Source: Fibrobacter sp.
GTDB lineage: Bacteria > Fibrobacterota > Fibrobacteria > Fibrobacterales > Fibrobacteraceae
Length of the DNA stretch: 35,843 nucleotides
NCBI GenBank assembly: GCA_012523035.1
Contig: JAAYJH010000014.1
Location: forward strand, 1-35,843
Direction: 5' to 3'
The position numbers were made by a program, and so were the translations under genes. Below the pieces are notes generated by a model. The model was not told where the DNA came from and searched no databases. It saw only the letters and a list, made by a program, of their open reading frames with translations. Below are positions 1 to 35,843 of the stretch, piece after piece. Within the stretch, counting starts at the first letter, position 1, and every line of letters begins with the position of its first letter.

Positions 1-55
1 ATGTAAAATGTGTGCACTAAAACAGCGTAAGTCTTCAAACACTTCAAACTTCTTA

Positions 56-86
56 TTTAAAAAACCAGGCGTGTGTGAGACTTCAA
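56..86 (+). repeat. Dispersed ~31-bp repeat, copy 1 (TGTGTGAG subtype)
   Basis: The unit is an A-rich lead, then CCAGGCG, a variable 8-mer (here TGTGTGAG) and ACTTCAA. It matches the minus-strand copy at 12146-12177 at all but one base of the shared stretch, and shares the lead, GCCAGGCG and ACTTCA with the copies at 12538-12568 and 23649-23677, which carry CTTCTGAA as the variable 8-mer. It lies outside any gene, upstream of an IS3 remnant. Confidence 0.75.
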
Positions 87-304
87 CTAAAAAATAAACT
101 TTTCAGAATAAAGCAAGATGCGGAAAGCCTTACAAACACCTTCGTATATCCTGCAAAAAATTGAAAACATAGAAAATCCTACCTATGATTGGTCCACTTT
201 AGGAATAAGCCATCCCAAAAAAACTTCAATCCATTGTTTTAAAGAATAATATTAATAGGTAAGAGCGTTAATAAAATAAACGAACAAAAACTGTTCTAAT
301 TTGA

Positions 305-540
305 ATAGTCTCGTGTGACTCTCGATTTTGTATAAAAACTTGGGGAAAACATTGGAAACCTGAAATATTTAATACAGATCAAAGGAATCTGTTCACTTAC
401 ATAAAACTTATAAGTGTTCTCAAATCATATTATATTGCCATTAATGTAGACATAATAAATCGTACCCTGGATAATATTTTTATTGAGAAATTATGGAGAA
501 TAACTAAGCATGAAGATATTCACATTAAAAGATATGTATA
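305..540 (+). pseudogene. Remnant of an IS3-family transposase (OrfB/DDE part)
   Basis: One uninterrupted frame from 305 reads out the C-terminal half of the IS3-type DDE catalytic domain. It has a segment like DSxFCI, then KPEIFNTDQ (353-382, second catalytic Asp), then LDNIFIEKLWR (467-499, final catalytic Glu) and KHEDIHIKRY. IS3-family enzymes typically read KPEIFNTDQGSQFTS and RALDNIFIERLWRSLKYEDVYL at these places. The N-terminal half, the first Asp, OrfA and the C-terminal tail (usual HxALGYxTP) are absent, and a stop sits just upstream at 302-304. It is therefore a dead fragment. No terminal inverted repeats were identified. Confidence 0.8.
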
Positions 541-780
541 TGTTTTTAAAAATAAAAAACTATGCTTTTTGAGCATTTGTGTGAAAAAACATTTTTTTAC
601 TTGCGAAAGTTGTCTTGTGGATGTATGTTATAGAAAGATTGTCTTAACAAAAGTTATATTGTAAAAAAGGAATGAACAAAAGATTTTTCTTGTGAAAACT
701 CGAGCACCTTCTACACAAGTCTTCGTGCTTACAAAAAACTAAGAATTATGGAATATCACTTAAAAAGAATGACCATAAGT

Positions 781-1566
781 ATGAACAAACGAATTGTTTT
801 TTTTGCGGTTGCAGTGATTGCACTTGTAGCTTGTTCTGAAAGTAAAAGCTCAGGAGTTTCCGTTGGAACAGAGCCCAGTGTGAAAACATCCTCTATAAAA
901 AACGCTGTGGGTGAAACTTCTTCTGATGCAGAGATTGCGTTTATGAACAATATGCTGGATTCTTTTGCTCGGAGTCATGGTGCTGTCGTTTCTGATGAGA
1001 TTGGCGAGGCAACTCCAACGGATGGAGCTACGATAAGTCTTTCACCGGTTTTATTTGATTTTGCAACTAAAAAGGAAGTTTTGTTCAATGAGATAAAGTC
1101 CAATGGTAGTTGTTGGGTGAATCTGTATGATGAAGAAAATGGTATTTCTTTTTATAAGTCGAAAAGAGAAGGGATTCCTGGATATAACACTATTCTTGAA
1201 GAGTCTGATGATGCAAGGATTCTATTTAAGGAAAATGAAGGCTCCCTCTATAGGCAAGATTGGCGTTATAAAGATTTTGCAGGAAAGAGAGAAGTCTGTG
1301 TGGCTGATAGTATAGCTTTTGTTAGTGAATGTAATGAAAAAAATGGTGTCTATAGGGTTTATAATGGCGACTGTGGGGCATCTCTAGAAATGTCTTGTGT
1401 AGTCAAAGTTTCTAGTCAGACTGAACTAAGGTCTATCGCTAATAAGCTCAAGAATGAGTGCGAGAAGTTTATTGCCGATCTTCCCGAAGCAAAAAATATG
1501 CCTACTGTGCATTGTCAAGGCGATACAGAAAACGGAATGGTTTGCGATACTACATGGAATAAATAA
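781..1566 (+). CDS. Putative lipoprotein of unknown function
   Basis: The 261-residue product begins MNKRIVFFAVAVIALVAC, a short basic start, a hydrophobic stretch and a lipobox with the acylated Cys at residue 18. It should therefore be an envelope lipoprotein. A longer version starting at ATG 748 adds 11 residues (MEYHLKRMTIS) before this signal; 781 is preferred because it gives a compact type II signal peptide, though neither start has a strong Shine-Dalgarno. The mature part begins with a Ser/Thr-rich linker and carries several Cys residues that could form disulfides. No known domain is recognised. It ends 12 bases before the subtilase gene at 1579 and is probably co-transcribed with it, so a partner, propeptide-like or substrate role for the protease is possible but unproven. 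Confidence 0.75.
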   Translation: MNKRIVFFAVAVIALVACSESKSSGVSVGTEPSVKTSSIKNAVGETSSDAEIAFMNNMLDSFARSHGAVVSDEIGEATPTDGATISLSPVLFDFATKKEVLFNEIKSNGSCWVNLYDEENGISFYKSKREGIPGYNTILEESDDARILFKENEGSLYRQDWRYKDFAGKREVCVADSIAFVSECNEKNGVYRVYNGDCGASLEMSCVVKVSSQTELRSIANKLKNECEKFIADLPEAKNMPTVHCQGDTENGMVCDTTWNK

Positions 1567-1578
1567 GGAGAATAAAAT

Positions 1579-3285
1579 ATGCTTTCCAGAACAATTACTC
1601 TAGCGGTTTTACTTCTTGCCTCAACCCTGTTTGCAAAACCTACATATTTGCCGCCGCTGAAATTAAAAAGCAAAGCGTCAAATGATGTTCATATGTTTTT
1701 GAATAAGGAAAAACAATCTACCGATATCAAAATCCAAAAGAGTTCTGCTCGCGATATTTTAGGTAGAATTAAAAAGTCTTCTAACAATAATAAAAATGAG
1801 CTCTATTATGTATTGCGTCCGCAAAGAACTCTAGATGTATATATATCTCCTATGCAAGAAAGTCGAGAAATTCAACCGATTTCTGGTCGATTTGAAATAA
1901 ATGGGAGTGGCGAGAAAAAATATTGGTTGGACGAAAATAGAATCACTGAAGAAGATTATTTTAGAAAAGTTGAAAGTAAGCAGGAGGAGTTTATCCCAGT
2001 ACAACAATATAACGCATCTCTTATAGCTTCTGAAATTGAAACTTTGTTAAATGGACCCGAGCCAATATTTATTGATATTGCTAGAAAACCAATTTTTGAC
2101 GACTATACGCTTTATACAACAATATTTGGTTATTCAGAGATAGCATCCCATGCACATGCTGATGGGTATAAGGGTCAAGACATTGGGGTCTTCTTTAATG
2201 ATGGTGGCTGCTCAAACCCAATAGGTTATAATTCTGGATACTATGTCTTGTTAAATACATGTTCAGATGTTCTAATGCATCCTACCGCAGTTGCAAAAAC
2301 TATAAGTGCAACAGCACCATTAGCAACATTATATGCCTATGATGGTCTTGGAACAGGCTTTTTAAGTAGCTTAAACATGAATGCCCATAATCCAACTATT
2401 GAAATAAGTTCTCATTCTTGGCATTATCTGACAAACGGTGTGTATTCGGCGTACGACAAAAATATGGATAATTATATCTACAATAATAGATTGATTTCAT
2501 TTTATGCCGCTGGGAACATATCATCCAATGATACAACATCCTTTGTGGGATCACCTGGATTAGCTCTTAACACGATTGCTGTTGGTGCGATAAATCCAAC
2601 TAATAATAATTATGCTTCCTACTCAAAATGGAAAAATTCGAATGTGAGAAATCAAAAACCTGAAATGGCAAATTATTCAGAATTTTATTTCCCAAATATA
2701 AACATTGATGTTTGGAATGGATATTTTGCTGGTACAAGTGCATCTACTCCTTACACTGCAGGTATTTTTGCCGATCTTTTAAGTCAATATAGCTTTTTTA
2801 AACGCCATCCTGAACTCATAAAGGCATTGATCGTTTCCGGTGAAAAAATACCCATAGGAAATGCTTCCAGCTATGACTTAGATAACAATTCAATTGCAGC
2901 AAAAGGCATCATTAGATATTCAAGCATAGCATGGAATCATAGATTTCGTTATTGGAGCGGTTCAAATTCCTGTTGCTTTGATAATAACAACAAAATAACT
3001 TTTACGGAAACAGGTATTGTTCCTAATACTCATTATCGAATAGCTATAGCTTGGCTTACTAACGGCGACTATGTAATATTAAATAACTCAATATCACAGG
3101 ATATTGATCTACGAGTTTACCAAAATGGAACATTACTAAAATCTTCAATTAGTGCACAAAACCCGTTTGAAGTTGTTGATTTTACAACAACTTCAAATGC
3201 AGATTTGACAATTGAAATATATCGATACGCCAATTCTGGGAGCGACAATGTAATATTAGGTTATACCTTATGGAATGATTTTTAG
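1579..3285 (+). CDS. Secreted subtilisin-like serine peptidase (S8 family), divergent
   Basis: The product is a 568-residue secreted protease. Residues 1-19 form a signal peptide ending LFAKP. A propeptide-like region without motifs runs to about residue 190, then the S8 catalytic domain. The visible triad is Asp208 (in NDGG), His234 (in HPTAVAKTI, replacing the usual HGTHVAG) and Ser387 (in GTSASTP), with the oxyanion-hole Asn313 in YAAGN and the typical SPG..NTIAVGAIN strand near 330-345. After about residue 470 a beta-rich C-terminal domain follows, perhaps PPC-like. The HGT motif is degenerate, but the catalytic His is in register. A strong AGGAG lies 6-10 bases upstream of ATG 1579 and 12 bases separate it from the lipoprotein gene. 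The family assignment is firm; the substrate is unknown. Confidence 0.85.
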   Translation: MLSRTITLAVLLLASTLFAKPTYLPPLKLKSKASNDVHMFLNKEKQSTDIKIQKSSARDILGRIKKSSNNNKNELYYVLRPQRTLDVYISPMQESREIQPISGRFEINGSGEKKYWLDENRITEEDYFRKVESKQEEFIPVQQYNASLIASEIETLLNGPEPIFIDIARKPIFDDYTLYTTIFGYSEIASHAHADGYKGQDIGVFFNDGGCSNPIGYNSGYYVLLNTCSDVLMHPTAVAKTISATAPLATLYAYDGLGTGFLSSLNMNAHNPTIEISSHSWHYLTNGVYSAYDKNMDNYIYNNRLISFYAAGNISSNDTTSFVGSPGLALNTIAVGAINPTNNNYASYSKWKNSNVRNQKPEMANYSEFYFPNINIDVWNGYFAGTSASTPYTAGIFADLLSQYSFFKRHPELIKALIVSGEKIPIGNASSYDLDNNSIAAKGIIRYSSIAWNHRFRYWSGSNSCCFDNNNKITFTETGIVPNTHYRIAIAWLTNGDYVILNNSISQDIDLRVYQNGTLLKSSISAQNPFEVVDFTTTSNADLTIEIYRYANSGSDNVILGYTLWNDF

Positions 3286-3394
3286 GACTTTTTAACGATG
3301 GAATTTAATTTCAAAAAAAACAAGCAAATTATAACCATTAAATATTTCTCTGTTTTTAGAATTGGAGCTGTAGCTTTGAGTTATAATTTTTAGA

Positions 3395-3847
3395 ATGATA
3401 AAAAAATCTTTTTTCCCAATTATAAAGGTGAAAATACAGAAGTCTAGTATTGTTAGGCAGTTCATCCGTTATTTATTAACAGGAGGACTTGCGTTTGTAG
3501 TTGATTTCAGTATTTTTACTTTTCTTCTATATAGTTTTAATTTACACTATTTATTTGCAAATATGTTGAGCCTTTTAGGAGGGCTCTTTCTTAATTATTT
3601 CATTAGTATTAAGTGGGTGTTTTCTGAATGTAAGCGTAATTTAGAAAATAAGCAGAAAACAGAATTAACGATATTTACTATTATTGGTTTCATTGGAGTA
3701 GGTCTTAACCAACTTTTAATGTTGTTAATGGTTGGAGTAATGAGTTGGCAGGAACTTTTCTCTAAAATTATTGCCACAGCTCTAGTTTTATTTTGGAATT
3801 TTGGAGCTCGAAAAATGTTATTATTTCGTTTTAAAAAGGATATCTAA
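3395..3847 (+). CDS. GtrA-family membrane protein
   Basis: The product is 150 residues with four predicted membrane segments (about 25-43, 48-70, 90-110 and 118-138). The conserved GtrA pattern is visible: [16 protein letters not shown] at the first helix and a [14 protein letters not shown] stretch after the second. GtrA proteins are proposed to help flip polyprenyl-phosphate-linked sugars across the inner membrane. The stop codon TAA shares its last base with the ATG of the FAD-oxidoreductase gene at 3847, so the two are translationally coupled. The ribosome binding site upstream of 3395 is weak. Together with the next two genes it forms a surface-glycan module. Confidence 0.88.
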
Positions 3848-5421
3848 TGAAAACAGCGATTATTATTGGTGCTGGTCCTGCTGGTTTGACTGCTGCTTTG
3901 GAATTATTGCGCACTACCGATATAAAACCAATTGTTTATGAAGCAGAGAGTATCGTCGGAGGCATATCCAAGACGATTTATTATAATGGCAATAGAATGG
4001 ATATTGGAGGACATCGTTTTTTTAGTAAAAATGATACGGTAATGGATTGGTGGCAAGAAATTATTCCTTTACAGGGTGCTCCTAGTAAAGATGATATTCT
4101 TATAGGGCGTAAGGTTCTATTAGAAAAAGGGGGCCCAGATCCAGAAAAAGAAGATCGAGTGATGCTTTGTCGTTCTCGTCTTTCTCGAATTCTCTATTTA
4201 CGCAAACTTTTCGATTATCCTGTAAGCTTGAATATAGAAACCATTAAAAACTTGGGCTTTTGGCGCATTATAAAAATTGTATTTAGTTATTTTAAAGTTA
4301 AATGTATGCCAGCACGCGAAGAAAAAAACCTAGAAGACTTTATGATTAATCGTTTTGGTGTTGAACTATATAGAACTTTTTTTCGCGATTATACTGAAAA
4401 AGTTTGGGGGATTCCTTGCCATGAAATTGGTCCAGATTGGGGAAAACAGCGCATCAAGGGATTGTCAATTTCGACGACTATTCTTCACGCACTGAAAAAA
4501 AATTTTATTCCGAAACGAAAAAAAAATTCCATCCGTCAAAAAGGAACTGAAACAAGTTTAATAGAACAGTTTCTTTACCCGAAACATGGACCAGGTGAAC
4601 TTTGGGAAGCTGTAGCCACGGAAGTAGAACGACTTGGCGGTGAAATTCATTTAAATTCAAATGTAATCAAGGCTTTTCGTGATGGAGATAAAATTACAGG
4701 AATTCAAGTAGAACAAAATGGGATAAAGCAAAAGTTTTATTCAGACTATTTTCTTTCGACAATGCCGATTAAAAATTTAATCGCTGCGATGGATGATGTG
4801 CCAACAAATGTTCGTAGTGTTGCAGATGGGCTTGTATATCGAGACTTTATGACAGTTGGTTTACTAATTGATGAGCTTGATATTAAAAAGACAGCTAAAC
4901 CTGGCTCACCAGAAAGTAAGTTGAATTTTATTGCTGACAATTGGATTTATGTACAAGAAAATGATGTCAAGCTAGGACGAATTCAAATTTTTAATAATTG
5001 GAGCCCTTATTTGGTTAAAGATTCTTCTAAAGTATGGATAGGATTAGAATATTTTGCTAATGAAGGTGATTCTTTGTGGAATATGAAAGATGAATTATTT
5101 ATTCAATTTGCGATAAGTGAATTGGAGAAAATTCATGTAGCCCGAAAAGAGTCTGTTCGAGATGCTGTTTTATTTCGAATTCCAAAAGCGTACCCCGCTT
5201 ATTTTGGCACTTATAACGAATTTAATGTTCTTCGTGATTATTTACTTTCTATAGAAAACTTGTTCCCTATGGGGCGAAACGGAATGCATAAGTATAATAA
5301 TATGGATCATAGTATGCTTACGGCAATGGAAACGGTTAGGTGTATTCGAGAAGAAAAGATTGATAAATCCACTATTTGGAATATTAATTCTGAAGAAGAT
5401 TATCACGAGAATAAAAAGTGA
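3847..5421 (+). CDS. FAD-dependent oxidoreductase, HemY / UDP-galactopyranose-mutase-like
   Basis: The 524-residue product opens with a Rossmann dinucleotide fold, [17 protein letters not shown] (G8, G10, G13), followed by an acidic end of beta-2 (YEAE). It also has the VGGIS and [10 protein letters not shown] motifs typical of the protoporphyrinogen-oxidase-like / UDP-galactopyranose-mutase-like FAD family. A C-terminal FAD-contact motif reads [17 protein letters not shown]. Family members of this length often sit next to GtrA and glycosyltransferase genes and probably act on a sugar nucleotide or lipid-linked sugar rather than on a porphyrin. No haem genes are nearby. It overlaps the upstream gene by one base and the downstream GTG start by four (GTGA), indicating an operon. 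The substrate cannot be read from the sequence. Confidence 0.85.
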
Positions 5422-7187
5422 AAAAATTTTTTAGGCTCCTTAATACATTAATTCATTCACTGGAGTTTTATTTATTTTTCATAATAAGTTTGTGTGTTTT
5501 ATTTTTAATTTTTGAGGGTGTTAGTCCTAAAAATGTGCAAATAAAAGATAGATGGATTTCAATAGACTCTTCTTTCCCTATTACACAAAAAATGAAGGAT
5601 AATGAAAGGCTTCGCGTCGTTTTTGATGTTGAACCTATTATAAAAAATGCTTATAGCCTTAGAATTATTCCTGATGATTGTGTTGAGATTGTTTTAATTA
5701 ATGGCCAAGCTCTAGATGTTTATGAAATACAGGGACGCTGTAATTTTAGTAGCGGATTGATACTAGATCAAGAAATGTTAAAACCTTTTTTGTCAGAGAA
5801 TAAAACAAATTTTGAAATAGAAGTGAAAAACAATGGTGGTCCAGGGGGGATAAATGTCCTCGTACTTCCAGAATTGTCACTTATTTCTTTTTTGGCCAGG
5901 ATTATATTCACTATTTCTTCTTTATTGTTTTGTGTTTTTCTGCTGCGTCGCTTAAAAACTTCTTTTACTTTTGCGTTCTTGTTGGGAATAGGTGTTTTAG
6001 TTAGAGTTTTCTTTTTTTTAGACCTTTCATATACCCAATTTGCTTATGATGTAGATGGTCATGTAGAATATATAAAATTAATTGCTGAACATAATAAATT
6101 ACCTGACATTAATGAATGTTGGACTTGTTACCATCCCCCTATTTATTATAGCGTATCACAACCTTTTTGGCGTATGGGAAGCATTTTATCAATTTCAGAA
6201 ACACAAATGTTACAATTTCAAAGCCTTTTATTTTCTATTTTAACTTTGTTTTTTGGTTTTTTTTGCTTAAAACAATTTTTATGCGGAAAATCATTGGTTT
6301 TGGGTTCTGTATTATGGTGCTTTTGGCCAACCTTAATTTTATCGGCACCGCGCATTGGAAATGATCAATTTTTTTATGTCACTCACATTATAACGCTATG
6401 GCTTTGTATAAAGTATATAGCTACAACAAACCCCAGAAGAGGTAAATATCTTTTACTTGCTGTTATTATAAGCGCTTTATCTTATTGGACTAAAAGTACT
6501 GGTATTATATCTATAGGTATTATGAGTTTAACGATTCTCATTGGATATTTTCCTAGAGAGTCAAATAAACCAACAAAAACAGAACTGATTGCCATAATTG
6601 CTTCTATTTTTCTAGTTGCTTCTATTTTATTAATCAAAATATATGGCAATAGTAATTTGGTTGGCAATGCAAGTGGTCTGCATAGTGGATTAAGGGTTGG
6701 TAATGAACCAGCTAATTACCTGTTCTTTGACATAAAAGACTTTATTGTTCATCCTTATGCTTCCCCTTGGGAAGATGCTGGTGGGCGTCAATATTTTTGG
6801 AATTATTTATTTAAAACATCTTTATTTGGTGAGTTTAAAATATTAACAAATCAAACTGGATTATGGTTAGCTACTTTTATAAATCTTTCCTTTTTAGGTG
6901 TCTTATTTTTTGCTTTTCGAGGTTGGTGGAAATCAAAAATTACCAAAACAACTTTTCTTCTGATGTCACAAGCAATTGCTTTTATCGCAGCTTTGTTTTT
7001 TTTACGCTTCTCACACCCTTATTCTTGTAGCAATGATTTTCGCTATATTCTTCCTATATTACTTTCGCTTATTCCTTTTGTTGCCAATGGAGTTTTTGAC
7101 TTTGATACGACTCAAAAATGGAAAGTAGTTGGAGCTTTAATTATTTTAACGTTTGCAGGTAGTTCTGTTTTATTATTATTCTTATAA
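5418..7187 (+). CDS. Multi-pass GT-C-type glycosyltransferase (GT39/ArnT-like)
   Basis: The 589-residue integral membrane protein starts at GTG 5418, overlapping the previous stop by four bases. An N-terminal helix (about 17-35) is followed by a beta-rich extracytoplasmic domain (about 36-155), then about ten membrane helices. The first large loop after the second helix group carries [10 protein letters not shown] and, about 30 residues on, CYHPPIYY. This is the acidic pair plus HPPxYY signature of GT-C enzymes that use polyprenyl-phosphate sugars. It should transfer a sugar on the periplasmic side of the inner membrane. No polyprenyl-phosphate glycosyl synthase (GT2) is present between this gene and the upstream subtilase, so the donor-making enzyme must be elsewhere. 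The acceptor is unknown. A hairpin followed by U residues lies downstream at 7349-7388. Confidence 0.82.
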
Positions 7188-7348
7188 GTTTAAATTCAAA
7201 AGCAAAAAGTTTAGACATTAGAAATCGCCACAGAGGCGTTTGCCTCGTCTATGACAACCGTAGCCAATTAGCACATATTCTTCTTTCTACAAGTATAGCT
7301 TGGAATCCTTTCCTTTTAATGAAAACAAACTGACATTCTTGACTCCAG

Positions 7349-7388
7349 CTGTGAATGAGACTATAGTCTATTTCACAGTTTTTCTATT
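7349..7388 (+). terminator. Intrinsic terminator after the glycan operon
   Basis: The arms CTGTGAATGAGACTA and TAGTCTATTTCACAG pair almost completely (one or two mismatches), with the closing point at ACTATAGT, and are followed by a long U-rich run. It lies 160 bases after the glycosyltransferase stop and 45 bases before the next ATG. A role as a leader element of the downstream operon cannot be excluded. Confidence 0.75.
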
Positions 7389-7433
7389 TTTTTTTCTTTG
7401 TTTTTCTTAATAAAAATGTAATTTTGGATTACT

Positions 7434-8330
7434 ATGGCTAAAATTCTTTTTAAAAAACAACTTTCCCCTGCGGTTTACCAAATTCGCGTCGAAGCCCCTT
7501 TGATTGCCGAAGAGCGTAAAGCCGGACAATTTATCATCCTCCAGATCGACAAAGATTTTGGAGAACGAGTCCCTTTAACCATCGCCGATGCCGACACCAA
7601 AGAAGGCTCTATCACCTTGATCTTTCAATCGGTTGGAAAATCTACTAAACAACTCGCTACATTTGAAGTTGGAGACGATATCCCTGTATTGGTGGGTCCT
7701 CTTGGAACCCCTACTCATATCGAAAAATATGGGCATGTGGTTTGCGTATGCGGAGGCGTGGGGATTGCCCCTATGCACCCCATTGTCCAAGCGATGAAAG
7801 CTGCCGGGAACAAAATCACCACTATTATGGGTGCTCGCAACAAAGATCTTTTTTTAATGAAAGAAGAAATGGAAGCCCTCTCAGATGAACTCATTCTAAT
7901 GACCGATGACGGTTCTCTTGGGCGAAAAGGTCTTGTGACTGAACCTCTCAAAGAACTCTGTGAACAAGCAAGAAAACCAGACTTAGTCATCGCCATTGGG
8001 CCACCAGCCATGATGAAATTCAGTGCTCTCACCACCAAACCCTATCAAATTAAAACCATGGTTAGCTTAAACAGCATCATGGTCGATGGCACAGGAATGT
8101 GTGGTGGTTGTCGCGTCAATATTGGTGACACTGTGAAATTTGTTTGTGTAGATGGCCCAGAATTTGATGGTCACCAAGTCGATTGGGAAAACATGATGCA
8201 ACGGATGAATGCATTTAAAGACGAAGAAGACGAATCAGTGCACCGATTTGGAACTCACAATGCAAACCACAAATGCCGCATAGACAAAATGACCGACGAC
8301 AAAATAAAAGAAAACGAAAAGGGAGCCTAA
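7434..8330 (+). CDS. FAD/NAD-binding [2Fe-2S] subunit of NfnAB/SudAB-type complex
   Basis: The 298-residue ferredoxin-NADP+ reductase-type flavoprotein has an N-terminal FAD barrel with the GERVPLTIAD flavin motif (about 41-51). The NAD(P)-binding fold includes VVCVCGGVGIAP. A C-terminal [2Fe-2S] site has Cys residues in GTGMCGGCRV and FVCVDGP. This matches the dihydroorotate-dehydrogenase electron-transfer-like alpha subunit (NfnA, SudB). One base separates its stop from the next ATG, whose product is the matching larger subunit, so the two form a complex. In known systems it either bifurcates electrons between NADH, ferredoxin and NADPH or acts as a sulfide dehydrogenase; the sequence does not decide between these. 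It could also feed electrons to glutamate synthase, but no large subunit is nearby. Confidence 0.9.
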   Translation: MAKILFKKQLSPAVYQIRVEAPLIAEERKAGQFIILQIDKDFGERVPLTIADADTKEGSITLIFQSVGKSTKQLATFEVGDDIPVLVGPLGTPTHIEKYGHVVCVCGGVGIAPMHPIVQAMKAAGNKITTIMGARNKDLFLMKEEMEALSDELILMTDDGSLGRKGLVTEPLKELCEQARKPDLVIAIGPPAMMKFSALTTKPYQIKTMVSLNSIMVDGTGMCGGCRVNIGDTVKFVCVDGPEFDGHQVDWENMMQRMNAFKDEEDESVHRFGTHNANHKCRIDKMTDDKIKENEKGA

Positions 8331-8331
8331 A

Positions 8332-9834
8332 ATGTCTAATTGTGATACCTTACACACTCTAGATGCAGAAGCCAAAGAAATTTTAGCCAAAATCAATGCT
8401 CGCACAGAGCCCCTAAAAAAAAGTGACAGATTGGCCATAAAGCCATTAGCCATGCCCGAACTCAACCCATCTTATAGAGCTCGTTCCATGGACGAAGTTT
8501 CTTGCGGTTTCACCGAATCTCAAGCCATGGCAGAAGCACTTCGCTGTTTAGATTGCAAAAGGCCTTTTTGTGTAGAAGACTGTCCAGTACACATTGATAT
8601 CCCTGCGTTTATTGCCAAAATAGCAGAGGGTGACTTCAAAGGAGCCATAGCCAAAATCAAAGAAACCAGCTTGCTCCCAGCTGTTTGCGGACGCGTTTGC
8701 CCTCAAGAAAGGCAATGCCAACTCAACTGCACTGTGGGTAAATTTCACAAAGATGTCGGTAAATCGGTGGGTATAGGTCGTTTAGAACGCTTTGTCGCAG
8801 ACTATGAACGAGAATACGGAGAAATTGTGGTTCCAGAAGTAAAGGCACCTACTGGCAAAAAAGTAGCTGTCATAGGTTCTGGCCCTGCTGGACTGGTCAC
8901 TGCAGCTGATGTACGCCGTGAAGGCCACGAAGTCACCATATTCGAAGCCTTTCATAAACTAGGCGGAGTCATGCGTTATGGCATTCCAGAATTCCGTTTA
9001 CCCAAAGAAATTGTAGATAGAGAAATTGAAACCTTAGAAGCAATGGGCGTTCAATTTCAAACCAATTTTGTAATAGGTCGCACCAGAAAGCTTATGGATT
9101 TACTCCACAAAGACGGCTTTGACGCTGTATTTATCGGTACAGGTGCAGGACTTCCTTTATTTATGGGCATCAAAGGTGAAAGTAGCGTAGGTGTTTTTGC
9201 TGCCAACGAATACCTCACTCGAGCCAACCTAATGAAAGCCTATGACACTCAAAATGCAGACACTCCCATGTGGCACGGCAAAAACATAGTGGTTCTAGGG
9301 GGTGGGAATGTGGCCATGGACGCTGCTCGCATGGCACTTCGCCTGGGTGCAGAAAAAGTAAGGATCGTTTATCGTCGTAGCATGGCGGAACTCCCTGCTA
9401 GGGCAGAAGAAATCCACCACGCACAAGAAGAAGGTGTCGAATTTTGCATTTTACAAAACCCTTCCGAAATTTTAGCCGACGAAAAGGGACGAGTCCGTGG
9501 AATGATCATCGATCGCTACGAACTAGGAGAACCCGATGCCAAAGGCCGTCCAAAACCAGTCAAACTCGAAGGTCAAAGTTTCGAAATGGAATGCGACACC
9601 GTATTAGTCGCTATTGGAAACGGCTCTAACCCCCTCATCAGTCAAAGCACTCCAGACCTCAAAGTCAACAAGAGAGGCAACATTGAACTCTCTGACGAAG
9701 ACCGCAACAAAACCTTTGTCGAAGGTATTTACGCTGGTGGAGACATTGTACTTGGAGCCGCCACCGTGATTTTAGCGATGGGCGAAGGTCGAAAAGCAGC
9801 CAAAGGGATCAACGAATACCTCGCTAGCAAATAA
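8332..9834 (+). CDS. gltA: Glutamate-synthase-small-subunit-like flavoprotein (NfnB/SudA/GltA type)
   Basis: The 500-residue product has an N-terminal twin [4Fe-4S] region with CLDCKRPFCVEDCP (about 72-85) and CGRVCPQERQCQLNC (about 118-132). Two nucleotide-binding folds follow: VAVIGSGPAGLVTAADV for FAD and VVLGGGNVAMDAARMAL plus YRRS for NADPH. It ends with the FAD-closing motif GIYAGGDIVLGAATVILAMGEG. This is the standard architecture of the NADPH-dependent glutamate synthase small-subunit family and of the large subunit of NfnAB. Pairing with the FAD/[2Fe-2S] protein one base upstream makes the Nfn/Sud complex more likely than a free glutamate synthase subunit. In an anaerobe it would balance NADH, NADPH and reduced ferredoxin. 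A clear intrinsic terminator follows at 9858-9889. Confidence 0.9.
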   Translation: MSNCDTLHTLDAEAKEILAKINARTEPLKKSDRLAIKPLAMPELNPSYRARSMDEVSCGFTESQAMAEALRCLDCKRPFCVEDCPVHIDIPAFIAKIAEGDFKGAIAKIKETSLLPAVCGRVCPQERQCQLNCTVGKFHKDVGKSVGIGRLERFVADYEREYGEIVVPEVKAPTGKKVAVIGSGPAGLVTAADVRREGHEVTIFEAFHKLGGVMRYGIPEFRLPKEIVDREIETLEAMGVQFQTNFVIGRTRKLMDLLHKDGFDAVFIGTGAGLPLFMGIKGESSVGVFAANEYLTRANLMKAYDTQNADTPMWHGKNIVVLGGGNVAMDAARMALRLGAEKVRIVYRRSMAELPARAEEIHHAQEEGVEFCILQNPSEILADEKGRVRGMIIDRYELGEPDAKGRPKPVKLEGQSFEMECDTVLVAIGNGSNPLISQSTPDLKVNKRGNIELSDEDRNKTFVEGIYAGGDIVLGAATVILAMGEGRKAAKGINEYLASK

Positions 9835-9857
9835 ATCTATTTTTCAATCAAAATTCT

Positions 9858-9889
9858 AAGAGTCAAGTGAAGTTCTTGGCTCTTTTTTT
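9858..9889 (+). terminator. Intrinsic terminator after nfn/glt pair
   Basis: The 10-bp stem AAGAGTCAAG / CTTGGCTCTT (one G-U pair) has a 7-base loop and is followed by a run of seven T. It starts 23 bases after the stop of the GltA-type gene. Confidence 0.88.
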
Positions 9890-9897
9890 ATGGGTAG

Positions 9898-9921
9898 TTA
9901 GAAGCGCCTAGCCTTTTAAAA
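9898..9921 (-). repeat. Degenerate copy of the dispersed repeat (CTTCTGAA-like subtype)
   Basis: Read on the + strand, TAGAAGCGCCTAGCCTTTT aligns with the reverse complement of the repeat core (CAGAAGCGCCTGGCTTTTT). There is a perfect 9-base GAAGCGCCT and a few substitutions around it. The ACTTCA end has decayed. It lies between the nfn terminator and the activase gene. The similarity is by eye only. Confidence 0.45.
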
Positions 9922-9971
9922 CATCAAAGTTTAACAGCACTTTCAATAGCTTTATTTTCTATTTTTTAAAC

Positions 9972-10685
9972 ATGAAACATGGATTTGTACACTCTTTTGA
10001 AACTGGTGCTGCCGTCGATGGTCCTGGCGTTCGTTTTGCTCTATTTTTATCAGGTTGTCCATTACGCTGCCTATACTGCCATAACCCAGACACTTGGGAT
10101 ATGAAACGAGGCACCTACATGAGCAGTGACGCCGTATTCTTAGAAATCAAAAAATACGCTAACTTTTTAAGAAAAGCAGGCGGACTCACCATCACTGGTG
10201 GTGACCCTCTTGCCCAACCCGATTTCACTCACACTATTTTTCAGAAAGTCAAAACAGAACTCCAACTCCACACAGCCTTGGACACTCAGGGACATCTAGC
10301 AAAAAATCTTTCGGACCAATGGTTTGATCCAGTAGATTTAGTTTTACTCGACATAAAAATAATGAACAAAACAAAGCATATCATGCTCACAGGTCAAGCC
10401 TTACAGCCCAATTTAGACTTGGCACTTCGATTAGAAAAACTCCAAAAAAAAGTATGGCTTCGTTATGTACTGGTCCCTGGCCTCACAGACGATACAGAAG
10501 ACATAGAAAGACTCGCTCAATTTATAGCTCCACTTCAAAACATAGAAAAAATAGAAGTACTCCCCTTCCACAATCTAGGAGCACACAAATGGGAAGAATT
10601 AAAACTAAACTACACCCTAAAAAATCAAAAAGCACCCACCGAAAAACAAGTGCAAGACTATTTAGAAAACTATAAAAAAAAATAA
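9972..10685 (+). CDS. pflA: Pyruvate formate-lyase activating enzyme (radical SAM)
   Basis: The 237-residue glycyl-radical-enzyme activase has the radical-SAM cluster motif CPLRCLYC (Cys29, Cys33, Cys36), followed by HNPDTW as in PflA. The N-terminal ETGAAVDGPGVRF and the later LVPGLTDD and LPFHNLG motifs are also typical of PflA. It would install the glycyl radical on pyruvate formate-lyase using SAM and an electron donor. The SAM-binding GGE motif is TITGGDPLAQ here, with Asp in place of the usual Glu. No pflB or other glycyl-radical enzyme is in the window, so the partner is unseen and a different glycyl-radical target is possible. The upstream sequence has no good Shine-Dalgarno. The gene runs convergent to an alcohol dehydrogenase, consistent with fermentation, and shares a bidirectional terminator with it. 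Confidence 0.88.
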   Translation: MKHGFVHSFETGAAVDGPGVRFALFLSGCPLRCLYCHNPDTWDMKRGTYMSSDAVFLEIKKYANFLRKAGGLTITGGDPLAQPDFTHTIFQKVKTELQLHTALDTQGHLAKNLSDQWFDPVDLVLLDIKIMNKTKHIMLTGQALQPNLDLALRLEKLQKKVWLRYVLVPGLTDDTEDIERLAQFIAPLQNIEKIEVLPFHNLGAHKWEELKLNYTLKNQKAPTEKQVQDYLENYKKK

Positions 10686-10731
10686 ACAGCCACACAGCCA
10701 CTTCAATAAAAACACTCTAAACTAAAATCAA

Positions 10732-10757
10732 AAAAAGAAGCATCACAGCTTCTTTTT
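10732..10757. terminator. Bidirectional intrinsic terminator between convergent genes
   Basis: A perfect stem AAAAAGAAGC / GCTTCTTTTT with a 6-base loop sits midway between the activase stop (10685) and the alcohol dehydrogenase stop (10801). The A run on one side and T run on the other serve both strands. Confidence 0.85.
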
Positions 10758-10800
10758 AACATAGCATCATTGCCTCAAAATTTATAGCTCTTCTATAAAG

Positions 10801-11961
10801 TCAAGCTCGAGATTCAATAATTTGAGCCACTATTTCTGGAGTGATCAAGCCTCGTTCACCCAAGCCGCTTCGATTCCTTTGCTGGAATCGAAGTTGAACG
10901 GCACTGGCTGCTTCTTTGGCACTCACACCATAATCTTTTAGCCTAGTGCCTACTCCCAACGATTCAAAAAACTCCTCTGTTTTTTGAATAGCGGCTTTAG
11001 CACACACTTCTGTATCGCCCTCTACTCGCCAAACACGGCGGGCATATTGAGCCAATTTCTCTTGTTTCTCTTGAATAAAATAAGACCAAACACCTGGAAG
11101 CACCACAGCCAAAGTCCTAGCATGGTCTATACCGTACAAAGCAGTGAGCTCGTGCCCTATCTCGTGACTGGACCAATCTTGAGGCATCCCACTAGAAATA
11201 ATCCCATTCAGAGCTTGAGTCGCACACCAGCACAAATTAGCACGAACATTATAATCTTCTGGATTTTTCAAAACCTTAGGCCCCTCTTCAACCAGCGTCA
11301 AAAGTATAGCCTCTGCTTGTCTATCTTGCAAAGGTGCATTATTTGGAAAAGTAGCATATTGCTCCATAGTATGCACAAAAGTATCCACCACTCCATTTGC
11401 AGTTTGTCGTTCTGGAAGAGAAACAGTCGTTTTTGGATCTATCACACTAAATACAGGACGAATAAGCTCTGAATAACCCCCAAACTTCTCTTGAGTAGAC
11501 TCTCGACTAATCACAAAACTCGCATTCATCTCTGAACCTGTCGCCGGGAGCGTCATAATAGAAGCCAAAGGAACCGCCTCTTGAGGCACTTCGGCTTTTC
11601 CAACCATAAAATCCCATGGATCTACACCTTGAAACTTAGCAGCCAAAGCAATAAACTTAGTCGCATCCAAAACCGAACCACCACCCACAGCCAACAAAAA
11701 ATCCACACTTTCTTTTTGGACCAGCTCCACCGCCTTCATACAAGTTTCATATTTAGGATTTGGCTCAACTCCAGAAAACTCAAGCACTTGAAAAGCATCC
11801 AAAGCTTTTTTCACCTCTGAATACACCCCATTTTTATGAATGGACCCACCGCCATACACCATCAACACCTTAGAATTTGCAGGAATCAAAGCCTCTATAG
11901 ACTTAATCTCTCCATCTCCAAAAATAATACGAGTTGGATTGTGGTACTGAAAATTATACAT
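10801..11961 (-). CDS. Iron-containing alcohol dehydrogenase (YqhD/butanol-dehydrogenase type)
   Basis: The 386-residue group III alcohol dehydrogenase starts MYNFQYHNPTRIIFGDGEI, the typical N-terminus of NADP(H)-dependent YqhD-like enzymes. ATG 11961 is chosen because AGGAG lies five bases upstream. An upstream in-frame ATG at 12006 would add a hydrophobic tail not seen in the family. The nucleotide motif is GGGSVLDATKFIALAA. Metal ligands are visible as Asp in NGVVDTFVH, His in SHEIGHEL and His in GIDHARTLAVVLP. It would reduce aldehydes (or oxidise alcohols) in the cytoplasm, probably as a fermentation or aldehyde-detoxification step. It is monocistronic, convergent with pflA. Confidence 0.9.
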   Translation of the reverse strand: MYNFQYHNPTRIIFGDGEIKSIEALIPANSKVLMVYGGGSIHKNGVYSEVKKALDAFQVLEFSGVEPNPKYETCMKAVELVQKESVDFLLAVGGGSVLDATKFIALAAKFQGVDPWDFMVGKAEVPQEAVPLASIMTLPATGSEMNASFVISRESTQEKFGGYSELIRPVFSVIDPKTTVSLPERQTANGVVDTFVHTMEQYATFPNNAPLQDRQAEAILLTLVEEGPKVLKNPEDYNVRANLCWCATQALNGIISSGMPQDWSSHEIGHELTALYGIDHARTLAVVLPGVWSYFIQEKQEKLAQYARRVWRVEGDTEVCAKAAIQKTEEFFESLGVGTRLKDYGVSAKEAASAVQLRFQQRNRSGLGERGLITPEIVAQIIESRA

Positions 11962-12145
11962 AAAAACTCCTAATAAAATGACTACAATTTGAATGGTTCT
12001 AAACAAATTTTAATAAAATTTACCCCTTGAATATTGAAAATACAAAAAAACAAAAATAAAACAATAAACTCCTCAATTACACACACATAACTCCACAAAC
12101 ATAAATTTAAAAAGCCTCCCCCGCTCGAAAAAAAATGAAGAAAAA

Positions 12146-12177
12146 TTGAAGTCTCACACACGCCTGGCTTTTTTAAA
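12146..12177 (-). repeat. Dispersed repeat, copy 2 (TGTGTGAG subtype)
   Basis: On the minus strand it reads TTTAAAAAAGCCAGGCG, then TGTGTGAG, then ACTTCAA. It is nearly identical to the copy at 56-86, differing by G versus A before CCAGG. Confidence 0.75.
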
Positions 12178-12240
12178 AGACCTTCAACAAAATGACCGCA
12201 TTTCAAAAACTTAGACTGTAGGAGCACAAGTAACGAAAAT

Positions 12241-12283
12241 AAAAAAAGACCGCGACAGAATCCCCTAATTCATCACGGTCTTT
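12241..12283 (-). terminator. Minus-strand intrinsic terminator downstream of the AIPR gene
   Basis: An 8-bp stem (AAAGACCG / CGGTCTTT) with an inner GAAT/ATTC pairing is followed on the minus strand by seven U. It lies 400 bases past the AIPR stop, so that transcript would carry a long 3' tail through the repeat region. Confidence 0.6.
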
Positions 12284-12452
12284 CCACCACTAAACAAAAG
12301 AATATATAAAACACAGCAAAGAAGTTTGACAAAAAATGTCAATCAACTAAAAACAAAATTTTCTTCAAAAACAATTCATATTCACACAAAAACACTTCAT
12401 TATCGTCATTTCGACAAGCTCAATACAGCATCTTGCGGGCGTGAGTCCGTTT

Positions 12453-12468
12453 ACGGGCTTTTGCCCGT
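12453..12468. repeat. GC-rich hairpin (ACGGGC-TTTT-GCCCGT)
   Basis: A perfect 6-bp stem with a TTTT tetraloop sits within a locally GC-rich block inside the non-coding stretch. Its function is unknown. Confidence 0.5.
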
Positions 12469-12537
12469 GGTAATCCACACGAAACGCGTGCCAGAAATGT
12501 GTTGGGATGCGTGCTTGAAATGGGAGGTACTTCCAAC

Positions 12538-12568
12538 TTTAAAAAAGCCAGGCGCTTCTGAAACTTCA
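12538..12568 (+). repeat. Dispersed repeat, copy 3 (CTTCTGAA subtype)
   Basis: It reads TTTAAAAAAGCCAGGCG, then CTTCTGAA, then ACTTCA. It shares 25 bases without mismatch with the copy overlapping the end of scpA (23649-23677). Confidence 0.75.
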
Positions 12569-12682
12569 TAGTCAAAAAGATATGAATCGAAATGCTTTTT
12601 TTCTATCTGGTCTTAGCATTATTTTTGCATGAACAGTGTTCATTTAAGGCTAAAGGAAAGCGAGTTCAAAACATACTGTTTT

Positions 12683-14560
12683 CTAAATGAAAACCTCGAT
12701 TCCACCCCTACATGCTTCCCAAGTAGGGTCTCTTTGGATCAGGCTTTCTAAAACGGTATCGTATGTGGCGGTGTTGGAAAAGCCTTTCCATACTCGCCTT
12801 TCTACATATTCCCCTGAATCTCTGTCAATGGTGGTGATCACATCATAATAGTCTTTATTTTCCTTGAAATCTGCCACTAAGATTTTTTTGAGGTCCCCTG
12901 AATATATTTTAGAGGCATATTTCAAAAGGGAATTGTTGAAATCGACTTCATTATTGACTAAGTAGAAAAAATCTTGGATTGGATCGCCATAAATCAACCA
13001 ATGACGAAGCGTTAATGCCACTACTAGATCTCGAACAGCATTTCTAAAAACAAATTTATCTTCTAATCGACCACCTTGCCATGTGATCTTTGTTAATGGG
13101 TTGTCGTTATTGGCCTCAATGGAAATGCCTTTGCCTGGCACCACATTTCTAAGTTTAATCGGGAGTCTTATTAAAAGTTGCCAAGCCTTGGTGTAAACAA
13201 TAGTTTTACGAACAAACTCTGTTTCTTTTTGTGGAGTCACTCTTAAAAAAGCACCAAAACAACGCTGATAAAGGGTTTCTTTGTCAAAAATCGTATCTGA
13301 AGATTTACTTTCTGTGATTTTTGCGTCCATCATAAACAAAGTTTTGGCGAGTTCTGGGCGCATGCGCACTTCTAATTTACGAGTACGAGCTTTTAAACGA
13401 ACTCCGTCTTTGTAAACATAAGTAAAACCCTCTTCTTGGTATCGTTGCCATATATAAAACTGCAAATCATCGGCGGCGCGTAAATGATAACTAAATACAG
13501 GGTTTTGACGGTTATTAGCCATGGTCACTTGTCTTAAAAAGGAGTCCGCCCCCGAATAAGGTACCACGATTTTGACAAGCACTTTAGGATTCACTGGTTT
13601 TTTTGTTTTTTTGGAGTATTGCTCATAAGTAAAAAGACTTTGAGCTCCATTAATAATTTTTGGCCGTTCAATTTGTAAAATCTTTTTTCCGTTTCTATCC
13701 TTTATCCTAAGATCGTCTCCGGTCAAAGTCATCCCATTGTGCAAAAAAGGGAAATCTGTCACATCGTTAGTGCGTTCCATTTCTTGAAACGCATCGATCA
13801 GAGCGACATTGGTGTGAGTCAAATTACCTAAATAAGTGCGGATATTACTGGAGACAATCGCCATGTTATGTTTTGTTTTTAAGTTTTTTCCCAATGCTAC
13901 ATGGTAATCAAAAATGGTGCGTATGGAACAAAAACCTAAAAACAACTCCCCTCGTTCACTGGTCATGTGCAAAGGTGAGGTGTCCATTTCTATTTCTAAT
14001 TTGTCATCTGCGGCTCTAAAGTCTCTTGCCAAATCATCGTGCTCTGCTATTATTTCTAATTTAGCACGAACATCTATTTTCCAAAGTTCTAATTTACGAC
14101 GCAAATCTTTGAGTGTGCGTTCCATTTCTAAATCGGTAACCCCTCGACTGTGCCTAGTTCGAAGCACAGTGATCTCTAAGGTTTCCATATAGGGACGACT
14201 CGATGGAGTATCTTCCTCTTCTTCTGAGGCGTTTTCATCTATTTGAGCCCAAGGTTGAGCCTCTTCGCGGAGAGCTAAAAAAAATGGGTTGGTTGGATCA
14301 CTAGTCCTAAACACTGCTATTTGCAACTGCTTCAAATCTTGTGCTAAATTCACAACCACCTTTTCAAGAGGAGTGTCTTCATCTAAAAAAATGAAAATTT
14401 CTAAAAAACCCTGGGTATATTGAAAACCATGAAAACAAGCCTCTTCATTTAAATTTAAATGTCTCAAAGCTTTTATACGCTCTGTAGGATCATTTGGATT
14501 TAAACTCAATAAGCTAGCTACAAAAGTAAGTCTTCGTTCTTGCGTCTTTGTAAATTCCAT
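12683..14560 (-). CDS. AIPR-family protein (abortive infection phage resistance)
   Basis: The 625-residue protein carries the AIPR core. The visible series is SSNIRTYLGNLTHTN (about 237-251), FLHNGMTLTGDDLRI (272-286), PKIINGAQSLFTYEQ (300-314) and TMANNRQNPVFSYHL (346-360). These correspond to the family patterns NvRxYLG..N, NNGIT, IVNGxQT and TNxQNxV. About 200 N-terminal residues, with an acidic run (EEEED near 114-118), precede it and are not recognised. Founding AIPR members confer abortive-infection phage resistance and others sit beside restriction-modification genes; the biochemical activity is unclear. Here it stands alone with no methylase or nuclease neighbour. AGAGGA upstream of ATG 14560 supports the start. 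It lies beside repeat DNA, a setting often seen for acquired defence genes. Confidence 0.82.
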   Translation of the reverse strand: MEFTKTQERRLTFVASLLSLNPNDPTERIKALRHLNLNEEACFHGFQYTQGFLEIFIFLDEDTPLEKVVVNLAQDLKQLQIAVFRTSDPTNPFFLALREEAQPWAQIDENASEEEEDTPSSRPYMETLEITVLRTRHSRGVTDLEMERTLKDLRRKLELWKIDVRAKLEIIAEHDDLARDFRAADDKLEIEMDTSPLHMTSERGELFLGFCSIRTIFDYHVALGKNLKTKHNMAIVSSNIRTYLGNLTHTNVALIDAFQEMERTNDVTDFPFLHNGMTLTGDDLRIKDRNGKKILQIERPKIINGAQSLFTYEQYSKKTKKPVNPKVLVKIVVPYSGADSFLRQVTMANNRQNPVFSYHLRAADDLQFYIWQRYQEEGFTYVYKDGVRLKARTRKLEVRMRPELAKTLFMMDAKITESKSSDTIFDKETLYQRCFGAFLRVTPQKETEFVRKTIVYTKAWQLLIRLPIKLRNVVPGKGISIEANNDNPLTKITWQGGRLEDKFVFRNAVRDLVVALTLRHWLIYGDPIQDFFYLVNNEVDFNNSLLKYASKIYSGDLKKILVADFKENKDYYDVITTIDRDSGEYVERRVWKGFSNTATYDTVLESLIQRDPTWEACRGGIEVFI

Positions 14561-14959
14561 TATTTCCTCTAGCCAAATTTCAAAAGATAAAAATACACTC
14601 TAAAACAACTTTTATATGATCAACCACATTTCGGATGATATTTTACCTATACACTCAAAGCGTCTTTTAAAGAGCTACTACTCTATAATTAGTAAAATTA
14701 TCTTCAATTAGTCTGTTTTCCTATAAAAAATATTTTTTTATGTTTTTTATAGAAAAACATTAGTTTTTATTATACAAACCCAAAAATAACAAAGCTTTAA
14801 GAAAAAAACAACTTTTTAAATTTTATTTTTTTTAAAAGTATTTAATTCAAAATAACAATATCTTTGAATCGATTTCCCAGTTTCTTAAAAAAAAAGCTAT
14901 GATTATAGAATAAACCCAAACGATAGCCCAATTAATGTTGTTTTTTGTAGGAGTTTTGT
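14561..14959. other. AT-rich divergent intergenic region
   Basis: About 400 bases of very AT-rich DNA separate the divergent AIPR and leucine-rich-repeat genes, so it should carry both promoters. The only discrete structure seen is an AT-only stem, CTATAAAAAA / TTTTTTATAG, at 14721-14752. No small gene is apparent. Confidence 0.5.
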
Positions 14960-15712
14960 ATGAGCATTTTAAATATTTTCGCAAGAGCAAAAGAAGAGAA
15001 AACTACCGAGTTAAATTTATCTAACCAAAACCTTCGCATACTTCCACCCGAATTGTTTGAATTAGAATTTTTGGAAAAACTCAACCTAGATGGCAACATG
15101 CTGGTCGATATTCCAGAAGACATCGGGAAACTAAAAAACTTAAAAGATTTATCCGTTAGTGAAAATGATTTAATGATTTTACCTGAATCTATTGGTGAGC
15201 TTTCTCAACTAGAAAACTTATATTTAGGCTATAACAGCATTTCTGAACTCCCTGATTCAATTTGTAATTTATCTAAATTACAAAAAGTGAATATCGCCAA
15301 AAACCAACTTTTGGATTTACCTCAAAACATAGGAGCATGGTCTCAAGTAGTCAAGCTAAGCTTACACGATAATATGCTCAATGAAATCCCCAAAAGTGTT
15401 GGTCAAATGATTTCTCTTGAAAAACTATATTTAGATAACAATGAACTTCAACAAATACCTGCGTCTTTGGGGCTTTTGAAAAACCTAGAAGTTTTGATGT
15501 TGTCTGGTAACAAACTTTCGTTTATCCCCGAAGAGTTAAGGCAATTACAACAGCTTCGCGAGCTAGTTTTAGATGCTAATCTTTTAGAATCTCTTCCTGA
15601 ATCTTTGGTTTATTGTAAAAATCTCACCCATATTTCTGTACTTGAAAACCCATTGAGTCAAGGGATCCCCACTTCTTTAAGTGCCAAAGAAGACTTAAAA
15701 TTAGAAGTTTAA
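14960..15712 (+). CDS. Leucine-rich repeat protein
   Basis: The 250-residue protein is built almost wholly of about nine to ten 23-residue leucine-rich repeats of the bacterial/plant-like LPxxIGxLxxLxxLxLxxNxL form, from about residue 16 to 240 (for example NLKDLSVSENDLMILPESIG). No signal peptide or membrane helix is present, so it is probably cytosolic and acts as a protein-binding solenoid. AGGAG lies 7-11 bases upstream of ATG 14960. There is no effector, kinase or GTPase domain. The next gene begins 30 bases later, so the LRR gene may be in the same transcript as the S41 peptidases, although those are exported. Its partner is unknown. Confidence 0.85.
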   Translation: MSILNIFARAKEEKTTELNLSNQNLRILPPELFELEFLEKLNLDGNMLVDIPEDIGKLKNLKDLSVSENDLMILPESIGELSQLENLYLGYNSISELPDSICNLSKLQKVNIAKNQLLDLPQNIGAWSQVVKLSLHDNMLNEIPKSVGQMISLEKLYLDNNELQQIPASLGLLKNLEVLMLSGNKLSFIPEELRQLQQLRELVLDANLLESLPESLVYCKNLTHISVLENPLSQGIPTSLSAKEDLKLEV

Positions 15713-15742
15713 AATACCTCTGAATAAAGGTTAAAAAAATAG

Positions 15743-17035
15743 ATGCATCGTTATTTTTTTCAAAAACGCCTTGTTTTTTTAGCTTTTCTATTCACTCCTT
15801 GCCTTTTCATGGCTTGTATTTTAGACCCGCCTCTTTCTAAAAGCACTGCACCCAATGAATTTCAATATAACCATTGGTTGTTAGAGTCTTTTTACATATA
15901 CCCCCAAGAAATCCAAAGCCCTAGTGAATACCAGTTTGATTTAGACAATCTCTATGGGCAGCTTTCGGATCCATACACCCGCTATATCCCTCCTGCCAAC
16001 AAAGAATCTACGGAAACACAAATAAACACTAGCTATGTTGCAGGTGATATTGGTTTGGAAATACTCTTGAACACCGCATCTCAACACCCTCTTTTTATTT
16101 ATCGTGTGTACCCCCAATCTCCAGCCGAAAAGGCCGGTATTCAACGCTACTCTAGCATTACAAAAATCAACGGGATGGACTTGTCTGGCGAAAACGCCTA
16201 CTCTATTTATCAAACGGAACTAGCAACTAATAAAACCGTTACACTCCATGTTTCTTCTGATTCTTTGGAACAAATATACATCCTAGATAAAAAAACTTTT
16301 TTAACACCCACTGTATTTATAGACACTATTCATAATATCCCATTCATTAGTATCACAGGCTTTAAGCCTCATACCATAGACCATCAAGAAGGTTCTTTGG
16401 GAGAATTAAAAGATATTTTAAAAAGAAATCAAAAAGCCCCTCTTCAAGTGCTTGATTTAAGGAATAATCTGGGGGGACACCTGAATCAGTGCATTGCTAT
16501 GGCCGACCTTTTTGTAGATAAAGGAGTCCTTTCTTCTTTTAAATCCCATAGTCGAAGCAATATAGGTGCTCCTACTACCCATAGTGAGGTTTATCATGCA
16601 AAAAAAGGAGATATTGCTGAATCACAAGATTTTTTGATACTAGTCAATCGATATACCGCTTCTTGTGCCGAAATTTTTGTAGCTGCTCTTGCAGAAAACA
16701 GAAACTTTTTGGTCATAGGAGAAGCAACTTACGGAAAGGCAGTGGGGCAAAACACATGGAAAACTAAAGAAAATGGCTTGGCTATTATCACTGGAATGGA
16801 GTTTTTGACTCCTAATAACACAAACTACAATCGAATAGGCATTCAACCCAATATTCCATGCAGTCCTGTTAGTTATCAATGCATTTATGATTTATATCCC
16901 AAACTTTTAACCAAAAACACAAAACTAGATTCCTTACAAAATCCAAAATCATTCTCTAGCTTAAAAAATCAGAATTTTATCCCTTTTGGTGGTGCAATTA
17001 AATATATTAAGAGTTCGGAGGCCCATCATGATTAG
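15743..17035 (+). CDS. S41 (C-terminal processing) peptidase lipoprotein, copy A
   Basis: The 430-residue lipoprotein has a hydrophobic signal and lipobox LFMAC (Cys25). An N-terminal cap domain (about 38-90) precedes a PDZ domain (about 95-170, including PAEKAGI and ITKINGMDL), then the S41 tail-specific protease domain. The Ser-Lys dyad is visible: Ser307 in TASCAEI and Lys332 in YGKAVGQ, 25 residues apart as in CtpA/Prc-type enzymes, plus LDLRNNLGGHL. It should cleave C-terminal tails of envelope proteins from the periplasmic face of a membrane. Its last eight bases overlap the start of a second S41 gene, pointing to tandem duplication and coupled translation. The Shine-Dalgarno is AAAGG, 12 bases upstream. 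Confidence 0.88.
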   Translation: MHRYFFQKRLVFLAFLFTPCLFMACILDPPLSKSTAPNEFQYNHWLLESFYIYPQEIQSPSEYQFDLDNLYGQLSDPYTRYIPPANKESTETQINTSYVAGDIGLEILLNTASQHPLFIYRVYPQSPAEKAGIQRYSSITKINGMDLSGENAYSIYQTELATNKTVTLHVSSDSLEQIYILDKKTFLTPTVFIDTIHNIPFISITGFKPHTIDHQEGSLGELKDILKRNQKAPLQVLDLRNNLGGHLNQCIAMADLFVDKGVLSSFKSHSRSNIGAPTTHSEVYHAKKGDIAESQDFLILVNRYTASCAEIFVAALAENRNFLVIGEATYGKAVGQNTWKTKENGLAIITGMEFLTPNNTNYNRIGIQPNIPCSPVSYQCIYDLYPKLLTKNTKLDSLQNPKSFSSLKNQNFIPFGGAIKYIKSSEAHHD

Positions 17036-18380
17036 AATTGAAAAATCATTTTTTTTATTCACTGCTTTGCTTTTTTTATTAATGCTTGTTGCTTGCCCTA
17101 CTTATACCCCCATAGAAAATGATCCTATTCAAAAAGAACCGGTGACAAAAGCGGATTCTTTGGAATATGAGTTTGACTACAATTATTTATTGTTAGAAGC
17201 TTACTATTTTTATGCGAATCAAGAGTTGCAATCTGCAGAATATTATTATTACGAAACCAGCTCCCCGAATGTTTTTGATAAAATTGTGAATATGTACGAA
17301 GAAATGGAAGATCCTTTTACTCAGTATTTCGAGCCCGAGTATTTTGACTGGATATATTCATGGTTGGTTTCTTCCGACGAGTCTCTCGGACTTGGGATCG
17401 AAATCGACTCCTCTATGATAATCACTCAAATATACGAAAACAGCCCCGCCGATAAAAACAATATGCGAGTTGGAGATAAAATTATCAGTGTAGACTCTAC
17501 AGAAACCAACACTACTTCTATTTTTGAGCGACTGATTTCTGGTAAACTCAATGAGACTCGAGTGATTACTGCTCTAAGAGATGAGGATACTCTTTCTTTT
17601 AAACTTCAAATCGCCTCCATATTATCTCCTACCGTATTTTTAAGCTGGAAAGACAGCATTCCCATTATAAAAATCACAGAATTTTCTGATAGTACCGCCA
17701 ACCCCAAAGGGACCTCTGCTGAATTTAAAAAGATTTTAGAGGCTACAAAAACAGCAAAAGCCACTGTGATCGATCTTCGAGACAATTCTGGAGGAGCCAT
17801 TGACCACTGTGTTGATGTTGCTGCAGAAATGCTTCAAAAAAACGACACTCTAATTTTAGAAGTTTCAAAGTATCCAGATACAAACAGTTACATGCAGCTC
17901 ACCGATACCAATATTTATAAAAATGCTCAAGATGGTGTTGGAAAAGGTCGCTATTATGTGTTTTTACAAAATGAAAAGACCGCTAGTTGTTCAGAAATTT
18001 TGATTGCTGCTGTCACTTCTAATGTGAATGCCCCTGTTGTTGGAACTCTATCCTATGGTAAAGGAATTGGCCAATACTATTTTATCACTTATTTAAGTGG
18101 AATTGCCGCCATCACTTCTCTTGAGTTTTTAGATAAAAACTTTGATTCTTACAACCATTATGGAATTAAACCAGACTTTGTTATTGCTGACTCACAAGAC
18201 GCCACCCATAAAGCCCTAACGCTGGCCAAAGAACAAAGCTATCAAAGGACAGAAGGCTATGGCAACACCTATCATTTGTTTACAAAAAAACAAGCCAATA
18301 CAAGCCCTCAAAAGGACACCCATAAGGGAGCCTTTAAGTTAAGAAAAGCCCCCACTCTACCTTTAAAAACTATTGAATAG
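17028..18380 (+). CDS. S41 (C-terminal processing) peptidase lipoprotein, copy B
   Basis: The 450-residue paralogue of the preceding protein starts at ATG 17028, with GGAGG five bases upstream inside the end of copy A. This start gives a lipoprotein signal MIRIEKSFFLF ending LMLVAC (Cys23). A more upstream in-frame ATG at 16986 would bury the signal. The domain order is cap (about 35-105), PDZ (about 115-190, PADKNNMRVGDKIISVD) and S41 catalytic domain with IDLRDNSGGAI, Ser320 in TASCSEI and Lys345 in YGKGIGQ. It has a longer C-terminal tail than copy A, rich in Lys, Gln and Thr. Its end overlaps the convergent M23 peptidase gene by 11 bases with no terminator between them. Confidence 0.88.
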   Translation: MIRIEKSFFLFTALLFLLMLVACPTYTPIENDPIQKEPVTKADSLEYEFDYNYLLLEAYYFYANQELQSAEYYYYETSSPNVFDKIVNMYEEMEDPFTQYFEPEYFDWIYSWLVSSDESLGLGIEIDSSMIITQIYENSPADKNNMRVGDKIISVDSTETNTTSIFERLISGKLNETRVITALRDEDTLSFKLQIASILSPTVFLSWKDSIPIIKITEFSDSTANPKGTSAEFKKILEATKTAKATVIDLRDNSGGAIDHCVDVAAEMLQKNDTLILEVSKYPDTNSYMQLTDTNIYKNAQDGVGKGRYYVFLQNEKTASCSEILIAAVTSNVNAPVVGTLSYGKGIGQYYFITYLSGIAAITSLEFLDKNFDSYNHYGIKPDFVIADSQDATHKALTLAKEQSYQRTEGYGNTYHLFTKKQANTSPQKDTHKGAFKLRKAPTLPLKTIE

Positions 18381-19680
18381 CTCGCATTCGAACAAAAACA
18401 TCTAAAGAGTCATTTATTTTTTGAAGTGACTCTGCTTCTGTTAAAGCCAGTTCTTGCTGGATCCCTTTTATTTGTTCTTGTAAACGCTTCAAGCGTTCTC
18501 CTTCTAGTTTTGGAGTGGCAATCATAGTTTTAGTCAAAGGGTTGATCCATTTGCCTTGAGCATTTTTAAAACCAAAGTGTAAATGAGGCCCAGTGCTTCT
18601 ACCGGTGCTCCCCACTCGTCCAATCATTTGTCTAGGTGAAACTTTAGTGCCCACACTCACCAAGCGTTTGTCTAAGTGCAAATACCAGCTACTCGATTGA
18701 TCTCGATGCTTGATAGCTATTTTGTTTCCACTTAAATTATCATAGCCAGAGACTATCACCACCCCCTCTGCTACAGCATACACAGGCGAAGATCTGGGAC
18801 TTCCATAATCTACTCCGTTATGGTAAGATCGAGCTCCAGTAATAGGGTGAATACGCCGCCCAAAAGAACTAGTGATATGCAGTCTATCTAAGGGGTAGCG
18901 AAGACCGTCAAAAATCAAGGCCTCCCCAGAAGCTGTGTAATGAGCATTAAAGGTACTTTTAGGATCGGGGTCTTCATATCGAAATGCTTGGTGATGCCCA
19001 ACTGTTCTGCCTTCAAATTCTGCGTACAAGACTTTCCCATCTATCCAATTTGAATCTTGATAAAAAGACTCTTCTAATAAAACTTTAAAACGATCTCCTG
19101 GTTGAGCTTGGTGAAAGGCCACCTTGCATTGAAGCACACCACTGACAATGCCTACCATACGAGCAGGAACCCCGACTTGAAATAAAAGTCCATTGAGCGT
19201 GCTCCCCTTTTCTAGTTTTCCTTCAAATACCGATTGTTTTTTCGTGAGTTTTTTAGACACCAATTTATAGTCAAAAGTGTTTTCTTTTTTGTTTTTATAA
19301 AGTAGGTGAATTTTTGCTAAGTTTTCTTGATACCTAAACACCTCTACACTTTCAAGACTGTCTTTAAGTGCATAAAACACCTGCCCCACCTTTAAATTAG
19401 AGAGTTCCACACTATCTTGAATGGCAAGCACAATTTTTCGTCTATCTGTATCTGCAATCCCCATACGATTCAAGACCTGAAAAAGTCCCTCACCTGCTCG
19501 CACCGAATCACTTACAATTGTGAACTGTTTTTGTTGATTTTCATTAGCTAGTTTTTTTTGTAAAACTTGTAAATCTGTTTCTAGTCCGTGCTTTATGTCT
19601 TTTAATTGATTGATTTTAGAGTTTTCATTACAAGAAATCAATAAGACTCCACACACAAATAAAAGAAAATATTTATTCAA
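18370..19680 (-). CDS. M23 (LytM-type) peptidase lipoprotein, TTG start
   Basis: The 436-residue lipoprotein's best start is TTG 19680. GGAGG lies six bases upstream and the signal peptide then runs NKYFLLFVCGVLLISC with Cys17 acylated. The ATG further upstream (19731) overlaps a terminator and is unlikely. A coiled-coil follows (about 22-50), then two OapA/LysM-like adaptor segments. The M23 zinc peptidase domain (about 270-385) has HNGVDYG and HLHFG ligand motifs plus the SSFGRRIHPITG motif. The C-terminal 50 residues form another coiled-coil. By analogy with MepM-type enzymes it cuts peptidoglycan cross-links, and the zinc-ligand motifs are complete, so it is probably catalytic rather than an EnvC-like activator. 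It lies after FKBP in the same direction but past its terminator. Confidence 0.88.
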   Translation of the reverse strand: MNKYFLLFVCGVLLISCNENSKINQLKDIKHGLETDLQVLQKKLANENQQKQFTIVSDSVRAGEGLFQVLNRMGIADTDRRKIVLAIQDSVELSNLKVGQVFYALKDSLESVEVFRYQENLAKIHLLYKNKKENTFDYKLVSKKLTKKQSVFEGKLEKGSTLNGLLFQVGVPARMVGIVSGVLQCKVAFHQAQPGDRFKVLLEESFYQDSNWIDGKVLYAEFEGRTVGHHQAFRYEDPDPKSTFNAHYTASGEALIFDGLRYPLDRLHITSSFGRRIHPITGARSYHNGVDYGSPRSSPVYAVAEGVVIVSGYDNLSGNKIAIKHRDQSSSWYLHLDKRLVSVGTKVSPRQMIGRVGSTGRSTGPHLHFGFKNAQGKWINPLTKTMIATPKLEGERLKRLQEQIKGIQQELALTEAESLQKINDSLDVFVRMRAIQ

Positions 19681-19686
19681 AAAAAA

Positions 19687-19691
19687 CCTCC
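19687..19691 (-). promoter_or_regulatory. Strong Shine-Dalgarno deciding the TTG start of the M23 gene
   Basis: GGAGG on the minus strand, six T before TTG, is the only good ribosome binding site near this gene's 5' end. It fixes a non-ATG start at 19680. Confidence 0.75.
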
Positions 19692-19695
19692 AAAC

Positions 19696-19736
19696 AAAAA
19701 AGCCACTGATGTTCCCCGTAAACGGCATCAATGACC
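19696..19736 (-). terminator. Intrinsic terminator between FKBP and M23 genes
   Basis: On the minus strand GGTCATTGATG pairs with CATCAGTGGCT over 11 bp (three G-U pairs), with an inner CCGT/ACGG extension, and is followed by six U. It ends only about 16 bases before the M23 TTG start, so M23 needs read-through or transcription starting inside this element. Confidence 0.7.
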
Positions 19737-19775
19737 TTTTGTTAGAATAAAGGACTATTCCCTTTTATAAACAAT

Positions 19776-20522
19776 TTATTTCGCAGCTGCTTCTGGAGCC
19801 TTTACGCCTAGGAGCTCCATTTCAAAAATTAGTAAACTATTTCCAGGAATAACTTGTCGTCTTTGTGGTCCATAACCTAGTTCACTTGGAATCCAAGCTT
19901 CTACTTTAGTTCCCACCTTCATGATTTTTAAAAGTTCAGTCCATCCAGGAATCACAGCAGTGACTGGAAATTCTGCAGGCACTCCTCTTTTATGGCTACT
20001 GTCAAACTCGGTACCGTCTAAAAGTGTACCCTTGTAATGGACAGAGACAATGCTAGCATCGTTTGGAATTTCTCCATCGCCCTGAGTGATCACTTTGTAT
20101 TGAAGTCCACTTTCTGTAGTGATTACGCCTTCTTGAGTTTTGTTTTTTTCTAAAAATGCGGTTTGAGCAGCTCTATTGGTTTCTGCCTCAACACTGTCTT
20201 TTTGAGCTTTTTCTTGTTGGCGTTTCATAGAAAACTCATTGAGAACAGCAAACAAAGCAGAATCCGACATCAACCCTACCGCACTATCTTGTCTTAATCG
20301 TTCATTAAAGGCTTGTAAAAACACATCGTAGTCTAGATCAATAGAGTCACGGTGTATTAACAAAGTACGAGCTTGTTGACCAAAAGACGCACCCAAAGCA
20401 TAACTATAGTTGTCTTTTTCTGTGGTCAAACTAGATTTTTTTGTTCCTGGAGTGCTCATTTCATTACAAGCTAAGAAAAGAACAGAAACAAAAGCTATAG
20501 ATAAAATAGACTTGAAATTCAT
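19776..20522 (-). CDS. FKBP-type peptidyl-prolyl isomerase lipoprotein (Mip/FklB-like)
   Basis: The 248-residue lipoprotein has a signal peptide ending VLFLAC (Cys19). An N-terminal dimerisation-type domain contains YSYALGASFGQQ (about 40-51), as in Mip/FklB/FkpA proteins. A helical linker with many Lys and Gln leads to the C-terminal FKBP domain (about 138-243), which has YKVITQGDG, VHYKGTLLDGTEFDSS, VIPGWTE and IPSELGYG. It should catalyse proline isomerisation and act as a chaperone for envelope proteins. It lies upstream of the M23 peptidase on the same strand, separated by an intrinsic terminator, and diverges from glmS. Confidence 0.92.
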   Translation of the reverse strand: MNFKSILSIAFVSVLFLACNEMSTPGTKKSSLTTEKDNYSYALGASFGQQARTLLIHRDSIDLDYDVFLQAFNERLRQDSAVGLMSDSALFAVLNEFSMKRQQEKAQKDSVEAETNRAAQTAFLEKNKTQEGVITTESGLQYKVITQGDGEIPNDASIVSVHYKGTLLDGTEFDSSHKRGVPAEFPVTAVIPGWTELLKIMKVGTKVEAWIPSELGYGPQRRQVIPGNSLLIFEMELLGVKAPEAAAK

Positions 20523-20791
20523 ATAATCCTCACTTAAAAAAAGAGTCCATCAAAACACAAATTGAATCCAATGAAATTTTATAACCCCTAGCAATTTTTC
20601 TGTCATTGCTTTATGGAGGAGTATTCTTACAAACTCAAAAAGTTTTGAAAAACACTTAGTGAAATAAAATAGAAAAACATTTCTACAAAAACACCTTTTA
20701 TTTTAATTTTTACAGCTGTAACCCTTTTTAAGATGCTTTTTTTTAGATATAAATGTATTTTTGAGTTATTGAATTTAAAATAAGGTGATAT

Positions 20792-22621
20792 ATGTGCGGA
20801 ATCATTAGCTATATTGGAAACAAACAAGCCTTGCCTATTCTTTTAGAGGGCTTAAAAACTTTGGAATATCGCGGGTATGATAGTGCAGGTGTTAGTTTAA
20901 TTTGTGACAAGCAACTCCAAACGCAAAAAGTATCTGGTAAAATAGCTGTTTTAGAATCCAAGTTACAAAGTCAATGTTTTGAAAGTCATATTGGAATCGC
21001 ACACACCAGATGGGCTACCCATGGAAGTCCTGTAGAGGCAAACGCACACCCTCACAATAGTTTTGACAACAAAATCTCTGTGGTCCACAATGGGATCATT
21101 GAAAACTATGCCGCACTTAAAGCCAAGTTAGAAAGTCAAGGGATTGTCTTTAACTCCGAAACCGACACCGAAGTGATTTCTCATTTAATTGCTCTTTTTT
21201 ATAAAGGTGACATTAAGTCTGCTGTGTTTCAAGCGATTAGCAAGCTAGAAGGAGCCTTTGGAATTGCTGTGCTCTGTGAAGATGAACCTGGCGTATTGAT
21301 TGGTGCAAGGCGTGGTAGCCCTCTGATACTTGGAATTGGAGACGACAACGATTTTTACTTGGCAAGTGATGTTTCTGCTATTATCAATCACACTCAAAAA
21401 GTCATCTATTTAGATGACAATGATATCGTAGTCATTCAAAATAAAAATTATGAGCTTCTGAATTTAAATCAACAACGAGTACAAAGAGAAATTCAAGAGT
21501 TAGAATTTGATGTGGAATCTGTGTCTAAGGGTGGATTTCCTCATTTTATGCTCAAAGAAATTTTTGAACAACCTGAATCTCTAGAAAACACTATGCGTGG
21601 TCGCCTTTTACTGGCCGAAGGGAATGCCAAGCTTTCTGGCCTAGACGCTAATATTAAAGAACTTCGTGCTATCAATCGAATTATTATTATTGGGTGTGGT
21701 ACTAGTTTTTATGCAGGAATGGTGGGTGAATATATGATCGAAGCCCTAGCTGGAATCCCTGTAGAGGTGGAGTATGCTTCTGAATTTCGTTATAGAAACC
21801 CAATTATAGCTCCTGGAACTTTGGTCCTTGCTATTTCTCAATCTGGCGAAACTGCTGACACTTTGTCTGCACTAAAAGAAGCTCAGCACAAAGGAGCCAC
21901 TGTCCTTGGTATCTGCAATGCAGTGGGTTCTTCTATTGCTCGATACTCTGACGGTGGCGTTTATTTGCATGCTGGTCCAGAAATAGGGGTGGCAAGTACC
22001 AAAGCTTTTACTTCTCAAGTCACTGTTTTAGCTATGATTTCTTTGTTACTGGGTAGGCAAAGGCATATATCTTTTGAAAAAGGAATCAATATCGCAAAAG
22101 CCCTTTCTGAACTCCCTATTTTAGTTAAAAGAACCTTATCCCTTTCAAAACAAATCGAAGAGATAGCCTCTCACTTTGTGAATGCTAAAAACTTTCTCTA
22201 TTTAGGTCGCCATTACAATTATCCTGTGGCTATGGAAGGTGCTTTAAAACTCAAAGAAATTAGTTATATCCATGCAGAAGGCTACCCTGCCGCCGAGATG
22301 AAACACGGGCCCATCGCTCTTATCGACGAAGACATGCCTGTAGTGGTGGTGGCTCCAAAAGATGCTTTATTTGAAAAGATTATCTCCAATGTTCGAGAAA
22401 TAAAGGCCAGAGGTGGTCGTATTATTGCTATTACCACCGAGCAAAATACCGAACTCAACGAGTACGCAGACCATGTTATCTTGGTGCCAAAAACTTTATC
22501 GATGCTAATGCCTATCATCACTAGCGTTCCTCTTCAACTTTTGGCTTATCACATAGCGGTACTTAGAGGCAATAATGTGGACCAACCTAGAAACTTGGCA
22601 AAAAGCGTCACTGTCGAATAA
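20792..22621 (+). CDS. glmS: Glutamine-fructose-6-phosphate aminotransferase
   Basis: The 609-residue full-length GlmS makes glucosamine-6-phosphate, the first committed step to UDP-GlcNAc for peptidoglycan and LPS. The N-terminal class II glutaminase domain has the nucleophile Cys2 (MCGIISYIG), EYRGYDSAG and TRWATHG. Two SIS domains follow, with CGTSFYAG, SQSGETADT and STKAFTSQ. The C-terminus LAKSVTVE is the conserved sugar-site tail. The start is fixed by Cys2 and has AAGGTGAT upstream. The 5' region shows no glmS ribozyme-like structure that I can recognise. scpA starts eight bases after its stop. Confidence 0.97.
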   Translation: MCGIISYIGNKQALPILLEGLKTLEYRGYDSAGVSLICDKQLQTQKVSGKIAVLESKLQSQCFESHIGIAHTRWATHGSPVEANAHPHNSFDNKISVVHNGIIENYAALKAKLESQGIVFNSETDTEVISHLIALFYKGDIKSAVFQAISKLEGAFGIAVLCEDEPGVLIGARRGSPLILGIGDDNDFYLASDVSAIINHTQKVIYLDDNDIVVIQNKNYELLNLNQQRVQREIQELEFDVESVSKGGFPHFMLKEIFEQPESLENTMRGRLLLAEGNAKLSGLDANIKELRAINRIIIIGCGTSFYAGMVGEYMIEALAGIPVEVEYASEFRYRNPIIAPGTLVLAISQSGETADTLSALKEAQHKGATVLGICNAVGSSIARYSDGGVYLHAGPEIGVASTKAFTSQVTVLAMISLLLGRQRHISFEKGINIAKALSELPILVKRTLSLSKQIEEIASHFVNAKNFLYLGRHYNYPVAMEGALKLKEISYIHAEGYPAAEMKHGPIALIDEDMPVVVVAPKDALFEKIISNVREIKARGGRIIAITTEQNTELNEYADHVILVPKTLSMLMPIITSVPLQLLAYHIAVLRGNNVDQPRNLAKSVTVE

Positions 22622-22629
22622 TTGAATCG

Positions 22630-23682
22630 ATGCAGAACCATGAATTAGAAGATTACGAAGTTCGAATTGGGGTTTTTGAAGGTCCCATGGATTTGCTTTT
22701 ATACCTGGTTCAAAAAAACGAAGTCGAAGCCAGTGAAGTCTCTATCTCTGAAATCACAGATCAATATTTATTGTGGATCAAAGATTTAGCAGAAGCTAAT
22801 TTATCAGAAGCCGGTGATTTTTTGTTTATGGCGAGTCGTTTAATGGCTTTAAAAGTCAGAGAGCTGCTCCCCAAAGAAGAGCAAAGCGAAGAAGACCTTT
22901 TAGAATTTAGCGAAGATAGAGAACAACTTTTAAAAGAAATGCTAGAATACCAAAGGTTCAAGCAAGTGGCTAAAGGACTACAGGATTTCGAAGAAAAACA
23001 CTTTGGTTCCTTTTATAGAGGACAATTAGAAAAAGCCTTAAACGAAGAGGAAGAGCTTGCCGATGCCAATATTTGGCAACTCTTTAGGGCCTATCAAAAA
23101 AAATTAAAAGTCCGTAATGCAGAGTCTGTGCACCGCATTGAGCTGGATTATGTCACAATCGAAGACCGAGAGCAAGCTATAAGCAATTATCTGGGTGAAC
23201 ACGGTAAAGCTCTTTTTGAAGATTTAATTGGCAGAGAAAAACACCCTATTGTGGCTGCAGTGACTTTTATGGCTCTTTTAGAGATGATCAAAACCGACGA
23301 GGTGATCTTTCGACAAAGTGAGGCACTGGGGCCAATCTGGCTTTATCGTAAAAAAAATAATGCCGAATTTTCTGACGAGATGGCCAATGAGTCCTTTATT
23401 CTTTCTAAAGATTCTGATTATGAACCTGGTCTTGTCGAGGCGATTCGAAATCGAGAGTCTTCTATTGCTTCTCACCAAAACCCCACCATAGATGCTGTGA
23501 TGCGTGAAGCTACTCTTTGGGCTAGTCAAGGGAAAGCTATTCAAGATGAAGATCTTTTTGCGATGCTCGAGGGGCAAATTCAACTTTCAGAAGAAAAAAA
23601 GTCTGCAACAGCAAGCTCTACAGAGATCGACAAAGAAGAAACTATGCCTTTAAAGCCAGGCGCTTCTGAAACTTCAATATAA
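22630..23682 (+). CDS. scpA: Segregation and condensation protein A
   Basis: The 350-residue kleisin subunit of the bacterial condensin (SMC-ScpAB) is recognised by its N-terminal signature YEVRIGVFEGPMDLLLYLV followed by SISEITDQYL. The body is acidic and helical, and a C-terminal winged-helix part (about 200-240, HPIVAAVTFMALLEMI) binds the SMC head. It is longer than typical ScpA (about 250 residues), with a low-complexity acidic tail from about residue 250. The last residues, PLKPGASETSI and the stop, are encoded by a copy of the dispersed repeat. scpB is not next to it; the following gene is convergent. It is probably co-transcribed with glmS. Confidence 0.92.
   Translation: MQNHELEDYEVRIGVFEGPMDLLLYLVQKNEVEASEVSISEITDQYLLWIKDLAEANLSEAGDFLFMASRLMALKVRELLPKEEQSEEDLLEFSEDREQLLKEMLEYQRFKQVAKGLQDFEEKHFGSFYRGQLEKALNEEEELADANIWQLFRAYQKKLKVRNAESVHRIELDYVTIEDREQAISNYLGEHGKALFEDLIGREKHPIVAAVTFMALLEMIKTDEVIFRQSEALGPIWLYRKKNNAEFSDEMANESFILSKDSDYEPGLVEAIRNRESSIASHQNPTIDAVMREATLWASQGKAIQDEDLFAMLEGQIQLSEEKKSATASSTEIDKEETMPLKPGASETSI
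23649..23677 (+). repeat. Dispersed repeat, copy 4, inside the 3' end of scpA
   Basis: It reads TTTAAAGCCAGGCG, then CTTCTGAA, then ACTTCAA, matching the copy at 12538-12568 except for three fewer A in the lead. It is translated in the scpA frame as KPGASETS, and the stop follows three bases later. Confidence 0.75.
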
Positions 23683-23687
23683 AAAAA

Positions 23688-23972
23688 TCAATCCCAGAGC
23701 ACCGAAGGAGGAGGGTCTTTAAGCTCTTTGTTTTCTTTGGCTGCTTGAAATTTTTTCTCTATGATTTTTAGCTTTTGCTTTTCTTTTTCTTGAGCTGCTT
23801 TGAATTTGGCGTCCAGTTCTTCTGAACGATTTTTTTGTTGCTCCATAAAATCATCCAAAGAGAGTCGTTCTTTTTTGTGCTCTTGATGGCTTAGTACCGC
23901 CCCTGTTTCGGGGTCTATGACCATGTTAGCTTTGCAACAAGGGCATTGGACTTTTAGTGTTTTTAAGCTCAT
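23688..23972 (-). CDS. Small CxxC-motif coiled-coil protein, unknown function
   Basis: The 94-residue protein has one CPCC metal-type motif near the N-terminus (VQCPCCKANMVIDPETGAV). A Lys/Glu/Gln-rich coiled-coil follows (about 28-85) and it ends PPPSVLWD. A second CxxC, needed for a full zinc ribbon, is missing, although nearby His residues (HQEHKKE) could contribute. Its start lies two bases after the stop of the YugP-type peptidase, so the two are in one operon. There is no signal peptide, so it is cytosolic. I recognise this only as a conserved-hypothetical type and assign no function. Confidence 0.7.
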   Translation of the reverse strand: MSLKTLKVQCPCCKANMVIDPETGAVLSHQEHKKERLSLDDFMEQQKNRSEELDAKFKAAQEKEKQKLKIIEKKFQAAKENKELKDPPPSVLWD

Positions 23973-23974
23973 AT

Positions 23975-24688
23975 TTAGTCGTTATTTCGTAAAAGACCCG
24001 CTTTGATGGCCCAATAAATCAATTGCATTAAGGAATGGATAGCGGCCGCAACATAGGTTAAACCTGCAGCCAAAAGCACCGCAGAAACCGCTTTGTACTC
24101 TCTACCTGGCAAAACAATCCCCATATTTTGAAGGCGTTTTTTAGCTCGATTCGAGGCATCAAATTCCACTGGCACTGTGACAAAAGTGAAAAGAGTGGCC
24201 AATCCAAATAAAACAACCCCAATAACAGCCATGATCTGACCTATGCCAGCCATAGAGCCCGACATTAAAATAATCCCTAAAATAACAAGCCATGGGCCAA
24301 GATTAGAGCCAATATTGGCTGCGGGCACCACAAAAGATCGAAGCCACATCGGAAAATAGTTCTCGGCATGTTGGAGAGCGTGCCCCACCTCGTGAGCGGC
24401 CACACCTGCTGCACTGGCGTTTCTACCGTGATACACCTCTTTAGACAAGTGCAAAGTCTTGTTGAGTGGATTGTAATGATCCGCTAAAAAACCTCTGGTT
24501 TCGTGAACAGAAACATCTGTAATGGAGGCAGAAGCTAAAATCGCTTTGGCCACTTCGGCACCACTTAAACCACTTTTAATTTGCACTTTTTGGCCTGCTT
24601 TAAAGCTCCTAGAAACCATAAAAGATGCAATGGAGGATAATAATAAGCCTATGACTAAAATGACCATGTACAAAGGATCTAAAAACAT
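23975..24688 (-). CDS. YugP-type neutral zinc metallopeptidase, membrane
   Basis: The 237-residue membrane peptidase belongs to the Zn_peptidase_2 (YugP) family. An N-terminal helix starts MFLDPLYMVILVIGLLL. The zinc motif is HEVGHALQH (about 107-115) and VPVEFDASNRA (about 178-188) supplies the family's downstream Glu. Three further hydrophobic helices are visible. ATG 24688 is chosen because AAGGAG lies six bases upstream and this is the family's usual N-terminus; an upstream ATG at 24721 would add 11 odd residues. The active site probably faces the membrane or cytoplasm, and the physiological substrate is not known. It forms an operon with the CxxC protein downstream. Confidence 0.87.
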   Translation of the reverse strand: MFLDPLYMVILVIGLLLSSIASFMVSRSFKAGQKVQIKSGLSGAEVAKAILASASITDVSVHETRGFLADHYNPLNKTLHLSKEVYHGRNASAAGVAAHEVGHALQHAENYFPMWLRSFVVPAANIGSNLGPWLVILGIILMSGSMAGIGQIMAVIGVVLFGLATLFTFVTVPVEFDASNRAKKRLQNMGIVLPGREYKAVSAVLLAAGLTYVAAAIHSLMQLIYWAIKAGLLRNND

Positions 24689-25077
24689 GCATAACTCCTT
24701 AAGATTTTTATTAAAATACAAAATTAAATTTAAAAAACCAAAATTTCAATGAAATTTAATTCTAAGCGCCAAGTGCTTTTTCTTGTTTAACCTATTCTAT
24801 ATACAAAAAACTCACCTAAAACATGAATAAGTTTACTAAGCATCTAAAAAAATTAAATCATGAATCTTTCTTTTTTTTAAATTCACAAAAAAATTGTGTT
24901 TGCAAATTGAACTCCCGCGTTTCATTCTTTTCTAAAAACTGTTTTGGAAAGCGTTCTATTTTTTTTTACCACTTCACTATGAATTTTATAATAAATTGTT
25001 TCTACTTTAAAGTTTAAAAGTTTTAAAAACATTCAAAAAAAAGACCCCTGTTTAGAAGTCTTTTAATAATCTCAAAA
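24689..25077. other. AT-rich intergenic region
   Basis: It holds the promoter side of the YugP-type gene and the terminator of the VTC/DUF4956 operon (25033-25064). At about 24750-24785 there is a weak resemblance to the dispersed repeat in reverse orientation (TCTAAGCGCCAAGTGC then T-rich), too degenerate to call. A 64-codon open frame on the + strand at 24823-25017 is rich in Phe, Lys and Asn, as expected for AT-rich noise, and is not called. Confidence 0.5.
25033..25064 (-). terminator. Intrinsic terminator of the DUF4956-adaptor-TolC-VTC-LTD operon
   Basis: On the minus strand AAAAGAC pairs with GTCTTTT around a 12-base loop and continues into a U run. It begins 14 bases after the lamin-tail gene stop. 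Confidence 0.8.
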
Positions 25078-26631
25078 TTAAGGTTTTCCAGGACTAGGAT
25101 CACCTATTTTCCATACTCCAGCTTCGTAACCCATGGAGTTGTAATCTGTTCTATGCAGACTTTTGCCATAACCATCGGCTTCTTTCATGCCTTCCCAGTT
25201 GTCAGAATAAAGCACAGCATCAATGTAAGAGTAAAACCATTCTGTTTTGTTATTGACTTTAGCAAAATCAAAAGGTTTTTGAACGATCAAGAGTTCGCCT
25301 CTATTAGAAAGCCTGCCTTTGTATTTGTGTATGGGTATATCATCTGCAATGGCGTATTTAGCTTTGAACGCCTCTATGTTAGTTGTTTCTTCGACTAAAA
25401 GGAGTAGTCCATTTGCAGGAATCACAGCCCCTAAAGTAAATGTCATTCGAATTCCAGCTATTTTCCAGCCCGCCACTTCTCCTTTAATCATAGAACTTAG
25501 TTCAACATCTTGATCGGATTTGTTGATCAATTCTAAAAACTCCACCTGATCTGTAAAATCCATGGGGTGATAATTGATTTCGTTGATAAATACAGGGCCA
25601 GCCATTAAAATCTCGTTGGCTGTGCCTGGAGTTGGAGAGGCTAAACTCCCTTGCCCAAGACTCCCATCTGCTAGCTCCACAAAACCACTTGAGGCTTCCC
25701 CCGCTATGGCTTTTAAACTTGCCTCTCTCAGGGTCATTTTACCGTCTTTCACTTCTCTTAAATAATAATCAGACCCAGTAGCACCCACATATAAACCTTC
25801 TTCACCAAAATCTCCGGATTCTTCATCTCCATTCAACACTAAATACCCTTTAGCATCTATCACAGTCCCAGGATTTAATTTAAAAGTTTGGTTTTTGGCT
25901 ACCACTTCTAATTCCCACCCACTCATATCTATACTTTTGTCACTAGAATTATAAAGTTCCACCCAGCCAGCCACACCCGCAGTAAAAGGCATCACCTCGT
26001 TGATTCGCACTTCTAAAGGTTTTATATAAGTATCGGGTCCACCAGGGTTTCCTCCATCTACAGCGTGTGCTGCCCAAGACTCGATATGTATAGGGTCTCC
26101 ACCTATGTACACAAGCGAACGCCCTTTTCCATTGCTTAAGCTAGGCCAGGGAGGTTCTCCTCCAAAGGAACAACTCACATCGCCTTTCCCCCTAAGTTTG
26201 ATTTCTATCGCGTCTCCTTCATTGGGAAGTTTTGGCAAAGTACCATCTTCATCTAAATACCATGGCCCAAAAAGTCTCCCCGAAAACTCTGGATAGGTGG
26301 CCATAAATAATTCTGGGTCATTAGTAAGAACAGCATATTCATTGGTGTCTAAAGGCTCTGCTGGAAACTCAAATTTAACAGCTCCCTTGACTCGCAATTC
26401 CGCATGCTCCATGTCTAAAATAGCTGGCCCTCTTGTGATTTTAAACTCGATATACTCTAAATCACTGCCACTATTGTACATGATTTCTGTGCAACCTATC
26501 TCTACATACTCATTCTCTCGAGTTGGATTTCTTTTTTCTGAAGGTTTCTCAGTACATCCACTCAAAAATAAACTAAGACCCACCAAAGTCCAAAAAAAAC
26601 TTTTATACGACTGCTTTTTTGAATATGACAT
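25078..26631 (-). CDS. Triple lamin-tail-domain (LTD) lipoprotein
   Basis: The 517-residue lipoprotein has a signal ending LFLSGC (Cys26), so it is anchored in the envelope. Three lamin-tail-like domains are visible by their NEIMYN-type openings: CTEIMYNSGSDLEYIEFKI (about 47-65), RINEVMPF...GWVELYN (about 209-230) and INEINYHPM...EFLELIN (about 350-375). Each is followed by a W or Y rich beta-sandwich pattern. Bacterial LTDs are surface or periplasmic binding modules, often attached to CotH kinase proteins or nucleases. No CotH kinase core or catalytic domain is seen here. It is the last gene of the operon. AAAGGA six bases upstream, inside the VTC gene's end, and a three-base gap show coupling. 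It may capture or display the product of the system. Confidence 0.82.
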   Translation of the reverse strand: MSYSKKQSYKSFFWTLVGLSLFLSGCTEKPSEKRNPTRENEYVEIGCTEIMYNSGSDLEYIEFKITRGPAILDMEHAELRVKGAVKFEFPAEPLDTNEYAVLTNDPELFMATYPEFSGRLFGPWYLDEDGTLPKLPNEGDAIEIKLRGKGDVSCSFGGEPPWPSLSNGKGRSLVYIGGDPIHIESWAAHAVDGGNPGGPDTYIKPLEVRINEVMPFTAGVAGWVELYNSSDKSIDMSGWELEVVAKNQTFKLNPGTVIDAKGYLVLNGDEESGDFGEEGLYVGATGSDYYLREVKDGKMTLREASLKAIAGEASSGFVELADGSLGQGSLASPTPGTANEILMAGPVFINEINYHPMDFTDQVEFLELINKSDQDVELSSMIKGEVAGWKIAGIRMTFTLGAVIPANGLLLLVEETTNIEAFKAKYAIADDIPIHKYKGRLSNRGELLIVQKPFDFAKVNNKTEWFYSYIDAVLYSDNWEGMKEADGYGKSLHRTDYNSMGYEAGVWKIGDPSPGKP

Positions 26632-26634
26632 AAG

Positions 26635-27462
26635 TTATCCTTTGAAGAAATTTCCTGCAAGATTGGAGTGAAAAGGAGTTCTAAAACTACTGGGGTTTTC
26701 ATAGACTCGTTTCCACTCATTGACTGCGTTTCCAAATTTTGAAAAACCACTCAATTTTAAGTTCATTTTTTTTATCAAATCAATCATCCAATATGGGACT
26801 TGAGAAGCGGGTGCTTTTAGCTCCAAAACCGCATCACAACCCGGTGAGAAAAATCGAGGCAAGCCTGTAGAATGCATGTATTTAGGGTCCACAGAATAAT
26901 CAAAAGCATTCTCTTCTCTAAAACGCATTCCCGTGTCGATGGTGACCCTAGAATAATCTTCTGTGAGCCCAAACCATGCACGCCTTTTGTATTGAGTGAG
27001 CAAACGAGGTTTAGCATTGTGCAAAGTGGTCTTGTACACAAAATCTTTGAGATACAAGGCATCTCGTTCTGAGAGTTCTGGCCAATCTGCAGGTGTTTTA
27101 TCAAAAATAATCGATGGATTGTGCCCCTTTAGAGTGGCTCTACTTTTGTAACTGATACGGTTTACCTTTCGTTTGACCTCGAAATGAAACACTCCCTTTG
27201 GGTCTGGATGTTCGCCATAAGTACGGATCCGCATATTAAAGCGATCCAATAAACCAGCATTTTTCCAACCCATAAAAGTCCACTGCGGAGAGTCTAAATA
27301 AAGATTGGTGATCCAATAAAAACGCCCGGGGGTGATTTTTGAATAATGATCTTCTTCGCAATAAGGAGAAATAAGCTCTCCAATGCGATCTGCCCAAGAG
27401 ACGGGGATGTGGTACTTGAGCTCAAAACGCTCCAGAGTACTAAAGCCACGCGCTTTTGACAT
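26635..27462 (-). CDS. VTC-domain protein (polyphosphate-polymerase-like)
   Basis: The 275-residue stand-alone VTC domain is cytosolic, with no SPX or membrane part. Its triphosphate-tunnel residues are in place: Lys16 in RFELKY, Arg78 and Arg80 in MRIRTYG, Lys97/Lys99 in FEVKRK, Lys106 and Arg108, Arg160/Arg161, Arg172 in RVTID, Glu214 and Lys216 in LELK, and Lys242 in FSKFGNA. In yeast Vtc4 this fold polymerises ATP gamma-phosphate into polyphosphate; in bacteria the activity of most members is untested. The ATG shares a base with the upstream TolC stop. Bacterial VTC genes commonly pair with DUF4956 genes, as here. The polymer could be polyphosphate or another nucleotide-derived product. 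Confidence 0.9.
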   Translation of the reverse strand: MSKARGFSTLERFELKYHIPVSWADRIGELISPYCEEDHYSKITPGRFYWITNLYLDSPQWTFMGWKNAGLLDRFNMRIRTYGEHPDPKGVFHFEVKRKVNRISYKSRATLKGHNPSIIFDKTPADWPELSERDALYLKDFVYKTTLHNAKPRLLTQYKRRAWFGLTEDYSRVTIDTGMRFREENAFDYSVDPKYMHSTGLPRFFSPGCDAVLELKAPASQVPYWMIDLIKKMNLKLSGFSKFGNAVNEWKRVYENPSSFRTPFHSNLAGNFFKG

Positions 27463-28847
27463 TAATTTAGACCTTCTTTTAAATGGTTATGGATGTCTCG
27501 ACGAGCAAATACCCCGGCATAGTCTAAAAGCACCAAGTAACGAAAATAAACCTCGTGTTCTAGTTTCACTGCTTTTAAGTTACTTGCAAGCGCAGCTTCT
27601 CTGGCTTTTAAGAGCAACAAAGGATCCGAGCCTGCCATGGCCGCAAACTCTTGAAATATGCTCCCGGCATCGACTTGAGCCACAAAATCTTTTTGGACAT
27701 TCCATTGCACAATCAAAGCCATGATTTCTTCGTAAAGGCGGGCTACTTTTTGATTCAATGTACGACTTTCTTCCAAATAATCACTCTCTGCATCTAATAC
27801 AGAAAGCTGACGACGCATCAAGTCATCGTTATTGTTAGAGAAAAATGGAAGCTTTATCGCCACATTTAAATAAAATTTATCCATCGTCCGACGATTATCT
27901 TCGGTCCTATTCAGGAGTCGAATTTCACAAGAGCCATCCTCTTCACAAGCACTTTTCCAATCTTCTAACCTAGTGTCTCCCGGTTTGAAGTCATCCTTTC
28001 CCATCCATTTGTATTTTTTTTGAGCGACAATGTGCTTGTAACCGATACCCACATGTGAAAGCATGTCTCGATCCGACACATTTTCTTGCATCAATCGTTC
28101 TTTACTCAACTCCCATTTCGCTCTAGCCATGTCGATGGTCGGGAAAGTAGAATCGACTTGAGCTGTTTTTTGCAGGACCGCATTCAGCTCTTCCATGCTA
28201 GGCAACCAAGAAGAATCTAAAGCAATCCCTTCAAAATCTGGTACCCAAGAACGGAGCTTCATTTCTATATCTCGAAGCGTGGTAGAGTCCGAAATCAACT
28301 CTGCTCTCAAAGCAGCACCTTTTTCGATAGCATTCATCAAATCCAAAGCATCAAAAGTTTCTGAACCCACTTTTGCATTTAATACGGTGATCCTATCTTG
28401 ATTGACTTCGAACAAAGACTCATTGATTTCAGCTATTTTTTGACGAGTCACATAACGCAGGGCCCTTTCGTATCGATCATAAATAAGCTGAGACTCATCG
28501 ACTCTTTTTCTAGCTTCTTGGTAGCGTTTTTGGTGTTTCCAAAAGTTTTTAACCGCTTTTTGTTCTCCTATAGGCCCCGGTTTCAGTCTCAATTCAAAAT
28601 CATGTTCTAAAAACCCAAAGCCATCTAACTTGTATCGAAACTCTAAGTCTTTCCAAAGTTTAGTCGATGGACCCGAAGAAATCGATTTCACTCGATTTTC
28701 AGCGGCCTTTAATACAGGATCTTCTGTTGCAGATTGAATTAAAGTCTCCCAAGTCAAAGGAGAAGCAAACACAAAAGAAGCTAAAATAAAGGCAAAACAA
28801 CTTTGCTTTTTTAAAATCTTGGTCCAGTATTTTTGATTGATAATCAT
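27462..28847 (-). CDS. TolC-like outer-membrane factor
   Basis: The 461-residue exported protein has an N-terminal signal (about 1-30, ending FVFASPL). It then has the long amphipathic helices and helical-hairpin repeat expected of outer-membrane efflux (OEP/TolC) proteins, including the paired regions about 95-215 and 340-450. Two strand segments are plausible at about 60-90 (LEFRYKLDGFGFLEHDFELRL) and about 305-340 (FYLNVAIKLPFF). Sequence conservation in the family is low, so the call rests on architecture and on the adjacent HlyD-type gene. Its start overlaps the adaptor stop by four bases and its stop shares a base with the VTC start. It would form the outer-membrane channel of the exporter. 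Confidence 0.8.
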   Translation of the reverse strand: MIINQKYWTKILKKQSCFAFILASFVFASPLTWETLIQSATEDPVLKAAENRVKSISSGPSTKLWKDLEFRYKLDGFGFLEHDFELRLKPGPIGEQKAVKNFWKHQKRYQEARKRVDESQLIYDRYERALRYVTRQKIAEINESLFEVNQDRITVLNAKVGSETFDALDLMNAIEKGAALRAELISDSTTLRDIEMKLRSWVPDFEGIALDSSWLPSMEELNAVLQKTAQVDSTFPTIDMARAKWELSKERLMQENVSDRDMLSHVGIGYKHIVAQKKYKWMGKDDFKPGDTRLEDWKSACEEDGSCEIRLLNRTEDNRRTMDKFYLNVAIKLPFFSNNNDDLMRRQLSVLDAESDYLEESRTLNQKVARLYEEIMALIVQWNVQKDFVAQVDAGSIFQEFAAMAGSDPLLLLKAREAALASNLKAVKLEHEVYFRYLVLLDYAGVFARRDIHNHLKEGLN

Positions 28848-29902
28848 TCAGAATCCTTTACATCTTTGTACTGCAATAGTCTTTTTATTCCTCTAATTTC
28901 AGAGATAGAAACCATTTCTCCTAGTAGAAACCCATTGTTTTCTGGGATTCGAATGATGACTTCTCGACCATAAATATCTACTTCTGGGATTTGACGCAAA
29001 CGAATAGGAAAATCTACAATTCTACTACTTAGGCCAATGATTTCGCCTTGAACTTTATGTCCATCTGCTTGTGACACCACATTCACCATAGTCCCGAGCT
29101 CTACCCTCTTGTACATGTTTTCGTGAATGTATCCACGCACCAAAGAAGGGGCTTTGCGAGTGAGGCTAATCATAGGGGTGAAACTAGAAATTTTTTCACC
29201 GTCTCTCACATTGACACTAGCCACAACCCAACTCTCTTTAGCAATAATAATGAGTTCTTCTTGTTCTTTTCGAAGCATCTCTAACTCACGACGAAGAGCC
29301 GAAGCTTCAGTGGCACTACTGGTCCTTTGAATCCCCTTGCTCCCCCTTAATAATGCAATTTGTGACGACGCATTTTCTTCAGCCATTTTCAATTCTTGTT
29401 TTAGGTTTTGAATACGCATAATCATAGGGTCGCTAGAATCACTTTTGGCACCAGAAGTCGCCAAACTTTTTAACTTAGATGCTAATTCCAAGTTTTTTTG
29501 GTATTCTGCTTTGAGCTTTTCAATTTCAAAATTCAAACTGTTTTTTCGACTGGCTAAATCGGCTTGAACTTCTGCTACTTTTTGATCAATGGTGGCTGTG
29601 TTGATGCTACCACGGCCCTCCAGAGCATCTAATTCACGATTCACTTCATTCATCCGAAGGGCTAAATCACTTCGACTCAACTCTATTAAAGTGTCTCCTT
29701 CTTGGATTTCTTGACCTACCACCACATGAACATTCACCACTTCTACTGCAGACTGTGCATTTACATTGGTTTCATTGGCCTCTGCAATCCCTGAAAACAC
29801 CACATTTTCACCTTGATACAAATAACCCAATAAAAAGACCCCGGCTAAAGCCAAAATCCAAGCATAAAACAATTTATTTTTTAAAATATAATCTCTAAAC
29901 AT
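28844..29902 (-). CDS. HlyD-family periplasmic adaptor (membrane fusion protein)
   Basis: The 352-residue protein has one N-terminal membrane anchor (about 11-30). A first half of a lipoyl-like domain (VEVVNVHVVVGQEIQEGDTLIEL, about 53-75) leads to a long coiled-coil hairpin (about 80-225). The second lipoyl half follows (VVASVNVRDGEKI), then a beta-barrel region (about 250-335) with LVRGYIHENMYKRVELG. This is the adaptor of type I / RND-like tripartite exporters. No ABC transporter or RND pump gene is in the operon; the DUF4956 membrane protein 12 bases upstream takes the place of an inner-membrane pump. GAAGG six bases before ATG 29902 supports the start. It would bridge the inner membrane to the TolC-like channel. 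Confidence 0.87.
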   Translation of the reverse strand: MFRDYILKNKLFYAWILALAGVFLLGYLYQGENVVFSGIAEANETNVNAQSAVEVVNVHVVVGQEIQEGDTLIELSRSDLALRMNEVNRELDALEGRGSINTATIDQKVAEVQADLASRKNSLNFEIEKLKAEYQKNLELASKLKSLATSGAKSDSSDPMIMRIQNLKQELKMAEENASSQIALLRGSKGIQRTSSATEASALRRELEMLRKEQEELIIIAKESWVVASVNVRDGEKISSFTPMISLTRKAPSLVRGYIHENMYKRVELGTMVNVVSQADGHKVQGEIIGLSSRIVDFPIRLRQIPEVDIYGREVIIRIPENNGFLLGEMVSISEIRGIKRLLQYKDVKDSE

Positions 29903-29914
29903 ATAAAACCTTCA

Positions 29915-30598
29915 CTACATCTCTGTCGTTGCATCTTGCATCATAAATTGAATATCTGAAACTCCTTTGACTTTGGTCAATTCACTCAAGACCTCTGCCG
30001 CCGGTTTTTTTGCGGTTAATCGCACTTGATATGCAATATCAAGCCTTTCTCCTCCATCGACTTCTCTCATGGTCACCAACACAAAAGTTTTTAAGTTTTT
30101 CCGTAAGACTTTTTCTATGGCTATCCTTGGTTCTGACTCGTTTGGCATTGCAAAACGAAGCATCCCATCAAAAAAGTGCTTAGAACCTAAACCAGCCCTG
30201 CTCAAAATCAAAGCCACTATTGAAAAAGCAACCGTCCCTCCGGCCGCAGCACCCCAAGCAAAAACTCCACAACCGATTCCTGCTCCTAATGCCGCAAACA
30301 AAAACATAATGTCTCGAGGATCTTTAAAATTGGTTCTAAATCGAACAATAGAGAGTGCCCCCAGCATCCCGAGTCCACGACCTACATTATCACCAATCGC
30401 TTGCATCACTGTGGCTGCTACAATAGAACTAAGTACAATGGCCTGCACAAAATTTCTAGAATAGGAGAGTCCTAAAAAGGTTTTTTCGTACACAAAAGCG
30501 AGTAACGATGACAAAATAAAGGCCAACAACAAGGAATAAAGCATGGTTATAACTGTAGGGTGGGCGGTACTAGACTGTACAGCAAGCAAATCTAACAT
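29915..30598 (-). CDS. DUF4956 membrane protein
   Basis: The 227-residue protein has four predicted membrane helices (about 17-37, 50-69, 97-116 and 117-134). The invariant DUF4956 loop GLGMLGALSIVRFRTNFKDPRD spans about 75-96. A soluble C-terminal domain (about 150-227) looks ferredoxin/ACT-like (DIAYQVRL...VSDIQFM). ATG 30598 is taken because GGAG lies eight bases upstream; the longer frame starts at a TTG with no ribosome site. DUF4956 genes recur beside VTC-domain and CotH genes in many phyla but have no established biochemical role. It is the first gene of the operon. The Gly-rich membrane part with a conserved Arg-rich loop would suit a polyanion conduit; this is inference. Confidence 0.9.
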   Translation of the reverse strand: MLDLLAVQSSTAHPTVITMLYSLLLAFILSSLLAFVYEKTFLGLSYSRNFVQAIVLSSIVAATVMQAIGDNVGRGLGMLGALSIVRFRTNFKDPRDIMFLFAALGAGIGCGVFAWGAAAGGTVAFSIVALILSRAGLGSKHFFDGMLRFAMPNESEPRIAIEKVLRKNLKTFVLVTMREVDGGERLDIAYQVRLTAKKPAAEVLSELTKVKGVSDIQFMMQDATTEM

Positions 30599-30927
30599 AT
30601 ATAAACTCCAAAATAACAAGACTTTATTTAAAGCCTAAAAGACTAATAACAGACTTTAAATTAACTTATTAAACGAAAAAAAACTATATTTCTTTTGTAA
30701 AATGATGCTAACAAACACCCCGCCCAAAAACTTAAAGAATAAATTGAATCTTTTTTACTACAAATGATTTTATCTATCCATTAACATCTCACTTTTTGAA
30801 CAAAACAAAGCTAAGACTATTTTAATTTAGCTTTTTCACTCAATAAAAACAATTTTTTACATCTTTTTCATTTTTAAGCGTTGTAAAAAATTATAATATT
30901 ATTAAATCTTCAACCATAGGAGAAACT
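30599..30927. other. Divergent promoter region, DUF4956 operon and rubrerythrin
   Basis: About 330 AT-rich bases lie between divergent genes, so both promoters should be here. A TATAAT hexamer at 30892-30897 is a candidate -10 box for rubrerythrin, but no well-spaced -35 is apparent. No convincing palindromic operator was seen. Confidence 0.45.
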
Positions 30928-31506
30928 ATGTCCAAATCCATTAAAGGTACTCAAACCGAACAAAACCTTCTCAAAGCTTTTGCAGGTGAATCTCAAGCTC
31001 GTATGCGTTACAACTATTTTGCAAGTGTAGCCAAGAAAGAAGGTTTAGTGCAAATCGCTAACATTTTCGAAGAAACTGCCAACCAAGAAAAAGAACATGC
31101 CAAACGCTTTTGGAAGTTTTTAGAAGGTGGCTGCCTCGAAATCACTGCTACCTACCCAGCTGGAGTATCTTCTAACACTCTCGACAATCTAAAAGCTGCT
31201 GCCGACGGAGAAAATGAAGAGTGGACAGACCTCTACCCTAACTTTGCTAAAATTGCTCGCGAAGAAGGTTTTCCAGAAGTGGCCACCGCCTTCGACAAAA
31301 TCTCAATTTCCGAAAAACAACACGAAAAACGCTACCGTGATCTTTACGATAACTTAATGGCTGGTAAAGTTTTTAAAAGAGACGAAGCCGTGGTATGGCG
31401 TTGTCTAAACTGTGGTTATTTACACGAAGGCACCGAAGCTCCTGAGTTGTGCCCAGCTTGTATCCACCCAAAAGCCCACTTTGAACTTTTTTGCGAAAAC
31501 TATTAA
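30928..31506 (+). CDS. rbr: Rubrerythrin
   Basis: The 192-residue protein detoxifies hydrogen peroxide in the cytoplasm of anaerobes and microaerophiles, using electrons from rubredoxin or NADH. The N-terminal ferritin-like four-helix bundle has di-iron ligands in [28 protein letters not shown] and SEKQHEKRY. The C-terminal rubredoxin-like Fe(SCys)4 domain reads WRCLNCGY...LCPACIHP. The length and domain order are standard. TAGGAGAAACT before ATG 30928 is a strong ribosome site, and a perfect intrinsic terminator follows, so it is a single-gene unit. Its presence supports an oxygen-sensitive lifestyle. Confidence 0.96.
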
Positions 31507-31523
31507 GGGTTTTAAATCTTCAT

Positions 31524-31550
31524 AAAAAAAGCCGCTCTGCGGCTTTTTTA
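31524..31550 (+). terminator. Intrinsic terminator after rubrerythrin
   Basis: GCCGC-TCT-GCGGC, extended by A/T pairs on both sides and followed by a T run, lies 25 bases past the rubrerythrin stop. The flanking A run means it could also act on the minus strand. Confidence 0.92.
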
Positions 31551-31846
31551 CTTTTAAAGCTAAAAAGCACCATTTTTTTTATAGAATTGTAAGACCTTTG
31601 AAAATCACAAATTTTCGTAAAAAAATAAACTATAATTCGTAAAACATTGGTGTTCAAGAAAAACTTGGATGATAAAGCTCTAGTTTTTTAAATTTCAAAA
31701 AACAGAATCATCTATTTGAAACCACAAAGCTAAAGAATAGCAAGACCTTTGAATCATTAAATTGAGGGGAAAAATCAAAAACACTCCTCTCTTTATTCAA
31801 TAAAGAGAGGGAGTAAAAACATTTTATGTTTTTCGAAAGAAAAAGT
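31551..31846. other. Intergenic stretch between rubrerythrin and nhaA terminators
   Basis: No gene is seen. A 12-base direct repeat, AAGACCTTTGAA, occurs at 31591-31602 and 31742-31753, and TTCGTAAAA occurs twice near 31613-31655. The nhaA terminator occupies the right end. Confidence 0.5.
31775..31814 (-). terminator. Intrinsic terminator after nhaA
   Basis: ACTCCTCTCTTTATT pairs with AATAAAGAGAGGGAGT (one bulged base) and, on the minus strand, is followed by GTTTTTGATTTTT. It starts about 33 bases after the nhaA stop. Confidence 0.82.
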
Positions 31847-33169
31847 TTAAGTGTCTTTCGGTTTTTGAGTGAAAAATATAAAAGACACACCTATGATTGC
31901 TGCCAACAAACTACCTATCAAAACTCCCAGTTTTGCACCGTCTAAAAGGTGATGGTCTGCGACAAAGGCAAGCTCACTCACAAACAACGACATGGTAAAA
32001 CCTATCCCTGCTAAAACGCCACCACCAATCAATAGAGGCATCGACACACTAGAAGGTAGCTTTCCAATTCGAAGTTTTACCGCTAAAAAAGAAAATAGTA
32101 CAATCCCAATAGGTTTACCGAATACTAATCCGAATATAATAGACGCAGTGACACCGCTAAATGAGTCAGCTTGGATTGCAATTCCTGCATTGGCCAAAGC
32201 AAAAAGTGGCATAATCACATAGCTTACCCAAGGATGCAAGGTATGTAATAATCGTTCTTGCATAGAGACACTTTCTTTAGAGTATTTTTGGAGTCTGTAA
32301 AACATTTCTTGTTCTTCTTCTTGTTCTGTAGTCTCTCCACCAGAAAGAAAGTTCGTGACTTTTGCCACATAATGATTCACAGCACCTTTGTTTACCCACG
32401 GCACAGCAGGAGTCAAGAAACCTAGAGCCACACCAGCTAAAGTAGCGTGCACTCCACTATTTACAAAAGCAAACCAAGTAGCCACTCCCAAAAGCACATG
32501 CACAATTAAATTTCGAATGCCCATTCTAAAAAAGACATGAGTCACTACTAAAAAAGATATAGCTATTAACAAGTACTCTATATTGATGTTTCCTGAGTAA
32601 CCAAAAGCTATCACCAAAATAGCCCCGATATCGTCTGCAATAGCCAAAGTTAAAATCATGATATGCAAACCGCGTGGTACTCGAGTCCCGAGCAAAGCCA
32701 TGGCTCCTACTACAAAAGCAATATCTGTAGCTACAGGAACTCCCCATCCTACACTAGTTCCCGAAGGACATGTGAATAAATAAAATAGAGCCGGCACCAG
32801 CATTCCACCCACGGCAGCTATGATCGGTAAAGAGGCTGCCTTTGGATTTTTCAACTCTCCATTAATAAACTCACCTTTGACTTCTAATCCTATTACAAAA
32901 AAGAATAAAGCCATCAAAGCATCATTTATCCACCAATGAAATGATTTATTAAATTCAAAGCCTCCAAAAGACAAGCCAATGGGGGTATTCCAAAAACTCT
33001 GGTAAGAAATCTCTGACAAATTCGCCCACAAAAGAGCAATAGCAGTAGCAATAATTAAAACAATCCCTGCGGTAGTTTCTACTTGCAAATACCTATAAAT
33101 AGGGACTATAACTTTATCTATTTTTCTTTTGGGTAAAACATTGTCTTTTAAAGTATTATTTTGAATCAT
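31847..33169 (-). CDS. nhaA: Na+/H+ antiporter NhaA
   Basis: The 440-residue inner-membrane antiporter exchanges internal Na+ for external protons to control pH and sodium. About twelve hydrophobic helices are present. The family's hallmark motifs are WWINDALMALFFFVIGLE and the ion-binding pair in LAIADDIGAI (equivalent to Asp163/Asp164 of E. coli NhaA), along with VATDIAFVVGAMALLG. It is longer than E. coli NhaA (388 residues) because of an N-terminal extension and an acidic cytoplasmic loop (ETTEQEEEQEMF, about 275-287). It follows a PRPP-synthetase-like gene by nine bases and is likely co-transcribed. Its 3' end has a clear terminator. Confidence 0.95.
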   Translation of the reverse strand: MIQNNTLKDNVLPKRKIDKVIVPIYRYLQVETTAGIVLIIATAIALLWANLSEISYQSFWNTPIGLSFGGFEFNKSFHWWINDALMALFFFVIGLEVKGEFINGELKNPKAASLPIIAAVGGMLVPALFYLFTCPSGTSVGWGVPVATDIAFVVGAMALLGTRVPRGLHIMILTLAIADDIGAILVIAFGYSGNINIEYLLIAISFLVVTHVFFRMGIRNLIVHVLLGVATWFAFVNSGVHATLAGVALGFLTPAVPWVNKGAVNHYVAKVTNFLSGGETTEQEEEQEMFYRLQKYSKESVSMQERLLHTLHPWVSYVIMPLFALANAGIAIQADSFSGVTASIIFGLVFGKPIGIVLFSFLAVKLRIGKLPSSVSMPLLIGGGVLAGIGFTMSLFVSELAFVADHHLLDGAKLGVLIGSLLAAIIGVSFIFFTQKPKDT

Positions 33170-33178
33170 AAAACCATC

Positions 33179-34342
33179 TTAATATAAGTGAGGGGGCCAA
33201 CGCGGGTTTTTCGAACTCATATCTATTTTATAGAAGTCTTTTTCAAATCGACCATCGTCAAGTCCATACATTTGTAATATATGCCTTGCCATCCACTTCC
33301 CTAATTTTAAAACAGATAACTTACGACGCAAACGGCCCTGACAGTCTCTATTCATTATATCTGGAAGTGTTCCTGTAGTTAAAATCTCATCTATAAATGG
33401 GCTATTGAGCTTTTCTCTAGCCTCTGCACTGGAATGAAAATGAGTCACTCCAAAACAAACACGGTTCGGATTTCCCGTTTTAAGATATTCACAGCACTGT
33501 ACAATAGTCGTACCAGTACGAACCATATCATCAAACACTATTACATCTTTACCTTCTAAATAATCGAGTCCAACTTCGCTTTGATCGCTCAATGTCATAG
33601 TGACTTCTCGTTCTCCACTACGAATTTTATCCATCACGACTCGTTTAGTTAAAGGCAAATCCAGAGCATCCCATACTTGATTCATAAAAGGTGTTGCCCC
33701 ATTATCTGGAGCCACTATCACTAAATTATCACCATCTTTTCCTGTTTGCACAAAATTCGAAGTTTTAATATAATGAGCGTACACTTCTACCGGGATTAAA
33801 TTATGAAAATGCCCTTCAAAAACATCATTAAAAAGCTTTTGCACCTTTACACTATGATTGTGTACAGTCACCACAGCATCTACACCAGAAGTTTTTAAAA
33901 GCTGAGCATAAAGTAACGAAGTAAAAGCCTGTCCATCAAATTTTTTTAAATCTGAAATTTCTCGATCACTCTCTAACTCACCAAAACGGTGAGGACCTCG
34001 ATCTTGAGCACTAAAAAACAAATCAGGTTCGACCAAAACAACCCGTTCCGCACCATTGTCTTTGGCAGCACGAGCTAAAATACAATTTCGCATAGCGAGG
34101 TCATTTCGGCTTCGATCGTGTGTGGAAACAGTGCAAATCAAAACAATTTTACCCTCTAATCGCTTGCCAATATGCTCCTCTCCTTCGGCATCTAGCATGT
34201 ATCGAGGGCAAAACTCTGAATTAGCAAAAGTCTTAAGAGCCACTGTATCTGAAATGTCTTCTCGTAAGCCTATATATTGAGCCACATCTATAGCAAAAGG
34301 GTCATCAGTAAAAGTACCAGTAACGACAAAACGATCAGACAT
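33179..34342 (-). CDS. Divergent ribose-phosphate pyrophosphokinase-like protein
   Basis: The 387-residue protein is related to PRPP synthetase. The type I PRPP loop VIVFDDMVRTGTTI is intact (267-280) and the region around APDNGATPF (211-219) matches the usual SPDxGG strand. The N-terminal half aligns only loosely: LKTFANSEF in place of FpDGE, and VEPDLFFSAQDRGPHRF (104-120) in place of IPYFGYARQDRK. The catalytic-flap DLHS region reads VHNHS. About 70 residues of extra C-terminus are present. It may make PRPP or be a paralogue with another diphosphokinase or phosphoribosyl role. It is transcribed just ahead of nhaA. The family assignment is firm, the exact activity is not. Confidence 0.8.
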   Translation of the reverse strand: MSDRFVVTGTFTDDPFAIDVAQYIGLREDISDTVALKTFANSEFCPRYMLDAEGEEHIGKRLEGKIVLICTVSTHDRSRNDLAMRNCILARAAKDNGAERVVLVEPDLFFSAQDRGPHRFGELESDREISDLKKFDGQAFTSLLYAQLLKTSGVDAVVTVHNHSVKVQKLFNDVFEGHFHNLIPVEVYAHYIKTSNFVQTGKDGDNLVIVAPDNGATPFMNQVWDALDLPLTKRVVMDKIRSGEREVTMTLSDQSEVGLDYLEGKDVIVFDDMVRTGTTIVQCCEYLKTGNPNRVCFGVTHFHSSAEAREKLNSPFIDEILTTGTLPDIMNRDCQGRLRRKLSVLKLGKWMARHILQMYGLDDGRFEKDFYKIDMSSKNPRWPPHLY

Positions 34343-34737
34343 ATTAAAACCTTATCTAAATTGAACTAAGCTAAAAATAGAAATTTTTAAATATTTTTAA
34401 ACAATAAAACTTTTATCTTCCCCAAAAATCACTCAAAAAAACACCATTATAGTGAGCATACGCACAAAACAAGCCCAGACACCAAAAACAACTACAAGAA
34501 ACACCTAAAAATACGATCTAAAGCATTCCATCTGTAGGCCTTTTAATTCAACTAAGACGCTATAAACTCAAAGTGGCTCTAAAAAAACTGTGTATAAAAA
34601 AGAATCTTATATCAAGCATATGCACTAAAGGCGGACAACAAGTTCTAAAATTTATAAAAAACTATAGCTAACCACTATAACACAGGCTTATAAAAACGAA
34701 CAGCTACGCCTGTTTATTTTCATTTACAACAAACCGT
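34343..34737. other. Gene-free intergenic region
   Basis: About 395 bases lie between lysA (ending at 34738) and the PRPP-synthetase-like gene, and should hold the latter's promoter. A 6-bp stem ACAGGC / GCCTGT at 34682-34713 with a long loop lies 25 bases past the lysA stop. It lacks a proper U run on the minus strand, so I do not call it a terminator. Nothing else stands out. Confidence 0.5.
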
Positions 34738-35843
34738 CTAAAAATCGACTAAAATGTCATTGGCAAGTAAGTGCTCAAAACTTTGTCTTTTACGAATGAG
34801 TTTCAACTCACCATCAGAGTATAAAAGCTCTGGAGCAAGCAAACGACTGTTATAATTGCTAGACATTGATGCACCATAGGCCCCAGTATCATGAAACAGC
34901 AAAAAATCTCCTTCTTTTGCCATCGGAAGCTCTCTGGTCACCACAAATCCACCCTCTTCTTGGGTAAACACATCTCCAGACTCACACAAAGGACCGCCAA
35001 CAATCACCTGTTGTAAGTCTTTTATCTCTCGATTGTCTTTGGGAATCACTGATATCTGATGATAAGAACCATATAAAGAGGGCCTTAACAAGTCGGTAAA
35101 GCCTGCATCCACCAAGTAAAAAAGTTTATCCCCTTGTTTTTTGATAGCACGAATTTCGGCAAGCAAGTAGCCACTTTCGGCAAGCAAATAACGACCTGGC
35201 TCCACCTCTAATGAAACTGGATGCCCCACAGATTCTTCAATGCGTTTACGAGTCTGGTCCCATAATTTATAATAAGCAGACACATCTATTGCTGGTCTAG
35301 GCTCAGCTTCTTTATAACTTACAGGCAAGCCTCCTCCAGCAGAAATCATTTTCAGATGCCCCCCCAAATACCTAGAAGCCTCTAACATGGCACTAGACAC
35401 CTGAGTCAAGTGTTCAAAATCTGCCCCAGAACCTATATGCATATGAAGTCCTGTGATCCATAGACCGTATTTTTGTGCTCGTTTCACACAATCTTTAATC
35501 TGGCTAAACCACACCCCATGTTTAGATAAATCACCGCCAGTATTTGTTTTTCTAGAGTGCCCGTGTCCAAAACCTGGATTCACTCTTAAAATCAATTCCG
35601 TCTTGACTCCTGCTTGCCCCAACTGTTCAATCATGCTAGGCGAACCTATATTCACCACTATTTGGTGCTCTTTAACCAAAGCCAAAGCATCGGTATCAAA
35701 AACATCAGCTGTATAGACAATTTGAGGCGTTTTTTGAGAGGGATCCATAGCACCCGATCGATAGCCAGCCTTCAAAGCCCTCACGATTTCTCCGGCACTC
35801 ACTGCATCCACCAATACACCCCTTTGACGCATCAATGCCAAAA
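34738..35843 (-). CDS. lysA: Diaminopimelate decarboxylase, N-terminus cut by window end
   Basis: At least 367 residues of LysA are present. The gene runs off the right edge, so the PLP-lysine motif near the N-terminus (usual Y.xKAN) is missing only because of the window. Seen here are RVNPGFGHGHSRKTNTGG, LHMHIGSGADF, EPGRYLLAESG, the substrate-specific CESGDVF and YNSR near the C-terminus, all typical of meso-DAP decarboxylase rather than ornithine or carboxynorspermidine decarboxylase. It makes lysine from diaminopimelate in the cytoplasm. An internal ATG at 35841 is not the true start. Confidence 0.95.
   Translation of the reverse strand, partial: LALMRQRGVLVDAVSAGEIVRALKAGYRSGAMDPSQKTPQIVYTADVFDTDALALVKEHQIVVNIGSPSMIEQLGQAGVKTELILRVNPGFGHGHSRKTNTGGDLSKHGVWFSQIKDCVKRAQKYGLWITGLHMHIGSGADFEHLTQVSSAMLEASRYLGGHLKMISAGGGLPVSYKEAEPRPAIDVSAYYKLWDQTRKRIEESVGHPVSLEVEPGRYLLAESGYLLAEIRAIKKQGDKLFYLVDAGFTDLLRPSLYGSYHQISVIPKDNREIKDLQQVIVGGPLCESGDVFTQEEGGFVVTRELPMAKEGDFLLFHDTGAYGASMSSNYNSRLLAPELLYSDGELKLIRKRQSFEHLLANDILVDF

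Follow-up and report, generated by a model that had tools for sequence, protein, structure and literature searches.

The window analysed here, a 35,843-nucleotide stretch of a Fibrobacter sp. genome, carries on its minus strand, from 30598 to 25078, genes for a DUF4956 protein, a HlyD-type adaptor, a TolC-type channel, a VTC-type enzyme and an LTD lipoprotein, in order of transcription. These genes and the hairpin that follows them are:

29915..30598, minus strand: DUF4956 inner-membrane protein, 227 aa from the ATG at 30598 (PF16316, E 1e-12)
28844..29902, minus strand: HlyD/EmrA-type periplasmic adaptor, 352 aa, with an N-terminal membrane anchor (HlyD_3, E 3e-6)
27462..28847, minus strand: TolC-type outer-membrane channel protomer, 461 aa, with an N-terminal signal-like helix (OEP, PF02321, E 4e-5)
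26635..27462, minus strand: stand-alone VTC-type triphosphate tunnel enzyme, candidate polyphosphate polymerase, 275 aa (PF09359, E 1e-30)
25078..26631, minus strand: LTD-repeat lipoprotein, 517 aa, lipobox LSGC with Cys26 (PF00932, E 3e-24)
25039..25064, minus strand: terminator-like hairpin and T-run, 11-pair stem, just past the LTD stop (consensus match only)

Recomputing the junctions gave spacings of +12 bp (DUF4956/HlyD), -4 bp (HlyD/OEP), -1 bp (OEP/VTC) and +3 bp (VTC/LTD). These reproduce the original prediction of five minus-strand genes at this site, and the single tight run suggests an operon. A TTG located 21 bp upstream of the ATG at 30598 is likewise open as a start for the DUF4956 gene. 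The operon had also been predicted to end in one terminator; a hairpin with a T-run does lie right after the LTD stop, but a scan for terminator-like sites found 10 against 4.9 expected in shuffles, so that the hairpin alone is weak evidence. The flanking genes in the window encode a rubrerythrin, an NhaA-like antiporter, a phosphoribosyltransferase and a Zn-peptidase, and no pel genes adjoin the operon within these flanks. Within the window, neither the operon nor its immediate flanks contained an energised ABC, RND or MFS pump gene, nor was a pump a conserved neighbour among the relatives’ loci. The earlier description of an adaptor and TolC pair lacking an ABC or RND pump thus holds for the operon and its flanks.

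A profile search with the VTC enzyme matched the Vtc4 structure 3g3q (E 2e-14). In the profile alignment, Vtc4 residues K200, R264, R266, K281, K294, R361, E426 and K458 are kept as K16, R78, R80, K97, K106, R160, E214 and K242 of the window protein, respectively, while R253 and K455 are not; the tunnel Arg/Lys/Glu set, said earlier to be retained, is therefore largely in place. Across the VTC family alignment, the equivalents of K200, R264, R266, K281, R361, E426 and K458 were invariant or nearly so. The window protein keeps all three positions altered in the Vtc4 variant R264A/R266A/E426N used in PMC9911596. Hydropathy indicated no membrane or hydrophobic helix, and the protein has neither an SPX domain nor any further Pfam domain. 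Judged from its sequence, this enzyme probably makes polyphosphate. As neither PPK1 nor PPK2 was found in the 99.6% complete genome of the window, it is the only recognisable polyphosphate synthase there. The literature we searched held no activity or experimentally assigned function for a bacterial VTC, and nothing useful on extracellular polyphosphate export or VTC in Fibrobacter.

Across the phylum, DUF4956 is the best conserved of the five operon proteins. Its helices span residues of about 14-40, 48-68, 72-87, 94-111 and 115-135, and a C-terminal ACT-like domain occupies 145-220. According to an AlphaFold2 model of moderate confidence (pLDDT 76, pTM 0.53), the protein is a membrane helix bundle joined to this ACT-like domain. 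Foldseek matched the C-terminal part to ACT domains and the membrane part to nothing in the PDB, and we therefore rejected an ACT domain as the fold of the whole protein; a sequence search against the PDB gave nothing convincing. The loop GLGMLGALSIVRFRT, which DUF4956 had been said to keep, is present. R74, R86 and R88 are invariant in 35 sequences and belong, with K92 and R95, to the invariant basic residues of a central helix-loop. DUF4956 resembles MgtC rather than any known channel, with a match to the MgtC family that is weak and sub-threshold (22 bits against a cut-off of 214).

The adaptor matched EmrA structures in a profile search (E 8e-7), and its hydrophobic stretch begins at residue 10. 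Adaptors of the cassette frequently carry a fused phytase-like/DUF3616-type domain, a fusion that the original prediction missed; the window copy has no phytase-like C-terminal domain. For the channel, PF02321 was detected in 18 of 28 family members, and a profile search against the PDB found no match. The predicted structure settled this weak Pfam call: the AlphaFold2 model (pLDDT 85) matched TolC, CusC and OprM over its full length in Foldseek (best E 5e-14, to E. coli TolC). A false Pfam match was accordingly rejected despite the empty profile search, and the EmrA profile match and the TolC fold identify the two as genuine tripartite components, as had been proposed. Cys26 of the lipoprotein is invariant in 18 homologues, all of which (18/18) contain an LTD domain, and a sequence search against the PDB gave no match. 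Two of the three LTD stretches originally predicted are scored by Pfam; the third, starting near residue 46, is visible only by eye.

The arrangement is not peculiar to this genome. Among 81 loci with this type of DUF4956, 76 have all four core genes (DUF4956, adaptor, OEP and VTC) on one strand, with median gaps of 12, -1 and 1 bp, and the remaining 5 are apparently cut by contig ends. The hosts include Fibrobacterota, Thermodesulfobacteriota, Myxococcota, Calditrichota, Delongbacteria, Bdellovibrionota and Sumerlaeota. Gene order is kept across nearly the whole phylum Fibrobacterota; between lineages the core is rearranged, yet the set is retained. In a separate sample of 117 genomes from the class of Desulfonema (Desulfobacteria), six carry this DUF4956 type, alongside OEP, VTC and adaptor; one of these loci is cut at a contig end and one has VTC in two reading frames. 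Desulfoluna limicola and Desulfonema magnum are among the carriers of the cassette. The 76 complete cassettes and the separate Desulfobacteria sample led us to reject chance adjacency. Non-recurrence in relatives had been named as a refutation test of the original prediction, and the five-family set recurs. The fifth gene of the cassette is LTD, CotH or both, depending on the locus.

The VTC-DUF4956 association, described earlier as common, was seen in 118 Fibrobacterota genomes that have both genes, against 4 with only one and 29 with neither. The two are therefore near-obligate partners (118 of the 122 genomes with either), and no fusion of them occurred among the loci examined. Some Fibrobacterota pairs occur without HlyD and TolC, indicating that the pair can do without the conduit, and a divergent pair is adjoined by a Na/Pi cotransporter, a phosphate-related neighbour. 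In a tree, the conduit-linked DUF4956 type forms one group (SH-aLRT 92).

CotH kinases, which the original prediction missed, regularly belong to the extended cassette of other lineages. No CotH gene lies in the window operon, and the genome of the window encodes five; in other phyla, most loci with room for a CotH gene have one in or beside the cassette. Outside Fibrobacteraceae, CotH and VTC are both present in 28 genomes, one alone in 5 and neither in 24, a count that ignores kinship. The cassette would link these kinases to what may be a supply of phosphate outside the cytoplasm.

The conserved order, with a probable polymerase, a membrane partner, a channel and a lipoprotein, suggests an undescribed route by which Gram-negatives make and export polyphosphate. 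The reading we tentatively favour, at a little under an even chance, is that the operon is a polymerase-driven polyphosphate export machine, in which synthesis by VTC pushes the growing polymer through DUF4956 and then out along the adaptor-TolC conduit. We infer the product, its translocation and the surface role as follows. Cytosolic VTC, from its homology and active site, would polymerise the gamma-phosphate of ATP into polyphosphate while docked on DUF4956 at the inner membrane, the ACT-like domain being presumed cytosolic. DUF4956 would replace the membrane helices of eukaryotic VTC and pass the growing chain across the inner membrane, and the HlyD/EmrA-type adaptor and TolC-type channel would take it across the periplasm and outer membrane. 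The LTD lipoprotein, joined in other lineages by CotH kinases, would act on the product or together with it, beyond the inner membrane. In favour of this reading are the conserved cassette, the near-obligate VTC-DUF4956 pairing, the retained VTC residues, the TolC fold and EmrA-type adaptor, the lack of PPK1 and PPK2 and the Na/Pi cotransporter neighbour. In yeast, polyphosphate synthesis and translocation are coupled and the channel is lined by basic residues (PMC9911596); the DUF4956 helix-loop has the invariant basic residues named above. Chain elongation, as proposed for yeast VTC, would pay for transport, so that no ABC, RND or MFS pump would be needed.

The resemblance of DUF4956 to MgtC and the VTC-DUF4956 pairs that lack the conduit speak against this reading, as does work in Streptococcus intermedius: reduced aggregation was reported for deletions of DUF4956 (SIR_1592) and CotH (SIR_1594), and not of VTC (SIR_1593) (PMC12345266), which suggests that DUF4956 may have a VTC-independent role. 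The same phenotype is consistent with DUF4956 being a regulator of the MgtC kind that detects a metabolite through its ACT domain. VTC and DUF4956 would then adjust phosphate or ATP levels in the cytosol, and the adaptor-TolC pair would export a different substrate (a metabolite, peptide or ion) via DUF4956 or another inner-membrane protein. The weak MgtC-family match and ACT-like domain also point this way, and the S. intermedius protein is reported to be MgtC-like, combining 4 TM segments with an ACT domain. We nevertheless think this unlikely, as it leaves unexplained both the togetherness of VTC, adaptor and TolC across many phyla and the DUF4956 group that tracks the conduit.

VTC might instead (poly)phosphorylate a lipid, glycan or protein acceptor, the conduit exporting the polymer so modified, such as a component of the matrix. 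At Gram-positive Pel polysaccharide loci, VTC-DUF4956-CotH clusters occur as accessory genes (PMC7112168), the VTC-DUF4956 pair lies with a Cthe_2159 carbohydrate-binding protein in other Fibrobacterota, and tunnel enzymes act on several substrates (PMC4641920). The conserved cassette genes, however, include no glycosyltransferase or polysaccharide synthase and most of the Vtc4 tunnel set is preserved, and we give acceptor modification little credence.

A broader proposal, which we regard as a long shot, is that the cassette secretes polyphosphate, or moves phosphoryl groups outward by synthesis, and so fuels extracytoplasmic phosphorylation, with surface CotH kinases and LTD lipoproteins using the chain as donor or scaffold. 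If true, single- and double-membrane bacteria would have polymerase-powered secretion without an ATPase pump, and phosphate energy outside the cell. That the exported polymer is specifically the phosphate donor for CotH kinases, otherwise without ATP outside the cell, would fit the placement of CotH at the cassette, its co-occurrence with VTC and the five CotH genes of the window genome; we consider it very improbable, as the phenotype of CotH deletion in S. intermedius was not reported for VTC deletion, CotH is missing from the window operon, and CotH use of polyphosphate is purely hypothetical. Adaptors and TolC proteins are often shared and a second OEP-HlyD pair lies just downstream of the operon in Fibrobacter genomes, but it is very unlikely that this adaptor and channel are standard efflux components that serve a pump encoded elsewhere and share a transcript with a phosphate enzyme unrelated to them. 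The four genes lie close together on the same strand in each of the 76 complete loci and stay together while their order is shuffled between lineages, and the channel has diverged so far that no PDB sequence matches it, suggesting specialisation.

VTC-DUF4956-CotH clusters at Gram-positive Pel loci were already known; for the version with an envelope conduit, we came across no description. In agreement with the original prediction, the literature searched yielded no characterised system with this make-up, and we know of no settled route by which bacteria place polyphosphate outside the cell. A conserved VTC with a membrane partner and full envelope conduit offers a testable genetic unit for polyphosphate export; its host genomes may contain neither PPK1 nor PPK2, enzymes that share the predicted product of VTC and are unrelated to it.

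Read as a polymerase-driven exporter, the operon shares with the eukaryotic VTC complex (Vtc1/3/4; PMC9911596) the VTC tunnel polymerase domain and, as proposed here, synthesis-coupled translocation via a membrane partner. The eukaryotic complex has SPX and fused membrane helices, whereas the operon’s VTC is a separate soluble protein without either, its membrane partner is DUF4956, and the periplasmic adaptor and outer-membrane channel are extra. The Gram-positive Pel accessory set of CotH, polyphosphate polymerase and DUF4956 (PMC7112168; S. intermedius SIR_1594-1592, PMC12345266) has the same VTC-DUF4956 pair, there with a secreted CotH kinase; the operon lacks pel genes and adds the adaptor, TolC channel and LTD lipoprotein. 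The three-gene CotH/VTC/DUF4956 synteny was reported not to be found outside Pel loci (PMC12345266), whereas related sets were common in diderms in our survey. With EmrAB-TolC and HlyBD-TolC (tripartite efflux and type I secretion), the operon shares a HlyD/EmrA-type adaptor, by profile, and a TolC-type channel, by fold. In synthase-dependent exopolysaccharide secretion (Pel, Bcs), polymer synthesis is thought to drive export via a dedicated envelope conduit; the operon differs in having no glycosyltransferase, a predicted inorganic product and a TolC-type outer-membrane part. Unlike EmrAB-TolC and HlyBD-TolC, it has VTC-DUF4956 in place of an energised inner-membrane pump (ABC, RND or MFS) and, if our preferred reading is true, would power a tripartite conduit through polymer synthesis rather than through a pump.

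The five genes of the original prediction were recovered at the predicted place on the minus strand, followed by a terminator-like hairpin:

30598-29915, minus strand: DUF4956
29902-28844, minus strand: HlyD-type adaptor
28847-27462, minus strand: OEP, the TolC-type channel
27462-26635, minus strand: VTC, a candidate polyphosphate polymerase
26631-25078, minus strand: LTD lipoprotein
25064-25039, minus strand: terminator-like hairpin, 3' of the LTD lipoprotein gene

Recomputed in gene order, the junctions are exactly +12, -4, -1 and +3 bp, matching the predicted 12-bp, 4-bp-overlap, 1-bp-overlap and 3-bp junctions. Window genes and Pfam matches revealed no pump gene within the operon or close by on either side, again as predicted; its neighbours encode a rubrerythrin, an NhaA-like antiporter, a phosphoribosyltransferase, a PLP-dependent decarboxylase and a Zn-peptidase.

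The prediction had named non-recurrence of the gene set as its own refutation. Scanning GTDB genomes with a DUF4956 profile yielded 80 loci (81 with the window), and the core four genes (all except LTD) lay on the same strand in 76 of them, the remaining five being seemingly cut at contig ends; median gaps between core genes were 12, -1 and 1 bp. The order DUF4956-HlyD-OEP-VTC-LTD held in most of the 40 fetched Fibrobacterota loci, spanning genera and families. Outside this phylum the cassette occurred in Thermodesulfobacteriota (Desulfonema magnum, Desulfoluna limicola, Desulfatirhabdium), Myxococcota, Calditrichota, Delongbacteria, Bdellovibrionota and Sumerlaeota, as well as in a truncated planctomycete locus. 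Some of these lineages kept the gene set in a rearranged order, which in several Desulfobacteria was CotH-HlyD-OEP-VTC-DUF4956. A separate search of the class of Desulfonema found the conduit-linked DUF4956 type in 6 of 117 genomes, where it was accompanied by adaptor, OEP and VTC genes; a contig end truncated one of these loci, and in one VTC was split across two reading frames. From these counts we consider the cassette near-universal in Fibrobacteraceae and sporadic elsewhere. Among 151 sampled Fibrobacterota genomes, DUF4956 was present in 119 and VTC in 121; 118 had both, 4 only one and 29 neither (Fisher p 1e-26, uncorrected for kinship).

Within this tight gene run and conserved cassette, the tunnel enzyme retains its principal catalytic residues. 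The VTC family profile matched yeast Vtc4 structures (3g3q, E 2e-14), and aligned Vtc4 K200, R264, R266, K281, K294, R361, E426 and K458 with window K16, R78, R80, K97, K106, R160, E214 and K242. The predicted tunnel Arg/Lys/Glu set was thus largely retained, R253 and K455 being the positions not conserved. The Vtc4 variant of the complex structure has R264, R266 and E426 altered (PMC9911596). The window genome (99.6% complete) encodes one VTC, one DUF4956, one Ppx/GppA and five CotH genes, and lacks both PPK1 and PPK2; VTC is therefore its sole recognisable polyphosphate synthase. PPK1 is patchy in Fibrobacterota (41 of 101 sampled genomes), and most Fibrobacter genomes among the matches listed lack it and keep VTC. 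We found no enzyme assay of a bacterial VTC in open-licence PMC papers (no preprints).

Both predicted conduit components were borne out. The OEP model (AlphaFold2, pLDDT 85) matched TolC over its full length (E 5e-14), a sequence profile search having found no PDB relative, and the adaptor profile matched EmrA structures (E 8e-7). A TolC-fold channel and an EmrA-type adaptor accordingly sit alongside DUF4956, the membrane protein that accompanies VTC, with no pump in its stead. In several Fibrobacterota families and Desulfobacteria the adaptor carries a C-terminal fusion matching Phytase-like, DUF3616 and SdiA-regulated models (fetched loci L053, L055, L082 and L088; a separate gene in L057), suggestive, if ambiguously, of phosphate chemistry. 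Some Fibrobacter loci (L042, L044) have a second OEP (~600 aa) and HlyD-like gene (~300 aa) directly downstream of LTD, a pair missing from the window.

DUF4956 is the most conserved member (46-84% identity to the window copy in conduit-linked loci), with invariant R74, R86, R88, K92 and R95. It was modelled as a membrane-helix bundle with an ACT-like C-terminal domain (pLDDT 76, pTM 0.53). In its tree the conduit-linked type falls on one side of a branch with SH-aLRT 92, below the starred level. Elsewhere, DUF4956 is listed beside DUF2490 in B. thetaiotaomicron (PMC10434189), and the predicted membrane 'tubulin/FtsZ GTPase' proteins of 222-226 aa adjoining VTC and CotH genes in Clostridium perfringens (CP4_0460-0465; PMC2879425) may, from length and context, be misnamed DUF4956.

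The lipoprotein has an LSGC lipobox whose Cys26 is unchanged across 18 homologues. Of its three predicted LTD repeats Pfam scored two, the third being placed by eye near residue 46. Outside the window, the extended cassette regularly includes CotH. The gene lies immediately 5' of DUF4956 in several loci from Chitinispirillaceae, and CotH or CotH plus LTD occurs in most other-phylum loci with room for it. Outside Fibrobacteraceae, VTC and CotH occurred together in 28 genomes, singly in 5 and neither in 24 (uncorrected for kinship). A second Fibrobacterota locus type, Cthe_2159-VTC-DUF4956-(possible outer-membrane barrel)-CotH, is without the adaptor-TolC pair (L163, L165, L162); Cthe_2159 is a carbohydrate-binding protein, and the barrel has only a weak Porin_O_P match. 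A Na/Pi cotransporter with a TIG domain, a direct phosphate-related neighbour, adjoins the divergent VTC-DUF4956 pair at L060:4524-8410, which is accompanied by a short LTD lipoprotein. In two Bdellovibrionota loci (L098:14729-18058, L099:14469-17798) a 1109-aa protein directly follows VTC in the LTD/CotH position; the L098 copy had no Pfam match. A GGDEF-EAL (c-di-GMP) protein lies directly upstream of the cassette at L182:7897-9525, and a diguanylate cyclase/phosphodiesterase accompanies the Bifidobacterium Pel-CotH-DUF4956 cluster (PMC7112168).

In yeast, polyphosphate synthesis by VTC is coupled to passage of the chain through a channel whose walls carry basic residues (PMC9911596). Here, VTC would make polyphosphate, which would cross the inner membrane via DUF4956 and be carried outward by adaptor and channel, with energy from polymerisation, and the LTD lipoprotein and CotH would act on or with the product. 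We put this entire chain forward tentatively, as somewhat short of an even chance. DUF4956 as an MgtC-like regulator rather than a channel fits the Streptococcus intermedius data at least as well: aggregation fell and Pel levels shifted when DUF4956 (SIR_1592) or CotH (SIR_1594) was deleted, effects not reported for deletion of VTC (SIR_1593) (PMC12345266).

The nearest described relative is the Gram-positive Pel accessory cluster of CotH, polyphosphate polymerase and DUF4956 (PMC7112168), a three-gene CotH-VTC-DUF4956 synteny stated as not found outside Pel loci (PMC12345266). The diderm loci carry related gene sets without an obvious pel operon, and their cassette adds a complete envelope conduit. 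That conduit is the novel part within the literature covered (open-licence PMC papers, no preprints), and may have been described elsewhere. As the conduit is the new element, we regard the cassette as a variant of a known, functionally uncharacterised kind.
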